A stretch of DNA of 64,000 nucleotides from Catellicoccus marimammalium M35/04/3 (GTDB lineage: Bacteria > Bacillota > Bacilli > Lactobacillales > Catellicoccaceae): assembly GCF_000313915.1 (NCBI RefSeq), contig NZ_AMYT01000017.1:124001-188000 (forward strand), read 5' to 3'. Position numbers and translations under genes: made by a program. Below, piece after piece: positions 1-64,000 of the stretch (positions within the stretch are counted from its first letter, which is position 1; the number at the start of each line of letters is the position of its first letter). The notes beneath the pieces were generated by a model. That model saw nothing but the letters and a program-made list of their open reading frames with translations, was not told where the DNA came from and searched no databases.

Positions 1-630
1 GAAAATCAATTAACTGAACTTTATGGAACTTCTCGAGAAACCGTTCGAAATGCATTATCCCTTTTAACTCAATTAGGACTCATTCAAAAAATTAAAGGTA
101 AAGGATCCATCGTACTTAATTCAGACCGCTTTTCTTTACCTATTTCGGGGATTGTTAGTTTCCAAGAATTAAATGAACAACTAGGGTTACATGCTTCTAC
201 TAAAGTTATTTCTTGCGAACCCATTTCTTCTATCCCGCAATATTTTATAGAGCATGGAGTAGATGAAAATACTACAGGTACTTATGTAGAGCGTCTTCGT
301 ACGATTGATCAAGTTCCAAGTGTAATTGATTGCGACTATCTCCTTCCACCAGTCACAGGAATTACAAAAGAAATTGCTGAACATTCTTTATATCAATATA
401 TTGAGGACACATTAAAATTAAAAATTGCTTATGCTAATAAAGAAATTACTGTTGAGCCAGCAACAGAAAAAATCAAAGAGGAATTACAACTAGACCAACC
501 ACTAGTAGTAGTAACCAGAAGCATGTCTTTTTTACAAGATACTACCCTTTTTCAATTAACAGAATCTTATCATCGACCAGAAAAATTCAAATTCACTGAT
601 TTTGCTAGACGAAATCCAATTCAATTTTAA
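1..630 (+). CDS. treR: Trehalose operon repressor TreR (GntR/UTRA family), 3' part only
   Basis: Open in frame 1 from the window edge to a TAA at 628-630, about 209 residues. The first residues carry the second half of a GntR winged helix (TSRETVRNALSLLTQLGLI, then a KGKGS wing). The rest fits a UTRA effector-binding domain, ending in a strand with ESYHRP. In Firmicutes such regulators bind trehalose-6-phosphate and control the trehalose PTS and hydrolase genes. The assignment to TreR rests on the family fit plus the directly following hydrolase gene, 12 bp downstream with its own GGAGG site. The N-terminal half of the DNA-binding domain lies outside the window. Another sugar-specific GntR regulator is possible but less likely. 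Confidence 0.8.
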   Translation, partial: ENQLTELYGTSRETVRNALSLLTQLGLIQKIKGKGSIVLNSDRFSLPISGIVSFQELNEQLGLHASTKVISCEPISSIPQYFIEHGVDENTTGTYVERLRTIDQVPSVIDCDYLLPPVTGITKEIAEHSLYQYIEDTLKLKIAYANKEITVEPATEKIKEELQLDQPLVVVTRSMSFLQDTTLFQLTESYHRPEKFKFTDFARRNPIQF

Positions 631-642
631 GGAGGAAAACAG

Positions 643-2307
643 ATGAATTTAGGAGAAAAAGTTATTTATCAAATTTACCCTAAATCTTTTTATGATAGTA
701 ATGGAGATGGAATTGGCGATTTACGAGGAATTATTCAAAAAATCCCTTATATTCAATCATTAAATATTGATATGATTTGGTTTAATCCCTTTTATGTTTC
801 TCCTCAAAAAGATAATGGATATGACATTGCTAATTACTATGAAATTGATCCTCTCTTTGGAACTATGGAAGATTTTGAAGAATTAGTCCATAAACTAAAA
901 GAAATCAATGTCGAAGTTATGTTAGATATGGTATTTAATCACTGTTCTACAGATCATGAATGGTTCCAACGTGCTTTAGCAGGTGAAAAAAAATATCAAG
1001 ATTATTTCTATTTACGTCCAGCTAAACCTGATGGATCTTTACCAACTAATTGGCAGTCGAAGTTTGGCGGACCAGCTTGGGAACCTTTTGGGAATACAGA
1101 TTTATATTATTTACATCTATATGATAAATCACAAGCTGATTTAGATTGGCATAACCCTGATGTTCGTCATGAGATGCAAAATATTGTGAATTTTTGGTTA
1201 GATAAAGGAGTAAAAGGATTCCGTTTTGATGTTTTAAATGTCATTGGAAAAGACGAAATTTTAGTAGATTCTATCAATCCAACACAAGAAAAATCTTTAT
1301 ATACAGATACTCCTATTGTTCACGAGTATATTCAAGAACTAAATGAAGCCACTTTTGGTAAAGAAAAAGATTCAATCACTGTGGGAGAAATGTCTTCTAC
1401 TACAATTTCAAATTCGATTCAGTATACTCGTCCTGATCGTCATGAATTATCTATGGTATTTTCTTTTCACCATTTAAAAGTAGATTATAAAGATGGAGAA
1501 AAATGGACAAAAACACCTTTTGATTTTCTAGCATTGAAGGATTTATTTATTGAATGGCAAACTAAAATGGATGAAGGAAATGGTTGGCAAGCATTATTTT
1601 GGAATAACCATGATCAGCCTCGAGCTTTAAATCGTTTTGGTGATCCAGTACATTATCATATTGAATCAGCTACAATGCTGGCTACAGCCATTCATGGATT
1701 AAGAGGAACTCCTTATATCTACATGGGAGAAGAAATTGGAATGATTGATCCGTCTTATCAATCTATGGATGATTATGTAGATGTAGAAGCGATAAACGCA
1801 TATGAAGAATTATGTAAAACTATTCCTAAAGAAGAAGCTTTTTCAATTATTGCAACAAAAGCACGTGATAACTCTCGCATCCCTATGTCTTGGGATGATA
1901 CAGATAATGCTGGATTTAGCAAAGAGACTCCTTGGTTAGCTCCTTCTAATCAAAAAGAAATCAATGTAGAAAAAGAACAACAGGAAGGTAAAATTTTTAA
2001 CTATTATCAACAACTAATCCAGTTACGTAAAACAGAAATTTTGCTTTCTCAAGGGCATTTCCAAGCTCATTTAAAAGAACATCCAAGTGTATTTGCTTAT
2101 GAGCGTTATTTAGAATCAGAAAAAGAAGTTTTATTTGTTGTTAACCAATTTTATGGCAAAGTAACAACTATCGAAATTCCGAAAAAATTCCAAGGGAAAA
2201 CAGGTCATATTCTTTTATCTAATTATGAAGTAGCCGATATTTCTGTAATTCCAGAAAAAATCACACTACAACCTTATCAATCTTATATTTTTAAAATTGA
2301 AAAATAA
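643..2307 (+). CDS. treA: Trehalose-6-phosphate hydrolase (GH13)
   Basis: Cytoplasmic alpha,alpha-phosphotrehalase, splitting imported trehalose-6-phosphate into glucose and glucose-6-phosphate. At 554 residues it has the usual length. GH13 motifs are clear: an N-terminal YQIYPKSFYDSNGDGIGDL segment, DMVFNH near 95-100, the nucleophile Asp196 in GFRFDV, the acid Glu249 in VGEM, and Asp324 in NNHDQPR. Start ATG follows AGGAGGAAAACAG. It is translated just behind the treR-like regulator, and the pair probably forms an operon with a PTS gene outside the window. Oligo-1,6-glucosidase is the nearest alternative; the treR context favours the trehalose enzyme. Confidence 0.9.
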   Translation: MNLGEKVIYQIYPKSFYDSNGDGIGDLRGIIQKIPYIQSLNIDMIWFNPFYVSPQKDNGYDIANYYEIDPLFGTMEDFEELVHKLKEINVEVMLDMVFNHCSTDHEWFQRALAGEKKYQDYFYLRPAKPDGSLPTNWQSKFGGPAWEPFGNTDLYYLHLYDKSQADLDWHNPDVRHEMQNIVNFWLDKGVKGFRFDVLNVIGKDEILVDSINPTQEKSLYTDTPIVHEYIQELNEATFGKEKDSITVGEMSSTTISNSIQYTRPDRHELSMVFSFHHLKVDYKDGEKWTKTPFDFLALKDLFIEWQTKMDEGNGWQALFWNNHDQPRALNRFGDPVHYHIESATMLATAIHGLRGTPYIYMGEEIGMIDPSYQSMDDYVDVEAINAYEELCKTIPKEEAFSIIATKARDNSRIPMSWDDTDNAGFSKETPWLAPSNQKEINVEKEQQEGKIFNYYQQLIQLRKTEILLSQGHFQAHLKEHPSVFAYERYLESEKEVLFVVNQFYGKVTTIEIPKKFQGKTGHILLSNYEVADISVIPEKITLQPYQSYIFKIEK

Positions 2308-2310
2308 CCA

Positions 2311-2347
2311 TAAAAAAAACTCCCACTATATTAGTGAGAGTTTTTTG
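2311..2347. terminator. Bidirectional terminator between treA and ileS
   Basis: An imperfect inverted repeat (ACTC-CCACTA paired with TAGTG-AGAGT) flanked by an A-run on the left and a T-run on the right, so it can act for treA on the plus strand and ileS on the minus strand. The two genes converge here with 47 bp between stops. Confidence 0.85.
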
Positions 2348-2354
2348 TTTGGAA

Positions 2355-5138
2355 TTATTTTTCTTCAAAACCTTCTTTGGCTTGTGTTGGGAATTCTTCT
2401 TCTACAATCGCAACACAACGTCCACATAAGTTTGGTAAAGCTTCGTTTTCTCCTACATCTTCTTTAATTGCACGGCAACGATCACAAGTATGACCTGAAG
2501 CATGTTCAACAAGGATGGCACAATCTTCAAATTTCATCGCGTTTTCTGGTGCTGCATCTTTTGATACTGCAAAATCAGAAACGATTAATAATTGAGCAAC
2601 ATTTGCGTTTAATCCATCTAACATCATACGAACTGGTTCACTTGGATAAACCGTTACTTTTGCTTCGAAAGATTTACCAATGATTTTTTCATTACGTGCT
2701 TCTTCTAATGCTTTCAATACTTCATCACGGAAGTCCATGAAGGCTTGCCATAAGTCCATTAATTCTTCTTTATCAGCAAAGTGTTGAACTTCTGGCATTT
2801 CAGATAAGTAGCAGTAGTCTTCTTCTTCACTTAAGTAACCCCAAATTTCTTCAGAAGTGAATGGTAAAATTGGGTTCATTAATTTTGTTAATGCAACTAA
2901 GATTTCATAGAAGACTGTTTGCATGCAACGACGATCATAGTTATTTTCTGTTTCAATATATACTACGTCTTTTGCAAAGTCTAAATAGAATGAAGATAAA
3001 TCAGAAGTACAGAAGTTTACAAATGCTTTATAAACATCCATGAAGCGATAGTTTTCATAAGCTTCTTCCATCGTTGCAATTTCTTCTTGTAAACGATTCA
3101 TCATATATTTATCTACAGAGCGTAAATCTTCATAAGCGACACGTTGTTTTTGTGGCACAAAGTCACTGGTATTAGCAATTAAGAAGCGCATTGTATTACG
3201 GATCTTACGATAAGTCTCAGAAACTTGTTTTAAGATATCCATAGAAACACGTACGTCTGCTTCATAGTCAACACTAGAAACCCAAAGACGTAAAATATCT
3301 GCACCAAATTGATTCCATACTTTATCTGGTAAGATTGTATTTCCTAAAGATTTACTCATCTTACGTCCTTCACCATCTAAAACAAATCCTTGAGATAAGC
3401 ATGCTTTATATGGTGCTACACCGTTAATCGCAGTTGAAGTAGTAATACTTGAGTTAAACCAACCACGATATTGGTCGCTTCCTTCTAATACTAGGTCTGC
3501 TGGGAAGGTTAAGCCTTCACGTCCTTTTAAGACTGCTTCATGACTAGAACCAGAATCGAACCAAACATCCATGATATCTTTTTCTTTTGTAAAGATTCCA
3601 TTTGGTGAACCTGGATGAGTGAATCCTTCTGGTAATAAGTCTTTTGCTTCCCATTCAACCCAAATCTTAGAACCATGTTTTTCAAATAATTCTGCGACAT
3701 GATCTGTTGTTTCTTTTGTTAAAATGGCATCTCCATTTTCAGCATAGAAAATTGGTAGTGGAACTCCCCAAGCACGTTGACGAGAAATTACCCAGTCTCC
3801 ACGGTCACGAATCATATTGTAAATACGAGTTTTACCCCATGGATTGATCCAGTTTACTTTTTCGATTTGATCTAAGATTTCTTGGCGGAAATCAGCAATC
3901 GATGCAAACCATTGTGGAGTAGCACGGAAGATTACTGGTTTTTTCGTACGCCAGTCATGTGGGTAACTATGCGTAAAGAAGTCTAATTTCAATAACGCAC
4001 CTTTTTCTTCTAATAATTCAGTAACTACTGGATTAGCTTTATCATAGAACATTCCTTCAAAGCCAGGAGCTTCATCAGTAAACACCCCTTTAGCATCGAC
4101 TGGAGATAATACGTCTAAATGATATTTCATTCCTACTTGATAGTCATCTTCCCCATGTCCTGGTGCCGTATGAACTAATCCTGTACCAGATTCTAAAGTA
4201 ACATGATCTCCATTCATTACTAATGATTCACGATCATAGAATGGATGTTGAGCTGTCATGTATTCCATTTCTGAACCTTTTAATTGGTCTACAATTTCAT
4301 AATCTTCCCAACCAATCGCTTTCGCCACGTTTTCTAATAAGTCATGAGCGACAACATAACGATGTCCATTCACAGCAACGACATCATAAGTGTAGTTAGC
4401 ATTTACAGAAATTCCCAAGTTAGCTGGTAATGTCCATGGAGTAGTTGTCCAAATGACAAATTCTGTATCCTCAGATAAACGACCTTTCCCATCTTTTACT
4501 TTGAACGCTACATAGATAGATGGAGATTTCACATCTTTATATTCGATTTCAGCTTCGGCTAAAGAACTTTCACTAGATGGTGACCAATAAATTGGTTTTA
4601 ATCCTTTATAGATATAACCTTTTTCTGCCATTTTTCCAAAGACACGAATTTGTGCTGCTTCGTATTCTGGTTGTAAAGTTAAATAAGGATGTTCCCAATC
4701 AGCTAAAATTCCTAAACGTTTAAAGTCATCGCGTTGTTTATCCACTTGGCTTAGCGCATATTCTTTACAACGATCTAAGTATTCAGCCATTGGCATTTCT
4801 TTACGTTTAATACCTTTTTTCGCTAATACCGTTTCAATTGGTAATCCATGAGTATCCCATCCTGGAATAAATGGAGTATAATAACCACTCATTGCTTTAT
4901 AGCGTAAAATGATATCTTTACTAATTTTGTTTAATGAATGTCCTAAATGGATATTTCCGTTGGCATAAGGAGGTCCATCATGTAAAACAAATGAAGGTTT
5001 TCCTTCATTTAATTTCAAACGTTGTGCGTATAATTGATTTTCTTCCCATTCCTTTTGCCATTCTGGTTCACGATTTGGCAAACCAGCACGCATTGGAAAA
5101 GCAGTTTTTCCAATATGTAATGTTTCCTTTAATTTCAC
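2355..5138 (-). CDS. ileS: Isoleucyl-tRNA synthetase
   Basis: Class I aminoacyl-tRNA synthetase charging tRNA-Ile. It is 927 residues, the normal bacterial length. The HIGH signature is HLGH at residues 64-67, KMSKS is at 593-597, and the CP1 editing domain contains the [10 protein letters not shown] stretch near 231-240. A C-terminal zinc-binding CDRC...CGRC closes the protein. The start is GTG, 7 nt behind GGAGG (5146-5150). An isoleucine T-box leader precedes it. It ends the string ylmG-ylmH-divIVA-ileS, as at the distal end of division clusters in many Bacilli. Confidence 0.97.
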
Positions 5139-5153
5139 GTTGCTTCCTCCTTA

Positions 5154-5380
5154 AAATAAAAAAAGAGCAACTCATCCGCAAAGGACGAATTGCTCGTGGT
5201 ACCACCTTTATTTAGAAAAAGAGTATATACTCTTTTTCCCTTCATCTAATAACGGTTAGTCGCCGGTAAGCTGTACTGAATTCCAACTTACAAATCCGTA
5301 GTGATCTACAGGTTTATCTTACTTATTGAGCTTCCACCATCCTCAACTCGCTGGAAAGAGATAAACTGCCGTCTACATCT
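5154..5380 (-). promoter_or_regulatory. T-box riboswitch, isoleucine (AUC specifier), upstream of ileS
   Basis: On the minus strand the conserved T-box core AGGTGGTACCACG lies at 5195-5207. It is followed by a terminator hairpin (GAGCAA...TTGCTC, 5164-5195) and a T-run. Stem I is visible: GTAG/CTAC and CAGTTTATC/GATAAACCTG enclose an internal loop. On the loop's 3' side is ATC (5303-5305) followed by A, which fits an isoleucine specifier codon with its conserved trailing purine. Uncharged tRNA-Ile should stabilise the antiterminator and allow ileS transcription. The leader starts right behind divIVA, so ileS can be transcribed separately from the upstream operon. The promoter itself is not clear. 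Confidence 0.95.
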
Positions 5381-5411
5381 TCTTTTCTATTCTTTTATGT
5401 ATAATTATTTA

Positions 5412-6416
5412 TTATTCTGATAAATCGCTACGACGACGTAATTTAGGTAATTCAATCGCTGTTGTTTCTTGGAAATCCAAGTTTTGATTACGTGAGCGAC
5501 GAGTTTGACGAGTCATTTGTTCATTTAATTGTGAACGATCTAACGCCATAGTTTGACCTAAAAATTCATCGTGATTTGCAGATTGTTGTTGCATTAAGCT
5601 AGGTTGTGGATCTTCTTTTTTTGGTGTATCCACTGTTTTTTCTGTACGAGCTGCGCGAGTTTCAGCTACTGGAGCTTCTACTTTTTCTTCTGTTTTTGGT
5701 GCAGCTTCTTTTTTCTCTTCTTTTGTAATATTACGACTTGGTAATTCTGGAGCTTCTTGTTTTTCCACTTTCTTTTGAACATTTGGTTCTTCCAATTTGT
5801 TCATGTCTACTGCATTGCGGAAAGTTTGATGTCCCTCTGTAATATACGCTGAGAATGGCTTTAAAAGGTCTTCCCATTCATCACTTTTCACAATTTCTAA
5901 TTGAGATTCTAATAATAAAGTTAAACGTTGATGGAAAGTACGAGTTTTCTTCTTCAAATCATCAGTTTCACTTGCTAGTGAATTTGCTTTTGCTGTTGCA
6001 TCATTGATTAAGAAGTTTGCACGTTCTGTCGCATCTTTAACCATAGTAGTAGAACGTTCTTTAGCATCTTGTACCATATCTGTTGCTTTTGTTGTCGCAT
6101 CTTCTAGTACTTGATTTGCTTCTAAACGAGCATCTGCAATAATAGCTTCTGCTTCTTTTTGTGCACTTTCTTTTACTTGATCTGCTGTTTCTTGTGCAAC
6201 GATAATACTTTGGTTCAATGCTTCTTTTAATTCATTGAAATAACGTAATTTTTCTTCTAAATGTTTTACATGTTTTTCTAAATCACGATTTTGATTTAAG
6301 ATTCCTTCGTAATCATTGATGACTTGGTCTAAAAAATCATCGACTTCTTCTTGTGAGAAGCCACGCATTTTTGTTGAAAATGTTTTGTTACGAATATCTA
6401 ATGGACTTAATACCAT
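5412..6416 (-). CDS. divIVA: Cell division protein DivIVA
   Basis: Negative-curvature membrane-binding scaffold at poles and septum. The N-terminal domain (residues 1-60) has PLDIRNKTFSTKMRGF followed by SQEEVDDFLDQV, the DivIVA signature. A long coiled coil follows to about residue 165, including near-repeats built on KATDMVQDAKERST and KDATERANFLINDATAKA. The last ~130 residues are a low-complexity Glu/Lys/Pro-rich tail. At 334 residues it is about twice B. subtilis DivIVA but in the range seen in enterococci and streptococci. Start ATG follows GGGGTGAATGAAGA. It sits 19 bp after ylmH and before the ileS T-box. Confidence 0.95.
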   Translation of the reverse strand: MVLSPLDIRNKTFSTKMRGFSQEEVDDFLDQVINDYEGILNQNRDLEKHVKHLEEKLRYFNELKEALNQSIIVAQETADQVKESAQKEAEAIIADARLEANQVLEDATTKATDMVQDAKERSTTMVKDATERANFLINDATAKANSLASETDDLKKKTRTFHQRLTLLLESQLEIVKSDEWEDLLKPFSAYITEGHQTFRNAVDMNKLEEPNVQKKVEKQEAPELPSRNITKEEKKEAAPKTEEKVEAPVAETRAARTEKTVDTPKKEDPQPSLMQQQSANHDEFLGQTMALDRSQLNEQMTRQTRRSRNQNLDFQETTAIELPKLRRRSDLSE

Positions 6417-6435
6417 TCTTCATTCACCCCATTTA

Positions 6436-7221
6436 TTATTTGCGCAAAACGGAATACGTTATGCGATATCGGCCTTTCTTTGTCCGTTCCTTCCCAATTT
6501 CTTTGATCTGACAGCGGCCATAACCACGAACAGAAATTAAATCTTCTTCAGCGACAGAAAAGTCGGCCTTATCTACAGTCATGAAATTTACTTTTACCTT
6601 TTCTGCTTGAATCAGTTTTTTGGAAAGTTGTCTAGATATATTGTAAACAGTTGCCACGATATTATCAAGCCTAAACGAGGTAATCGTTGCATTTTCTGTT
6701 TTACTTCTCTCTTCAGCATCAATTCGCTTTTCTTTTGCGATAGGTTCTAACCGTACACTTTGGTTACTCATTTTAGTGACATTCATACATAAATAAGAAG
6801 TTAAATTTTGACTCACTTCGACTTGAATTTGCTTATCATTCAGATGAATATCCCCAATTTGTTCTCGCTTAATTCCTTGTCCTAACAATGTACCGAGTAC
6901 TTCTCTATGATGTAATTCGACAAATTTTTGTGCGTAATGAATTTCGATTAATTGCGTTTCAAAATCTTCTTCTTCTGGCACAAAATATTCTGGATAAAGA
7001 AGCACTCGTTTTTGTTCACTATGGCGGAATTGACTATAAGCTTGAACAGAAACCCCTCGTTGATGCGCTAAATTTTCGACTAAGTATTGTTCTCTTGGAT
7101 TTAAAAATGCAGTTAACTTTGGTTGGTATTGTTCTTCTACTTGAGTTAACCAACGATCCACTTGTTCTAAAAATGGTCGTTCTTCTGGACGAAAATGTTG
7201 CGCAATATTTTCTTCGACCAT
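6436..7221 (-). CDS. ylmH: YlmH, S4-domain RNA-binding protein
   Basis: 261-residue member of the YlmH family. An N-terminal ~180-residue domain is followed by a C-terminal S4 RNA-binding domain (from about residue 180, with VATVYNISRQLSKKLIQ and later DLISVRGYGR). It is linked to ribosome quality control and cell division in Bacilli; the role is inferred from the family. Its ATG overlaps the ylmG stop codon (TAATG), so translational coupling is likely. The ribosome binding site is only AGGA with an 11-nt spacer, which also suggests coupling. Confidence 0.9.
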   Translation of the reverse strand: MVEENIAQHFRPEERPFLEQVDRWLTQVEEQYQPKLTAFLNPREQYLVENLAHQRGVSVQAYSQFRHSEQKRVLLYPEYFVPEEEDFETQLIEIHYAQKFVELHHREVLGTLLGQGIKREQIGDIHLNDKQIQVEVSQNLTSYLCMNVTKMSNQSVRLEPIAKEKRIDAEERSKTENATITSFRLDNIVATVYNISRQLSKKLIQAEKVKVNFMTVDKADFSVAEEDLISVRGYGRCQIKEIGKERTKKGRYRITYSVLRK

Positions 7222-7508
7222 TAATACATCATTCCTATTAATAAATGATTTGCAATACGAACAATGAGATTTGAACCTAGTTCTAGCACTAAAATTCCTA
7301 CAATTACACTAAAATCTAAGCCAAAAAATTGTAAAGGTAAACGACGGAACAAGTTTAAGTAAGGCTCACAAATACGTACTAAAAAACGACCAATCACTGT
7401 ATTATAAGCATTAGGGAACCAAGATAGTAACGCATAGGCCACTAATAACATGCTATATAAATTGACCGCTTTTAATGTAAAGTTCAATAAAAAGATTAAA
7501 AATCCCAT
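7221..7508 (-). CDS. ylmG: YggT/YlmG family membrane protein
   Basis: A 95-residue integral membrane protein with two hydrophobic segments (about residues 3-25 and 60-88) and the family motif YALLSWFPNAYNTVIGRFLVRICEPYL-like core (residues ~25-50). I chose the ATG at 7508, 7 nt behind AGGTG, over an upstream GTG that lies directly against the trmFO stop. The family is linked to the division cluster in Gram-positives and to nucleoid/division-site distribution in plastids; the precise function is unknown. Here its upstream neighbour is trmFO, not sepF. Confidence 0.9.
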   Translation of the reverse strand: MGFLIFLLNFTLKAVNLYSMLLVAYALLSWFPNAYNTVIGRFLVRICEPYLNLFRRLPLQFFGLDFSVIVGILVLELGSNLIVRIANHLLIGMMY

Positions 7509-7517
7509 GTCTGTCAC

Positions 7518-8834
7518 CTATAATCCTTTTGCTTCTTTAAATTCTTCTAAATCTGCTAGTGCACGACCGGCTAAAGCTTCGTAGCGTTCTTTTTTATCTT
7601 TGATACGATTTGGCAATGCTGGCATAATACCAAAGTTTGCATTCATTGGTTGGAAATGTTTGCCATCAGTATGCGTAATATAATGAGCCATACTTCCCAT
7701 TTGTGTTGTTTCTGGGAAGATCACTGGTTCTTCGCCTTTTGCTAAACGAGCAGCATTCAATCCAGCAACTAAACCACTCGCTGCACTTTCCACATATCCT
7801 TCTACCCCTGTCATTTGACCAGCAAAGAAAAGAGAAGGGCGTTTTTTCGTTTGATACGTTGGTTCTAATAATTTTGGTGAATTCATGAAGGTATTACGAT
7901 GCATCACTCCATAACGAACGATTTGTGCATTTTCTAACCCTGGAATCATTTGGAAGACGCGTTTTTGTTCGCCCCATTTTAAGTGAGTTTGGAAGCCAAC
8001 AATATTATATAAAGAACCAGCTGCATTATCTTGACGTAATTGAACAACAGCATAAGGACGTTTCCCTGTTTTTGGATCTTCTAATCCTACTGGTTTTAAT
8101 GGTCCAAATAACATCGTTTTTTCTCCACGTTTTGCCATTACTTCAATCGGCATACAACCTTCAAAGAATTTTTCTTTTTCAAATTCTTTCAATGGAGCGA
8201 CTTCTGCAGTAATTAATGCTTCATAGAAAGTAGTAAATTCTTCTTTTGTCATTGGACAGTTTAAGTACGCTGCTTCTCCTTTATCATAACGGGATTTCAA
8301 GTATACTTTGTCCATATCAATCGAATCTTTTTCAATAATTGGTGCTGCTGCATCATAGAAGTATAATCCTTCATCTTCATTGAAGGATTTAATATCTTCA
8401 GCTAACGCGTCACTTGTTAAAGGTCCAGAAGCGATGATAACAATTCCTTCTTTTGGAATCTCTGTAACTTCTTCATCATGAACAGTGATGTTCGGATGAT
8501 TACGAACGCGTTCTGTAATCTCTTTTGAGAAGTTTTCACGGTCAACAGCTAAGGCTCCTCCTGCAGGAACGCTATTATGATCTGCTGCTGACATAATGAC
8601 AGAAGATAATTGACGCATTTCTTCTTTTAATAATCCTACAGCGTTTGTAATTTGGTTGGCACGTAAAGAGTTAGAGCACACTAATTCTGCAAATTGATCA
8701 GTTTTATGCGCTGGTGTTTTCTTTTCTTTACGCATTTCATATAAATGCACTTCTACTCCTTGTTCTGCTGCTTGAAAGGCAGCTTCACTTCCTGCTAAAC
8801 CTGCCCCAATAACCGTTACGATTGGTTTTTCCAT
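7518..8834 (-). CDS. trmFO: tRNA (uracil-54,C5)-methyltransferase, folate/FAD-dependent TrmFO
   Basis: Makes ribothymidine at position 54 of tRNA using methylenetetrahydrofolate and FADH2. The N-terminus has the FAD dinucleotide-binding motif [12 protein letters not shown]. Later hallmarks are [28 protein letters not shown] and [16 protein letters not shown], all typical of TrmFO/Gid. About 438 residues from the ATG at 8834, preceded by GAGGG; an upstream GTG would add seven atypical residues. It follows topA by 21 bp. In most Bacilli xerC comes next; here it is ylmG. Confidence 0.95.
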
Positions 8835-8855
8835 TCTATTTTTCCCTCGTTTCAC

Positions 8856-10925
8856 TTACTTTTGAATTTCTTCTTTATAATCACAGTGGCTACATTGAAC
8901 TTGTTTACCACCTTTTACTTTTTTCTCTACTAAATAATGGCCACATTTTGGACAACTACGAGCAATCGGTTTATCCCAAGATAAAAACTCACACTCTGGA
9001 TAGCGGTCACAACCATAGAAAACACGATTTTTCTTTGTTTTTCTTTCAATAACATGACCTTGATGACATTCTGGACAAGTCACACCGATTTCTTTGACAA
9101 TGGCTTTTGTATTATGACATTCTGGGAAGTTACTACACGCATAAAACTTACCAAAGCGTCCCATTTTGATTACCATTGGACTACCACATTCTTCACAATC
9201 AAAGCCAGCAGGCTCATCTTTAATTTGGACTTTTTCTAATTCTTTTTCTGCGGTCGTTAATTCTTTTTTAAATGGAACATAGAATTCATGAATGACTTCT
9301 TGCCAATCTTCTTCTCCTTCGGCTACTTTATCCAGTTGATTTTCCATTTCAGCGGTAAATTTCACATCAACGATTTGTGGGAAATAAGTTTCCATAATAT
9401 CATCAACAATTTCCCCTAATTCTGTTGGTTCAAAACGTTTATTATCCAATTTCACATAATAACGAGATTGAATCGTTTGTAAGGTTGGTGCATAGGTAGA
9501 TGGACGACCAACACCGTTTTCTTCTAACGTTTTAATCATCGTTGGTTCACTAAAGCGTGCTGGTGGATTTGTAAAGTGCTGAGTAGCTTCAATTTGTACA
9601 GATTGCACTTTTTCTCCTTCTTCTAGTAATGGCAATTGTTTTTCTTTTTTTGTATCAGATGGATAAACACGACTATAGCCATCAAAGATGACTTCTGATC
9701 CATTAGCGATAAATTGAACATCATTTTGATCTAATTCTACACGCATTGTATCTAAAACCATCGGTGTCATTTGACTAGCTACAAAGCGGTTCCAAATCAA
9801 ACGATATAATTTCAATTGATCTTTATCTAAATAAGCTTCTAAGCTTTCTGGAGTACGTTCCACACTTGAAGGACGAATTGCTTCGTGGGCATCTTGTGCC
9901 CCTTTACTATTTTTCACTTGAGATGGTTTATGACTAGCATAGTTTTCTCCAAAGTTTTCTTGGATGAATTGACTTGCTTCATCTTTTGCCACATTAGAAA
10001 TACGCGTTGAGTCAGTACGCATATAAGTAATTAACCCTACAGTTCCTTTACGACCTAAAGAGATTCCTTCATAAAGTTGTTGGGCCACCATCATTGTTTT
10101 TCTTGTACGGAAGTTTAATTTATTTGCGGCTTCTTGTTGTAATGTACTCGTAGTAAATGGTTTTGGCGCTTTACGTTGGCGTTGTTTTTTCTCTACTTTA
10201 GTTACCACAAACTCTTTTCCTTTTAATCGCTCTAAAATTGCGTCACATTCTTCTTTACTACGTAATTTGACTTTTTTATGATTTACACCATGGAAATGAC
10301 CTTCGAATTTTTTACGTTTTTTCATAAATTGTCCAGTGATTTCCCAATATTCTTCAGGTTGGAATTGTTTAATTTCTTCTTCACGATCGATAATTAGTTT
10401 TAAGGCAACGGATTGAACTCGTCCGGCACTTAACCCTTTTTTAACTTTTTGCCATAACATTGGACTAATAGAATATCCTACCAAACGGTCCAATACACGA
10501 CGTGCTTGTTGCGCATCAAATAAACGTTTATCGATACTACGTGGATTTTTAAATGCTTCTTTTACCGCATCTTTGGTAATTTCGTTGAATACTACACGAT
10601 TTTTATCTTGGACATCTAGGTTTAATAAATGAGCTAAATGCCAAGCAATCGCTTCTCCCTCACGGTCCGGGTCGGAAGCCAAATATACTTTTTCTGCTTT
10701 TTTTGCTAATTTACGAATTTCTTTAATGGTTTCTCCTTGTCCACGAATCGTAATATATTGTGGAATGAAATGTTCATCATTTTCGATTTCAATTCCCATT
10801 TTACTTTTTGGCAAGTCACGAACATGTCCTTTACTTGCGATTACTTTATAATTTTTCCCTAAATACTTTTCAATAGTCTTTGCTTTTGCTGGAGATTCTA
10901 CGATCACTAAATATTTATACGCCAA
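8856..10925 (-). CDS. topA: DNA topoisomerase I
   Basis: Type IA topoisomerase relaxing negative supercoils. The N-terminal TOPRIM domain shows [17 protein letters not shown] and [13 protein letters not shown]; the catalytic tyrosine is in [10 protein letters not shown], near residue 300. The C-terminus has cysteine-rich topoisomerase zinc repeats (CEECGSPM...CSNFPEC, CPEC...CDRYPEC, CPKC...CSHC). 689 residues, normal for Firmicutes. The start is TTG, 7 nt behind GGGAGG, which sets the N-terminus as [11 protein letters not shown]. Confidence 0.97.
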
Positions 10926-10957
10926 ACTAAGTCCTCCCTTAATATAATCATTATTAC

Positions 10958-10986
10958 TTTTAACATTTACATTTAGCTTTTGTCAA
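10958..10986 (-). promoter_or_regulatory. Probable topA promoter
   Basis: On the minus strand TTGACA (10981-10986), 17 nt, then TTAAAA (10958-10963), lying between dprA and topA. The -35 is a perfect match; the -10 is weak. It would allow topA-trmFO-ylmG-ylmH-divIVA to be transcribed apart from the genes upstream. Confidence 0.5.
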
Positions 10987-10993
10987 TCTTTTT

Positions 10994-11863
10994 CTAACGC
11001 CAAAACGTTAAGCTTTCGTAAATTTGGTCTGGTTGCCAAACTAATTCTGCTCCTTCTCGCAATAAAGAATAACTACCATCATAAGCATGTTCTATAGTGC
11101 TTCCTGGTAGAACAAAAACTTCTCTTCCCTCTTCTAATCCAATTTTTGCCGTAATAAAAGTACCACTCTTTTCGCCGGCTTGGATGACAATAATACCTTG
11201 ACAAAGTCCAGCAATGATTCGATTTCGTGCAGGAAAATGATATTTTTTTGGTGCTGTTCCTTTTCGATATTCACTAAGAAGTAATCCTTTTTTGGCGATA
11301 ATTTGTTGTAGTGCTTGATTTTCTTTTGGATAATAATAATCCAATCCATTTCCTAAAACGGCAATGGTTGAACCCTTATGTTTAAGAGCTTGAAATTGAC
11401 TTTCAGCATCCACTCCTCTAGCTAACCCACTTACAATAACATACTCTTCTTTCAATCCTTGGACAAATTGTGTGACTTGTTGTTGTGCTTCTTTTTGCAT
11501 CTTGCGACTACCAATAAATGCTAGACTTGGTTTTTGTAATAGTTCTATCTTTCCTTGCCAAAATAAAAATAAAGGTGGATTATAAATCTCTTTTAATAAG
11601 GAAGGATATTCCTCTTCTCGATAATAAATTGGTTTTTCTTCTATTATAATACGTTGCCAAAAAGCGAGATTTTTTATTACCTTTTCAATTCCTTCTCTTT
11701 CGATATTTTCTTTTTCTCCTTCTTCTATCACCCATTCTAAAAAAGAAGATTTCGTTTCAGCCTCTTCCCAATGATCTAATAATCGGTGGCAACGACGATT
11801 GCCCCATCCTTTTTGTTCTCTTAATCCTAAAAGAATTGCTTTTTCTTCTTCCATATCTTGCAT
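10994..11863 (-). CDS. dprA: DNA processing protein DprA
   Basis: Single-strand DNA-binding protein that protects incoming DNA and loads RecA in transformation. The Rossmann-like DprA core is evident: FIGSRKMQKEAQQQV, VSGLARGVDAESQFQAL, LGNGLDYYYPKEN, FPARNRIIAGL and GSTIEHAYDGSYSLLREGA. An N-terminal ~90-residue helical segment precedes it. 289 residues is normal. Start ATG follows GAGGTGAATCATT. The rnhB terminator lies just upstream, so dprA may depend on readthrough. Presence of dprA alone does not prove competence. Confidence 0.95.
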   Translation of the reverse strand: MQDMEEEKAILLGLREQKGWGNRRCHRLLDHWEEAETKSSFLEWVIEEGEKENIEREGIEKVIKNLAFWQRIIIEEKPIYYREEEYPSLLKEIYNPPLFLFWQGKIELLQKPSLAFIGSRKMQKEAQQQVTQFVQGLKEEYVIVSGLARGVDAESQFQALKHKGSTIAVLGNGLDYYYPKENQALQQIIAKKGLLLSEYRKGTAPKKYHFPARNRIIAGLCQGIIVIQAGEKSGTFITAKIGLEEGREVFVLPGSTIEHAYDGSYSLLREGAELVWQPDQIYESLTFWR

Positions 11864-11891
11864 AATGATTCACCTCATTAAATTGATACAA

Positions 11892-11924
11892 AAAAGGATA
11901 GGAATTAATCTTCCTATCCTTTCT
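11892..11924 (-). terminator. Terminator between rnhB and dprA
   Basis: An 11-bp perfect stem (AAGGATAGGAA with TTCCTATCCTT, 11894-11904 and 11911-11921) followed on the minus strand by a T-run. The rnhB stop codon (11914-11916) lies inside the stem. Confidence 0.85.
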
Positions 11925-12684
11925 CTACCATTGATTTAATAGGTTCAAAAGATTTGCGATGTAAATCACAAATCCCATGATTTTCTAATCCTTTTAAATG
12001 ATTTTTCGTACCATAGCCCATATTATGTTCAAAATCATAATAAGGATATTCTTTGGCATATTCTTTCATCTGTCCATCACGAATACATTTGGCAACAATA
12101 CTTGCTGCGGCAATGGAAATGCTTTTTGCATCTCCTTTAATCAGACTTTGTTGAGGAATTTCTAAAGGCAATTCCATCGCGTCTAATAGAAGACAATCAG
12201 GCTGCTCTTTTAATTGAGCAATAGCTCGCTGCATAGCAATTTTTGTTGCTTCGTAAATATTATATTCATCAATTTCTTCTGGACTACAAATACCAACGCC
12301 AATTCCAATCGCTTCTTTTTGAATCGCTAAAAACAGCTCTTCTCTTTTCTTTTCTGATAATTGTTTTGAATCATTTAATTCTTCAATTGTACAGTCTTCT
12401 GGTAAAATGACTGCAGCCGCAACGACAGGTCCAGCTAAAGGTCCACGCCCTACTTCATCAATTCCCGCAATTTTTGTATACCCTTGCGTGCGTAACGAAC
12501 GCTCATATTTTTGTCGCTCTAAAAATTTTTGATGCTGTTCTTCTCTTTTTTGCCAACGTTTATAAAAACGCTGTAATTCTTGTTGTACTCCTTTTCTTTG
12601 ATCTTCTTTGAAAAGGATAAGCTCTGGATCGTCTAAAGAAGTACATTGAGCTAAATATTCTTTTACTTCTTTAATCGTTTTCAT
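11914..12684 (-). CDS. rnhB: Ribonuclease HII
   Basis: Removes ribonucleotides misincorporated in DNA. The conserved core [19 protein letters not shown] holds two of the acidic metal ligands, and further signatures are [13 protein letters not shown] and LLLDAMELP. Its ~70-residue N-terminal extension with [16 protein letters not shown] is typical of Firmicutes RNase HII. I start it at ATG 12684 (256 residues), 3 nt behind GAGG within the end of rbgA; the genes overlap by 14 bp and are probably coupled. An upstream in-frame TTG is not needed. Confidence 0.95.
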
Positions 12685-13528
12685 TTTCCTCAACCCAATC
12701 TAACGTGTAACGTCCTAATTTATTGGTACGCACATCTTGAATAAATTGTTTACTCATTCGTTCATAATCGTCACGGAATCCTCGTTTTTCCGTCATCAAC
12801 ATCAATAATTCTGGATAAGGTAAGGTACGATCTTCTTCTGGAATAAAGGCATAGCGTTTCCATAACGCTTCATGATAATGACGATCAAAAAATTCTAACC
12901 CAAATAAAGCAATATCATCAAAATGAAGTAAATCGTCTTTAATTGCTCCAGTTAGTGCCAATTTATATCCTGTTTCTTCCTCTTCAAATTTTGGCCATAA
13001 AATTCCTGGTGTGTCCAACAATTCTAACTTTTTATCAATTTTCAACCATTGTTGTGCTTTTGTTACTCCTGGTTTATTTCCTGTTTTAGCCACATTTTTA
13101 CGAATCAAACGATTTAATACTGTTGATTTTCCAACATTAGGAATTCCAATAATCATTGCTCGAATCGCTTTATCTTTCATTCCTTTTTCACGGCGACGTT
13201 GGATTTTATCTGCTAGTACTTTTTCACAAGTCGGTGTAATTTGTTTAATTCCTTTTCCTTCTTGGGCATTAATTGCTAGACAAGCCATTCCTTGTGCTTC
13301 AAAATGTGCTTGCCATTTTTTTGTTTCTTCTGGATCTGCCAAATCTGCTTTGTTTAATAAAACTAAACGTGGTTTTTGTTGAATAATTTTATCTAACATT
13401 GGATTTTGACTTGATTTTGGTAATCGAGCATCCACTACTTCAATTACAATATCGACTAATTTTAGTTTTTCAATTACTTCACGGCGCGCTTTGGCCATGT
13501 GTCCTGGAAACCATTGAATTTTCCCCAT
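12671..13528 (-). CDS. rbgA: Ribosome biogenesis GTPase RbgA (YlqF)
   Basis: Circularly permuted GTPase needed for late 50S subunit assembly. The G-motifs appear in permuted order: G4 LLNKADLAD near residue 60, then G1 GIPNVGKST near 128, then G3 DTPG near 173. The N-terminus [14 protein letters not shown] and the RNA-binding C-terminal half fit the family. 285 residues. Start ATG follows AAGGAGGAAAAAGA. It heads the rbgA-rnhB-dprA-topA-trmFO order standard in Bacilli. Confidence 0.96.
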
Positions 13529-13553
13529 TCTTTTTCCTCCTTAGATTTCTTAT

Positions 13554-14177
13554 TTATGAATTTTGCAACATTTTTTTCATATTTAAATCAAAAGTAAATT
13601 GATAAACATCTCGATTTAAATCGATAGTTTCTACTTTTAAATGACCATAATTACTAAATGGACTTTCTGCAAAATGAAGTTCAAATGCTTTTTCATCCGG
13701 TAATACTTCAATCCATTCTGGTAAGATTTCATTTCTTTTGATTTCTCTTAATAAAAATTTTGTTGGGAAATGAAGTAATTCTCCACAGCCCAATTCATTA
13801 ATTTTTAATTTCAAATCTCCATTTTCCATTACTACTGGTTGCACCTTAGCAATAATTTCGACAGATAAACCTAATAATTTTGTTTTCATTTGTAATAAGG
13901 CTTCTTTTTTTTGTAAAACAAAATCATAGCTCGTTTTTTGATTTTCTTTTGTATTTAATGCCTCGTTAACCATCGTTTCTACTTCATTTCCTGTTAAAGA
14001 AATTTGAATTGGCACTTGTTCTTTTTTCTCGGCTTTTTGAATTTCCGTCTGTTCTTCTTTTGAAACATGCTCTGGACTTGGAGCAAAGAGTTTCCAGCTC
14101 ACAATTCCTCCTCCTAAGAAAAGAATTCCAACAAGTGTCCAAAAGGCGATTTTCCAATAATTTCTTTCTTTCTTCAT
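13554..14177 (-). CDS. YpmS/DUF2140 family membrane-anchored protein
   Basis: A 207-residue protein with one N-terminal transmembrane segment (about residues 9-30, after basic KKERNYWK) and an extracytoplasmic domain matching the pattern of YpmS/DUF2140 proteins: ISLTGNEVETMVNEAL early, KTKLLGLSVEIIAKVQPVV in the middle, and a C-terminal FTFDLNMKKM. The function is unknown. It has a good AGGAGG site and lies 25 bp upstream of rbgA in the same direction. The family assignment is from remembered pattern similarity. Confidence 0.7.
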   Translation of the reverse strand: MKKERNYWKIAFWTLVGILFLGGGIVSWKLFAPSPEHVSKEEQTEIQKAEKKEQVPIQISLTGNEVETMVNEALNTKENQKTSYDFVLQKKEALLQMKTKLLGLSVEIIAKVQPVVMENGDLKLKINELGCGELLHFPTKFLLREIKRNEILPEWIEVLPDEKAFELHFAESPFSNYGHLKVETIDLNRDVYQFTFDLNMKKMLQNS

Positions 14178-14494
14178 TATTTCCTCCTAACCAAAGAAAA
14201 AATGGATTATTTTCATTATAGCAATTCTTGATTCATTGTGCGAACTCTCTTTATCTCTTCCTAACTTAAGAAAACTTAAAAAAATAATAAATTTTTTTCA
14301 CAAACTTTATACAATATTGTATATATTTTTGGAAACGATTTCATTTTTTATGCTAAAACTACTATTTTTTTGATAAATTTAATGTTTCTTTCTTTATTTT
14401 TTATTAAATACAGTTCTTCTCCCCAAAATCTTTGTGATAAACTAAGGATGTCAGAGATGACGCGATTAAATGAAGCACATCAGAGGTGAATATT
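14178..14494 (+). promoter_or_regulatory. pflB upstream control region with cre-like site and palindrome
   Basis: About 317 bp without a gene between the divergent YpmS-like gene and pflB. It is very AT-rich. At 14330-14343, TGGAAACGATTTCA matches the catabolite-responsive element consensus TGWNANCGNTNWCA at all but one position. Just upstream (14308-14323) is a perfect 16-bp palindrome, TATACAATATTGTATA. A Rex-like half site TTTGTGATAA occurs near 14429. No confident -35/-10 pair could be picked. CcpA control of pflB is plausible and common in lactic acid bacteria. Confidence 0.5.
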
Positions 14495-16747
14495 ATGGAA
14501 TATAAAGAATGGGAAGGCTTCCATGGTGATGCATGGAAAAAACATATTGATACTCGAGCTTTCATTCAAGATAACTACACAGAATACACAGGGGACGATT
14601 CTTTCTTAGAAGGCCCTACTGAAAGTACAAACAAATTATGGAATCGTTTACAAGAATTACAAGAAATTGAACACCAAAATAACGGTGTATACAACATGGA
14701 TAACGATATTCCAGCTACAATTACTGCTTATGGTCCTGGATACTTAATTAAAGAAGAAGAAAAAATTGTTGGTCTACAAACTGATGAACCTTTAAAACAA
14801 GCATTCATGCCATTTGGTGGTATTCGTATGGCTAATACTGCTTTAGAAGCAAATGGATATGAATCTGATGAAGAAATGACAAAAATCTTCACTGATTGGC
14901 GTAAAACACATAACCAAGGTGTATTTGATGCCTACACTCCTGAAATGAGAATGGCTCGTAAAAATAAAATCATCACTGGTTTACCTGATGCCTATGGTCG
15001 TGGCCGTATTATCGGTGACTACCGTCGTGTCGCTCTTTACGGTATTGATCGTTTAATTGAAGAAAAAGAAAAAGATAAATCATTAATTGGTTATAAAACA
15101 ATGACTGACGATGTAATTCGTCTACGTGAAGAAGTATCTGAACAAATTCGCGCCTTAAAAGACATGAAAGAAATGGCTGCTTCTTATGGTTTCGATATTT
15201 CTCGTCCAGCAGCTACAGCACAAGAAGCAATCCAATGGTTATACTTCGGATATTTAGCTGCGATTAAATCACAAAATGGTGCCGCAATGTCTGTTGGTCG
15301 TATTTCTGCATTCTTAGATATTTATATTCAACGTGACTTAGATCGTGGTATTATCGATGAAAAAGAAGCACAAGAATTAATCGACCATTTCGTATTAAAA
15401 TTACGTATGGTTAAATTCGCTCGTACACCAGATTACAACCAATTATTCTCTGGTTACCCTATTTGGGCTACTTTATCTATTGCTGGTATGAGCTTAACTG
15501 GTCGTTCTTTAGTTACAAAAAATGACTTCCGTTTCTTACATACACTATATAACATGGGACCATCTCCTGAACCAAACTTAACAATTTTATATTCATCACA
15601 ATTACCATTGAACTTCCGTACTTTTGCTGCTAAAGTCGCAAAAGATACTTCATCTGTTCAATTTGAAAATGATGATTTATTACGTACAAACTGGGGTTCA
15701 GACGACTGCGCTATTGCTTGCTGCGTATCTGGTACAGTTATGGGTAAAGATATGCAATTCTTCGGTGCTCGTGCAAACTTAGCGAAAGCAGTATTATACG
15801 CTATCAACGGTGGGGTTGATGAAAATACGAAGATGCAAGTTGCTCCACGCTTCCGTCCAATGACAGGAGATACTCTAGACTTTGACGAATTTATGATGCA
15901 CTACAAAGACATCTTAGATTGGTTAGCAGAATTATATGTAAATACATTAAATATCATTCACTACATGCATGATAAATATGCGTATGAAGCTCCACAAACT
16001 GCCTTAATGGATACTCATTTGAAACGTACATTCGCAACAGGTATTGCTGGACTTTCTCACGCTGCTGACTCTATCATGGCTATTAAATACGGAAACGTTA
16101 AAGTAATTCGTGATGAAGATGGTTTAGCAGTTGACTATGAACCACAAAACGCATTCCCTACTTACGGAAATGACAATGAAGAAGCAGATGCAATGGCAAA
16201 CTGGATCATTGAATACTTCATGGATCAAATCAAACGTCAACATACTTACCGTGATGCTACACCTACAACATCAATCTTAACGATTACTTCTAACGTAGTA
16301 TACGGAAAAGCAACAGGTAACACTCCAGACGGACGTCGTGCTGGTAAACCTTTAGCTCCAGGAGCTAACCCTTCTTACAAAGATGGTAAATTCTTAGGAG
16401 AATTAAACGGCTTATTAGCTTCATTAAACTCTACAGCTCGTTTATCTTATTGCTGTGCTTTAGATGGTATTTCTAATACACAAACGATTAACCCTAGTGG
16501 CTTAGGAAAAGATGAAGACATGCGTGTAGATAACTTACGTCAAGTTATGGATGGCTACTTCGATCAAGGAGCTTACCACTTAAACGTAAACGTATTTACA
16601 ACTGATTTACTATTAGACGCACAAGCTCATCCAGAAAAATATCCAAACTTAACGATTCGTGTATCTGGTTACGCTGTTAAATTCCGTGATTTAACACCAG
16701 AACAACAAGCAGACGTTATTGCTCGTACTGCACATGATCGTTTATAA
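14495..16747 (+). CDS. pflB: Formate C-acetyltransferase (pyruvate formate-lyase)
   Basis: Glycyl-radical enzyme converting pyruvate and CoA to acetyl-CoA and formate during anaerobic mixed-acid fermentation. The adjacent active-site cysteines are in [11 protein letters not shown], and the C-terminal radical glycine is in RVSGYAVKF. About 750 residues, the usual length. I chose the ATG at 14495 (5-7 nt behind AGAGGTGA) over the GTG three codons upstream. Codon use is noticeably richer in C-ending codons (AAC, TTC, TAC) than in neighbours, as expected of a highly expressed gene. Its activase follows after a terminator-like hairpin. Confidence 0.98.
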
Positions 16748-16765
16748 TATCAATCAATGAGTTGG

Positions 16766-16797
16766 AATAAGGCTGGTTGCTCCAGCCTTATTTCTTT
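16766..16797 (+). terminator. Intercistronic terminator between pflB and pflA
   Basis: A perfect 11-bp stem (AATAAGGCTGG with CCAGCCTTATT, loop TTGCT) followed by TTCTTTT, placed just before the pflA ribosome binding site. It should cut most transcripts after pflB, giving a high enzyme to activase ratio. Confidence 0.8.
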
Positions 16798-16813
16798 TAT
16801 AGGAGTATCGCTT

Positions 16814-17587
16814 ATGGAAACAAAAGGAATTATACATTCAACAGAAAATTTTGGTACGGTCGATGGACCAGGTATTCGTTTCGTCATTTTTACCCAAGGA
16901 TGTCGTATGCGTTGCAAATTCTGTCATAATCCAGATACTTGGAAATTACGTACAGGAAAAGAAAAAGAATACACAGCAAAGGAATTATTAGATAAAGCAG
17001 AACGCTATCGTCCTTATTGGGGAGAAAATGGTGGAATCACTGTAAGCGGAGGCGAACCTTTATTACAACTTCCTTTCCTCATTGAATTATTTAAAGAAGC
17101 GAAAAAACGTGGAATCCATACTTGTTTAGATACTTGTGGTCAACCTTTTACTAAAAAAGATCCTTTCTTTTCTCAATTTAATGAATTACTAGAATATACA
17201 GATTTAATTTTATTGGATTTAAAACATATTGATCCTAAAGTCCATCTAGAATTAACAAAATGTGAAAATGAACCGATCTTAGAAATGGCCACTTATCTAT
17301 CGGAAGTGAATCAACCAGTTTGGATTCGCCATGTTTTATTACCAGAATGGTCTGATAAAGATGAATATTTAGATCGTCTACATGTCTTTATTGACACTTT
17401 AAATAATGTAGAAAGAATCGAAGTTCTTCCTTATCATACAATGGGTAAATTTAAATGGGATCAATTAGGCATTCCTTATGAATTGGAAGATATTCAGCCT
17501 CCTACTCCAGAGCGCATTAAAAATGCGAACCTTCGTTTGCATACTGGAAAATATACAGGAGAAGACACAAAAAAAGAACCACAATAA
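16814..17587 (+). CDS. pflA: Pyruvate formate-lyase activating enzyme (radical SAM)
   Basis: Installs the glycyl radical on PflB using S-adenosylmethionine and a 4Fe-4S cluster. The cluster motif CxxxCxxC is in GCRMRCKFCHNPD, followed by a GGITVSGGEPLLQ motif. 257 residues from the ATG at 16814, which follows AGGAGTATCGCTT; the longer open frame upstream reads through the terminator hairpin and is rejected. The stop codon falls in the loop of the following terminator. Confidence 0.97.
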   Translation: METKGIIHSTENFGTVDGPGIRFVIFTQGCRMRCKFCHNPDTWKLRTGKEKEYTAKELLDKAERYRPYWGENGGITVSGGEPLLQLPFLIELFKEAKKRGIHTCLDTCGQPFTKKDPFFSQFNELLEYTDLILLDLKHIDPKVHLELTKCENEPILEMATYLSEVNQPVWIRHVLLPEWSDKDEYLDRLHVFIDTLNNVERIEVLPYHTMGKFKWDQLGIPYELEDIQPPTPERIKNANLRLHTGKYTGEDTKKEPQ

Positions 17588-17602
17588 AGTGGTTCTTTTT
17601 TA
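17570..17602. terminator. Bidirectional terminator between pflA and the M32 peptidase gene
   Basis: Stem GAACCAC/GTGGTTC (17576-17582, 17589-17595) with an A-run before and a T-run after. The loop AATAAA contains the pflA stop codon TAA (17585-17587). The converging peptidase gene stops at 17611. Confidence 0.85.
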
Positions 17603-17610
17603 TTTCTCTT

Positions 17611-19125
17611 TTATTCTTCAATTCCATATACTGGATAGTAGACTTGTTTTAAGAATTGTAATAAGTATTTCGCATTCAATGATTCGCCAGTCGCATCCAT
17701 AATCAACTCACTTGGTGATTTTGATCCACCGAAACGATGAATATGTTCTTTTAACCATTGACTTGGTGCATCTAAACGTCCTTCTGCGAAGGCTTCATCC
17801 ATAGAGAAATCTTTACTCATTGCATAATACAATTGAGTCGCATACATGAATCCTAAAGCATAAGATGGGAAGTAACCAAATAAACCTGTAGGCCAATGTA
17901 CATCTTGTAAGACCCCATCTGTATCGTTATCTGGACGAACTCCTAAATACTCTTCATATTTTTCGTTCCATACTTTTGCTAAATCCTTCACTGGTAAATT
18001 ATCGTTAAACAATGCTTTTTCAATTTCATAACGAATAATAACATGTAAAGGATAAGTTAAAGAATCAGCTTCAATACGGATTAAGCTAGATTGAGAATAT
18101 TTCAATGCTTTATAGAATGTTTCTACATCGATATCATCAAAAGCTCCTTCGGTACATTCTTGGAAGAATGGATATACTTGACGCCAAAACTCTAAGTTTG
18201 AACCGATTACTAATTCATTAAATAGAGATTGTCCTTCATGCATTCCAGCAGAAACCCCACCAGCAAATGGTGTGTAGTCATATTTAGCATCAATATGTTG
18301 TTCATAAGTACCATGTCCTGCTTCGTGCATAATTCCTAATACCGCAAACATTACATCATGTTCATTCCAACGTGTCGCAATACGAGCATCACAACGATTT
18401 AATTCTTGCATGAATGGATGAACCGTGTCATCTAATCTTCCTTTATCAAAATCATATCCCAATTGAGCTGCCACTTTTCTTGAGAAGCGTTCTTGTTGTT
18501 CTTTTGGAACGAAACGATATAAGAAATCACGTTCAGGAGCTGTTCCTTCTTTTTCTAGACGTTGGCGAATTTCAATAATTCCATCGCGCACTTCCGCAAA
18601 CAAAGCATCCAATTTTTCAGTAGTCATTCCTGGTTCATTTTGATTCAATAAAACATCATAAGGAGTCTTTTCATCCTGACGCCATAACGGAATAAATTTA
18701 CGAACACAATCTACCATTTCTTCTAAGACTGGTTCTAAAATTTGATAATCTTGTTTTTCACGCGCTTCGACCCAAATAGCATGTGATTGAGCGACTAATT
18801 TTGTATAATGTGCCCATTCATCAGCAGGAATCGTATGATTACGAGTAAACTCTTCTTTAACTTTTTTAAAGACTTTTTGACCAAATTCAGATAAGTCTTC
18901 TGGATGTTCAGTAAAATATTCAATCCAGTGAGCCATTTCTTTTCCGTTTTCTTTTTCAAAGATTAACTCGTTTAAGTAACCTTCTAATTCTCCACGGTAT
19001 TCATTTGCTTTTTCTGGCATTCCTGTTTGTGTGTCCCAATCTGCTAAATAATAAGCTTCTTTTAATAAAGCAGCTTCTTTTAACAATTGGAAAAATTGTG
19101 CTTCTTGTTCTGTTTTATGTTCCAT
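17611..19125 (-). CDS. Carboxypeptidase, peptidase family M32
   Basis: Cytoplasmic zinc metallocarboxypeptidase of the thermostable carboxypeptidase 1 family. The family HExxH is in MHEAGHGTYEQH, and other hallmarks are DWDTQTGMP at the N-terminus, HPFMQELNRCDARIATR, GMHEGQSLFNELVIG and RIEADSLTYPLHVIIRYEIEKAL-like segments. 504 residues, the standard length. The only good start is ATG at 19125. The nearest Shine-Dalgarno (AAGGAG, 19157-19162) is 31 nt away but separated by a hairpin, see the leader entry. It is monocistronic, with a TATAAT-like -10 about 75 bp upstream. Confidence 0.93.
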   Translation of the reverse strand: MEHKTEQEAQFFQLLKEAALLKEAYYLADWDTQTGMPEKANEYRGELEGYLNELIFEKENGKEMAHWIEYFTEHPEDLSEFGQKVFKKVKEEFTRNHTIPADEWAHYTKLVAQSHAIWVEAREKQDYQILEPVLEEMVDCVRKFIPLWRQDEKTPYDVLLNQNEPGMTTEKLDALFAEVRDGIIEIRQRLEKEGTAPERDFLYRFVPKEQQERFSRKVAAQLGYDFDKGRLDDTVHPFMQELNRCDARIATRWNEHDVMFAVLGIMHEAGHGTYEQHIDAKYDYTPFAGGVSAGMHEGQSLFNELVIGSNLEFWRQVYPFFQECTEGAFDDIDVETFYKALKYSQSSLIRIEADSLTYPLHVIIRYEIEKALFNDNLPVKDLAKVWNEKYEEYLGVRPDNDTDGVLQDVHWPTGLFGYFPSYALGFMYATQLYYAMSKDFSMDEAFAEGRLDAPSQWLKEHIHRFGGSKSPSELIMDATGESLNAKYLLQFLKQVYYPVYGIEE

Positions 19126-19162
19126 AACTTTTGTTGTTATCTCTAAGAAGATAACTCTCCTT
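19126..19162 (-). promoter_or_regulatory. Structured (split) ribosome binding site of the M32 peptidase gene
   Basis: On the minus strand: AAGGAG (19157-19162), 1 nt, a 7-bp perfect stem GTTATCT/AGATAAC (19149-19155 and 19136-19142, 6-nt loop), 10 nt, ATG. Folding of the hairpin brings the Shine-Dalgarno to about 11 nt from the start codon. AAGGAGA can also pair with TCTTCTT in the hairpin's loop side, giving an alternative fold that would hide the Shine-Dalgarno. Confidence 0.6.
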
Positions 19163-19251
19163 CCTAAGATTCATTTAAAAAGGAAAACTATCCTTTCACC
19201 TTTATTATAACAAAGATTGATAAAAATTCAGTAATAAAGTGAAAACGAATA

Positions 19252-19285
19252 CAAAAAAAGAACCTTGTTGTTATAAACAAGGCTC
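19252..19285 (-). terminator. Region holding the terminator of the ABC exporter operon
   Basis: On the minus strand, a stem of GAGCCTTGTT with AACAAGGTTC (one G-U pair) is followed by seven T residues. It lies 17 bp beyond the ATPase stop codon and ends the permease-ATPase operon. It lies upstream of the M32 promoter. Confidence 0.85.
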
Positions 19286-19301
19286 TTCTCTCTATGCTTC
19301 T

Positions 19302-19982
19302 TTATGCTTCTTTTTCTTGTAACGTTAATACGCCATCTTTCATCATATAGACTTTGTCGCATAAATCAATTAAACGTGTATCATGAGTAACCATAATCGT
19401 TGTTTTATTTTTCTCATGAGTTTCTTTTGCTAGTAAATTTGCTACTTCAAACGCACGTTTAGAGTCTAAACTTGCGGTTGGTTCATCCGCTAAAATTACA
19501 CTTGGGTTATGATATAACGCCTTAGCAATCGCAACACGTTGACGTTCCCCACCAGAAATTTCTTCTGGATATTTTTTTTGTAAATGAGCAATTTCTAGTT
19601 GAGTTAATAACTCTTCTAATTGCTTTGGATCCGTTTTTTTCTTTGCTACTTTATCCATCAAAACAAATTGATCATAAATGGTTAAAAATGGTACTAAATT
19701 TGAGCTTTGTAAAATAAAACCGATGTTTTCAAAACGCAATTTAGAACGTTTCTTCTCACTTAGACTTTGGAAAGAAGTTCCATTAATAATCACTTCTCCT
19801 TCTGTTGGTGTTTGTAATCCACCAACAATGGTTAAGAACGTACTTTTTCCTGAACCAGAAGGACCAATCACAGCGATAAATTCTCCATTATCTGCTGAAA
19901 AATCAGTGGGTTTTAAAGATTGGATGACGGTGTCTCCATCATAAAATTGTTTACTTACTTGTTTTAATTCAATTGTTGACAT
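19302..19982 (-). CDS. ABC transporter ATP-binding protein (MacB/LolD/HrtA type)
   Basis: 226-residue ATPase. Walker A is GPSGSGKST, signature ISGGERQRVAIAKAL, Walker B VILADEPTASLD, and the H-loop is VTHD. These fit the class that partners FtsX-fold permeases. It lies 13 bp after the permease gene with an AGGAGG site, so the two form one exporter. The substrate is unknown. By size and partner it resembles heme-exporting HrtA or peptide-resistance ATPases, but no regulator or two-component genes adjoin it to decide. Confidence 0.9.
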   Translation of the reverse strand: MSTIELKQVSKQFYDGDTVIQSLKPTDFSADNGEFIAVIGPSGSGKSTFLTIVGGLQTPTEGEVIINGTSFQSLSEKKRSKLRFENIGFILQSSNLVPFLTIYDQFVLMDKVAKKKTDPKQLEELLTQLEIAHLQKKYPEEISGGERQRVAIAKALYHNPSVILADEPTASLDSKRAFEVANLLAKETHEKNKTTIMVTHDTRLIDLCDKVYMMKDGVLTLQEKEA

Positions 19983-19995
19983 ACATTCATCCTCC

Positions 19996-21075
19996 TTAAT
20001 TCAATGCTTGTAATGGATCAATTTTAGCAATCGAACGGACAGAGAAAATTGAACCTAATACTGCAATAATAATCATTAAGATTGCAATAACAATCATTAA
20101 TGGAACATTTAATTGGAATGGAACAGCTGCTGGTAATAATAAACTTACACCAATCGTTGCTACAAAACCAATAACGACTCCAATGACTCCTAAAATGAAA
20201 GTTTGCATTACGACAGATTTAGCAATAAAGGAAGTTGGAATTCCTTGAACTTTCATTACACCAAAGATTTGTTTCTTTTGCATTGTTAATACATAAATGA
20301 AAATTCCTACAACAATCGCAGCAATTAAAATTAAAAAGCCAATCATAAAGCTAAATGTCATTACTTGGGCTTTGTATCCTGGCAAGTGATCAATAAATTC
20401 TTTCGTTGGAATAACTTCCAATTTTTTATTTTTCACTTTCACATTATCTAAATTACCATCTTTTGCACGAACAATAATCGCATTCACATTTTTTTGCATT
20501 GGTACGGGAGTTTGACGTACATTTTGAAAGGCTTTTTCTGACATATAAACTGTAGGCGCCATATTAAACATATTGCCTTTTGTCATCCCTACCACTTTCA
20601 TTGGTGTATCATAACCAGTGAATAATACTTTATCCCCAATCGCAAATCCTTTTTGTTTGGCTAATGATTCATCAATGACTACTTCTTTATTATTTTGGAA
20701 CATTTCTCCTTTACTAATTTTTGGAGCTAAAAATTGATCTTTGTTAATCCCAAACATCATAATGTTATCTTTTTTATCACTATCATTTTTGACTTGGATA
20801 ACACTTGCTCCTTGTAATAAAGTTGCTTTTTCTTTTGCTGTTACACCATTTATATCCTCTTTATCAAATTGAGATGCACTTAAATTATCATTGGCATCTT
20901 TGGTTAAAATCACAGCATTTGCTTTCCAGTTATCTACTGCCATTCTACCTTCTTGTGCTAATCCATAAGCAAGTCCGCTTAAAAAGAAGACAAGAAAAGC
21001 AATCAAGAAAATTACTCCTGTGATTAACGCATATCTTCCTTTGGCATGTTTAATTTCTTTCCATGCTAGAAACAT
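19996..21075 (-). CDS. ABC transporter permease, FtsX/MacB-like (HrtB-type)
   Basis: About 359 residues. Topology fits an FtsX-like permease: one N-terminal transmembrane segment (about 17-42), a ~190-residue extracytoplasmic domain, then three C-terminal segments (about 240-265, 285-320, 325-350), ending in VRSIAKIDPLQALN, typical of the family. I start it at the second of two close ATGs (21075), 7 nt from AGAGG. Transcribed first, with the ATPase behind it. The N-terminal LAWKEIKHAKGRYALITG resembles HrtB-type heme or antimicrobial exporters; the substrate is not shown. Confidence 0.85.
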   Translation of the reverse strand: MFLAWKEIKHAKGRYALITGVIFLIAFLVFFLSGLAYGLAQEGRMAVDNWKANAVILTKDANDNLSASQFDKEDINGVTAKEKATLLQGASVIQVKNDSDKKDNIMMFGINKDQFLAPKISKGEMFQNNKEVVIDESLAKQKGFAIGDKVLFTGYDTPMKVVGMTKGNMFNMAPTVYMSEKAFQNVRQTPVPMQKNVNAIIVRAKDGNLDNVKVKNKKLEVIPTKEFIDHLPGYKAQVMTFSFMIGFLILIAAIVVGIFIYVLTMQKKQIFGVMKVQGIPTSFIAKSVVMQTFILGVIGVVIGFVATIGVSLLLPAAVPFQLNVPLMIVIAILMIIIAVLGSIFSVRSIAKIDPLQALN

Positions 21076-21244
21076 ACTCATTCCTCTTTTCTTTATATTA
21101 TTTGATTCCGACTACAGATTATATCACAAATAAGAAAAGGATAAGAAAATTTTGCTCAAAATTTTTACCTTTATATTTGACTTTTTCTAAAAAATAAAAT
21201 TGTATTTCCTTCATAAATTCATCGCAATTCTTGGTAAAATTAGG

Positions 21245-21250
21245 TATAAT
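21245..21250 (+). promoter_or_regulatory. Likely -10 element of the 66-residue gene
   Basis: A perfect TATAAT 32 bp before the start codon. The matching -35 is poor. The remaining AT-rich ~200 bp between this gene and the divergent permease gene shows nothing else I can support. Confidence 0.4.
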
Positions 21251-21281
21251 GAATAAAAATCAAAGAAAGTAGGGATTTTGT

Positions 21282-21482
21282 ATGTATACTTTAGTAAAAC
21301 AAAATGAACGTCATTTACCTCCATTGAGTGAAAATGCCAAAAAATTATATACAGAATTAGTAGAGTATGCTCCTCTTTCCGCAGAGCAATTAAAAGAAAT
21401 CGCTGCTAGTGATTGGGAAGATAACGAAGATTTTGTCGATGCGATTAACGAATTAAAACATTGGAATTTAATCAAAGAATAA
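21282..21482 (+). CDS. Hypothetical 66-residue protein
   Basis: Unrecognised. A small acidic, soluble, probably all-helical protein; segments such as LSAEQLKEIAASDW and FVDAINELKHWNLI resemble the helices of a winged-helix fold, but this is only an impression. It has a plausible site (AGGGATTTTGT before ATG), a TATAAT upstream and its own perfect terminator, which together support a real gene. It is isolated: divergent from the ABC exporter and convergent with the secreted peptidase. Confidence 0.7.
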   Translation: MYTLVKQNERHLPPLSENAKKLYTELVEYAPLSAEQLKEIAASDWEDNEDFVDAINELKHWNLIKE

Positions 21483-21483
21483 A

Positions 21484-21508
21484 AAAGACACGCAATGCGT
21501 GTCTTTCT
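21484..21508. terminator. Bidirectional terminator
   Basis: Perfect 10-bp stem AAAGACACGC/GCGTGTCTTT with a 3-nt loop. A-run on the left and T-rich tract on the right allow function for the small plus-strand gene and for the minus-strand peptidase gene ending at 21551. Confidence 0.85.
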
Positions 21509-21550
21509 TTGTATGTAAACTCCTAATTGATTTTTAAATGATGCTTTATA

Positions 21551-22735
21551 TTAGAAATCAAAAATATCTTGTGGACGATTGAAGTGCCAGCACATATGGT
21601 TGCGGTGACTTTGTGTTGGATCTTTATAGGCGTTGCTACCAATCGCTGCTAAATAGTCTGTTGGATTCCAACCATGTTGATCTCCTAATACACTATTGTT
21701 AGTAATGATATATTCTGTTTCATTTCCATAATGTTCTAATGCATATTGACGCATGGCATTATTTTTCTTCCAAACAGGATCATTTTTCTTTTCTGCAGTT
21801 CCTACACTTAAATCGACAGCTAATCCATTACCATGACCTGTACCATAGTAATCAATATCTCCTTCACGATAGCCACTAATCAAGTTTGCTCCAAATTTCT
21901 TTTGGATTTCATGAGCTGCATCTAAAACAAATTGATATACACCATTCGTTTTTTTATTTACTGTTCCATCAGAATTTGTATAACCTATCCAATCTCCATT
22001 AACTTCCATACTATAGTATCTTCTTCCATTAAAATGGTTATAATATCCCATAGTTCTTACAAGTTTATTTTTATATTTATCTCCTGTAGCGACTTCATGG
22101 AAATTTTTATTGTTATAAATTGGGTAATTTTTATTTAAAGAAATGGGTTTTTCTCCTTTAAATTTTGTTCCCCACGGAGAATTTGTTAATCCCCCTGCTT
22201 TTTTATTAATATAACCAACCCACTGATTGTTTTTATCATATAAAGATAAGTACATATTCCCATTAAAGTGATAATAGTATCGTTTAACTTGGTAAGTTTT
22301 ATTTCCTTTTTTTAATAAATTATCGCTTTCTTTAAAGGACTTGTTATCATAAATACTCCAATCTTTTCTTGTGTAACTTCCATATTGTTTTGTGGAATAT
22401 CCTACGCCCCAGGAACTATTCGCTTCTTTTACTGCTTTAGCATCAATATAACCTACCCATTTATCTTTATTGTTATAAGCTGAATAATAGCGATGACCAT
22501 TTACATGATTATAATATCCATCGGTTTTTAAAGTTTGTTGATAGTAATCATTAGTTGACCCTTTTATTTTTCCATTTTTATCTCCTAAGCGAGAATAATT
22601 ATTCTCCACTACGGAAAGATATGCTTTGTGACTAATTTTCGGTCCAAAATCTTCTGTACTCGCCTGAACAGAATGTGTCATTCCAAAAAAGCCTGCTACA
22701 GCCGCCAGAAAAAGACCATAATACCCTTTTTTCAT
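21551..22735 (-). CDS. Secreted cell-wall peptidase: three GW-like repeats plus LAS-type metallopeptidase domain
   Basis: 394 residues. A Sec signal peptide is clear (MKKGYYGLFLAAVAGFFGMT, likely cut after VQA at 25). Three repeats follow at about 36-104, 125-183 and 200-258. Each ends in an aromatic-rich module of the form YYxHxNGxxYYSxYxxxxxWVGYI, resembling SH3-like GW cell-wall binding modules. The C-terminal domain (about 262-394) has a LAS/M15-like metal site: GTGHGNGLAVDLS (His301, Asp308) and NHMCWHF (His380, His384), preceded by SGYRE. It is probably a peptidoglycan endo- or carboxypeptidase acting on the organism's own wall. Good GGAG site; single gene. Confidence 0.75.
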   Translation of the reverse strand: MKKGYYGLFLAAVAGFFGMTHSVQASTEDFGPKISHKAYLSVVENNYSRLGDKNGKIKGSTNDYYQQTLKTDGYYNHVNGHRYYSAYNNKDKWVGYIDAKAVKEANSSWGVGYSTKQYGSYTRKDWSIYDNKSFKESDNLLKKGNKTYQVKRYYYHFNGNMYLSLYDKNNQWVGYINKKAGGLTNSPWGTKFKGEKPISLNKNYPIYNNKNFHEVATGDKYKNKLVRTMGYYNHFNGRRYYSMEVNGDWIGYTNSDGTVNKKTNGVYQFVLDAAHEIQKKFGANLISGYREGDIDYYGTGHGNGLAVDLSVGTAEKKNDPVWKKNNAMRQYALEHYGNETEYIITNNSVLGDQHGWNPTDYLAAIGSNAYKDPTQSHRNHMCWHFNRPQDIFDF

Positions 22736-22870
22736 GAATATCTCCTCTTTTCTTTAATAAATCCTCATTTATTATATAAAGAAAATCTTAAAACTATACT
22801 TGTTTTTCTTTGCATTATCTTTACAATTTATCAACGATAATTTTACTTTTTGGAATTTCTCATTTAGAGA

Positions 22871-22899
22871 TTGATTTTTTAGATAAAAACGAGTAAAAT
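22871..22899 (+). promoter_or_regulatory. pyrP promoter
   Basis: TTGATT (22871-22876), a 17-nt spacer, and TAAAAT (22894-22899), just upstream of the PyrR leader. Transcription would begin near 22906. Confidence 0.7.
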
Positions 22900-22905
22900 A
22901 TTTTA

Positions 22906-23037
22906 AAAATAAAAATACACGTCCCTTTAAATGAGTCCTGTGAGGCTGATAAGGTAGAGTTCGATATAAAATACAGAGATAAAACTGTAGAAAAGATACT
23001 ATCATTGGACATAAGGGATTCCTTATGTCCTTTTTCT
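22906..23037 (+). promoter_or_regulatory. PyrR-dependent attenuator leader of pyrP
   Basis: The leader holds AGTCCTGTGAGGCT (22934-22947), a full match to the PyrR-binding loop ARUCCNGNGAGGYU. It is followed by a terminator: perfect 10-bp stem GGACATAAGG/CCTTATGTCC (23008-23017, 23021-23030) and a T-run. By the established mechanism, PyrR with UMP binds the loop and favours termination, so uracil uptake falls when pyrimidines are plentiful. Together with the promoter this fills the 328-bp gap 22736-23063. Confidence 0.93.
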
Positions 23038-23063
23038 TTTGGGGTCGTGCCAGGAGGAATTCT

Positions 23064-24356
23064 ATGGAAAAAAAAGAAGTATTTCGTAATCCAGAGGTGG
23101 TTCTAGACATTCATGAGCGTCCACCTTTTTGGCTAGGAATTGGTTTAAGTCTACAACATTTATTTACCATGTTTGGAGCAACTGTGCTCGTTCCATTACT
23201 AGTTGGAATTGATCCAGCCATTGCATTATTTAGTTCTGGATTAGGAACGATTGTTCATTTGTTAGTAACCAAAGGAAAAATCCCAGCTTATATGGGAAGT
23301 AGTTTTGCTTTTATTACTGCCATGCAATTTTTGATGAAAAGCTACGGATTTAAAGCAGTAGCTCTTGGTGGTTTAACGACAGGATGTGTCTATATCATTG
23401 TTTCACTGATTGTTCATCGCTTAGGAAGCAACTGGATCCATCGTATTTTACCGCCAATTGTAGTTGGTCCAGTAGTTATGGTCATTGGATTAGGTCTAGC
23501 AGGGAATGCTTGTAGTAACGCGATGTATCGTACCGTCCATGGGACACAAACTTATGATATTAAATATATTTGTGTGGCTCTAATTACATTAGCTGCAGTA
23601 ATTTTCTTTAATATGTATATGAAAGGATTTTTCAGTTTAATTCCTATCTTATTAGGAATCGTTACTGGATATATTGCTGCGGTGCTATTTGGTTTAGTGG
23701 ATTTCCAACCTATTTTAGATGCACCTTGGTTTAAGGTCCCTAATCTACATGTACCTTTTGTTAACTATGAGCCAAAATTTTATTTAGCTGCGATTACGAC
23801 GATGACTCCTATCGCTTTTGTTACAATGACAGAACATATTGGTCATTTAATGGTATTAAACCAAATTACAAAGCGTGATTTCTATGATGAACCAGGCTTA
23901 GATAAAACCTTATTAGGAGATGGATTAGCACAAATTACAGCTTCTCTTGTAGGAGCTCCTCCAGTAACAAGTTATGGAGAAAATATTGGTGTAATGACGA
24001 TTACAAAAGTTCATAGTGTCTACGTTATTGCCGGTGCAGCTATCTTTGCCGTTTTATTAGGATTTTGTGGAAAAGTAACAGCTGTGATTCAAAGTATTCC
24101 AAATCCAGTCATTGGTGGAATTAGCTTCATTCTCTTTGGTGTTATTGCAGCTAGTGGACTACGCATCTTAATTGAAAAACAAATTGATTTTAACGAAAAA
24201 CGTAACTTAATCATTGCTTCAGCCATTTTAATTATCGGAATTGGTGGATTAACCTTCCAAATTGGTTCATTCTCTCTTTCTGGAATGGCCTTAGCTACGG
24301 TCATTGGTATTGTATTAAACTTAGTCCTACCAAAAAAAGCCAAAAGTGAAGCATAA
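23064..24356 (+). CDS. pyrP: Uracil permease (NCS2 family)
   Basis: Uracil:H+ symporter of the nucleobase:cation symporter-2 family, about 430 residues with some 12-14 hydrophobic segments. The QH motif is in SLQHLFTMFGATVLVP; SSFAFITAM and the TEHIGHLMVLN segment (with the conserved Glu and His) fit UraA/PyrP rather than xanthine permeases. The start is ATG 23064 behind CAGGAGGAATTCT; the longer frame runs into the terminator and is rejected. The PyrR leader supports the uracil assignment. Single-gene transcript. Confidence 0.95.
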   Translation: MEKKEVFRNPEVVLDIHERPPFWLGIGLSLQHLFTMFGATVLVPLLVGIDPAIALFSSGLGTIVHLLVTKGKIPAYMGSSFAFITAMQFLMKSYGFKAVALGGLTTGCVYIIVSLIVHRLGSNWIHRILPPIVVGPVVMVIGLGLAGNACSNAMYRTVHGTQTYDIKYICVALITLAAVIFFNMYMKGFFSLIPILLGIVTGYIAAVLFGLVDFQPILDAPWFKVPNLHVPFVNYEPKFYLAAITTMTPIAFVTMTEHIGHLMVLNQITKRDFYDEPGLDKTLLGDGLAQITASLVGAPPVTSYGENIGVMTITKVHSVYVIAGAAIFAVLLGFCGKVTAVIQSIPNPVIGGISFILFGVIAASGLRILIEKQIDFNEKRNLIIASAILIIGIGGLTFQIGSFSLSGMALATVIGIVLNLVLPKKAKSEA

Positions 24357-24357
24357 G

Positions 24358-24388
24358 AAAAAGCCAATCTTTAAGATTGGCTTTTTTT
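24358..24388. terminator. Bidirectional terminator between pyrP and a small minus-strand ORF
   Basis: Stem AAAGCCAATCTT/AAGATTGGCTTT with T-run on the right and A-run on the left. On the minus strand its left part overlaps the last codons and stop of the 37-residue ORF. Confidence 0.85.
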
Positions 24389-24484
24389 ATTCTTTTTATG
24401 TTCTGATAACACTTCTTTTGCAGGGACAAATAACCCTCCAATACAAGCTAAAGTAACTCCAATCGCCACTAAACTCTTTTTCAT
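24371..24484 (-). CDS. Small membrane peptide, 37 residues, hypothetical
   Basis: The frame starts at ATG 24484 with AAGGAG 8 nt upstream and encodes a basic start, a hydrophobic stretch SLVAIGVTLACIGGLFV, then a Lys/Glu-rich tail KEVLSEHKKNKKS. One membrane span is likely. It follows ypsC by 21 bp and its stop lies inside the terminator hairpin. The strong ribosome site and operon position support it, but no family is recognised. Cys13 lacks a proper lipobox, so I do not call it a lipoprotein. Confidence 0.55.
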   Translation of the reverse strand: MKKSLVAIGVTLACIGGLFVPAKEVLSEHKKNKKSQS

Positions 24485-24505
24485 TTTTATTCTCCTTTTC
24501 TCCTC

Positions 24506-25651
24506 TTATTTTCTTTTGGGTTTTGGTGGACGTTCTCCCCAATATTGGAAGTAGTCTGTTCTTAATGCTCCATTGTATAGTTTACGTTTTTTCGTTGCCT
24601 TTTCCCCATAATAAGCTTCAAAATTCAGATCACTAGTTAAAATATACTTACTCCAAGTTTTTAATGGGCGGAATACTTCTCCCATTTCTTTATATAATTG
24701 TTCTACTTCTTCTTTATCATTTAAACGTTCTCCATAAGGGGGATTGCTCACAATTACTCCATATTGTTGGTCGGTATGGAAGTCTTGTAAACGCATTTGT
24801 TTAAATTCGATATAATCGGCTACTCCTGCTTTTTTCGCATTATCTTTCGCAATTTCTACTAAACGATGATCAATATCACTACCAAAAATTTGTAAAGATT
24901 GATCCCATCGAATGGCAGCTTTCGCTTCTTGACGAGCATTCGCAAAGATTTCTTCTTCTACCCATGGCCAGTCTTCACATAAAAATTTGCGATGTAGTCC
25001 TGGAGCAATATTTAATGCCATCATCGCAGCCTCAATACAAATCGTTCCTGAACCACATGTTGGATCAACAAAAGGACGATCTGGACGCCAATTCGTTAAA
25101 GAAACAAGAGCAGCAGCTAACGTTTCTTTTAGTGGGGCTCCTCCCTTTTCTGTCCGATATCCACGTTTGAAGAAGCTATCCCCTGTTGTATCTAAACTCA
25201 ATGTCACTTTATCCTTTAACAAAGCAACCTCTACTGGGAATTTTGCTCCTGATTCTGGTAAACGTCCATAACGATGATAATAATTACTTAGACGTTGAAC
25301 GATTGCTTTTTTTGTAATGGATTGACAATCAGGAACACTAAATAACGTAGATTTCACTGATTTTCCTGTGACATGAATATTTGCATCTAAAGGTAATAAT
25401 TTTTCCCAAGGAATCGCTGCTGTATAGTCAAATAATTGTGTAAACGTTGTAGCTGGGAATTGAGCTACAATAATTTTGATTCGGTCAGCAGTACGAAGCC
25501 ATAGACTCGCTTTGGCGATATCTTCCATTGTTCCCATAAAAAGAGCATGACCATTTTCTAACTGACATTCAATGCCCATCGCGCGTAGTTCTTTTCCTAC
25601 TAACGCTTCTAATCCACTGGCACAAGTAGCCATACATTTAAATTTCTTCAT
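24506..25651 (-). CDS. ypsC: THUMP-domain class I SAM-dependent RNA methyltransferase (YpsC/RlmL-like)
   Basis: About 381 residues. The N-terminal FKCMATCASGLEALVGKELRAMG and following ~150 residues form a ferredoxin-like/THUMP RNA-binding region. The C-terminal Rossmann methyltransferase has FVDPTCGSGTICIEAAMMA and the amino-methylating motif SNPPYGERL. Homologues methylate N2 of a guanine in 23S rRNA (RlmL, G2445 in E. coli); this target is inferred. I place the start at ATG 25651, behind AAAGGAAAAACT; a TTG 21 bp upstream would add non-conserved residues. Confidence 0.88.
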   Translation of the reverse strand: MKKFKCMATCASGLEALVGKELRAMGIECQLENGHALFMGTMEDIAKASLWLRTADRIKIIVAQFPATTFTQLFDYTAAIPWEKLLPLDANIHVTGKSVKSTLFSVPDCQSITKKAIVQRLSNYYHRYGRLPESGAKFPVEVALLKDKVTLSLDTTGDSFFKRGYRTEKGGAPLKETLAAALVSLTNWRPDRPFVDPTCGSGTICIEAAMMALNIAPGLHRKFLCEDWPWVEEEIFANARQEAKAAIRWDQSLQIFGSDIDHRLVEIAKDNAKKAGVADYIEFKQMRLQDFHTDQQYGVIVSNPPYGERLNDKEEVEQLYKEMGEVFRPLKTWSKYILTSDLNFEAYYGEKATKKRKLYNGALRTDYFQYWGERPPKPKRK

Positions 25652-25739
25652 AGTTTTTCCTTTTCTTTCCAAGTTTGTCTTTTATTCTATTTTTGATAAT
25701 AGCATAGGATGAGTAAAAAGTCTTCCTCTAATAAACGCA

Positions 25740-25767
25740 AAAAAAGGAGCCAAAGCTCCTTTTTTTA
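25740..25767. terminator. Terminator after the lysine permease gene
   Basis: Inverted repeat AAAAAAGGAGC/GCTCCTTTTTT with a short loop. It overlaps the permease stop codon (25765-25767) and lies upstream of ypsC. Confidence 0.8.
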
Positions 25768-27204
25768 TTCTTCATGATAAGTTAAATCTACTTCATCTAA
25801 TGGAATTAGATGTGTTTTATGTTTCCATTTGTAATAGAAGAATAGGATAAAGAATAAAGGTAAACTCATATAAGTTACAATTAATTCATCCCAATTTCCA
25901 TTAATGAACCCTGGAATATCTTGTCCCACAATTACGGCAATACACATAATAATGGCAAAGATTGGCCCAAATGGGAACCATTTTGATTTATATTTTAATT
26001 CACTGATGTCATGTCCTTGTTTAATAAATGCACGACGGAAACGGTAATGAGATACAGCAACCCCAAACCAAGCAATAAATCCAGTTAATCCAGATGCGCT
26101 TAATAAGAAGTTATAAATCTTGTCTCCCATGAAAGAAGTAATAAATGCTAAACCACCTACAGCAGCAGTTAATAATAAAGCATTTACTGGGATTCCACGA
26201 CGATTAATTTTTTGGAATGCTTTTGGTGCTTGTCCACTTTGTGCCATCGCACATAGCATACGAGCCCCTGCATATAATCCAGAATTTCCAGCAGATAATA
26301 CAGAAGTTAAAATTACTGCATTCATCACACTAGCTGCCGCAGCTAACCCTGCACGTTGGAAAACTAATGTAAATGGACTGATTGCGATATCTGTCGCATC
26401 GCTTCCTAATAAGTTTGGTGAAGTATAAGGAATAATCAAACCAATAATGAAAATTGATACTAAGTAGAATAGCAAAATACGCCAAAATACTTGTTTAATC
26501 GCTTTTGGAATCGATTTTTCTGGGTTGGCAGATTCACCAGCAGTAATCCCAATCATTTCGACCCCTTGGAAAGAAAATCCTGCTACTACAAACACACTAA
26601 CAATCGTTGGTAATCCCCCAACAAAAGGAGCATCTCCTTTTGTAAAGTTCATTAATCCATCCGCATGACCACCTAAGATTCCTGTTACGGTTAATAACCC
26701 AACTCCAATAAAGCAAATTACAGTAATTACTTTAATCATTGAGAACCAAAACTCAGCTTCACCAAATAACTCTACAGATGCTAAGTTCATCAAGAAAATT
26801 AGGACAAAGAAAATGATACTAAAAATCCACCCTGGGACATCTGGGAACCAGTATTCCATAATAATTGCTGAAGTACTGATATCTACCGCTAAAGTAATCG
26901 CCCAGTTAAACCAATAGTTCCATCCTAAAGCAAATCCAAACGCTGGATCGACAAATTTTGTCGCATACGTACTAAATGATCCTGATACTGGCATATAAGT
27001 TGCCATTTCTCCTAAAGAAGTCATCATAAAGAATACTAATAATCCGATTAATCCGTATGCAACAAGAGCACCTCCAGGTCCAGCGGTTGAAATTGCTGAT
27101 CCACTTGCTACAAAAAGACCCGTTCCAATAGAACCCCCGATAGCAATCATGGACAAGTGACGAGTTTTCAACCCGCGCTGCATCGAATGATCGTTTTCGC
27201 TCAT
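25765..27204 (-). CDS. lysP: Lysine-specific amino acid permease (AAT family, LysP-like)
   Basis: A 479-residue APC-superfamily transporter with about 12 membrane segments. The N-terminal RGLKTRHLSMIAIGGSIGTGLFVASG is the family signature of amino acid:H+ symporters. The start is ATG 27204, with GGAGG 8 nt upstream; an earlier ATG two codons upstream sits too close to it. The lysine riboswitch in the leader is the main reason for calling lysine as substrate; protein sequence alone would only say amino acid permease. Confidence 0.9.
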   Translation of the reverse strand: MSENDHSMQRGLKTRHLSMIAIGGSIGTGLFVASGSAISTAGPGGALVAYGLIGLLVFFMMTSLGEMATYMPVSGSFSTYATKFVDPAFGFALGWNYWFNWAITLAVDISTSAIIMEYWFPDVPGWIFSIIFFVLIFLMNLASVELFGEAEFWFSMIKVITVICFIGVGLLTVTGILGGHADGLMNFTKGDAPFVGGLPTIVSVFVVAGFSFQGVEMIGITAGESANPEKSIPKAIKQVFWRILLFYLVSIFIIGLIIPYTSPNLLGSDATDIAISPFTLVFQRAGLAAAASVMNAVILTSVLSAGNSGLYAGARMLCAMAQSGQAPKAFQKINRRGIPVNALLLTAAVGGLAFITSFMGDKIYNFLLSASGLTGFIAWFGVAVSHYRFRRAFIKQGHDISELKYKSKWFPFGPIFAIIMCIAVIVGQDIPGFINGNWDELIVTYMSLPLFFILFFYYKWKHKTHLIPLDEVDLTYHEE

Positions 27205-27297
27205 AGTCATAGCCTCCAAAATATTTAATTTTCAAAACAGCCCTTCATGCGATAAACTGTACGTGAATCATTCACTCATGATTTCTATCAGTATATG

Positions 27298-27456
27298 GAT
27301 AGCTCATCCTAAAAAGGACAGTGATACGCTTCTTCAACATACCCCCAAGAAAAATCGAGATAGGCTCTCTTTTTCTTTCGGCATCGACGCCTTTCTCTTT
27401 TTCTCATTAGCCCTATACTTCAAAAAAGATACTCTTCGCCTAATGCAACCTCTATC
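27298..27456 (-). promoter_or_regulatory. Lysine riboswitch (L-box aptamer)
   Basis: Minus-strand leader of lysP. Conserved L-box blocks appear in order: GATAGAGGTTGCA (from 27456), AAGAGTA, GGCGTCGATGCCGAAAG, GGGGGTATGTTGAAGA, and closing GGATGAGCTATC (to 27298). P1 pairs GATAG with CTATC. The remaining ~90 nt to the start codon hold the expression platform. No strong hairpin with T-run is visible there. CTATC of P1 can instead pair with a GATAG at 27287-27291, which may be the switching element. With the promoter and the galM terminator this accounts for the 398-bp gap 27205-27602. Confidence 0.93.
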
Positions 27457-27481
27457 TCATAAAGAGTCATTCTTGATATAA

Positions 27482-27510
27482 ACTATATCGAAAATCACAA
27501 GGTTCGTCAA
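27482..27510 (-). promoter_or_regulatory. lysP promoter
   Basis: On the minus strand TTGACG (27505-27510), a 17-nt spacer, TATAGT (27482-27487). It begins right after the upstream gene's terminator and places the transcription start just before the lysine aptamer. Confidence 0.85.
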
Positions 27511-27516
27511 TAAAAA

Positions 27517-27549
27517 TAAAAAAAGAAGACGGTCAAATCCCGTCTTCCT
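27517..27549 (-). terminator. Terminator of the hslV-hslU-epimerase transcript
   Basis: On the minus strand stem GAAGACGG/CCGTCTTC (27541-27548, 27526-27533) followed by a T-run. It lies 54 bp beyond the epimerase stop. Confidence 0.85.
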
Positions 27550-27602
27550 TATAGAAAATATCACGATTTTTAATTTATTAAAAAAACAATCAGAAATCGA
27601 TT

Positions 27603-28475
27603 TTATTTTTCACCAAAAATTAATTGATAGGATGTATCCCATTTTTGTCTTGGTAAAAGAGAATGTAATCCTAATTTATCTGGCCAAAGTTGACTAGCTT
27701 CTTCTGTATCTGTAATTCCCCACCAAGGTTCTAAGCAAACAAAAGGTGCTTTCTTATCAGCTGGTGACCAAACTCCAAGATAAGGTGCGTTTTGATAAGA
27801 TAAACGAATCGTTGAATAAGGACTCTTTAAGATAGCTGTAACGGAATTTTTTGTTTCATAAATCCAAGCATCTTGCTCAAAATCTTTACGATGAATCGCA
27901 CGCTCTAATTTTGGTTGTTCTTCTTTTTCTTTTGTTAACAATACTCCTTGGATAAAACGCTGAGTGACAGGTTCATCTGTTCCTAAAAAGAAATGGGTAT
28001 CGATAAATTCTCCTTCTTCTGTCATTGGAACTTGGAATGCAGGATGCCCACCGATACTAAACCACAGTATTTCTTCACTATCAGGATTAAACACTTCATA
28101 ACGGACCGCAATCTCTCTTCCTTTTAGTTGATAAAAAATGCGTAAAACAAAAGCAAAAGGATACATTTCTTTTGTTTGTTCTGAATCATGTAATTCAAAA
28201 CAAATTTCTGTTGTATCATGTAATAATTCATGAAATTCTAAATCACGAGCAAATCCGTGTCCAGGCATCATATATTCTGTATCTTGATACTTATATTTTC
28301 CTTCTTTTAATCGTCCCACAATAGGAAAAAGCACTGGAGCTCTGCGGCCCCAAATCGTTGCATCTCCTTGCCAAAGATACTCTTTTTGTGCTTTTTTATC
28401 ATAGACACTTTGTAATTCTGCGCCATGAGAAGAAATTATTACTTTTAAGTCTTCATTTTCTAATACATAGTCCAT
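27603..28475 (-). CDS. Aldose 1-epimerase family protein (LacX-like)
   Basis: 290-residue cytoplasmic protein of the galactose mutarotase superfamily. Motifs include SSHGAELQSVYDK near the start, GRRAPVLFPIVGRL, MPGHGFARDLEF (catalytic-type His), GGHPAFQVP and CLEPWWGITDT. It fits the LacX/YeaD-like branch rather than classical GalM; the exact sugar is unknown. It lies 11 bp behind hslU, where codY is found in many Bacilli. Confidence 0.85.
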   Translation of the reverse strand: MDYVLENEDLKVIISSHGAELQSVYDKKAQKEYLWQGDATIWGRRAPVLFPIVGRLKEGKYKYQDTEYMMPGHGFARDLEFHELLHDTTEICFELHDSEQTKEMYPFAFVLRIFYQLKGREIAVRYEVFNPDSEEILWFSIGGHPAFQVPMTEEGEFIDTHFFLGTDEPVTQRFIQGVLLTKEKEEQPKLERAIHRKDFEQDAWIYETKNSVTAILKSPYSTIRLSYQNAPYLGVWSPADKKAPFVCLEPWWGITDTEEASQLWPDKLGLHSLLPRQKWDTSYQLIFGEK

Positions 28476-28486
28476 CTTTTTGACTC

Positions 28487-29902
28487 CTATAAAATATATT
28501 GACTTAAGTCACGATCTTGAGCAATATTGCCTACTTTATCCAAAACATATTGTTCTGTAATGGTAATTTCAGCAGCTCCCATATCCGCAGCTTCGAATAA
28601 TAAGTCTTCTAATACTTTTTCTAAAATAGTATGCAAACGACGAGCACCAATATTATCTGTTTCTTCGTTGACGTTATAAGCAATTTCTGCAATTTTTTCT
28701 ACGGCTTCTTTTGTGAAAATCACCTGGATATTTTCTGTTGCTAATAACGCTACATATTGTTCAATTAATGAATGTTTTGGTTCCATTAAGATACGAACAA
28801 AATCTTCTTTAGTTAATGATTTTAATTCCACACGAATTGGGAAACGTCCTTGTAATTCAGGGATTAAATCACTTGGTTTGCTGAAATGGAAAGCGCCAGA
28901 AGCAATAAATAAAATATGATCAGTGTTAATTAGCCCATGTTTTGTTTTTACTTGGCTTCCTTCAACAATTGGTAAAATATCACGTTGGACTCCTTCACGA
29001 GAAACTTGACCATTGTTTTGATTATTTTTAGAAGTGATTTTATCAAACTCATCAATAAAAACAATTCCCATATTTTCTGCTAATTCAATCGCTTTTGCAG
29101 ATAAATCTGCTGTATTAACTAATTTTTCTGATTCTTCATCAATAAAGCGTTCACGTGCTTCTTTAACAGTTAGAGTACGACGTTCATAATTTTTTGGCAT
29201 TAAGCTAGACATCATCCCACTTAAATCAATCCCTAACGCCATTTCTGTAGGATTACTATCTGGAGTTTCTCTTTGTTGTAACACATCTACTTCTACTGTG
29301 CGATTTTCTAACAATCCTTTATCTAATTGTTCTGCAACTTGAGCACGTTCTTGTTTGATTTCTGTAGGAATAGATTCTTCTTTTGTCCCTTGTAAAGAAT
29401 TAAAATCAAAATTCCCACGTTGAATTTGTTGCATCATATTCATAAAATCTTGATTCATTTTAGCGTTAGCATCTTCTTGAGCTTTCTTATTAGGTACTAA
29501 TGCTTCCACTAAACGTTCATTCGCACGTTTTGTCGCTTCTGGTTTCACATGAACGTAGGCTTCATCTTTGACAATTTTATAAGAAACTTCCACTAAGTCT
29601 CGAATCATTGATTCTACATCGCGTCCAACATAGCCTACTTCTGTAAATTTTGTTGCTTCTACTTTTACAAAAGGAGCTTTTGTAATTTTAGCTAAACGAC
29701 GTGCAATTTCTGTTTTCCCAATCCCAGTAGAACCGATCATTAAAATATTTTTAGGTGTTACTTCATCTTGTAATTCTTCACGTAATTGTTGACGACGATA
29801 ACGATTACGAAAAGCAATCGCTACTGCACGTTTCGCTTCTTCTTGACCAATAATATAACGATCTAATTCTGCGACTAACTGTCTAGGTGTTTGATTTTCC
29901 AT
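28487..29902 (-). CDS. hslU: HslU (ClpY), ATPase subunit of the HslUV protease
   Basis: AAA+ unfoldase feeding substrates to HslV. Walker A is GSTGIGKTE (the usual Pro after the first Gly is Ser), Walker B VFIDEFDKI, and GYVGRD is the pore-loop motif. The inserted I-domain runs from about residue 110 to 240. The C-terminus ends in DLSQYIL, matching the tail that docks into HslV. 471 residues. Start ATG behind GAAGGAAGTAACAACT. It follows hslV by 24 bp. Confidence 0.97.
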   Translation of the reverse strand: MENQTPRQLVAELDRYIIGQEEAKRAVAIAFRNRYRRQQLREELQDEVTPKNILMIGSTGIGKTEIARRLAKITKAPFVKVEATKFTEVGYVGRDVESMIRDLVEVSYKIVKDEAYVHVKPEATKRANERLVEALVPNKKAQEDANAKMNQDFMNMMQQIQRGNFDFNSLQGTKEESIPTEIKQERAQVAEQLDKGLLENRTVEVDVLQQRETPDSNPTEMALGIDLSGMMSSLMPKNYERRTLTVKEARERFIDEESEKLVNTADLSAKAIELAENMGIVFIDEFDKITSKNNQNNGQVSREGVQRDILPIVEGSQVKTKHGLINTDHILFIASGAFHFSKPSDLIPELQGRFPIRVELKSLTKEDFVRILMEPKHSLIEQYVALLATENIQVIFTKEAVEKIAEIAYNVNEETDNIGARRLHTILEKVLEDLLFEAADMGAAEITITEQYVLDKVGNIAQDRDLSQYIL

Positions 29903-29926
29903 AGTTGTTACTTCCTTCTATCCTTT

Positions 29927-30469
29927 TTACATTTCTTCGACAATGACATTATGATTCGTAAATACACAAATATCAGCAGCAACATGTAATGCCTTTTCTG
30001 CAATTTCTTTAGCTGTTAATTCTGCTGCCCCATCTTGTTTTAAAGCACGAGCTGCTGCTAATGCATAGTTCCCACCTGAACCAATCGCTAAAATACCATC
30101 GTCAGGAGCAATCACCTCTCCTGTTCCAGAAACTAAATACATTTCTTTATCATTCATTACGATTAATAGAGCTTCTAATTTTTGCATTGCTTGGTCTTTA
30201 CGCCACTCTTGAGCTAACTCAACAGCAGCGCGTTGCAAATGACCGTTGAACTCATTTAATTTAGCTTCGAATTTTCCTTCTAAATTAAAAGCATCGGCAA
30301 CACTACCAGCGAACCCAACGACCACTTTTCCACCATAAATACGGCGTACTTTACGTGCGGTCCCTTTCATAACGACTTGTTCTCCCATAGTCACTTGACC
30401 ATCTCCAGCCATCGCAAAGTGACCATCTTTTTGTACTGCACAAATAGTTGTTGAATGAAATTCTGACAT
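29927..30469 (-). CDS. hslV: HslV (ClpQ), peptidase subunit of the HslUV protease
   Basis: N-terminal nucleophile protease forming a dodecamer with HslU caps. About 180 residues from ATG 30469, giving [16 protein letters not shown], which aligns with B. subtilis ClpQ/CodW, where Ser2 rather than Thr serves at the N-terminus; [14 protein letters not shown] and [10 protein letters not shown] are conserved. Upstream in-frame codons have no suitable start. The Shine-Dalgarno lies 35 nt from the ATG, beyond a perfect 9-bp hairpin. Confidence 0.96.
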
Positions 30470-30510
30470 TATCTTTATTGTTATTTGTATTAAACAAATA
30501 ACTTCTCCTT
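30470..30510 (-). promoter_or_regulatory. Structured (split) ribosome binding site of hslV
   Basis: Minus strand: AAGGAG (30505-30510), 2 nt, a perfect 9-bp stem GTTATTTGT/ACAAATAAC (30494-30502 and 30480-30488, loop of 5), then 10 A-rich nt and ATG. Without folding the spacing is too large for initiation; with folding it is about 12 nt. Confidence 0.65.
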
Positions 30511-30513
30511 TCT

Positions 30514-31413
30514 TTATTCCTCGGCTCTTGGATGACAAGAGCGATACGTTCTTTGTAGGCTTTCTTTTGTTACATGAGCATAGATTTGTGTGGAAGACAA
30601 ATCAACATGCCCTAGTAATTCTTGAACGGTTCTCATATCGGCTCCATTATTTAATAAATGAGTCGCAAAAGTATGACGTAATTCATGCGGATGAATTTTT
30701 GAATTTAAACTTGAACGCTTAATAATTTGATCAAGTACATAGCGAACCCCTCGATCAGTTAGCGGATCTCCTTTACCATTAACGAAAAGAAATTCATGTT
30801 CTTTTTGCTTCATTAATTTTGGTCTTGCCTGTGATACATAACGCTCAATAGAAGCCATGGCATGATGATTTAAAGGAACATATCTTTGTTTATTTCCTTT
30901 CCCAGTAATTAAAACAAAAGATTGATTCTGTTGAATATCAGAAAGTTGTAAACTAACACACTCACTCACTCGCATGCCACTAGCATAAAGAACTTCCAAT
31001 AGAGCATTATCTCTTAAGCGCAGTGGTTCCGAACCTTCTGTTGCTTGAAATAATGCTTGCATTTCTTTTTCATAAAAGAATTGCGGTAATCGTTTTTCTT
31101 TTTTTTGCATTACTACATAGGAAAAAGGATTTTCTGTAACCTTTCCTTGTTGTAATAAATAACGATAAAAAGAACGCAAACTTGATAAATGACGTTGCAT
31201 CGTGGTTCGTTTATACCCTCTGTCATACATCTCACTAGTATAAATTCTCACATCCCGACTGGTTACTTTAGTTATTTCTAGGTTACCAGTATTTTCCATA
31301 AATTGAAGGAAATCTTTAATATCTCGTTCATAATTTTGGATCGTTTTTTCAGAATAATTACGTTCTACCTTTAAATATAAGAGAAAATCTTTTATTTCTT
31401 GTATTTCTTCCAT
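30514..31413 (-). CDS. xerC: Tyrosine recombinase XerC
   Basis: Site-specific recombinase resolving chromosome dimers at dif. The N-terminal SAM-like domain begins with [21 protein letters not shown]. The catalytic domain has Arg in [22 protein letters not shown] (His-x-x-Arg), a second His in [11 protein letters not shown], and the nucleophile Tyr in IYAHV. 299 residues, normal for XerC. Start ATG behind AAAGGAGAGAAAATA. The xerC-hslV-hslU order is standard, but sepF upstream is not. Confidence 0.95.
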
Positions 31414-31474
31414 TATTTTCTCTCCTTTGGCATATTATAACACTCTTTATTTTAAGTACCAAAAATAATCTTCC

Positions 31475-31945
31475 TTATGAAGTAGCACGGAAACGATTTA
31501 GAAATTCTTCTGTTAGTGAAATTCCTTTTGGCGCACAAATATATTGCTTTTCTTTAAAATGAACAATATCTCCATCCAAGCCATAAACTAATCCGGTTAA
31601 GAAATCTACAATACGAGAAGCAATTTTTTCTTCTGTTTGTACAAAATCGATAATGGCTACTTGTCCTGCCTTTAATTGCAAAGCAATGGTTTGTGTATCA
31701 CGATAAGATAAAGGTTGATAGACTTGCATCACAGGTAATTCTTGATTTTCATCCATACTAGTAGAAAAAATTGCTGCATTTTTCTTTTCTTCCGTACCTT
31801 CAACCTCTTCTTTTTGCGATGCTACTTCCTGTATTTCTTCATCATGATATTCTTGTGCCAATTGTTGATCAATTTCAGCTACAATTTGATCTTTATCTAT
31901 AGGATTGTCTTCTAAATTTGCCCAGTCTAAATGATTTTTATGCAC
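31475..31945 (-). CDS. sepF: Cell division protein SepF, N-terminus atypical
   Basis: The C-terminal SepF domain is clear (from about residue 70: VMQVYQPLSYRDTQTIALQL, AIIDFVQTEEKIASRIVDFL and GLVYGLDGDIVHF), which polymerises and binds the FtsZ tail. The best start is GTG at 31945, 6-7 nt behind GGGGGAG, giving 156 residues starting MHKNHLDWANLEDNP. This lacks the short amphipathic membrane helix (xxFxxFF-type) at the start of other SepF proteins. The frame continues open upstream but only through a terminator hairpin. An ATG at 31949 opens only a 3-codon frame. Follows ftsZ. Confidence 0.85.
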   Translation of the reverse strand: MHKNHLDWANLEDNPIDKDQIVAEIDQQLAQEYHDEEIQEVASQKEEVEGTEEKKNAAIFSTSMDENQELPVMQVYQPLSYRDTQTIALQLKAGQVAIIDFVQTEEKIASRIVDFLTGLVYGLDGDIVHFKEKQYICAPKGISLTEEFLNRFRATS

Positions 31946-31963
31946 CCATTTCTCCCCCTTTTT

Positions 31964-31999
31964 TGAAAAAAAAGAAGTGCTGAACCTCAACACTTCTTT
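31964..31999 (-). terminator. Terminator between ftsZ and sepF
   Basis: Minus strand: GAAGTG-T-TGA/TCA-G-CACTTC hairpin (31974-31996, one mismatch) followed by eight T residues. It starts 8 bp after the ftsZ stop and ends just before the sepF ribosome site, so sepF depends on readthrough. Confidence 0.85.
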
Positions 32000-32007
32000 T
32001 CAATCTA

Positions 32008-33222
32008 TTAGCGATTAAACTTACGGAAAATTGCTGGTGTGTCATCTTTTCCTTTATTGTTTGATGTATGAGTATTCGCTTCAAATTCTTTCTTTTCAAT
32101 CGTACTACTTTCGATACCAGCATCATTTGTACGAGCAGAAGTTTCTTTTTGAATATCCCAATTCCCAAATTGTCCGTTTGTTTTTTCTTTAGCTGTCCCT
32201 AATTCTGTTTCTTTACGTTGTGGTCGTAAATTGTTAGCGGCGGGACGTGCGGACTTTTTTTCTTTATTCTCGATTCCTGTAGCAATTACTGTAACGATGA
32301 TTTCATCTGCTAAGTCAGCATTAATTGAAGTTCCTAAGATGATGTTTACATCGCTTGCAGCTGCAGCTGCCACGATATCAGAAGCTTCTTGTGCTTCGAA
32401 TAATGTCATATCTAAACCACCTGTGATGTTCAATAGGACTTGTTCGGCACCATCGATAGAAGTTTCTAATAATGGAGAAGAAATCGCTAGTTTTGTCGCT
32501 TCTACAACACGATCTTCTCCTACTGCTGTACCAATACCCATTAAAGCTAAACCTTGGTCAGCCATTACAGTACGTACATCGGCAAAGTCAACATTGACTT
32601 GTCCTTCTGAAGTAATTAAGTCAGAGATTCCTTGTACCCCTTGACGTAATACGTTATCTGCTTCACGGAATGCTTCTGTAATTGGTGTTTTCTTATCTAC
32701 TACTTCTAATAAACGGTTATTAGAGATGATTAATAAAGTATCTACATTATCTTTTAATTTAGCAATTCCTTCTGCAGCATATTTACCACGAGTAGAACCT
32801 TCAAATGAGAATGGACGAGTAACCACACCAACAGTTAATGCACCGATTTCTTGAGCGATACGAGCAACGATTGGAGCAGCACCTGTACCTGTACCACCAC
32901 CCATTCCGGCAGTAACAAAGACCATATCTGCGCCTTCTAAAGCAGAGCGTAATTCGTTTTCACTTTCTTCTGCTGCTTTTTCCCCAACTTCTGGTTTAGA
33001 ACCAGCACCTAATCCACGAGTTACTTTAGGTCCTAATTGGATTACGTTTTCTGTTTTTGCTTGTTTTAATGCTTGCACATCTGTATTTGCTAAGTAGAAT
33101 TGTACTCCTTGTACTCCTTCTTCAATCATGCGATTTACGGCATTTCCACCGCCGCCTCCGACACCGACTACTTTAATTACGGCACCGCTATTTTCAAAGT
33201 TATTATCAATACTAAATTCCAT
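32008..33222 (-). CDS. ftsZ: Cell division GTPase FtsZ
   Basis: Tubulin-like GTPase forming the Z-ring. The N-terminal [17 protein letters not shown], tubulin signature [10 protein letters not shown] near residue 105 and T7 loop NVDFADVRT near 205 are intact. The tail carries a linker and ends [12 protein letters not shown], the conserved peptide that binds FtsA and SepF. 404 residues from ATG 33222, with GGAGG 8 nt upstream; an ATG overlapping the ftsA stop is possible but has no ribosome site. Confidence 0.98.
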
Positions 33223-33239
33223 TGTGGTGTCCTCCCTCA

Positions 33240-34586
33240 TTATTCAAAGATATTATCAAAGAAGTTTTTGAAACGAGAAGTTTTTTCTTCTTCCGGTTGT
33301 TCCTCTTCTTTTTTCTTTTCTTCTTTTGGTTGTTCATAGTAGCTATTATCTACAGTTTTTTGTTTTGTAGGTTCTGCTTTTTTCGCCGCTACTGTTTCTT
33401 TTTTAGGTGTTGCTTTTGGTGCAACTGGTTTTCCGTTCACGATACGATCAATATCTGTTAAATTGGCAGTATATTCGACAATCGCTAATACACTAGAAAA
33501 CATTGGATTACGTAATCCCATATGATTTGGTACATGTAAACGAATACTACTATCAATATCAAAAATTTCTGTCGCTAAATCAAGAATGCCAGGGATGCTA
33601 GCTGCGCCTCCAGTTAAGACGATTCCTCCAGCAAGAGATAAAGCGTCGATTTCTGATAAGATTTGTTTCATATGTTCAAAAATTTCTGCTTCACGTGCTT
33701 CAATAATTTCTGCTAAGTAATGTTCGGTTACCATCACAGGATCATTTTGACCAATCACATCTACTGGAAAGTCTTCTGTTTCTGAAGCTTCTTTCGCATA
33801 AGCATAACCGTAGTTATTTTTTAATCCTTCTGCATTTGTCATTGAAGTATTTAACACAAGAGAGATATCTTTTGTGACATTATCGCCACCTTCTTGTTCT
33901 ACATGAGTGAATTTCATTTCATCTTCATAAATTACTGTGGCAGTTGTTTGACCAGCACCCATGTCAATCACTGTAGTACCAAATTCTTTTTCGCCATTTG
34001 GTAAAATGGTTTCTACTAATGCTAATGGTGTGATGACCATTTTATCAATTTCTAGTCCTGCACGTTTCACACAGGTTTCAATATTGTGAACAATTGTTTT
34101 TGGACCTGTGAATAATAATCCTTTCATTTCTAAACGTACACCGACCATGCCACGTGGATCTTTAATTCCATCAAATCCATCTACTTTAAAGCTTTGAGGT
34201 ACGATAGAAATAATTTCTCTTTCTGGTGGGATAGAACGAACCATAGAAGCAGATGCAACATTGTACACATCTTCCACACCAATTTCTTGTGAATCAGGAT
34301 TTACTGCAATCATTCCTTCACAAGGAATTACCTCTACTTGATTTCCAGGTAACCCAACAGCCACCTCTTTAATTTCAATTCCTGATTTCATTTCAGCTTG
34401 TTTTACTGCTTTTTGAATAGAAGATACTGTTTCTTCAATATCTACCACTATTCCACGATCTAAACCTTCTGATTTGGCGTCTCCTACGCCAATAATATTC
34501 ATTTGACCTTCCACATATTCGGCTACTACGACTTTAACGGAAGCAGTACCAATATCTAAGCCGACATACATTCCTGATTTTGCCAT
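33240..34586 (-). CDS. ftsA: Cell division protein FtsA
   Basis: Actin-like membrane tether of FtsZ. N-terminal [17 protein letters not shown] is the phosphate-1 motif; [16 protein letters not shown] and [11 protein letters not shown] are the other nucleotide-binding motifs. A Lys/Glu/Pro-rich linker (about 385-435) leads to an amphipathic C-terminal helix [12 protein letters not shown] for membrane binding. 448 residues, on the long side because of the linker. Start ATG behind GGAGGGAACCTTTC. Confidence 0.97.
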
Positions 34587-34715
34587 GAAAGGTTCCCTCC
34601 TAAATTTTTTAATTACAACATCTTATTGATCGATGATTATTATATCTTACTTTTATCATAGTATCATATTTATAAGGAAAAGAGAAAGCGTTGTTTCTTT
34701 ATTTTCGCAAATTTC
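34587..34715 (-). promoter_or_regulatory. divIB-ftsA intergenic region with likely ftsAZ promoter
   Basis: 129 bp. A perfect TATAAT on the minus strand (34639-34644) about 50 bp before ftsA suggests a promoter giving extra ftsA-ftsZ transcription, as is common. The -35 is weak, so this is tentative. Confidence 0.4.
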
Positions 34716-36077
34716 TCAATTTTCTGGAATTACAATTTCCATTGTCGAAGAACTACTTGTTTCTGAATCTGTTGGTTGAGTTTCAGAAGCATTTAAATTT
34801 TTTCGCTCTGTATCATTATTTCCATATGGATAAGAGTAAATCCCTACTTCCATATCAACAATTCCTTTGTTCTTCATTTGTTTTGCTACTTGCTCATAGT
34901 AAGGAAGTTGTTCTTCCATTTCTGAACTACTTACTTTCACTTGATTTCCATCTTTCATATATAAAGTTAGTAATTCTGGATTACTTTTTGTTGGCGTTAA
35001 CGTAATTTGTTGCACTAAAGAACGAATTTTTTCTGGTAAGTGCATATAAGCATAAATCACTGATTTTAATAATTCACCAGATTTGAAATCGGCATAAATA
35101 ATTCCTTCTGGCTTGTTTTTAATCGTTTCTTTTAAAATAGTCCCATTTTCTAAGATAGGGGCATATTTCACTTTATCCACAATTACATACCCTGCTAAAG
35201 GATATTCTTCTACATGAATGGTAAAATCATTGAGATGATCTAAGGTAATATCTACTTTTTTAATTCCAGGATACGCTTTTTGAATTCGTTGTTCTACTTC
35301 ATCGCGACCAAAATATTGATGCCATAAACGCTCTCCTGGCTTAAAGTTTGCCGTTTTGATAATTTTATTACTATTCATATATTTATCTCCTACGACTTGG
35401 ACTTCGTGTAGGTTACTCAATGGACTAGCATAATACAGAATAATTAATAAAGAAATCGTAAAAAAGACAATAAATGCTGTGGTTTGCCAACGAACCTTTT
35501 TACTTAATTTTGGTTTCTTTAATTTTTGCTTTTCTTCTTTTAATCGCTGTTCTTTCTTTTCTTGTTCTGCTTCTTTATCCAACAAAGATAATTCTTTTTG
35601 ATAATTAGATTCTTCCTTTTTATCCTTCGTTGGCTCTGCTTTGACCACCTCAATCGTTGGTTCTTTTCCTTCTTTTTTATTTTCTGATTTTGATGAAGAA
35701 GAATTTACTTTCTTTTCTTTGTTTATTTCTTTTTCCTTTGTCTTTTCAACAACTGCAATTGTTGGTTTATCTTCTGGTTCTTTTTGCTCTTCTGTCCAAT
35801 CTATTTCATCTAATTCAGAAGGCAATAAATAACGTTTTACTCGGCCATCTTTCTTTTTCACAGGAGTAGGAAAAATATCTTCCGGCGTTTCCACCGTAGT
35901 AGGCAGAGATTGTTCTTTTTCTTCTTCTTTTGTAGAGCTATGTTTCTTTAAATATTTGACATTTTCTTTTTGCCAAGGAGAAAGACTTTCTTCTTCTTTT
36001 TCTTTCTCTTCTTCCTCTTTTTTCATCTCTACTTCTTTTTCTTCTTTTTTCTTCCTAGAAGAGAGAAATCGCTTCAT
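34716..36077 (-). CDS. divIB: Cell division protein DivIB (FtsQ)
   Basis: Bitopic divisome protein working with FtsL and DivIC. A long charged cytoplasmic N-terminus (about 1-195, rich in KEEEKEKEEE-like runs) precedes one transmembrane segment (TAFIVFFTISLLIILYYA) and a POTRA domain (LHEVQVVGDKYMNSNKIIK...), then a beta domain and a Ser/Thr-rich tail. 453 residues; the N-terminal part makes it much longer than the B. subtilis protein but similar to other Lactobacillales. Start ATG behind AAAGGAGGATTTCT. Confidence 0.92.
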   Translation of the reverse strand: MKRFLSSRKKKEEKEVEMKKEEEEKEKEEESLSPWQKENVKYLKKHSSTKEEEKEQSLPTTVETPEDIFPTPVKKKDGRVKRYLLPSELDEIDWTEEQKEPEDKPTIAVVEKTKEKEINKEKKVNSSSSKSENKKEGKEPTIEVVKAEPTKDKKEESNYQKELSLLDKEAEQEKKEQRLKEEKQKLKKPKLSKKVRWQTTAFIVFFTISLLIILYYASPLSNLHEVQVVGDKYMNSNKIIKTANFKPGERLWHQYFGRDEVEQRIQKAYPGIKKVDITLDHLNDFTIHVEEYPLAGYVIVDKVKYAPILENGTILKETIKNKPEGIIYADFKSGELLKSVIYAYMHLPEKIRSLVQQITLTPTKSNPELLTLYMKDGNQVKVSSSEMEEQLPYYEQVAKQMKNKGIVDMEVGIYSYPYGNNDTERKNLNASETQPTDSETSSSSTMEIVIPEN

Positions 36078-36089
36078 AGAAATCCTCCT

Positions 36090-37181
36090 TTATGAATGGG
36101 AAATTTCTTGTAACACTTCATATACTCGTTGACTAGCATCAGGAACGCCTTGTTCTTTTGCTTTCAATGTCATTTTTTGCAATTCATCAGGTTGTAATAA
36201 AATTTGATCAATCGCTTGTACTAATGAAGTTCCATTCAATTCATCATCTTTTATTAACACGCTAGCACCAGCATCCACTAAACTTTTCGCATTTTTCGTT
36301 TGATGGTCGTTCGTAACATTTGGACTTGGGACTAAAATAGATGGAAGTCCTAATGCCGTTAGTTCTGCTAACGTTGTTGCACCCGCGCGAGCTAATACTA
36401 ATTCAACATTGACTAATACTTCTGGCATTTGATCAATATAAGGTTGAACAGAAATATTTGGATGCTCTTGGGGCATTTTTTTCATTACTTCTTCATAATA
36501 GTAATTTCCAGGTACATAAAGCACTTGATAATCTTTTTTCACTAATTCTGGTATAGCTTCTAAAACTGCATTATTGATTGTTAATGCTCCGCGACTACCA
36601 CCAAAAATTAAAATCGTTGGAATCCCCGTTTTCAAGCCATATTGTTCTAAAACGCCTTCTTCTTTATCAATTTCTACTACTTCTTGCCCACGTGGATTAC
36701 CAGTAAATACAACTTTCTGTTCTGGAAAAGCAGTTCTTACTTCTGGGAAACAAATTCCTACTTTATCTACATATTTTGATAAAAATTTATTTGTTACACC
36801 TGCAACACTATTTTGTTCGTGAATCATTGTTGGAATATTTAATTTATGGGCAGCATATACTACCGCACCACAAACATATCCTCCTGTACCAATCACAACG
36901 TCCGGTTGAAATTCTTCTAATAATTCTTTTGAGCGTTTAATCGCTTTGAAAAATAATTGCACTGTTTTAACATTGTAAAGAGATAGAGAACGTTTAAAAC
37001 CTTGAATTTCAATCGTTTTAAACGGAATATGTTCTTTTTCTACAATTTTCTTTTCTAGTCCTTTTTCGGTTCCAATATATAAAAATTCAGTGGATGGATC
37101 TACCTTTTGAATATGGTGAATTAAGGCTAACGCTGGATAGATGTGTCCTCCAGTTCCTCCACCACTTACTACAACTTTCAT
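36090..37181 (-). CDS. murG: UDP-GlcNAc:undecaprenyl-PP-MurNAc-pentapeptide GlcNAc transferase
   Basis: Makes lipid II from lipid I at the inner membrane face. N-terminal VVVSGGGTGGHIYPALAL and the donor-site region FGGSRGALTINN and RAGATTLAELTALGLPSILVP are typical of MurG. 363 residues from ATG 37181 (behind AAAGGAGGACGTAAA); its ATG overlaps the murD stop (ATGA). An upstream GTG/ATG frame extension is not conserved. Confidence 0.97.
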   Translation of the reverse strand: MKVVVSGGGTGGHIYPALALIHHIQKVDPSTEFLYIGTEKGLEKKIVEKEHIPFKTIEIQGFKRSLSLYNVKTVQLFFKAIKRSKELLEEFQPDVVIGTGGYVCGAVVYAAHKLNIPTMIHEQNSVAGVTNKFLSKYVDKVGICFPEVRTAFPEQKVVFTGNPRGQEVVEIDKEEGVLEQYGLKTGIPTILIFGGSRGALTINNAVLEAIPELVKKDYQVLYVPGNYYYEEVMKKMPQEHPNISVQPYIDQMPEVLVNVELVLARAGATTLAELTALGLPSILVPSPNVTNDHQTKNAKSLVDAGASVLIKDDELNGTSLVQAIDQILLQPDELQKMTLKAKEQGVPDASQRVYEVLQEISHS

Positions 37182-38551
37182 TTTACGTCCTCCTTTAATT
37201 TTGCAACACATTGCATATATTCTTCTCCTCGTTCTTCAAAAGTACGATAAGCATCCCAACTCGCATGAGCAGGAGATAATAAAATTGTATCGCCTTTTTC
37301 TGCCATGGTATAGGCTTTTTGTACCGCATCTTGTAATGAGTCTGCCTCTTTGATAAGAGAAAGGTTAGCTTCTTTTCCACATCTAGCCATCTTTTCTTTC
37401 ACTTCACCAAAAGTAACAAGACCTTTCAATCCAACAATATCTTTAGGCTGAACTTCATTTTCATCTCCACGGTCTAACCCACCTAGTAATAGGATAACAT
37501 GTTGAAGATCAAATCCGCTTAACGCACTTAACATTGCTAAACGATTGGTCGCTTTAGAATCATTATAAAAATCTACATCATGGAAACGATCCACCCATTG
37601 TAGGCGATGTTTAGCTCCTGAAAAATGCATCAAAACATGGCGAATCACTTCAGTATCTACATCACTTAATTTTGCAATCGCAATAGCAACTAATGCATTT
37701 TCAATATTATGTTCTCCAGGAACCCCAATTTCTTCTACTGCCATAATTTCTTCTTGTTGGAAATAAAGAGTTCCATCTTTTACATAAGCACCATTTGTAT
37801 ATTCTTTTTGACGAGAAAAAGGAATAACCGTTGCTTTTGTTTGTTGACTCAATTGACGAAGTTCTTCTTGATCAAAATTCAAAATTAAATAATCTTCTTT
37901 TGTCATATTTTGTTGAATTTTCCATTTGCTTTCTACGTATTCTGTACGATCTTTATGATAATCTAAATGAGCAGAATAAAGGTTAGTAATGGCTGCAATA
38001 TGAGGATGGAAGGTTTCTGTTCCCATTAACTGAAAACTTGATAATTCCAAAACCACTTGTTCTTTAGGTTGTAATTCCATCACTACTTCACTCATCGGAT
38101 AACCAATATTCCCTGCTAGGCGAACTTGGTGATTGGAACTAGCATTTAAAATCTCTCCTGTCATCATCGTTGTTGTAGTTTTCCCATTCGTTCCTGTAAT
38201 CGCAATCATCGGTGTTTCGACACAACGACTTGCTACTTCAATATCTGTAATAATCGGAATCTTTCTTTTTTGTGCTTCTACCAACATTTCATTTCGATAA
38301 GGAATTCCTGGATTTTTTACGACATAAGCAAAATCTTGCTCATCAAACAAATGAGTATCATGTTTTCCTAATAACATAGGAATTTCCAATGATTCCAATT
38401 CTTTTGCCTCTTCATTTTTTTCTTTTGGCGTAATATCATTCACAGTAACAAAAGCGCCAAGTCGAGTTAACAACTTGGCGACATTCATCCCACTGCGAGC
38501 CAAACCTAACACTAAAATATGTTTTTCTTTAAAATCTAGAATTTTTTTCAT
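37178..38551 (-). CDS. murD: UDP-N-acetylmuramoyl-L-alanine:D-glutamate ligase
   Basis: Adds D-glutamate to UDP-MurNAc-L-alanine in the cytoplasm. LVLGLARSGMNVAKLL (N-terminal Rossmann), the ATP-binding P-loop ITGTNGKTTT near residue 118, and YNDSKATN in the C-terminal half are diagnostic. 457 residues. Its ribosome site is modest (GTGGGG, 9 nt from ATG). It sits between mraY and murG. Confidence 0.97.
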   Translation of the reverse strand: MKKILDFKEKHILVLGLARSGMNVAKLLTRLGAFVTVNDITPKEKNEEAKELESLEIPMLLGKHDTHLFDEQDFAYVVKNPGIPYRNEMLVEAQKRKIPIITDIEVASRCVETPMIAITGTNGKTTTTMMTGEILNASSNHQVRLAGNIGYPMSEVVMELQPKEQVVLELSSFQLMGTETFHPHIAAITNLYSAHLDYHKDRTEYVESKWKIQQNMTKEDYLILNFDQEELRQLSQQTKATVIPFSRQKEYTNGAYVKDGTLYFQQEEIMAVEEIGVPGEHNIENALVAIAIAKLSDVDTEVIRHVLMHFSGAKHRLQWVDRFHDVDFYNDSKATNRLAMLSALSGFDLQHVILLLGGLDRGDENEVQPKDIVGLKGLVTFGEVKEKMARCGKEANLSLIKEADSLQDAVQKAYTMAEKGDTILLSPAHASWDAYRTFEERGEEYMQCVAKLKEDVK

Positions 38552-38578
38552 TCTATTTGCCCCACTTTTTGAGATTTA

Positions 38579-39541
38579 TTATAAAACAATCATCAATGCA
38601 ATGATTGAACCAATTAAGTTTACTGTCCAAAAGACAATGTCTACTTTCCATTCAGACCATCCACACATTTCAAAATGATGGTGAATTGGACTCATTTTGA
38701 ATACTCGTTTTCCAGTTGCACGGAAGACAGTTACTTGAATCATAACGCTTAATGTCTCAATCACATAAATGAATCCGACAAGTAATAATGTCCATTCTTG
38801 ATGTAAAAGAATAGATATCGCAGCTAACAATCCGCCTAATGATAGAGAACCAACATCTCCCATGAAAATTTTCGCAGGTTTATGGTTATAAGGGAAGAAT
38901 CCCAATAACCCACCAATAATAGCTAGACAAGCAATAAGTACTGCCCATTGCTGTTGATGCCATGCAATAATCGCATAGGTACCAAAAGAAATTGTTCCTA
39001 ATCCAGTTACTAAACCATCTAAACCATCTGTTAAATTCACTGCATTAGAAAATCCTACTAACCAGAATACAACAAAGATAGGATAGAACCAACCCAAATG
39101 TAAATTACCAAATGGTAAATGTAAAATATTTGGGAAGCCATCAAAGCAGTAAATACAATAAAATACTACTGCAATTACTAATTGGAAAAGAAATTTTTGT
39201 TTTGAAGTCAATCCTAAATTTCTTTTATTAAATACTTTTACAAAGTCATCACAAAAACCAATTACTCCATATCCTAGCATAACGAATAATAGGAGCACAA
39301 GTGAAGGAGTAAATTGTTTTTGCCATAATCCTACCCACAGCATAGTAATTGCTGCTGCCAAAATAAAGACTACTCCTCCCATCGTTGGTGTCCCTGATTT
39401 TTTTTGATGCCACTCTGGGCCTACTTCACGGATTTCTTGACCAAATTGTTTTTGACGAAAATAAGCAATTACCATTGGCATAATGACAAAGGTAATTCCA
39501 AAGCCACTAACGATTGGTAAGAAAATGTCTGTCCACTTCAT
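38579..39541 (-). CDS. mraY: Phospho-N-acetylmuramoyl-pentapeptide transferase MraY
   Basis: Integral membrane enzyme making lipid I. About ten membrane segments; motifs KSGTPTMGG, the Asp-rich GFCDDFVKV, NLTDGLDGL and the HHHFE motif in MSPIHHHFEMCGWSE are present. 320 residues from ATG 39541, behind GTGAGGGAAATT; a GTG four codons earlier overlaps that site and is less likely. Confidence 0.97.
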   Translation of the reverse strand: MKWTDIFLPIVSGFGITFVIMPMVIAYFRQKQFGQEIREVGPEWHQKKSGTPTMGGVVFILAAAITMLWVGLWQKQFTPSLVLLLFVMLGYGVIGFCDDFVKVFNKRNLGLTSKQKFLFQLVIAVVFYCIYCFDGFPNILHLPFGNLHLGWFYPIFVVFWLVGFSNAVNLTDGLDGLVTGLGTISFGTYAIIAWHQQQWAVLIACLAIIGGLLGFFPYNHKPAKIFMGDVGSLSLGGLLAAISILLHQEWTLLLVGFIYVIETLSVMIQVTVFRATGKRVFKMSPIHHHFEMCGWSEWKVDIVFWTVNLIGSIIALMIVL

Positions 39542-39558
39542 AATTTCCCTCACAATCT

Positions 39559-41586
39559 TTATTCATTTGTTTTTTTGTCTGTTGATTTACGATCTACTTC
39601 ATAACGACTAGCGCTTGTATTCAAAGCTAAAGCTCGTTCCATCATTGGAGTAGAAATCGATGAAATTAATTTTGTTGGTGTCATTGGATCAGAATCTGGA
39701 ATATGTGGTCGTTTTAAAGTTACGTACATTACATATTCTGGATGTTCTGTTGGTGCCATTTGTACAACAGAATAAATATAATCTCCATCCACCAAACTAT
39801 AAGAACCATTTTCAAAAATTTGAGCAGTTCCTGTTTTTACCGAAGAATTATAATTTGGTAAAGAATAATCTTTCCCAGTTCCTAATGGAGTATCTACGGT
39901 TTGCTGCATAATTGATAACACTTCATGTGCCGTTTTTGCAGTAATTGGATGTCCTTCTACTTTTGGTTCAATTTCTGTTACCTTTTTAGTAGTTGGATCC
40001 ACAATTTTACTAATATATTGTGGTTTTAACATCGTTCCTAAATTAGCAATTGCTGTATATGCTCGTAGCATTTGGAAATTTGTCACCGCAATCGCTTGAC
40101 CATAGGCAGTCATCGCTTGGTCGACACTTGTACCTGTTTGCATCGATCCAGAAACTTCTCCTGGCAAGGCAGAGTTTGTTTTTTTCGTGAATCCAAATTT
40201 TTGTAGATATTCTTCCCATTCTGGACCCATTGCTTGTTGGAGTTTTACCATCCCAACATTACTTGAGTGAGCCAATGCTTGAGCGTACGTCAATACTTTT
40301 GGCTTATCATAGTCCCAATCTCGAATGGTCGTTCCATCTACATTAATAGACCCTGCTTGATAAGTCGCATTAGGATTGAATTTTCCACATTGAATTGCTG
40401 CAGCTACAGTGAAAATCTTCATTACCGAACCTGGTTCATACGCATCTTGCACTAACAAGTTTCGCCATTGAGCTTCACGACTATCTTTCGTATTTTGTAA
40501 GCCAGCTTTAGTTTCTGGATTGAAAGATGGACGTTGCGCTGCTGCCAAAATCTCTCCTGTATTTGCTTTCATCAATACAGCTGTCATTGACTCTGGATAA
40601 TAAGTCTTATCTACTTTTGTCATTAAACTTTCTAGATACGTTTGTAAATTTGCATCTAATGTCGTATAAATGTCTTTTCCATCTGATGCTTTCTTTGTTT
40701 CAACAATAGTACCTGGGATTGGATTCCCATTGACATCTTTTTGGAAATATTCTTCTCCATTCGTACCATCTAATTGATCATTGAATGCTGCTTCAATTCC
40801 CATCACACCGTGTAATCCTTTGGAATCGTCATCTTGGTTTACTAAATCCGCATACCCAATTAAATGAGACGCAAAGACTCCATTGGGATAAATTCGGTCT
40901 GGATGTTTTTCAAAATAAATTCCTTTGATATGTTCTTTTTTCAAAGCTTCTTCTATTTTGTTTCTTGTTTCAATCGAAATCCCTTTTCCTTGTGTCCCAA
41001 ACTCAACTTGTTTTAAATGTTTATCTTCTGCTTGTTCTAATTGCTTTTCGACAAAGGAAACTTTCATTTTTAAATATTTATGAAAAATTTCTGCAACTTT
41101 AGAAATATTTTTGGATTGTAAGTATAATTTCTCATTTTCAATTCCTACATAATCCTTATCTAAAACTGCATATACTGAGTAAGAGGTAGCGTCTTTAGCA
41201 ATAGCTACTCCATTTCGATCGTAAATGGTCCCTCGTTTTGCTTCTACTTCTCTTGAGCCTTGATATAACTCTTTTGTTTTTTTATCTAAAGAGACTCCAT
41301 CTACCATTTGCCGTCCTTCTACATAAAGCAATCGCCCACAAATTAAAGTCGAAAGTAGAACAATACTACCTCCTAAAATAAAAATTGCTGATAATTTTCG
41401 ATTATTGTTGGCATTAGGCATTTGTCGTTTGGAAACTAAGTACCACCGTCTTAGACGACGAAAGATTGGCTTTCTAATAAAACGAGATAGAATCTCTTTT
41501 CCTTTATCCCAAAGAGATTCTACCTTTTGATCTACCATATCTAGAAAGCTCATATTTTGTGGATTATTATTTTTTTTATTTTTCAT
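39559..41586 (-). CDS. Septal penicillin-binding protein 2 (FtsI/PBP2x class), no PASTA domains
   Basis: Class B transpeptidase for septal peptidoglycan. One N-terminal membrane anchor (about 66-85), a dimerisation region starting AKRGTIYDRNGVAIA, and transpeptidase motifs SVMK in EPGSVMKIF, SSN in AHSSNVGM, and KTGTAQ. The protein ends ~65 residues after KTG's domain core, after TLKRPHIPDSDP, without the C-terminal PASTA repeats of PBP2x in many relatives. 675 residues. Overlaps the ftsL end by 11 bp. Confidence 0.93.
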   Translation of the reverse strand: MKNKKNNNPQNMSFLDMVDQKVESLWDKGKEILSRFIRKPIFRRLRRWYLVSKRQMPNANNNRKLSAIFILGGSIVLLSTLICGRLLYVEGRQMVDGVSLDKKTKELYQGSREVEAKRGTIYDRNGVAIAKDATSYSVYAVLDKDYVGIENEKLYLQSKNISKVAEIFHKYLKMKVSFVEKQLEQAEDKHLKQVEFGTQGKGISIETRNKIEEALKKEHIKGIYFEKHPDRIYPNGVFASHLIGYADLVNQDDDSKGLHGVMGIEAAFNDQLDGTNGEEYFQKDVNGNPIPGTIVETKKASDGKDIYTTLDANLQTYLESLMTKVDKTYYPESMTAVLMKANTGEILAAAQRPSFNPETKAGLQNTKDSREAQWRNLLVQDAYEPGSVMKIFTVAAAIQCGKFNPNATYQAGSINVDGTTIRDWDYDKPKVLTYAQALAHSSNVGMVKLQQAMGPEWEEYLQKFGFTKKTNSALPGEVSGSMQTGTSVDQAMTAYGQAIAVTNFQMLRAYTAIANLGTMLKPQYISKIVDPTTKKVTEIEPKVEGHPITAKTAHEVLSIMQQTVDTPLGTGKDYSLPNYNSSVKTGTAQIFENGSYSLVDGDYIYSVVQMAPTEHPEYVMYVTLKRPHIPDSDPMTPTKLISSISTPMMERALALNTSASRYEVDRKSTDKKTNE

Positions 41587-41956
41587 TCGGAATCACTTTC
41601 CTTATGTTATTATCATCTACACTTAAGCCTTCTTCTTTCGCAATTTTCATTACGCGATCAACACGAGACAATTCATTCTCTTCTTGTGTCATTTCTTTAA
41701 TCTCTTCATCTACATCATTGTTCTTTTGTTCAATCGTCACAATATTTTGCGAAATATCAGTGATTTCATTCTGAATACTAATTAAAGAAATAATGCAAAT
41801 AAAAGTAACTAACAACGCTCCAATGGCAGTTAGCCAATAGTATATCTTTTTCTTTTTTGTTTTAGGAGCTTTTTGCGTAGGAGTTGTACTTGGCTTGACG
41901 ACGCTAATGATCTTTGGTTTTTCTTCATATTCTGGCAAATTTCGTGCTTCTGCCAT
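41576..41956 (-). CDS. ftsL: Cell division protein FtsL
   Basis: 126-residue bitopic divisome protein. A basic, Pro/Lys-rich cytoplasmic part (about 1-40), one transmembrane segment (about 42-63, WLTAIGALLVTFICIISLISI), and an extracytoplasmic coiled coil (QNEITDISQNIVTIEQKNNDVD). Identity is supported by position between rsmH and the septal PBP, as FtsL sequences are poorly conserved. Start ATG behind AAGGAGGGAGTTACG. Confidence 0.9.
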   Translation of the reverse strand: MAEARNLPEYEEKPKIISVVKPSTTPTQKAPKTKKKKIYYWLTAIGALLVTFICIISLISIQNEITDISQNIVTIEQKNNDVDEEIKEMTQEENELSRVDRVMKIAKEEGLSVDDNNIRKVIPNEK

Positions 41957-41969
41957 CGTAACTCCCTCC

Positions 41970-42932
41970 TTAATTTGTTTCTTTTATTCGTTCAATCACA
42001 CGTAATTTAGCACTACGAGCTCGATTATTTTCTTCTAATTCTTCATCAGATGGAAGAATTGGTTTTCTAGTAATTAATTTAAACTCTGGTTGATACTCTT
42101 CAGGAATGATTGGTAATCCTGGTGGTAAATCAGCATGCGGCTCACTATATTCTTTAAATAACGTTTTCGCAATTCGATCTTCTAAAGAATGGAAAGTAAT
42201 CACACTTACTCTTCCTCCTACTTTTAAAAGCTGTAATGCTTGTTCTAAGGAAGATTCTTCAGCACCTAATTCATCATTTACTTCAATTCGGATGGCTTGG
42301 AACACTCGTTTTGCTGGATGTCCTCCTTTACGACGAGCAGGAGCAGGAATTCCCTCTTTGATACACTCCACTAATTCTCCTGTAGTTTGGATTGGTGCTT
42401 TTTCTCTTGCCATTTCAATTTTTCTGGCAATATTTTTCGCAAATTTTTCTTCTCCATAACGTTGAAAAATACGAACTAAATCTTGAAATGAATATTCATT
42501 CACAACTTCATAAGCCGATAATGCTTGTTGGCGATTCATTCGCATATCCAATGGTGCATCTTGATGATAGCTAAATCCACGTTCCGCTTCATCCAACTGC
42601 GGAGAAGAAACTCCTAAGTCATAAAGAATCCCATCTACTTCTGTTACCCCTAAAGCTGCCAGTTGTTTTTGTAATTCACGAAAATTAGCATGAATAAAAG
42701 TGACCATTCCTTTTTCTACATATTCTGCTAATCTAATTTTTGCATTTTCAATTGCTGTCTCATCTTGGTCAAAACAATACAGATGTCCTGCTTGATCTAG
42801 TTGACTTAACAGATACTCGCTATGTCCACCTCCACCAAGTGTACAGTCTACATAAACCCCATCTTTTTTAACATTTAAATAATCAACCGTTTCTTTTAAT
42901 AAGACAGTCACATGATGAAACATTTGTGACAT
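41970..42932 (-). CDS. rsmH: 16S rRNA (cytosine-1402,N4)-methyltransferase RsmH (MraW)
   Basis: Methylates C1402 in the 30S decoding centre. [15 protein letters not shown] at the N-terminus, [15 protein letters not shown] (SAM motif), [20 protein letters not shown] and [15 protein letters not shown] are hallmarks. 320 residues. It heads the division cluster; mraZ, usually directly upstream, is not present. Confidence 0.97.
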
Positions 42933-43093
42933 CTTTTCATTCCCTTCTATTTTATCTTCTCAATTCGCTATATATTATCATATTTTCATTGATTTCAATC
43001 TATTTTCATATAATCTACGCTTATTCTAACACAACCCCTATAGAGATACCATAATTCCCTTGTATTTCTTACGTTTTTTTGCAATTTTTTTAA

Positions 43094-43131
43094 GAAAAAA
43101 GCGATTCTATTTTTTAAAAAACAGAATCGCT
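43094..43131 (-). terminator. Terminator after the DUF3397-like gene, upstream of rsmH
   Basis: Long hairpin GCGATTCT.../...AGAATCGC (43101-43130) with T-run on the minus strand. It separates the small membrane gene from the division cluster. The 160 bp from here to rsmH is AT-rich, without an ORF; it presumably holds the cluster promoter, but I cannot pick one with confidence. Confidence 0.8.
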
Positions 43132-43170
43132 CATTTATTTTTATTTTTTATAGATTAAAAACAGGAATTT

Positions 43171-43566
43171 TTAACTAGTAAAAGAAATAAAATGACAAAG
43201 GAAAAAACTAATAACAAAAAAGAAATATAATCCAATGTTCAACATAAAAATAATTCCTATCAATAATTTTCGATAAACTTTAAAAACTACTTGTTTTAAA
43301 TAATGAAGTTGTACTCCCCAAATAAAAGCGGATAAAAATAATAAAATCAAACAATAAAAAGGAAGAAACGATAGGGTAAAGGTTTTCTTTGCTAAAAAAA
43401 GTGCACTATAGAGAACAACAAAAGAAAAGAGAAAGAGTACCCAAACCCGATTTCCTTTTTTAAAAATAAATGATTGGAATTTAGGGATATACGCTTGCAG
43501 TAGATATAAAATAAGAATATATAGTAACGGGAGCATAAACCCATTCAATATTGTTAGCAAACTCAT
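43171..43566 (-). CDS. DUF3397-like small membrane protein
   Basis: 131 residues with about four hydrophobic segments (roughly 8-25, 42-58, 65-87, 100-125), divided by basic loops. Size, topology and place (just upstream of the division cluster head) fit the DUF3397 proteins found before mraZ in Lactobacillales; the family call is from memory of gene order more than from a motif. Function unknown. Ribosome site GAGGAG. It has its own terminator downstream. Confidence 0.6.
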   Translation of the reverse strand: MSLLTILNGFMLPLLYILILYLLQAYIPKFQSFIFKKGNRVWVLFLFSFVVLYSALFLAKKTFTLSFLPFYCLILLFLSAFIWGVQLHYLKQVVFKVYRKLLIGIIFMLNIGLYFFFVISFFLCHFISFTS

Positions 43567-43719
43567 CTCTCCTCTTTAATAATAATTTAATCTCATTATA
43601 AATCATCCCCTGTTATTAGTAAATGTTTGCTTCTTCTTTTTTCTTTAGAAAATCAGTAGGATTCCATAATAGGATATGATAGAATTGTATCGAGTAAAAA
43701 GAAAAAAAGGAGTATTATT

Positions 43720-43833
43720 ATGGCAAAGAAAAAAGAATCTACCTTTCAAAAAGTAACTAAATTTTTCATTTATTTAATGTTATTCATTATGGTTGGTGGA
43801 ATTGTCATCGGTGCATTAGTAAACTTCCAATAA
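43720..43833 (+). CDS. DUF4044-like single-span membrane peptide (37 residues)
   Basis: ATG at 43720 follows AAAGGAGTATTATT. The product begins MAKKKESTFQKVTKFFIYLM and continues with a hydrophobic segment ending GGIVIGALVNF, i.e. a basic head and one membrane span. This matches the pattern of DUF4044 peptides of Lactobacillales. Function unknown. The next gene begins 1 nt after its stop, so the two are translationally coupled. Confidence 0.75.
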   Translation: MAKKKESTFQKVTKFFIYLMLFIMVGGIVIGALVNFQ

Positions 43834-43834
43834 A

Positions 43835-44209
43835 ATGACCGTTTATATTTTTCAATCACCGACCAATAAAATTCCGATTCAAACTTGGTTAGATCATGTG
43901 CAAACAAAAAATACATCCGTTTACCATAAAGCTTTAGTGACGATTCAACAAATGGAAAAAGGTGAGCTTTCTATGAAGCCACCACAAGTAAAAAAAATGT
44001 TAGCACGAACAAAACATCGGAATTTATTTAAAATGCGTCTTGGAGAATATCGTTTATTTTTCTTATATCAAAATCACAATTATTATCTATTGCATGCTTT
44101 CCCAAAGCATTCACAAACGACACCTGAAAAAGAAGTTAAACAAGTAAATAAAGAAATTAAACAAGACAGCTATATTCTATGGGATGAAATAAAAGAGAGA
44201 TATCACTAA
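43835..44209 (+). CDS. HigB/RelE-like (phage Gp49-like, DUF891) toxin-type protein without visible antitoxin
   Basis: 124 residues. The C-terminal half carries the Gp49-like signature: LFKMRLGEYRLFFLYQNHNYYLLHAF, then PKHSQTTPEKEVKQVNKEI, equivalent to the family's LxGFxKKTxKTPxxEIxxA. Such proteins are mRNA interferases when paired with a helix-turn-helix antitoxin. No antitoxin follows: the next gene is convergent recN. It has no Shine-Dalgarno of its own and starts 1 nt after the DUF4044-like stop, so expression relies on coupling. It may be a stand-alone RNase or a relic. Confidence 0.75.
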   Translation: MTVYIFQSPTNKIPIQTWLDHVQTKNTSVYHKALVTIQQMEKGELSMKPPQVKKMLARTKHRNLFKMRLGEYRLFFLYQNHNYYLLHAFPKHSQTTPEKEVKQVNKEIKQDSYILWDEIKERYH

Positions 44210-44228
44210 GATATCTCTCTTTCTTTTT
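44190..44228. terminator. Bidirectional terminator with both stop codons in its loop
   Basis: Perfect 12-bp stem AAGAGAGATATC/GATATCTCTCTT (44193-44204, 44210-44221), loop ACTAA, with T-tracts in both directions. The plus-strand TAA (44207-44209) and the minus-strand recN TAG (44206-44208) overlap inside the 5-nt loop. Confidence 0.9.
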
Positions 44229-45894
44229 GACTTAATTGTAATAATTCGTCTGCATGTTGTAGACTCAATTCTGTCACTTCTTCTCCTGTCATCATGCGAG
44301 CAATTTCTTTTATTCTTTCCTCTGTAGATAACACTTGAACTTTTGTTTCTACTCGACCTTCTTCTTCGACTTTTGAAATGTAAAATTGATGATCTGCAAT
44401 CGCAGCCACTTGTGGCAAATGAGTAATGCACAATACTTGTGCATCGCGTCCTATTTGATAAATTTTTTGAGCGATAGCAGAAGCAACACGTCCAGATACT
44501 CCTGTATCCACCTCATCAAAAACAATACTTGTTTTCGCATCTTTATCATGAAAAATCACTTTTAAAGCTAATAAGAGACGACTTAATTCGCCACCTGATA
44601 ACACTTTTGCTAATGGATGGAAGGGTTCCCCTTTATTGGTTGAAATATAAAAAGCAACTCGAGATAGTCCTTCTTCTCTCCATTCTCCTTGATGCCAAGG
44701 TAAAAATTTCACTTTAAATTGGGCATGAGGCATGTATAAATCTTTCAATTGTTTTTCTACTGCTTCTTCCAATGAAAGTGCAATTTTTTCTCGTGCGTTT
44801 TGTAGCGATTGTCCTTTCTGTTCGACTTCTTTTTTTAATCCAATTAGCTCTTCTTTCCAGACTTCAATATGGTCTTCATCATAGCAATTTTCTTCCCATT
44901 CTTTTGTAATTTCATCATAATACGATAGAATTTCGGGAATGGTACTGCCATATTTACGCTCTAAATTACGAATTTGTTGTAAACGAGATTCTACTTCTTC
45001 TAAACGATTCGGGTCTGCAGATAATTGTTCCATCTGTTGTAAAATATCAGCAGAACATTCTTGTAATAAATAATACGCACTATCGATATTTTCTTGAATC
45101 GTAGCATACTCTGAATTCCAGTCAGAAATTTTTTGTAAATTATGACGGATGATGCTTAAAAAGCTTAGAACAAAATTATCTCCAGAAAGTAATTGATAAC
45201 TTTCTTCTAGTGATTCATGAATCTTAGTGGCATTTCGTAATAATGTTCTCTCTTCTCGCAGTGTTTCTTCTTCTTCTAGTTTTAGTTCTGCATTTTCAAT
45301 TTCTTGGCGTTGAAATCGTAGCATATCCATTCGCTGAGCGAAATCTTTAGCATGCGCTTCATCATGATGAATTTTTTCTTTTAACTTTTGATAGCGATGA
45401 AATACAAGTTGATAGTCTTGTACCTTTGCTTCTAAATCAATTCCACCATAACTATCTAACAATAGGACATGATTTTCTTCTTGCATTAATTTTTGCTGGT
45501 CATATTGTCCTTGAATATCTACTAAATCTGGCCCAATTTGGCGCAGCATAGAGGTATTGACAAGTTGTCCATTAATACGACAAACGTTACGTCCATTTTT
45601 AAAAATCTCACGTTGAATGACAAGCATCTCATCTGGCTCAATTCCTAACGCTTGTAATTTTTCAGACATTTCCTCTTCATCACTTATCATAAACAACGCT
45701 TCTAATTGGCATTTTTCTGCACCTGAGCGAATGTAGTCTGCTGAACCACGAGCACCTAATAAAAGACTAACCGCATCAATAATAATGGATTTTCCTGCAC
45801 CAGTTTCCCCTGTTAATACTGTCATTCCATCAGAAAAAGAAAGTTGTAACTGTTCAATAATCGCAAAATTACGAATGTTTAATTCCTGCAACAT
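44206..45894 (-). CDS. recN: DNA repair ATPase RecN
   Basis: SMC-like protein of double-strand break repair. Walker A VLTGETGAGKS, a long coiled-coil centre (about 165-360), ABC signature LSGGELSRLLLAL, and Walker B TSIVFDEVDTGVSG. About 562 residues from ATG 45894, behind GAGGGTGGCTATT and inside the end of argR (26-bp overlap). Follows argR as in most Firmicutes. Confidence 0.96.
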   Translation of the reverse strand: MLQELNIRNFAIIEQLQLSFSDGMTVLTGETGAGKSIIIDAVSLLLGARGSADYIRSGAEKCQLEALFMISDEEEMSEKLQALGIEPDEMLVIQREIFKNGRNVCRINGQLVNTSMLRQIGPDLVDIQGQYDQQKLMQEENHVLLLDSYGGIDLEAKVQDYQLVFHRYQKLKEKIHHDEAHAKDFAQRMDMLRFQRQEIENAELKLEEEETLREERTLLRNATKIHESLEESYQLLSGDNFVLSFLSIIRHNLQKISDWNSEYATIQENIDSAYYLLQECSADILQQMEQLSADPNRLEEVESRLQQIRNLERKYGSTIPEILSYYDEITKEWEENCYDEDHIEVWKEELIGLKKEVEQKGQSLQNAREKIALSLEEAVEKQLKDLYMPHAQFKVKFLPWHQGEWREEGLSRVAFYISTNKGEPFHPLAKVLSGGELSRLLLALKVIFHDKDAKTSIVFDEVDTGVSGRVASAIAQKIYQIGRDAQVLCITHLPQVAAIADHQFYISKVEEEGRVETKVQVLSTEERIKEIARMMTGEEVTELSLQHADELLQLSQKEREIS

Positions 45895-46372
45895 AATAGC
45901 CACCCTCTTCTCTTTTTTCTTGGAAAGAAATCAATTCTTCAATAATGTAAATTGCTTTTTCTTCATCTTTCGCAATAATCAATAAATGATCATCATTGGT
46001 CATTACGGTAAATAATTCTTCTTGATACACTTCTAAAATTAGATTCCCTAATGCTGGTGAACTTCCAGGTAAGGTATAAATGACAACCATTTCTTTTTGT
46101 CGACGATAAGAACGAAAGCATTGATTTAATAAATGAACCAAACGCATTTTCCCAGCATCTGGTTTTTTAGGTGGTAAATGATAAACCCAACAACCTTCTG
46201 CATTCACCTTTTTTATCAATCCTAATTCTCGCATATCACGAGAAATGGTGGCTTGTGTAAATCGATATTCGCGTTTTGTTAGTTCATCCAATAAATCTTG
46301 TTGAGTACGAATTTTCCCTGTTTGAACAATTTCTTGAATCAAAGATTGTCTCTCTTTTTTTGTCACCTTCAT
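45869..46372 (-). CDS. argR: ArgR/AhrC family arginine repressor
   Basis: 167 residues. The N-terminal winged helix has RQSLIQEIVQTGKIRTQQDLLDEL and the recognition motif FTQATISRDMRELGLIK. The C-terminal oligomerisation domain includes YTLPGSSPALGNLILE. The usual ligand motif GTxxGDDT reads VMTNDDHLLII: both Asp are kept but Gly and Thr are replaced. Longer than the usual ~150 residues, with a C-terminal extension overlapping recN. Start ATG lies 10 nt from a hairpin behind AAGGAG. Confidence 0.9.
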   Translation of the reverse strand: MKVTKKERQSLIQEIVQTGKIRTQQDLLDELTKREYRFTQATISRDMRELGLIKKVNAEGCWVYHLPPKKPDAGKMRLVHLLNQCFRSYRRQKEMVVIYTLPGSSPALGNLILEVYQEELFTVMTNDDHLLIIAKDEEKAIYIIEELISFQEKREEGGYYVAGIKHS

Positions 46373-46408
46373 ACGAATTTATGGAATTTTATCAATTCCT
46401 AACTCCTT
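46373..46408 (-). promoter_or_regulatory. Structured (split) ribosome binding site of argR
   Basis: Minus strand: AAGGAG (46403-46408, 1 nt after the tlyA stop), 3 nt, a 6-bp stem GGAATT/AATTCC (46394-46399 and 46383-46388, loop of 5), 10 nt, ATG. An in-frame TAA upstream excludes an earlier start. The AT-rich sequence could also contain an operator. Confidence 0.55.
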
Positions 46409-46409
46409 T

Positions 46410-47249
46410 CTACTCAGAAGCTTTTTTTTCTTTTTTCAATTGTGTATGTGCTTGTGCCACTAGTTCATGAATAGAAGGAATAGAAGAAGAAATTTGGGCA
46501 TCTTCTTTTCCAACATAATTTAAATGAACTAAAAATTCGATATTCCCTTCTCCTCCTTTAATCGGTGAAAAAGATAATTCTTCCACGTTGAATCCTTCTT
46601 GTACAGCAAAAGATAAAATATCTTCTAATACTTGTTCATGAATCTGTGGATCTCGAACAATTCCATTTTTTCCTACATTTTCTTTTCCAGCTTCAAATTG
46701 TGGCTTAATTAGAGCTACTACATCGCCGCCCTTTTGAATAATCGTAGCTAACACTGGCAAAATTAATTTCAATGAAATAAAAGAAACATCGATAGAAGCA
46801 AATTCAGGTTGTCCTTCTGTAAAATCTTCTAATTTAGAATAACGAAAGTTTTGTCGCTCCATAACAACAACTCTTGGGTCTTGTCGTAAACGCCACGCTA
46901 ATTGATTATAACCTACATCTAAGGCATAACTTAATTTCGCTCCACTTTGTAACATTACATCTGTAAATCCACCGGTTGAAGCACCGATATCTAATACTAC
47001 CTTATCTTTTACATCTACAGCAAAATCATTTAATGCTTTTTCTAACTTCAAGCCACCACGACTCGCATATTGTTTTTGGTTTCCTTTTAAATGAAAAATG
47101 GTATCTTCTGGTACTTTTACTCCTGGTTTATCAAAACGTTCATTTTTTTCATTACAAACCAGACCTGCCATTACACCACGTTTGGCTTGCTCTCTTGTTT
47201 CAAATAATCCTTGCTTCACTAATAAAACGTCTACTCGTTCTTTTTTCAT
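46410..47249 (-). CDS. tlyA: TlyA family rRNA (cytidine-2'-O)-methyltransferase (YqxC)
   Basis: 279 residues: an N-terminal S4 domain (RVDVLLVKQGLFETREQAKRG) and an FtsJ-like methyltransferase with VLDIGASTGGFTDVMLQSGA. GNIEFLVHL closes the domain. Homologues methylate 16S and/or 23S rRNA; hemolysin naming in older databases is historical. Start ATG overlaps the region just past the ispA stop (AGAAGG, 11-nt spacer). Position between ispA and argR is standard. Confidence 0.93.
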   Translation of the reverse strand: MKKERVDVLLVKQGLFETREQAKRGVMAGLVCNEKNERFDKPGVKVPEDTIFHLKGNQKQYASRGGLKLEKALNDFAVDVKDKVVLDIGASTGGFTDVMLQSGAKLSYALDVGYNQLAWRLRQDPRVVVMERQNFRYSKLEDFTEGQPEFASIDVSFISLKLILPVLATIIQKGGDVVALIKPQFEAGKENVGKNGIVRDPQIHEQVLEDILSFAVQEGFNVEELSFSPIKGGEGNIEFLVHLNYVGKEDAQISSSIPSIHELVAQAHTQLKKEKKASE

Positions 47250-47252
47250 GCG

Positions 47253-48113
47253 TTAATTAACCTTCTCTATCCTCTCTATAATTTCCCATGTTGCTCCTCG
47301 CTCATTGGTTAACTGAGCTAGAGTTTCTTTTGCTTCTTGAATTTGCTCTTTTAGTTTTTCTTTCGCTCCTTCTAAACCAAAACATTGCACATATGTGCTT
47401 TTTTCTGTAGCAGCATCTTTCCCTATAGTTTTGCCAAGACTTTCAAAAGAAGCAGTCACATCTAAAATATCATCACGAATTTGAAAAGCTATTCCTAAAT
47501 GCTCTCCTAATTTTTGAGCTAAATAATCATCTTTATCCGCCAATTGTGCTGCAGCTTGACAGGCAAAAACAAATAATCGCCCTGTCTTTTCTCGATGTAT
47601 TTTTTGTAATTCTTGCAACGATAAATGTTTTTCTTCACCTAGCATGTCTTCCATTTGCCCTGCTACCATTCCATTCGATCCTGCTGTAGAAGCTAATTCT
47701 TCAACCAAACGAATCTTTAATGCTGAATCTATGGGACTTTTTGCTAATACCACAAAAGCATCCGTTAACAAAGCATCTCCTGCTAAAATGGCTGTTGCTT
47801 CATCAAATTGTTTATGGTTCGAATATTGACCTCGACGATAATCATCATTATCCATTGCTGGTAAATCATCGTGAATTAAAGAATAAGTATGAATCATCTC
47901 TAAAGCTGTTGCTACAGTAATTGCCTTATCTTCTATTTTTCCAGTTAAATCTGCATAAAGAGATAGTAGTAATAACGGTCGAATTCTTTTTCCCCCAGCT
48001 AAAAAAGAGTATTCCATACTTTCTTTTAATCGAAAGGAAGCTGTATTTTTCATTTGATCTAAAAAAATCGCTTCGACTTTTGATAAATGAGTCTGTACTT
48101 CATCTAATTTCAT
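47253..48113 (-). CDS. ispA: Polyprenyl (geranylgeranyl/farnesyl) diphosphate synthase IspA
   Basis: Short-chain prenyltransferase extending DMAPP with IPP. First Asp-rich motif LIHDDLPAMDNDD (DDxxxxD type, with the two-residue insertion of bacterial FPP synthases), second FQIRDDILD, plus GGKRIRPLL. 286 residues. Start ATG overlaps the xseB stop (TAATG). Confidence 0.94.
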   Translation of the reverse strand: MKLDEVQTHLSKVEAIFLDQMKNTASFRLKESMEYSFLAGGKRIRPLLLLSLYADLTGKIEDKAITVATALEMIHTYSLIHDDLPAMDNDDYRRGQYSNHKQFDEATAILAGDALLTDAFVVLAKSPIDSALKIRLVEELASTAGSNGMVAGQMEDMLGEEKHLSLQELQKIHREKTGRLFVFACQAAAQLADKDDYLAQKLGEHLGIAFQIRDDILDVTASFESLGKTIGKDAATEKSTYVQCFGLEGAKEKLKEQIQEAKETLAQLTNERGATWEIIERIEKVN

Positions 48114-48328
48114 TATTTTTCCTCAAAATCTACTTCTTTTCCATCTTCTTGTTTTACTTTTACAATTGCTTCTTTGGCTTGATTTAACATTGCTTCGCAA
48201 TCCTTACATAATTGCATTCCTTCTTCAAAGGAGTGGACGGACTCTTCTAAAGATAATTGTCCTTGTTCTAATTGATAAACAATTTGTTCTAAGCGCTGCA
48301 TTGCTTGTTCAAAAGATTCTGTTGCCAT
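48113..48328 (-). CDS. xseB: Exodeoxyribonuclease VII small subunit
   Basis: 71 residues, mostly helical. FEQAMQRLEQIVYQLEQGQL followed by SLEESVHSFEEGMQL is the family signature. Lies between xseA (2 bp gap) and ispA (overlap). Confidence 0.95.
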   Translation of the reverse strand: MATESFEQAMQRLEQIVYQLEQGQLSLEESVHSFEEGMQLCKDCEAMLNQAKEAIVKVKQEDGKEVDFEEK

Positions 48329-48330
48329 AA

Positions 48331-49680
48331 TTAGTCTTCCTCTCTCATTTCTTTTTTCGTAATTGTTGCTAATAAAGTCGCATCTTGTAAATGAATCACA
48401 ATTTCATCATCAACTTGTAGTTTTTCTCCAGATTCAATCCATTCTTTTTCTTTTGTTACATAAGCATACCCACGTTTCAATACTGCTTCTGGATTTAATG
48501 CACTTAATTGTTGTTTTAAAAAAGAAAGTTTTTCTTTCTTTTTTGTATAATCTTGTTCAAAAGCCTTTAACAATTGTGCTTTTTGATGTTGAAAAATGGT
48601 TTGATTATGTGTAAATTGTTGTTCTAATACTCGGTCATTTAATCGTGCTTTAACATTTTGATAAGCAATCCATTTTTGCTGATACTGTTGTTGAATTGCC
48701 TGTTCTAATTTCACTTTCAGTTGTTCTAACTGTATCTCTTTCATTTGGTACAACTGTTCTGATTGTTTAAAAACTGGAGATTGAGCACAACGACGTAATT
48801 GCTGCTCTTTATTTAACCAAACTTTTTCTATATTCGTTTGTAATAACTGACGAAAATACTGCAATTTTTGAACTAATTCTATTTTATCTGGTGTCGCTTT
48901 TGTTGCTGCTGCAGTAGGTGTAGATGCAGAATAATCTGCCACTTCATCAATTAATGTTAAGTCCACTTGATGTCCCACACAAGTAATTAAAGGTAGAGTC
49001 AATTGACTTGCCGCTCGGACAACCGCTTCATCATTAAAACAGAATAGCTCCTCATAAGATCCGCCACCACGTCCAACAATAGCAACATCATATTCCTCAG
49101 CGTTTCTTTGAATCGCTTCTAATTGTTGAACAATAGAGGCTGGTGCTAATTGACCTTGAACAACTGCTGGAAATAAAACAATTTCTGCTAAAGGATAGCG
49201 TTCATTCACTACTCGAATGATATCATGAATCACAGCTCCAGTGGGAGACGTAACCACAGCAATCTTTTTAGGATACAGTGGGATTGCTTTCTTTTGAAAT
49301 TGAAAAATCCCTTCTTGTTGTAGCTTTTGTTGAATCTCTAAAAATTTTTGATGTAATTCTCCTTCACCGGCTAGAACCATTTTTTTCGCTACTAAACTAT
49401 AGGTTCCATTTGGAGCATAAAGTTCAATTTTACCAGTGATTCGAACTTTCATTCCATTTTCAACTGGAAAATTCACTTGATTAAATTGCCAAGAAAACAT
49501 CGTAATAGAAATTTGTTTTTCTTCATTTTCATCTTTTAATTTAAAGTATTTGTGCTTTGTCCCAATTTTAAAGTTTGTTACTTCTCCTTCTACTGTTACT
49601 TCTTGTAGATAAGGATCCGCAGTAAACTTATATTGTAAATAATCTGTTAGTGCACCAACAGTTAAATACGTTTCACTCAT
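48331..49680 (-). CDS. xseA: Exodeoxyribonuclease VII large subunit
   Basis: Forms with XseB a nuclease degrading single-stranded DNA. N-terminal OB-fold (YLTVGALTDYLQYKFTADPYL), catalytic core with VVTSPTGAVIHDI, GRGGGSYEEL, TCVGHQVDLTLIDEVAD and ASTPTAAA, and a long C-terminal coiled coil (about 265-405). 449 residues, normal length. Overlap-type spacing to folD (2 bp). Confidence 0.96.
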   Translation of the reverse strand: MSETYLTVGALTDYLQYKFTADPYLQEVTVEGEVTNFKIGTKHKYFKLKDENEEKQISITMFSWQFNQVNFPVENGMKVRITGKIELYAPNGTYSLVAKKMVLAGEGELHQKFLEIQQKLQQEGIFQFQKKAIPLYPKKIAVVTSPTGAVIHDIIRVVNERYPLAEIVLFPAVVQGQLAPASIVQQLEAIQRNAEEYDVAIVGRGGGSYEELFCFNDEAVVRAASQLTLPLITCVGHQVDLTLIDEVADYSASTPTAAATKATPDKIELVQKLQYFRQLLQTNIEKVWLNKEQQLRRCAQSPVFKQSEQLYQMKEIQLEQLKVKLEQAIQQQYQQKWIAYQNVKARLNDRVLEQQFTHNQTIFQHQKAQLLKAFEQDYTKKKEKLSFLKQQLSALNPEAVLKRGYAYVTKEKEWIESGEKLQVDDEIVIHLQDATLLATITKKEMREED

Positions 49681-49682
49681 AT

Positions 49683-50525
49683 TTATCCCTCTTTCTGTTG
49701 TGCAAAATATACAGTCTGTGCCATTAACATCGCGATTGTCATCGGTCCTACTCCACCAGGTACAGGAGTATACGCACAGGCCTTCTCTTGAGCAGCTTTA
49801 GAAATATCTCCTCGTAATCCTTCTTTGGTACGATTCATTCCTACGTCTACTAAAACTGCTTCTTTTTTAATCCATTCTGGTTGTAGCCAATTAGCAACTC
49901 CAATAGCTACCACAATTAAGTCTGCATTTTGTAAGTAAGAGGTAATATCTTTTGTTTTTGAATGACAAATCGTAACCGTTGCATCCTCTTTTAATAATAA
50001 TTGTGCCATTGGCCGACCCACAATATTACTTCTTCCCACAACAACAACATTTTTTCCTTCAAAAGAATAATCATAATATTTCAATAATTGGATAATTCCT
50101 AAAGGAGTACAAGGATAGCTTTGTGGAGTTCCGCAGTACAAAGCACCAACATTGTGTGGATGAAATCCATCTACATCTTTTCTTGGATCAATCGCCTCTA
50201 ACACTTTTGCTTCACAAATATGGTCAGGTAATGGCGTTTGAACTAAAATCCCATCTACTTCCATCATAGAATTATAATGATGGATATAACGTAATAATTC
50301 TTCTTCTGTTGTTTCTTTTGGTAAATATACTGTTTCACTATCAATACCGATTCTTTGTGCTGCTTTTTCTTTATTTTTCACATAAATATGACTTGCAGCA
50401 TCTTCTCCAACAATGATCACCACTAATTTTGGTGTCTTTCCTTTTTCTTTTAAATCTTGTACTGCTCTTTCTAATCGCTCGTAATAAAATTGAGCGCAGC
50501 GCTTACCATCTAAAATTTTTTCCAC
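49683..50525 (-). CDS. folD: Bifunctional methylenetetrahydrofolate dehydrogenase/cyclohydrolase
   Basis: Interconverts 5,10-methylene- and 10-formyl-THF with NADP. Signatures: Tyr/Lys catalytic region SHIYVKNKEKAA, DGILVQTPLPDH, DVDGFHPHNVG, VVGRSNIVGRPMAQLLL and PVPGGVGPMT. 280 residues. The start is GTG, 9 nt behind AAGGAG. It comes just after the nusB terminator. Confidence 0.96.
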   Translation of the reverse strand: MEKILDGKRCAQFYYERLERAVQDLKEKGKTPKLVVIIVGEDAASHIYVKNKEKAAQRIGIDSETVYLPKETTEEELLRYIHHYNSMMEVDGILVQTPLPDHICEAKVLEAIDPRKDVDGFHPHNVGALYCGTPQSYPCTPLGIIQLLKYYDYSFEGKNVVVVGRSNIVGRPMAQLLLKEDATVTICHSKTKDITSYLQNADLIVVAIGVANWLQPEWIKKEAVLVDVGMNRTKEGLRGDISKAAQEKACAYTPVPGGVGPMTIAMLMAQTVYFAQQKEG

Positions 50526-50542
50526 AAAAGTTCTCTCCTTAT

Positions 50543-50575
50543 AAGAAAAAAAGAGGCAGCCAGAACTGCCTCTTT
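50543..50575 (-). terminator. Terminator between nusB and folD
   Basis: Perfect 10-bp stem AAAGAGGCAG/CTGCCTCTTT (50550-50559, 50566-50575) with T-run on the minus strand. folD and the genes after it would depend on readthrough or a weak internal start. Confidence 0.85.
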
Positions 50576-50577
50576 TT

Positions 50578-50985
50578 CTATTGTTCTAATGCTGTTTTCA
50601 CATTATTTAAGACCGCATTAACAAAACGAGTATCTTTCTCATCACTATATTCTTTTGTTAATTGTACTGCTTCGTTAATTGCAATTCCTGGTGCTTGTCC
50701 CGTTAACATTTCGTAAATTGCAATTTGCATAATTAACAAGTTTAATTTTGGTAAACGATCCAGAGTCCAACGTTTCAAATGAGGACGAATCAATTCATTA
50801 ATTTCCTCACGACGAGATTGTACTCCTTCAATTAGTTGTAAAACAGTTTCTGCGTTAGAGACTGTTTCTTCTTGTTCATAATAAAGAGCAAAATCCAATG
50901 CTTCTACAACTGCCACTTTATTAAACTGCAATGAAAAAAGTGTTTGTAATGCCTTTTCTCGTATCTTGTGTCGATTTAATTTCAC
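50578..50985 (-). CDS. nusB: Transcription antitermination factor NusB
   Basis: RNA-binding factor of the rRNA antitermination complex. NRHKIREKALQTLFSLQF at the N-terminus and the C-terminal AIYEMLTGQAPGIAINEAVQLTKEYSDEKDTRFVNAVLNNV are diagnostic. 135 residues. GTG start behind GAGGAAGAAGAATAAC, 1 nt past the asp23-family stop. Confidence 0.95.
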   Translation of the reverse strand: MKLNRHKIREKALQTLFSLQFNKVAVVEALDFALYYEQEETVSNAETVLQLIEGVQSRREEINELIRPHLKRWTLDRLPKLNLLIMQIAIYEMLTGQAPGIAINEAVQLTKEYSDEKDTRFVNAVLNNVKTALEQ

Positions 50986-50986
50986 G

Positions 50987-51421
50987 TTATTCTTCTTCCT
51001 CTTTTGTTAGCGTTGAAAATTCTCCAGTAGGTAATTCTGTTTCAGAATCTGGAACCATACCTACGACATGAATATTTACTTCTTTTAATTCGAAGTCTGT
51101 CATATTGCGTACTTGTTGTTTTACGGCATTTTGCATCGCAATAGCTACCTTAGGCACAGATACTCCGTAACGAACATAACAATATAGATCCACAATTAAG
51201 TTTCCATCTTCATCTTGAGATAAAGAAACTCCTTTGTCGTGAGAAACCTTACGTCCTAGCCATTCATGTACATTGCTAGCTAAACTACCTTGCATAGAAT
51301 ATACTCCTTCTACTTTTGAAGCAGCAATCCCGATTATAATTTCCATTACTTCTGGAGAAATAACAATTTCTCCTTCCATACCTTCACGTTGTTCACTAAT
51401 TAATAATTTATGATCTGTCAT
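50987..51421 (-). CDS. Asp23/Gls24 family protein (YqhY)
   Basis: 144 residues. The core GEIVISPEVMEIIIGIAASKVEGVYSM followed by DLYCYVRYGVSVPKVAIAMQNAVKQQV fits Asp23/Gls24 proteins. The efp-yqhY-nusB position is conserved; in B. subtilis the homologue is linked to acetyl-CoA carboxylase control. Here accB and accC, often between efp and this gene, are absent. Confidence 0.9.
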   Translation of the reverse strand: MTDHKLLISEQREGMEGEIVISPEVMEIIIGIAASKVEGVYSMQGSLASNVHEWLGRKVSHDKGVSLSQDEDGNLIVDLYCYVRYGVSVPKVAIAMQNAVKQQVRNMTDFELKEVNIHVVGMVPDSETELPTGEFSTLTKEEEE

Positions 51422-51454
51422 AAAGCACCTGCTTTCTCCATATACGATGTAATT

Positions 51455-52012
51455 TTAAGCACGAGAAATGTAGCTACCATCTACGGTATTAATTACTAAT
51501 TTATCCCCTTCATTAATAAAGAATGGAACTTGTACTACTAATCCTGTTTCCATTGTTGCTGGTTTAGAACCACCTGAAGCAGTATCTCCTTTGATTCCTG
51601 GTTCTGTTTCTTTAACTTCTAATTCTACAGTATTTGGTAAATCAACACCTAAAATTTCAGAACCATACATCATGATATTAACTTCCATGTTTTCTAATAA
51701 GTATTTTAATTCATGTTCTAAGCGTTCTGCTGGAATTTCAATTTGTTCATAAGTATCCATATCCATGAACACATGCCCTTCGCCAGAATCATATAAGTAT
51801 TGCATTTTTTTGTTATCGATTTGTGCTTTTTGTACTTTTTCACCTGCACGGAATGTTTTATCTTGAACTGCACCTGTACGTAAGTTTTTTAATTTAGAAC
51901 GTACAAACGCACTTCCTTTTCCTGGTTTAACGTGCATGAATTCAATAACACGCCATAAGTTACCATCTACTTCAATTGTCATACCATTTTTAAAATCATT
52001 TACAGAAATCAT
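51455..52012 (-). CDS. efp: Translation elongation factor P
   Basis: Rescues ribosomes stalled at polyproline. 185 residues from ATG 52012 (behind AGGAGGCACATT), giving [20 protein letters not shown]; the modified lysine is Lys32 in VKPGKGSAF. The three-domain length and C-terminal [15 protein letters not shown] are standard. The upstream in-frame extension overlaps the ribosome site and is rejected. Confidence 0.97.
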
Positions 52013-52076
52013 AATGTGCCTCCTAAAAATCAATTCTAACTATTTTTCACTAAAAATATCTCTTCTTTGTTCTCTA

Positions 52077-53147
52077 TTATAAAATAATAAGTTCACGAGG
52101 GGAAGTTGTAAAGGATTGACATCCATCTTTTGTAATTAAGAAGTCATTTTCAATACGAACTCCACCAATTCCTGGTAAATAAATACCAGGTTCATCTGTT
52201 ACTGTATTTCCTTCTACTAATACAGCATCACTACGCATAGAAATCATAGGATGTTCATGAATTTCTAAACCAATACCATGGCCTGTAGAATGTCCAAATT
52301 GTTCACCATAGCCATGTTCTTTAATATAGTCACGAGCAATGGCATCCACTTCTTTTCCTGTCATTCCTGGTTTCATTTCTTGTTCTACTTTCAAATGAGC
52401 TTGTAAAACAATATCATAAATTTCTTTCAATACAGGATCACTTGGTTCACCTAAAGAAATTGTTCTTGTCATATCAGACACGTATCCATTGTAATAGCAA
52501 CCGTAATCTAAAGTAATGAAATCACCTTTTTCAATTACTTTATGACTTGCCACTCCATGAGGTAAAGCAGAACGAACCCCACTTGCAACAATTGTATCAA
52601 AAGAAACTCCACTTGCACCTTGTTTACGCATGAAGAAATCTAATTCATTTGCCACTTCGATTTCTGTCATTCCTGGTTGAATAAATCCTAAAATGTGATC
52701 AAAAGCAGCATCTGCAATGCGACATGCTTCTTGAATTGTAGCGATTTCTGATTCATCTTTTACTTCACGCAATCCTTCAATGATTCCATGAACAGGAATT
52801 AAGTCAACATCCCATAGTAAATCATCTAATTCCATATATTGGGCAAAAGATAAATGTAAATCGTCGAATCCTAATTGTGCAATCTCTTCTTTATTTAAAA
52901 GAGGTAGGATTTCCTCAAAAATTGGACCTGTATTTTTGACAATTTCATAACCTACACATTGCTCACTTGCTTGTTCAACATAGCGGAAGTCAGTAATAAA
53001 ATAGGCTTGATTTGCTGTTACCAATGCCATTCCTGTTGTACCTGTAAATCCAGTCATATAACGTAAATTATATGGATTTGTAATTAATAAGGCAGGAATT
53101 TTTTCCTCTAACATTTTTGTTCTTAATTGTGATAAGCGTTTATTCAT
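52077..53147 (-). CDS. Xaa-Pro aminopeptidase/dipeptidase (M24B, YqhT-like)
   Basis: 356-residue cytoplasmic metallopeptidase. N-terminal creatinase domain, then pita-bread fold with metal ligands: Asp in ITLDYGCYY, Asp in VSDMTRT, His in STGHGIGLEIHEHP, Glu in VTDEPGIYLPG, and Glu in VRIEND. Position just upstream of efp is the usual one for YqhT. Cuts N-terminal Xaa-Pro bonds; aminopeptidase versus dipeptidase cannot be told. Confidence 0.9.
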   Translation of the reverse strand: MNKRLSQLRTKMLEEKIPALLITNPYNLRYMTGFTGTTGMALVTANQAYFITDFRYVEQASEQCVGYEIVKNTGPIFEEILPLLNKEEIAQLGFDDLHLSFAQYMELDDLLWDVDLIPVHGIIEGLREVKDESEIATIQEACRIADAAFDHILGFIQPGMTEIEVANELDFFMRKQGASGVSFDTIVASGVRSALPHGVASHKVIEKGDFITLDYGCYYNGYVSDMTRTISLGEPSDPVLKEIYDIVLQAHLKVEQEMKPGMTGKEVDAIARDYIKEHGYGEQFGHSTGHGIGLEIHEHPMISMRSDAVLVEGNTVTDEPGIYLPGIGGVRIENDFLITKDGCQSFTTSPRELIIL

Positions 53148-53176
53148 AAACAGATCTTCCTTTCTTTATCTCTTAC

Positions 53177-53182
53177 ATTATA
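53177..53182 (-). promoter_or_regulatory. Extended -10 of the YqhT-efp operon
   Basis: TGCTATAAT on the minus strand, 30 bp before the peptidase start. The extended TG compensates for a poor -35. Confidence 0.5.
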
Positions 53183-53302
53183 GCATATCTTTCTCTATTT
53201 TTTATGAATAAAAAAGAAAAATCCTTTTTATGAGAACAAATTAAAGCAAAGCTTATTATTTTTAGCAAAACTTTTATTTTTTGGTATTTTAAAGCAATTT
53301 TT

Positions 53303-53331
53303 TTGACTTCTTTATTTATCCATCGTATCCT
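53303..53331 (+). promoter_or_regulatory. Probable promoter of the azoreductase gene
   Basis: TTGACT, 17-nt spacer, TATCCT; ends 40 bp before the TTG start. The rest of the 223-bp divergent gap shows nothing else clear. Confidence 0.6.
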
Positions 53332-53370
53332 AGAAACATTGAATAATAATATTGAAAGGAAGAATTTACA

Positions 53371-53973
53371 TTGACACAAAAATTATTAGCAATTAAAGCT
53401 CATCCTTTTACGAAAGAGAAAAGTACTACTGTTGCTTTATTAGATCAATTTTTAGAAAGTTATGCAGAGTCTCACCCTGAAGATGAGATTACTGTTTTAG
53501 ATTTATTTGCGACAGAGATTCCAGATATTGATGGAACTTTGTTAACAGCTTGGGAGACAGATCCTTCAGAATGGACAGAAGCTCAACGAGTATGCGCAGA
53601 ACGTTTTGATTCATTTAGTAATCAATTTTTAGAATATGATAAAATCGTTATTGCTAATCCATTGTGGAATATGCATGTCCCTACACGTTTAAAAGCGTGG
53701 TTAGATACTTTATTGATTACCAATAAAACATTCCGTTATACTTCTCATGGTCCAGAAGGGTTAGTAAAAGGCAAAAAGGTAATGCATTTACAATCCAATG
53801 GAAGTCCTTTTGGTGGACAAGATCCAGCCACAAAACATATTGAAGGAATTTTTAAATTTATTGGTATTCATGATGTCGAACACATCTTTATCGACGGAAA
53901 AGATCGTTCTGCAGGACGTCATTTACCAAAATTAGCGATGGAAGAAGCAAAAGAAAAAGCAAAAGAATTTTAA
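53371..53973 (+). CDS. azoR: FMN-dependent NADH-azoreductase (AzoR family)
   Basis: 200-residue flavodoxin-fold oxidoreductase reducing quinones and azo compounds with NADH. IKAHPFTKEKSTT (FMN phosphate loop), NPLWNMHVPTRLKAWLD (flavin-binding PLWN) and LQSNGSPFGG fit AzoR. The start is TTG at 53371, 10 nt behind AAAGGA. Single gene with its own promoter and terminator; probably quinone or thiol-stress protection. Confidence 0.92.
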   Translation: MTQKLLAIKAHPFTKEKSTTVALLDQFLESYAESHPEDEITVLDLFATEIPDIDGTLLTAWETDPSEWTEAQRVCAERFDSFSNQFLEYDKIVIANPLWNMHVPTRLKAWLDTLLITNKTFRYTSHGPEGLVKGKKVMHLQSNGSPFGGQDPATKHIEGIFKFIGIHDVEHIFIDGKDRSAGRHLPKLAMEEAKEKAKEF

Positions 53974-53977
53974 AATA

Positions 53978-54013
53978 AAAAAGTCCAAAAGGAAACAACC
54001 TTTTGGACTTTTT
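53978..54013. terminator. Bidirectional terminator between azoR and the DedA gene
   Basis: Perfect 15-bp stem AAAAAGTCCAAAAGG/CCTTTTGGACTTTTT with 6-nt loop, T-rich on both strands. Confidence 0.9.
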
Positions 54014-54018
54014 GTTTT

Positions 54019-54555
54019 TTATTTTTCGGTTTTCTCGCTAGAATCCTTTTTGTTTTTCTTCCAAGTAAAATATAAACTTGGAATCAATGGTAAAAGCACT
54101 AATAACATAACAATGACAACGAAATGCTCTTTGACAAAAGGAATTCCTCCCAAAAAATAGCCAAATAGTGCATATAAAGTTAACATAATTAGATTTGCTA
54201 GTATATTTAGCGAAACATAAATCGGAAAGGAATAATTAGATGCCCCAATTACATAAGAAGTAATAGTACGGATTCCTGGAATATAACGGGAAAAAAAGAT
54301 AGCCATCTTTCCATAACGTTGCACGAACCGCTCTCCTCTAGCTAATTCTTGTTCAGAAAAATGCTTTTGGAAAAACTTCCAATGATTTAATAGTTTATTC
54401 GTATATTTTCCAATACAAAAATCAATGGCATCCCCGCTTACACTCATCACTAACGCAATGAAAATCGCTAAAAGTACATGCCAAAAATGTACATGTTCTG
54501 CATGAATTCTTAATAATGCACTAAGACTAAATACAATGGTTGATAATACTGACAT
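54019..54555 (-). CDS. DedA family (SNARE-associated) membrane protein, short N-terminus
   Basis: 178 residues with about four membrane segments. Core motifs present: SGDAIDFCIGKY, then FFSRYIPGIRTITSYVIGASN (the family F-x-R-x-x-P-x-x-R motif). Typical DedA proteins are ~200-220 residues with an N-terminal re-entrant region holding a PxxPGE-like motif; here the ATG enters just after it. Some DedA proteins flip undecaprenyl phosphate or phospholipids; this one's role is unknown. Lies 20 bp behind cfa. Confidence 0.8.
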   Translation of the reverse strand: MSVLSTIVFSLSALLRIHAEHVHFWHVLLAIFIALVMSVSGDAIDFCIGKYTNKLLNHWKFFQKHFSEQELARGERFVQRYGKMAIFFSRYIPGIRTITSYVIGASNYSFPIYVSLNILANLIMLTLYALFGYFLGGIPFVKEHFVVIVMLLVLLPLIPSLYFTWKKNKKDSSEKTEK

Positions 54556-54575
54556 ATCTTTCCTTATAAAATAAA

Positions 54576-55808
54576 TTATTGAATATTAATATTATGATAC
54601 ATATATTCACGTGTCATTGGCAAGTTCATTCCACTTGGACCTTTAGTTAATAGATATTGGCAACAATCAATATTTCCTGCCGCAAAAGATCCTGCACAAG
54701 CTTGTAAGTAAGCATCCCACATACGATAGAAGCGCTCTCCTTCCATCTTCAACACTTCATCTTTACATTGATGGAAATTATCTGTCCAACATTCCAATGT
54801 TTTTTGGTAATGACGGCGTAAGGTTTCTAAATCAAAAAGTTGTAATCCTGCACTGCGTGTATCTTCCAAAATTTCCACCATACTTGGAATATAGCCTCCT
54901 GGGAAGATATATTTATCTAGCCATGGATCTGTTCCTCCATTTTGTTGGCTTGTAATTCCATGAATCAATGCATTTCCACCTTCAGATAATAAATCAGAAA
55001 CAATTTGGAAATAATTTGGTAATTCTTGTGAACCTACATGTTCAAACATACCAACGCTAGTTACATAATCAAAATGACGGCCTTTTAAGTTACGGTAGTC
55101 CATCAATAATACTTCTGCTCGATCTTGTAAATTACGTTTTTCAATTTGTTCTTGTACATAGTTATATTGTTCTTCACTTAAGGTAATCCCTGTCACTTTT
55201 AATTGATATTGTTCACAAGCAGTTAACATTAATGTTCCCCAGCCACAACCAATATCTACCAATGTTTTTCCTGGTTTTGGATTTAATTTTTTCAAAATAT
55301 GTTGTACTTTATTTTCTTGCGCTTGCGTTAATGTATCTTTTTCATTTGCAAAATAAGCACAAGAATAAGTCATTGTGTCATCTAACCATAAACGATAGAA
55401 ATCATTAGAAATATCGTAATGAGCATGGATCTCTTCTTTATTTTCTGAAGGGGTATGACGATGGAATTTTTGTTTTACTTTCATCGTTGTAGATACCCAT
55501 TTTGTCCATGTGGCATTTTGTTGTAATTTCAACATCATTTCATAGGCAAATTCTACTAGACGTTCTAAAGGACGATTTTCACCTTCAACATCAACTAGAC
55601 CATCCATGTATGCTTCTCCTAAATACATAGATACTCCTTTTTTCATACAATCTTTAAGAGAGAATGGGACATGCCAAGTAATGCGGATTGCATCTCCTTC
55701 TTTATTTTCTGCCCAACAACGTACTGTTCCATCACTGTCTTTCATTTCTACTGGGAATGGTAATTGTTGGTTTAAAAATTCGTTGATCTCTTCTTCTCTT
55801 ATTTTCAT
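54576..55808 (-). CDS. cfa: Cyclopropane-fatty-acyl-phospholipid synthase
   Basis: Transfers a methylene from SAM to double bonds of membrane lipids, a stationary-phase and acid-stress response. About 410 residues. SAM motif LVDIGCGWGTLML, HYDISNDFYRLWLDDTMTYSCAYF, GMFEHVGSQELPNYF, and YIFPGGYIPS are hallmark segments. Start ATG 55808 behind AAAAGGAGTGAAAGAA. A TACAAT-like -10 is seen ~35 bp upstream. Probably co-transcribed with the DedA gene. Confidence 0.95.
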   Translation of the reverse strand: MKIREEEINEFLNQQLPFPVEMKDSDGTVRCWAENKEGDAIRITWHVPFSLKDCMKKGVSMYLGEAYMDGLVDVEGENRPLERLVEFAYEMMLKLQQNATWTKWVSTTMKVKQKFHRHTPSENKEEIHAHYDISNDFYRLWLDDTMTYSCAYFANEKDTLTQAQENKVQHILKKLNPKPGKTLVDIGCGWGTLMLTACEQYQLKVTGITLSEEQYNYVQEQIEKRNLQDRAEVLLMDYRNLKGRHFDYVTSVGMFEHVGSQELPNYFQIVSDLLSEGGNALIHGITSQQNGGTDPWLDKYIFPGGYIPSMVEILEDTRSAGLQLFDLETLRRHYQKTLECWTDNFHQCKDEVLKMEGERFYRMWDAYLQACAGSFAAGNIDCCQYLLTKGPSGMNLPMTREYMYHNINIQ

Positions 55809-55913
55809 TTCTTTCACTCCTTTTTAATAATTCTATTGTACTCTTATTAAGAAAGAATGAGAAATAATAACTCTTCATTTTATATTTTTTTTGTTTTTTT
55901 ATATTCAACACAC

Positions 55914-55942
55914 AAAAAAAGAGACCTCTTAAAGGCCTCTTT
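55914..55942 (-). terminator. Terminator after rpmA
   Basis: Minus strand AGAG-G-CCT/AGG-T-CTCT stem (G-U in the middle) followed by seven T residues; ends the L21 operon before cfa. Confidence 0.8.
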
Positions 55943-55953
55943 TCTCACTAATA

Positions 55954-56238
55954 TTAAGCTTCTACTGGATATACAGAAACTTGTTTTTTATCGCGTCCTT
56001 TACGTTCAAAACGAACGATTCCGTCAGCAACTGCGAATAAAGTGTCATCTCCACCTTTTTTCACGTTTGCACCTGGGTAGATTTTTGTTCCACGTTGACG
56101 GTATAAGATAGAACCTGCAGAAACCATTTGTCCGTCAGCACGTTTAGCACCTAGACGTTTTGATTCTGAGTCACGTCCGTTTGATGTAGAACCTCCACCT
56201 TTTTTATGAGCGAATAATTGTAAATCAAATTTTAACAT
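55954..56238 (-). CDS. rpmA: 50S ribosomal protein L27 (with Prp-cleaved N-terminus)
   Basis: 94 residues. The mature protein [21 protein letters not shown] is preceded by the nine-residue extension MLKFDLQLF. This is the Firmicutes cleavage motif, cut after Phe9 by the protease Prp, which is encoded immediately upstream. Removal is needed because the L27 N-terminus reaches the peptidyl transferase centre. Confidence 0.98.
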
Positions 56239-56239
56239 G

Positions 56240-56569
56240 TCATTGCACCTCCTGTATGCTTAAATCTATATACGTTTCATTTTCTTTTTGTAATTGTTGT
56301 AACGCTAAATACAGATTTTGTAATAAAATTTGTGCGGTAGGATTAGACTCATTCAATTCGACTGATAAATACCCACCTTCTACTACATCAACCTCTACTT
56401 TTGGCGTTAGATGAGCGAGTGCTTCCATTCCATTTACAGTACTGATTGTTAAAGCAGAAACCGCCGCACAAACAATATCACTACCATAAGGTCCTGCACC
56501 GGCATGCCCGGAACATGTAAAACTTTGAATGTTTTTTTGTGAATCTACGGTAAATAAAATAGAGATCAT
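56240..56569 (-). CDS. prp: Ribosomal L27 N-terminal protease Prp (YsxB)
   Basis: 109-residue cysteine protease. The catalytic pair is in [21 protein letters not shown]: His22 and Cys34. It lies between rplU and rpmA, 1 bp before the latter, the normal order in Firmicutes. Confidence 0.95.
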
Positions 56570-56587
56570 CGTTCACACTACTTTCTC

Positions 56588-56896
56588 TTAACCACAAATT
56601 TTGTCGATCATTACTTTTGTATAAGGTTGACGATGACCTTGTTTGCGGTGAGAATGTTTTTTAGGTTTATATTTGAAAGTAACTACTTTCTTTTGTTTTC
56701 CGTGTTTTTCAACAGTTCCTTCAACAGTAGCACCTTCTACTAATGGAGTACCTACTTTAGTGTTTTCTCCACCTACTAAAATAACTTCGTCGAAGACTAC
56801 TTTTTCACCAGCAGCAACGTTTAATTTTTCAACGTAGATTGCTTGTCCTTCTTCAACTTTGATTTGTTTTCCACCTGTTTTAATGATTGCGTACAT
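56588..56896 (-). CDS. rplU: 50S ribosomal protein L21
   Basis: 102 residues from ATG 56896: [18 protein letters not shown], with C-terminal [24 protein letters not shown] lies 11 nt upstream; a GTG immediately against the Shine-Dalgarno would add four residues and is rejected. First gene of rplU-prp-rpmA, preceded by an L21 leader. Confidence 0.98.
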
Positions 56897-56909
56897 TCTA
56901 TGTAGCACC

Positions 56910-57006
56910 TCCTTATTTAAATCTTAGACTCGCCTTCCTAAGTGACCATGGTTCTTAAAAACTTAGTCGGAGCGGTTGTAGCTGTGTGTGCCACAATTAC
57001 AACATA
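56910..57006 (-). ncRNA. Ribosomal protein L21 leader (autoregulatory mRNA leader)
   Basis: The ~95-nt 5' leader of rplU has paired segments, including TTGTGGCACACACAGCTACAA, GACTAAGTTTTTAAGAACC and CTTAGGAAGGCGAGTCTAAG-like regions (each quoted in part), and matches the place and general form of the Firmicutes L21 leader. Such leaders are thought to bind L21 and limit expression. Identification is by position and remembered form, not by alignment. Confidence 0.75.
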
Positions 57007-57010
57007 AACA

Positions 57011-57038
57011 ATTATATCATAGTCTTTTTGATTGTCAA
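57011..57038 (-). promoter_or_regulatory. rplU-prp-rpmA promoter
   Basis: Minus strand TTGACA (57033-57038), 16 nt, TATAAT (57011-57016), with an extended -10 TG. The strongest promoter in the window, as expected for ribosomal protein genes. Confidence 0.92.
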
Positions 57039-57040
57039 AC

Positions 57041-57076
57041 AAAAATAGAGAGGAAATTCTTCCTCTCTATTTTTTA
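57041..57076. terminator. Terminator upstream of the rplU promoter
   Basis: Perfect 12-bp stem AATAGAGAGGAA/TTCCTCTCTATT with T-tracts on both sides. The stop codon of the basic-tailed membrane protein (57067-57069) lies inside the stem. Confidence 0.88.
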
Positions 57077-57852
57077 TTATTAAATTTCTTAATAGATTTT
57101 GGTTTTTTCACTTTGGATGTTGTATTCATCTTTGGTGCATAATCTTGAATATTTTTCGGACGTTGATTGTTTGTTTTTGATTTTACCTGAACACTCTCTG
57201 TATTTTTAGTAGGTTTAGTTTCTACTTTTACAGGAGCTGCCTTTTGATCAGGTGAAGGTACTTTTGTCTTATTGCCTTTTTTTTGTTTTGTTACCGCTTT
57301 AATCGGTTGTTTCTTTAATTCTTTTTTCTCTTTCTTTTGATTCCATTGTTTAATTTCTTCTTGGATACTAGGCTCTTTTTCTTTCACTACTTTTTCTTTT
57401 TTCGCTACTTTTTCTCGCTCAACAAAAAGAGGAGTCTCTCTTCTTTTTCTTTTAGGTCGAGAAGTTTTCGTTGGTTTTGTTCCTGTAGTTTGATTTTCTT
57501 TTTTCTTTTGATGTTTTTTTCTCAATTGTTCAATTTCAGTTTTCCAACTTGAACCTTCTGTTTGCTGTCCTTTATGTTTTAACCATTTATTGTAAAGAAA
57601 TGAACTTAATAAATAAATTGCACTAAAAATAAGGATGTAACTAACAATCACACCAATATAGAATAAAATATTAATCCAACGAAATGGTAAAAAGCTAGTA
57701 CATAAAATCGTAAAGATTAATACTCCCACTAAAGTTATACTCGTCCAAACTTTTTTCCATAATAAAGAAATGTGTGAACGATATACGAGTAAATAAAATA
57801 AAACTCCGATGGTTAAGGCGATATACATAACATAACCAATTAAATAATACAT
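57067..57852 (-). CDS. Membrane protein with long Lys-rich cytoplasmic tail, hypothetical
   Basis: About 261 residues from ATG 57852 (AAAGGTGGATTTC upstream). Three hydrophobic segments (about 4-25, 33-55, 60-90) are followed by a ~165-residue hydrophilic tail with many Lys (KKEKVVKEKE, KKEKKELKKQ) and no predicted fold. The tail's strong positive charge suggests contact with nucleic acid, ribosomes or acidic phospholipids, but that is inference. I do not recognise the family. Transcribed alone between trmR and rplU. Confidence 0.75.
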   Translation of the reverse strand: MYYLIGYVMYIALTIGVLFYLLVYRSHISLLWKKVWTSITLVGVLIFTILCTSFLPFRWINILFYIGVIVSYILIFSAIYLLSSFLYNKWLKHKGQQTEGSSWKTEIEQLRKKHQKKKENQTTGTKPTKTSRPKRKRRETPLFVEREKVAKKEKVVKEKEPSIQEEIKQWNQKKEKKELKKQPIKAVTKQKKGNKTKVPSPDQKAAPVKVETKPTKNTESVQVKSKTNNQRPKNIQDYAPKMNTTSKVKKPKSIKKFNNKK

Positions 57853-57920
57853 GAAATCCACCTTTACTAATTTTTCATAATTCCATTATACATGATTCTT
57901 TTGTGATTAACACTAAAGAT

Positions 57921-58634
57921 TTAATCTCTTAGTTCTGGTAAAATCACTTGATCTTTTTCTTTTGTTATTAACATAACGCCATCTCCCAATGGTAAAACAC
58001 AAGAAGTTAATCCCTCTACTTCATTTACTACTTCTAGTAACTCTTTTAAGCGACGATGAATTTTTCTCGTTCCACGACGAATCGTCTCTTCTGGATCAAA
58101 AACCGTTCCGCCTTGGAAGATATCATCAATCATAATACATCCTCCTGTTTTTACTAAACGTAGACATTGGGGTAAAAACTCAATGTATTTCGCTTTTGCG
58201 CTGTCCATAAATAAAAAATCGTAGTGAGCACTTGGCAAAGTAGGTAAAATATCAACCGCTTGACCTTCTAAAAGAGTAATGCGATCTGTTAATTGGTATT
58301 TCTCATAGTTCTTCTTTGCTTTTTTAATCATATAATCAAAACGATCGATGGTTGTTACATGCCCTTCTTGATGCATTAATTGATCCATTAAAGCTGAAGA
58401 AAAACCAATTGCCGCACCAATTTCTAATACTTCACGAATTTGAATTTGACTAAATAAAAAACGTAAAAAGACGACCGTTTCTTCTGGAATTACTGGGATT
58501 TCTTCTTCTTGAGCTTCTTTTTGAATTTCTCGCATATAACCTGTTAATGGCTTTTGTCCAGTACGCATAAATTGTAATACACGTTCATCAACAATTGGTC
58601 GGTGCATCATTTCATTTTTTTGAATTTCTCGCAT
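57921..58634 (-). CDS. trmR: tRNA 5-hydroxyuridine methyltransferase TrmR (YrrM-like O-methyltransferase)
   Basis: 237-residue class I O-methyltransferase. SAM site VLEIGAAIGFSSALM, DRFDYMIKKAKKNYEKY and FMDSAKAKYIEFLPQC fit the caffeoyl-CoA-OMT-like family; in B. subtilis the homologue YrrM/TrmR makes 5-methoxyuridine at tRNA position 34. Substrate inferred from the family. Its ATG overlaps the upstream stop. Confidence 0.85.
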   Translation of the reverse strand: MREIQKNEMMHRPIVDERVLQFMRTGQKPLTGYMREIQKEAQEEEIPVIPEETVVFLRFLFSQIQIREVLEIGAAIGFSSALMDQLMHQEGHVTTIDRFDYMIKKAKKNYEKYQLTDRITLLEGQAVDILPTLPSAHYDFLFMDSAKAKYIEFLPQCLRLVKTGGCIMIDDIFQGGTVFDPEETIRRGTRKIHRRLKELLEVVNEVEGLTSCVLPLGDGVMLITKEKDQVILPELRD

Positions 58635-59053
58635 TATAGTCCTCCTTTCCTATTTATTTCCCATGTTCGATTCATAATTAACATAAATAAAATCAAAACA
58701 ATTAAACGGATTAAACAAATCATCCCTAACCAAACCATCCAAGAAGAAGTAAAGATACCAACGATAACAAAAATCAAAGAAATCGTTGTTAATAAACGAT
58801 TCATTTTTTGTAATAGATATAGACTCCGTGGCGCAGGTTTTTTCGTAGCAAAAATATATTCTTCTACGGATAATGGACGATTTCTTGATTGTTGAATCCA
58901 AGATAGACTATCACTCACGATATAAGTCAACAACCAAATATACCAATTAGATTCTGCAGTGGAATACTGAGTGAAAAAAGCACTAAACATCACAAAACCT
59001 AACATTAGAAAATCAAACCATAACATAAATGTAGACATGGGTTGACGATCCAT
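58634..59053 (-). CDS. Hypothetical membrane protein, 139 residues
   Basis: Unrecognised. About three to four membrane segments (8-27, 37-52, 86-103, 106-126) with a basic central loop (QQSRNRPLSVEE, ATKKPAPRSLYL). Overlaps tmcAL at the start and trmR at the end (TAATG in both cases), so it is a tightly coupled member of this tRNA-modification operon. AAGGAG precedes its ATG. Confidence 0.75.
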   Translation of the reverse strand: MDRQPMSTFMLWFDFLMLGFVMFSAFFTQYSTAESNWYIWLLTYIVSDSLSWIQQSRNRPLSVEEYIFATKKPAPRSLYLLQKMNRLLTTISLIFVIVGIFTSSWMVWLGMICLIRLIVLILFMLIMNRTWEINRKGGL

Positions 59054-60225
59054 TACAACTCCTCCTTGCTAATTGGTTTATATAATGAAAAATAATCTTT
59101 AGGAGTTTGATAAGGACTTAAGTAAATCATATCGTAACGTTGTTCTAAACGGAGTAATCGTTCCTCTTGTTGTCTAATATTTACTACTATCGGTAAAGAA
59201 ATCTCTTTTTCTTTTAACCATTGTCGTCCTTGCAAACTAAAACCTAATATTTTAATGTATGGATGATTCCACGCATAAGTAACTTCTTCTTTTGTAGTTT
59301 GCGTTAAAATATACGTTGCCAATCTTTGAATCTTTGCTTGTGTAAGATGGGCACAACTTAAAGATTCCTTCCATTCTGAAAAGCTATTCGCTTCATAAAA
59401 TGATTTTTGTAATCGTTCTTCTAAGCCATCATGTACTTCATAGAGTTGTTTCCACTGTGAAGAAGATAAACTCAAACCAATTCCTTGCAATTGTGCCCAA
59501 TAATCTTCCCAACGATGACAAGGACCTTCTTTTAAAGCTTGATAGGTAGCTATTGGAACATAATTTTTAAGTTCCGTCCAATCCTTTTGTTGTACTGCTT
59601 TACGAATTGCCGTACCACTAGCAAAAGAAGTTAACTCTTTCTCTCGATGTTGACTTCCTTTTCGCTCAATCGTCAATAATTCTAAGGGACGTTCCAATTG
59701 TAGATTTGCCCGAGCATAAGCTAGTCCTAATAAGTGATTGGACTGATCCATATCTTTATATTCTTCTGGAAAAATTTCACGGTAAGCTTCTGCCATTTTT
59801 TTAGGATAAGACCATTCTGGATGTTCACAATTTAGTTGTTGAATCCGTTGGTCTAATTCTTTTTGATGAGCTTTTTCTTTTTTGACAAAATCCATATAAG
59901 AAAATTCATTTTCCTTTTCTGTACCAAAACAAAAAGCGTCTACTTGCAAAGCAGATAAAAGTTGAACAGCCATAGATCCAAAATAATCTGCAGGTTGTAC
60001 AGCACCAAACCACGGAAGTTCAATAACTAAATCTGCTCCTGCTTCTAGTGCTAACTTTGTTCTTGTCCATTTATCTAAAATTGCAGGCTCCCCTCTTTGC
60101 ACAAAATTACCACTCATAACTGCAATACAACAATCTGCTCCACTTTTTTCTTTTGCTTTTTGTAAGTGATAGGCATGCCCTTGGTGAAAGGGATTATACT
60201 CTACAATTACGCCACAACTTCTCAT
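59053..60225 (-). CDS. tmcAL: tRNA(Met) cytidine acetate ligase TmcAL (YlbM)
   Basis: Uses acetate and ATP to make N4-acetylcytidine at the wobble position of elongator tRNA-Met. N-terminal nucleotidyltransferase motif VEYNPFHQGHAYHL (HxGH), then VMSGNFVQRGEPAILDKWTR and LVIELPWFGAVQPADYF, all strongly conserved. 390 residues. The start overlaps the methyltransferase stop by 4 bp. Confidence 0.95.
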   Translation of the reverse strand: MRSCGVIVEYNPFHQGHAYHLQKAKEKSGADCCIAVMSGNFVQRGEPAILDKWTRTKLALEAGADLVIELPWFGAVQPADYFGSMAVQLLSALQVDAFCFGTEKENEFSYMDFVKKEKAHQKELDQRIQQLNCEHPEWSYPKKMAEAYREIFPEEYKDMDQSNHLLGLAYARANLQLERPLELLTIERKGSQHREKELTSFASGTAIRKAVQQKDWTELKNYVPIATYQALKEGPCHRWEDYWAQLQGIGLSLSSSQWKQLYEVHDGLEERLQKSFYEANSFSEWKESLSCAHLTQAKIQRLATYILTQTTKEEVTYAWNHPYIKILGFSLQGRQWLKEKEISLPIVVNIRQQEERLLRLEQRYDMIYLSPYQTPKDYFSLYKPISKEEL

Positions 60226-60974
60226 AGATTTTCTTCTTTATGACAGACGAAAAACCAGCGTTCACTTGTTTCTGTTGGTGCTTCATCTGTAAAATCAGCA
60301 TATACTTCTACTTGACTAAATCCAGCATTCTCTAAAAGACGCAGATAATGCTCTAATGGATAGGTACGCTCATGATGGTCTTCTAAATAGCGTTCAAAAC
60401 GATCATCTTCATCGCGAACATAGAAAGATAGTTCATGGACAATGCTTAGTGGAGCTTCATCGGGATAAGAATCCCATAAAAACGCATAATCTTCGGTTTC
60501 ATTATGGAAGCTAAAATTAGGGAAACATTCTGTCATCTTATAATCTGAATGAACATCAAAAATAAAGATTCCATCTTCCTCTAAAATGCGATATACTTCA
60601 TCAAAAACTTGTTGGACCTCAAAGTCATTTTTCATATAACAAAGAGAATCAGAATAACAAGTAACTACCTCATAAGTTCCTACCTCAGATAAATCCATCA
60701 TATCACCTTGAGTTAAGCAAATAGGATTATCCTCTTCGCCAAAAGCTTCATTAAATCGTTCGCTGGCAATGGAAAGCATCTCTTCTGATAAATCTAATCC
60801 TGTCACTGTAAATCCAGCTTTAGCTAATAACAAAGCTAAATGTCCCGTTCCGCAAGCAAGTTCTAATAAATTCTGTTTTCCTTTCGTATGACGTAAAGTA
60901 AAATCCAACCATTGTTCATATAAACTGGTATCCATCATTGCGTCATAAACAAAAGCAAATGTTTCGTATTCCAT
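60222..60974 (-). CDS. yqeM: SAM-dependent methyltransferase YqeM
   Basis: 250-residue class I methyltransferase; motif I NLLELACGTGHLALLLAKAG, motif II GLDLSEEMLS, and post-motif IFDVHSDYKM. N-terminal FAFVYDAMMDTSLYEQWLDF is typical of YqeM. Substrate unknown. Fixed place behind rsfS supports the name; start overlaps the rsfS stop. Confidence 0.9.
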   Translation of the reverse strand: MEYETFAFVYDAMMDTSLYEQWLDFTLRHTKGKQNLLELACGTGHLALLLAKAGFTVTGLDLSEEMLSIASERFNEAFGEEDNPICLTQGDMMDLSEVGTYEVVTCYSDSLCYMKNDFEVQQVFDEVYRILEEDGIFIFDVHSDYKMTECFPNFSFHNETEDYAFLWDSYPDEAPLSIVHELSFYVRDEDDRFERYLEDHHERTYPLEHYLRLLENAGFSQVEVYADFTDEAPTETSERWFFVCHKEENL

Positions 60975-61333
60975 TATTCACTCACCCATGGACGAACATC
61001 AACAGGAGTCGCATCAATCCATAATTTTTCTAATTGATAGAAAGAACGTGTGTCTTCATTTAAAACATGAACAATTAAATCTCCAAAATCAAGTAAAATC
61101 CATTCTGCTTTTTCCATTCCTTCTACTTGTTTTAATTGTCCACCAGCTTCTTCTACTTTTTCAATCACTTCGTTTGCAATAGCTTCAATTTGACGTACAT
61201 TAGATCCTTCGCAAATCATATAGTAATCTGCTAATAAAGAAATATTTTGTACATCAACAGCCATAATATTTTCTGCTCGTTTTAAATCTGCAGCTTTTAC
61301 AGCTACTTCTAATAACTCTAAACTTTTTGTCAT
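60974..61333 (-). CDS. rsfS: Ribosomal silencing factor RsfS
   Basis: 119 residues. Binds L14 and blocks subunit joining under starvation. ADYYMICEGSNVRQIEAIANEV and EWILLDFGDLIVHVLNEDTRSFYQLEKLW are the family core. Good AGGAGG site; 9 bp behind yqeK. Confidence 0.95.
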   Translation of the reverse strand: MTKSLELLEVAVKAADLKRAENIMAVDVQNISLLADYYMICEGSNVRQIEAIANEVIEKVEEAGGQLKQVEGMEKAEWILLDFGDLIVHVLNEDTRSFYQLEKLWIDATPVDVRPWVSE

Positions 61334-61342
61334 AATATCCTC

Positions 61343-61939
61343 CTAAATATGAGCTACCCATTTGTTATATGCTTCTAATGTTAATGGATAGACCGGTTGA
61401 TTTTCTGAAATTAAATGTAATAATGTATGTTTTAATTCATACGCAACCGCCGCATTTAAGTCTTGTTCAGCTAATAGGCGAGCGGTATCAACTCCTGGAA
61501 AATGACGATGTGGTTCAATATAATCCGCCACAAAAATAATTTTATCAAGTAACGTCATATGAGGTGCTCCTGTAGTATGAACTTGAACCGCATGTAATAC
61601 ATAATCATTGTTTACTTCTAATTCATGACGAATTAGTTCAACTCCTAATAATCCATGCCAAATGTTATTACCATAGGCTTTAATATAATCGCAATGGTGT
61701 TTTTCAATTAAAGATAAATAAGAAGCATCTGAACGTTCTTTTCCATAATCATGGAGTAACGCTGCTAAACTCGCCATATTGATATCTTCTCCATAGCGTT
61801 TCGCTAATTCAATTGCTGTTTCTTCTACTCCTAATACATGTTGAAAACGACGTTCACTCATACTACGTTTAATTTTTTCTAATAACTGATCTCTTGTATA
61901 AGGAATCCAACTACTTTGATAAACAATTTTTTCTTCCAT
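61343..61939 (-). CDS. yqeK: HD-domain hydrolase YqeK
   Basis: 198 residues. HD motif: His in RFQHVLGVEETA, HD in ALLHDYGKE, and further metal-site His/Asp in HGLLGVELIRHE and FVADYIEPHR. Family members hydrolyse diadenosine tetraphosphate symmetrically. Overlaps the nadD stop by 1 nt; standard nadD-yqeK-rsfS order. Confidence 0.93.
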   Translation of the reverse strand: MEEKIVYQSSWIPYTRDQLLEKIKRSMSERRFQHVLGVEETAIELAKRYGEDINMASLAALLHDYGKERSDASYLSLIEKHHCDYIKAYGNNIWHGLLGVELIRHELEVNNDYVLHAVQVHTTGAPHMTLLDKIIFVADYIEPHRHFPGVDTARLLAEQDLNAAVAYELKHTLLHLISENQPVYPLTLEAYNKWVAHI

Positions 61940-62496
61940 TATTGATACAACTCCTTTTCTTGAATATACGCATTTACAGCATCAGGTACTAAATAACGAA
62001 TACTTTTTCCTTCATGACATTGTTGTCGAATATAAGAAGAACTCAATTCATATTGTGGGATAAGTAGCGGCAAAATCCCTTTAGGCACATCCACTTGATT
62101 TCTACTCACTCCAATAAATTGGATTTTTTGTTTTAGTTCTTCAATTCGATACCATTGATCTAAGTTAGCAATTTGATCTCCACCGATAATAAAAAAATAT
62201 TCATTTTCTGGATACTTTTCTTGTAATTGACAGATGGTATGGTAAGTATAACTTGGTTCTTCTCGCATAACATCAAGATATTCAATCTTCAAATCTGCAT
62301 TATGTGCAATAGCTAAAGATAGCATTTCACAGCGATCCTTTACACTGGCCATTTTTTGTCCTATTTTATGCGGTGAAACATAAGCAGGAAGTAAGTATAC
62401 TTCATCTAACTGATATTGCTCTTTTGCCTTTTGGGCAATAAATAAATGCATATTGTGAACGGGATTAAAGCTCCCACCTAATAAACCAACTCGCAT
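61939..62496 (-). CDS. nadD: Nicotinate-nucleotide adenylyltransferase
   Basis: NAD synthesis enzyme, 185 residues. N-terminal GLLGGSFNPVHNMHLFIA (HxxH nucleotidyltransferase motif, with Asn-Met in the middle where Ile-Gly is common), SPHK and the C-terminal ELSSSYIRQQ (ISSTxIR type). Overlaps yhbY by 1 nt. Confidence 0.95.
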   Translation of the reverse strand: MRVGLLGGSFNPVHNMHLFIAQKAKEQYQLDEVYLLPAYVSPHKIGQKMASVKDRCEMLSLAIAHNADLKIEYLDVMREEPSYTYHTICQLQEKYPENEYFFIIGGDQIANLDQWYRIEELKQKIQFIGVSRNQVDVPKGILPLLIPQYELSSSYIRQQCHEGKSIRYLVPDAVNAYIQEKELYQ

Positions 62497-62804
62497 TAAA
62501 TACGATTCACCTCGGTTGAATAACGTTGATTTTTTTCTTTTGAACTTGGGCGATAAACAACTAGAATACGGCCAATAATTTGCACAACTTGTGCACCTAA
62601 TTCTTCTTCAAAAATTTCTGCTACATCTTCAGCGATTTCATCGGTATTTTGTAGCAAGCTTACTTTAAATAATTCACGTTTTTCCAAAGCATCATCTACT
62701 TGTTGTAGTAACTCTGGACTTACACCATTTTTTCCAATTTGAAAAATCGGTTGCATATGGTGCGCTTGGCTTCTTAAATAACGTTTTTGTTTTCCACGTA
62801 ACAT
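62496..62804 (-). CDS. yhbY: CRS1/YhbY RNA-binding protein
   Basis: 102 residues. LRGKQKRYLRSQAHHMQPIFQIGKNGVSPELL and the later FKVSLLQNT fit the YhbY (YqeI) family associated with pre-50S particles. Lies between yqeH and nadD as usual (aroE of some Bacilli is missing here). Confidence 0.95.
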   Translation of the reverse strand: MLRGKQKRYLRSQAHHMQPIFQIGKNGVSPELLQQVDDALEKRELFKVSLLQNTDEIAEDVAEIFEEELGAQVVQIIGRILVVYRPSSKEKNQRYSTEVNRI

Positions 62805-62824
62805 AAATGAATTCCTTTCTATCT

Positions 62825-63940
62825 TTAAATTAATGCTTTACGACGAATAACTGCTACCCCTTTAGGAGCCCATCCAGCAATTTTACTTCCTTTTGGTACG
62901 GTAATCCATCCTAGACCAGAAAAGACGATGTCCATTTTTTCTTTTGCTGTAAATTCAAAACGAACAAGTTCTGGTAAAGGATAATGTTCTAAATCTGTAG
63001 GAGGCTGTAATAGTTCTCCCACATGTTTTTGATAAAATGCATCTGCTTTTTCTAATTTTGTACGATGAATCATTAAATCACGCGCAGTATATACAACAAA
63101 TGAACCTTTATCTCCTTCTAAATAATCAAAACGAGCTAATCCACCTAAAAATAGTGTTTGCCCCGCATTTAATTGATAGGTTTTTGGTTTTAGTTCTTTT
63201 TTAGGTGTAATTGCTTTTAAGTCATTTGGACTTAGATAGTGGGCCATTTGCTCACGATGAATAATTCCTGGAGTATCAATGATATAATGTCCATCATCTA
63301 GAGGAATCTCAATTAAATCTAACGTCGTTCCTGGGAATTGAGAAGTAGTAATCACACTCTCTTCTCCGACTGCTGCTTGAATAATTGCGTTAATTAATGT
63401 TGATTTTCCAACATTCGTAACACCAACAATGTAAACATCACGCCCTTGACGATATTCTTCAATGGTTGATAATAATTCTAATACGTCTTCTTTCTTTTTC
63501 GCACTCGTTAATAACACTTCTTCTGGACGTAGCCCTATTTCATGAGCACGTTCCTTCATCCATTGAATTAAACGACCTTTTTTCAATGATTTAGGTAATA
63601 AATCACGTTTATTTCCTACTAATAATAGTTCATTATCTCCAATGAAACGATGTAATCCTTTAATGATACTACCATTGAAGTCAAAAATATCTACCACATT
63701 AATAATCAAAGCATCTTTTGTACGAATTTCATTTAATAAACGTAAAAAATCATCATCCGTTAAAGAGACATCTTGTATCTCATTATAATGACGTAGACGG
63801 AAACAACGTTGGCAATATAACGCCTTTCCAGATTCTTCTGATTTTTGTAAAGAACTTTTTGGTGTATATCCTAGTCCTTCTTTATCTTCGGTTTGAATCG
63901 GTACCCCACAACCAATACAATGTAATTCTTCTTGTTCCAT
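62825..63940 (-). CDS. yqeH: Ribosome biogenesis GTPase YqeH
   Basis: Circularly permuted GTPase for 30S assembly. N-terminal zinc finger (CIGCG ... YCQRCFRLRHYNE), then G4 GNKRDLLP, G5 TSAKK, G1 GVTNVGKST and G3 DTPG. 371 residues from ATG 63940 behind GGGAGGATCAATTATA; the ATG overlaps the yqeG stop (TAATG). Confidence 0.96.
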   Translation of the reverse strand: MEQEELHCIGCGVPIQTEDKEGLGYTPKSSLQKSEESGKALYCQRCFRLRHYNEIQDVSLTDDDFLRLLNEIRTKDALIINVVDIFDFNGSIIKGLHRFIGDNELLLVGNKRDLLPKSLKKGRLIQWMKERAHEIGLRPEEVLLTSAKKKEDVLELLSTIEEYRQGRDVYIVGVTNVGKSTLINAIIQAAVGEESVITTSQFPGTTLDLIEIPLDDGHYIIDTPGIIHREQMAHYLSPNDLKAITPKKELKPKTYQLNAGQTLFLGGLARFDYLEGDKGSFVVYTARDLMIHRTKLEKADAFYQKHVGELLQPPTDLEHYPLPELVRFEFTAKEKMDIVFSGLGWITVPKGSKIAGWAPKGVAVIRRKALI

Positions 63941-64000
63941 TATAATTGATCCTCCCAGTGCCAAAGGTTTGCGGCTTGTAGTTTTTGTTTTACTTTATTT
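63940..64000 (-). CDS. Partial 3' end, probably YqeG (HAD phosphatase)
   Basis: An open frame enters from the right edge on the minus strand, encoding ...QAANLWHWEDQL then TAA, overlapping the yqeH start. Only 19 residues are visible, so identity rests on the conserved yqeG-yqeH order. Confidence 0.5.
   Translation of the reverse strand, partial: NKVKQKLQAANLWHWEDQL

Follow-up and report, generated by a model that had tools for sequence, protein, structure and literature searches.

Gene content and order at the sepF locus

The DNA analysed here, called the window throughout, is a 64,000-nucleotide stretch covering bases 124001-188000 of a contig of the gut bacterium Catellicoccus marimammalium M35/04/3, whose small genome is 1.28 Mb in 23 contigs. 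The draft genome of C. marimammalium CCUG 49459T was reported as 1,290,194 bases from Illumina and 454 sequencing at 235-fold coverage (PMC3569323), and PMC10408702 describes Catellicoccaceae with Catellicoccus as sole genus. On the minus strand of the window lie ftsA (33240-34586; PF14450), ftsZ (32008-33240; PF00091 and PF12327) and, directly behind them, sepF (31475-31945), a frame of 156 codons from GTG 31945 to its stop that matches PF04472 with 66.5 bits at residues 75-143. This place behind ftsZ is presumably also that of sepF in B. subtilis. A profile search of the whole genome found PF04472 only at this gene, and a second sepF copy was rejected on that count. Across the order, 39 of 395 genomes gave no SepF match at E <= 0.01, and 17 of the 20 listed belong to one family (f5).

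Downstream, sepF adjoins a xerC-like integrase gene (30514-31413, minus strand; PF00589), where the gene order breaks. Of 22 Enterococcus, Vagococcus and Lactobacillaceae loci, 21 carry ylmH and divIVA behind sepF (L034 being short), whereas in the window ylmG, ylmH and divIVA (5412-7517, minus strand; PF02325, PF17774 and PF05103) are about 24 kb away. Two gene junctions of the window (7227-8855 and 30514-31945) appear swapped, one reading a GIDA-family gene (trmFO) and then ylmG-ylmH-divIVA, the other sepF and then xerC-hslV-hslU. We take trmFO-xerC-hslVU to be the usual order, and the junctions now seem to be separated by a relocated segment of about 24 kb. The gap between sepF and xerC also holds a promoter-like site (31434-31462, minus strand), a TATAAT preceded by TG with 10 of 12 matches, in a scan whose total was at the level of shuffled sequence.

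Start site and reading frame of sepF

Read on the minus strand, the sepF frame runs without a break from GTG 31993 to its stop at 31475. Duplex energies with what we take to be the 16S tail sequence single out GTG 31945, whose ribosome site AAGGGGG (31960-31954) gives -12.0 kcal/mol, against -5.7 at TTG 31990 and -3.0 at GTG 31993. This value equals or exceeds in strength those of 41 of 47 other genes in the window (median -10.3 kcal/mol, with ATG as the start in 43), although the starts of those genes were themselves picked by ribosome site and their values are biased toward strong duplexes; only 14 of 3000 random positions match it. The first-pass annotation, made from the sequence by eye, had named GTG 31945 as the only start with a ribosome site and had noticed a nearby ATG opening a three-codon frame; the ATG reads as described. 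This short frame, ATG GGT GCA TAA (31938-31949, minus strand), overlaps the sepF start, and its ATG 31949 shares the Shine-Dalgarno sequence AAGGGGGAG (31952-31960, minus strand), and with it the -12.0 kcal/mol site, with GTG 31945. With one base fewer in the G run beside the start, ATG 31949 would join the same residues, which makes the N-terminus independent of that detail.

A hairpin in the ftsZ-sepF gap

The 62 nt that separate GTG 31945 from the end of ftsZ are mostly occupied by a hairpin resembling an intrinsic terminator (31969-32001, minus strand). Its 15-bp stem (32001-31987 paired with 31983-31969) runs into a T tract; the hairpin alone is worth -17.0 kcal/mol and the stretch -19.7 kcal/mol, with a z of -4.0 and none of 200 shuffles equally stable. 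A terminator scan of 30400-34800 did not have the hairpin among its matches, probably because the stem consumes the T tract. No space for a promoter was seen between the hairpin and the sepF start, and a consensus scan gave one weak promoter-like match within ftsZ (32099-32071), among 15 sites found where shuffles average 15.9.

ylmE was said to be absent from this gap, and it is; in Enterococcus the ftsZ-sepF gap is about 560-770 nt, a length that fits ylmE. The possibility that ylmE lies elsewhere in the genome was rejected, since the sole match to PF01168 (Ala_racemase_N) is a 383-residue frame that reads as an alanine racemase, and no ylmE/YggS-type protein was found by PF01168 in the whole genome.

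Among 25 loci with ftsZ directly before sepF, the window's included, a hairpin followed by T's occupies the gap in six (the window's, L042, L046, L052, L053 and L127, with that of L046 weaker). Like the window, the other five lack ylmE in the gap, but unlike it they keep the N-terminal helix of SepF. Judged across these loci, the hairpin and the missing ylmE are ordinary features. The first-pass annotation had placed the terminator hairpin on the DNA where the SepF helix would be encoded, and only half of this survives. The hairpin is real, but it does not replace the helix, given that 5 of 24 other loci have both; relatives code the helix from the start codon onward, and because of this the hairpin DNA is not the helix's place.

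The N-terminus of SepF

The place of the helix, which normally holds this cell-division protein to the membrane, is instead the first 13 codons of sepF (31907-31945, minus strand), in which neither the helix matrix, the profile HMM nor the predicted structure recovers a helix motif. The N-terminus was compared with those of 124 distinct SepF proteins, ten of them from Brevibacterium, which is not a member of Lactobacillales; the window's own locus, present as L001 and L112, was excluded from the counts. The automatic choice of starts by ribosome site misplaced some relatives (L033, L151, L162, L182 and L103 are examples), and the L033 row of alignments A1 and A2 is missing its N-terminus. Each of the comparison rows inspected has a hydrophobic, mostly FF-bearing stretch near the N-terminus. 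On the N-terminal HMM the window protein scores -1.2 bits from GTG 31945 and -0.5 bits from GTG 31993, while the relatives have a median of 30.9 bits and a 5% point of 8.0; the score from GTG 31945 was reached by 320 of 500 shuffles (470 of 500 with a reported score). A 12-residue helix matrix gives -4.5 bits from GTG 31945, a value reached by 501 of 5000 shuffles and by 6 of 30 other N-termini in the window, and 0.3 bits in the frame from GTG 31993 (444 of 5000 shuffles as high). With every candidate start allowed, none of the 124 relatives scores below 5.1 and 113 reach 10 or more, against a best of 0.3 for the window; as the matrix and HMM were built from the relatives they score, the size of this gap is partly in-sample. 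A match between the N-terminus and the B. subtilis helix, made by eye, was dropped, as the HMM and matrix scores were not above those of shuffles.

The AlphaFold model of the window SepF has coil to residue 17 and a low-confidence helix at 18-30, while an Enterococcus SepF run as a control has a helix at residues 3-10, with low N-terminal confidence in both models (block means 50-59). A linker of about 70 residues, with block-mean pLDDT below 60 and predicted to be disordered, precedes the core. Charge per residue ahead of the core is -0.211, the most acidic of 125 and below the minimum of -0.187 among the 124 relatives, a comparison that rests on automatically chosen starts, and the net charge of the first 13 residues is -2 against a median of +1. 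Generic amphipathicity is the exception, as the N-terminus scores 0.69 where 123 relatives have a 5% point of 0.67 and a median of 1.00; by this borderline measure the sequence from GTG 31945 would count as weak but inside the normal range. The earlier reading of an acidic N-terminus without the usual amphipathic helix is thus borne out by charge, HMM, helix matrix and predicted coil, and on sequence grounds helix loss in SepF is well supported.

The SepF core and its contact with FtsZ

The C-terminal domain had been described as well kept, and we agree. Its PF04472 score stands at 66.5 bits against a cut-off of 27, the predicted core has a mean pLDDT of 91-97 over blocks 71-140, and the top Foldseek matches of the model are SepF structures of B. 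subtilis, C. glutamicum and archaea (3zih, 6sat and 8hzq). Solved SepF structures likewise match the PF04472 profile. Against B. subtilis SepF (3zih) the rmsd is 0.8-0.9 with 29% core identity in the structural alignment; the two share the core fold and the glycine of dimer-dimer contacts (G109 in B. subtilis, G118 here, and a glycine in 124 of 124 relatives), but the N-terminal amphipathic helix is present only in B. subtilis. G125 is retained as well, along with 10 of 15 near-invariant core positions. Five relatives also differ at 5 of these positions and one at 7, so by this count the aligned core is no outlier.

Identity tells of faster change. The window SepF core is on average 36% identical to those of Enterococcaceae (L036, L032 and others in Enterococcus, where the helix is present), compared with 48% between Enterococcaceae and Lactobacillaceae, while the same two figures are 73% and 66% for FtsZ and 62% and 51% for FtsA; the first group comprised nine sequences from Enterococcus or Vagococcus, the second thirteen from Lactobacillaceae. 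Going by these identities, SepF alone among SepF, FtsZ and FtsA would be evolving faster here, with the f4 SepF proteins, which have equally low Pfam scores and retain the helix, outside the comparison.

Both sides of the FtsZ contact differ. At the position of C. glutamicum K125 the window SepF has H, where 121 of 124 relatives have R or K, and at that of F131 it has Y, where 118 have F and 6 have Y, four of these six carriers being among the five f4 sequences sampled. The FtsZ tail (32008-32046) has no P-x-F, a motif carried by 102 of the 103 distinct comparison tails and by all 58 from Lactobacillales loci. The conserved contacts of the FtsZ tail in C. glutamicum are D, P and F, and FtsZ binding was undetectable when SepF K125 and F131 were both mutated, to E and A (PMC7118173). 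The two-sided change, as read from the alignments, would fit relaxed constraint or a rewired contact.

FtsA had been put forward as the protein that does the anchoring, and this is plausible, given that its C-terminal amphipathic helix is kept, with a score of 13.6 bits when read against the matrix of the SepF helix. EzrA is encoded at full length in the genome. For B. subtilis, PMC11790237 states that single inactivation of such proteins is tolerated, but that cells lacking both SepF and FtsA are very sick or inviable.

Weighing the explanations

We favour the reading that the gene is a true orthologue of sepF, started at GTG 31945 (or ATG 31949), that its product has lost the N-terminal amphipathic helix and that FtsA tethers the ring, and we put the probability of this at roughly 0.57. 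The main rival is decay: with a reduced genome and FtsA present, constraint on SepF would be relaxed, and the protein would have lost the helix together with part of the FtsZ contact and be heading for complete loss. The fast evolution of the core, the H at a position that is otherwise almost always R or K, the FtsZ tail without P-x-F and the lack of SepF from 39 of the order's 395 genomes would all fit decay. However, the frame is intact with a strong ribosome site at GTG 31945, the core fold is predicted with confidence, G118, G125 and 10 of 15 near-invariant positions are kept, the Tyr at the second contact position is shared by 6 of 124 relatives, including four of the five f4 sequences sampled, and f4 proteins with equally low Pfam scores still keep the helix. 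Taken together, this makes decay unlikely, though it deserves more weight than any of the readings that follow.

The first residues of SepF, MHKNHLDWANL, could instead form a membrane helix that has degenerated yet still functions, with Trp as its anchor. The generic score of 0.69 and a moment of 0.38 are like those of the weakest normal helices, and in the MAFFT alignment W8-A9 falls beneath the FF pair, a placement that end-anchoring favours. With a profile similarity not above shuffles, a net charge of -2 over 13 residues where the median is +1, and coil in the predicted model, we consider a working helix improbable. The first-pass annotation had offered the alternative that the true N-terminus is encoded across the hairpin, with translation from GTG 31993 or TTG 31990. 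The frame is indeed open and the segment is basic with an FF and a generic amphipathicity of 1.51-1.58, above the median of 1.00, but otherwise the alternative is poorly supported: the FF derives from the T run, the helix-matrix score of 0.3 is matched by 444 of 5000 shuffles, and both starts lie inside the 5' arm of the hairpin and have weak ribosome sites (-3.0 and -5.7 kcal/mol) with a strong one just downstream. We regard such an upstream start as very improbable. A sequencing or assembly error that hides a normal N-terminus would be helped by the hybrid Illumina and 454 assembly (PMC3569323) and by the T run and G run beside the start, yet the coverage was 235-fold (PMC3569323), the 62-nt gap between ftsZ and the GTG shows no usual helix in any of its three frames, and a one-base slip in the G run puts ATG 31949 in frame with the following residues unchanged, which leaves error with the smallest chance of all. 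About as improbable as the upstream start is an exchange of ends, in which SepF would contact the membrane through a C-terminal helix, SLTEEFLNRFRATS, in an FtsA-like layout with the N-terminus as an acidic arm. The C-terminal tail has a net charge of +1 (relatives: median -3, 95% point 0, maximum 2) and a best moment of 0.596 that 8 of 124 relatives reach, and the changed FtsZ tail and SepF pocket would fit a rewired contact, but the tail's charge-weighted score ranks only 34 of 125, which counts against swapped ends.

Proposed role of a helix-less SepF

Under the favoured reading, with the helix of SepF gone and FtsA holding the ring, translation would begin at GTG 31945; were the G run one base off, the start would be ATG 31949 and the N-terminus nearly the same. 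Expression would depend on read-through of the ftsZ terminator, as we infer, or on a promoter inside ftsZ. From the helix loss we also infer that SepF no longer binds the membrane itself and that FtsA tethers the division ring through its C-terminal helix, the ring probably relying on FtsA as the other anchor. SepF, if active at all, may then serve FtsZ as a partner in the cytosol, through a contact that has been weakened or remodelled.

The closest laboratory counterpart is the SepF-deltaML construct of C. glutamicum, an organism that uses SepF only (PMC11790237). Without membrane helix and linker, C. glutamicum SepF retains FtsZ binding and bundling but does not complement (PMC7118173). The window SepF resembles this construct in being a core without a membrane helix, and differs from it in keeping an acidic linker, in having FtsA beside it and in its H and Y at the K125 and F131 positions.

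As for close relatives, a search of the family returned this genome alone, protein scans of genome contigs and viral contigs gave no relative, and a plasmid search gave 9 records, all below 60% identity. The nearest neighbours by FtsZ, among the matches listed, are Enterococcus at up to 72% identity. A literature search for SepF without its helix, covering few of the subscription papers, found none by title, and SepF and Catellicoccus appear together in no paper searched.

The protein is a lineage-specific variant of a known one. PMC7118173 describes the helix-linker-core plan of SepF as highly conserved, and PMC11790237 counts SepF as one of the two proteins that anchor the Z-ring to the membrane. 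If true, a natural SepF without a helix alongside FtsA would separate bundling from anchoring without a laboratory mutant, and such a protein could be a step from a full SepF to its absence, as in 39 of the 395 genomes of the order.
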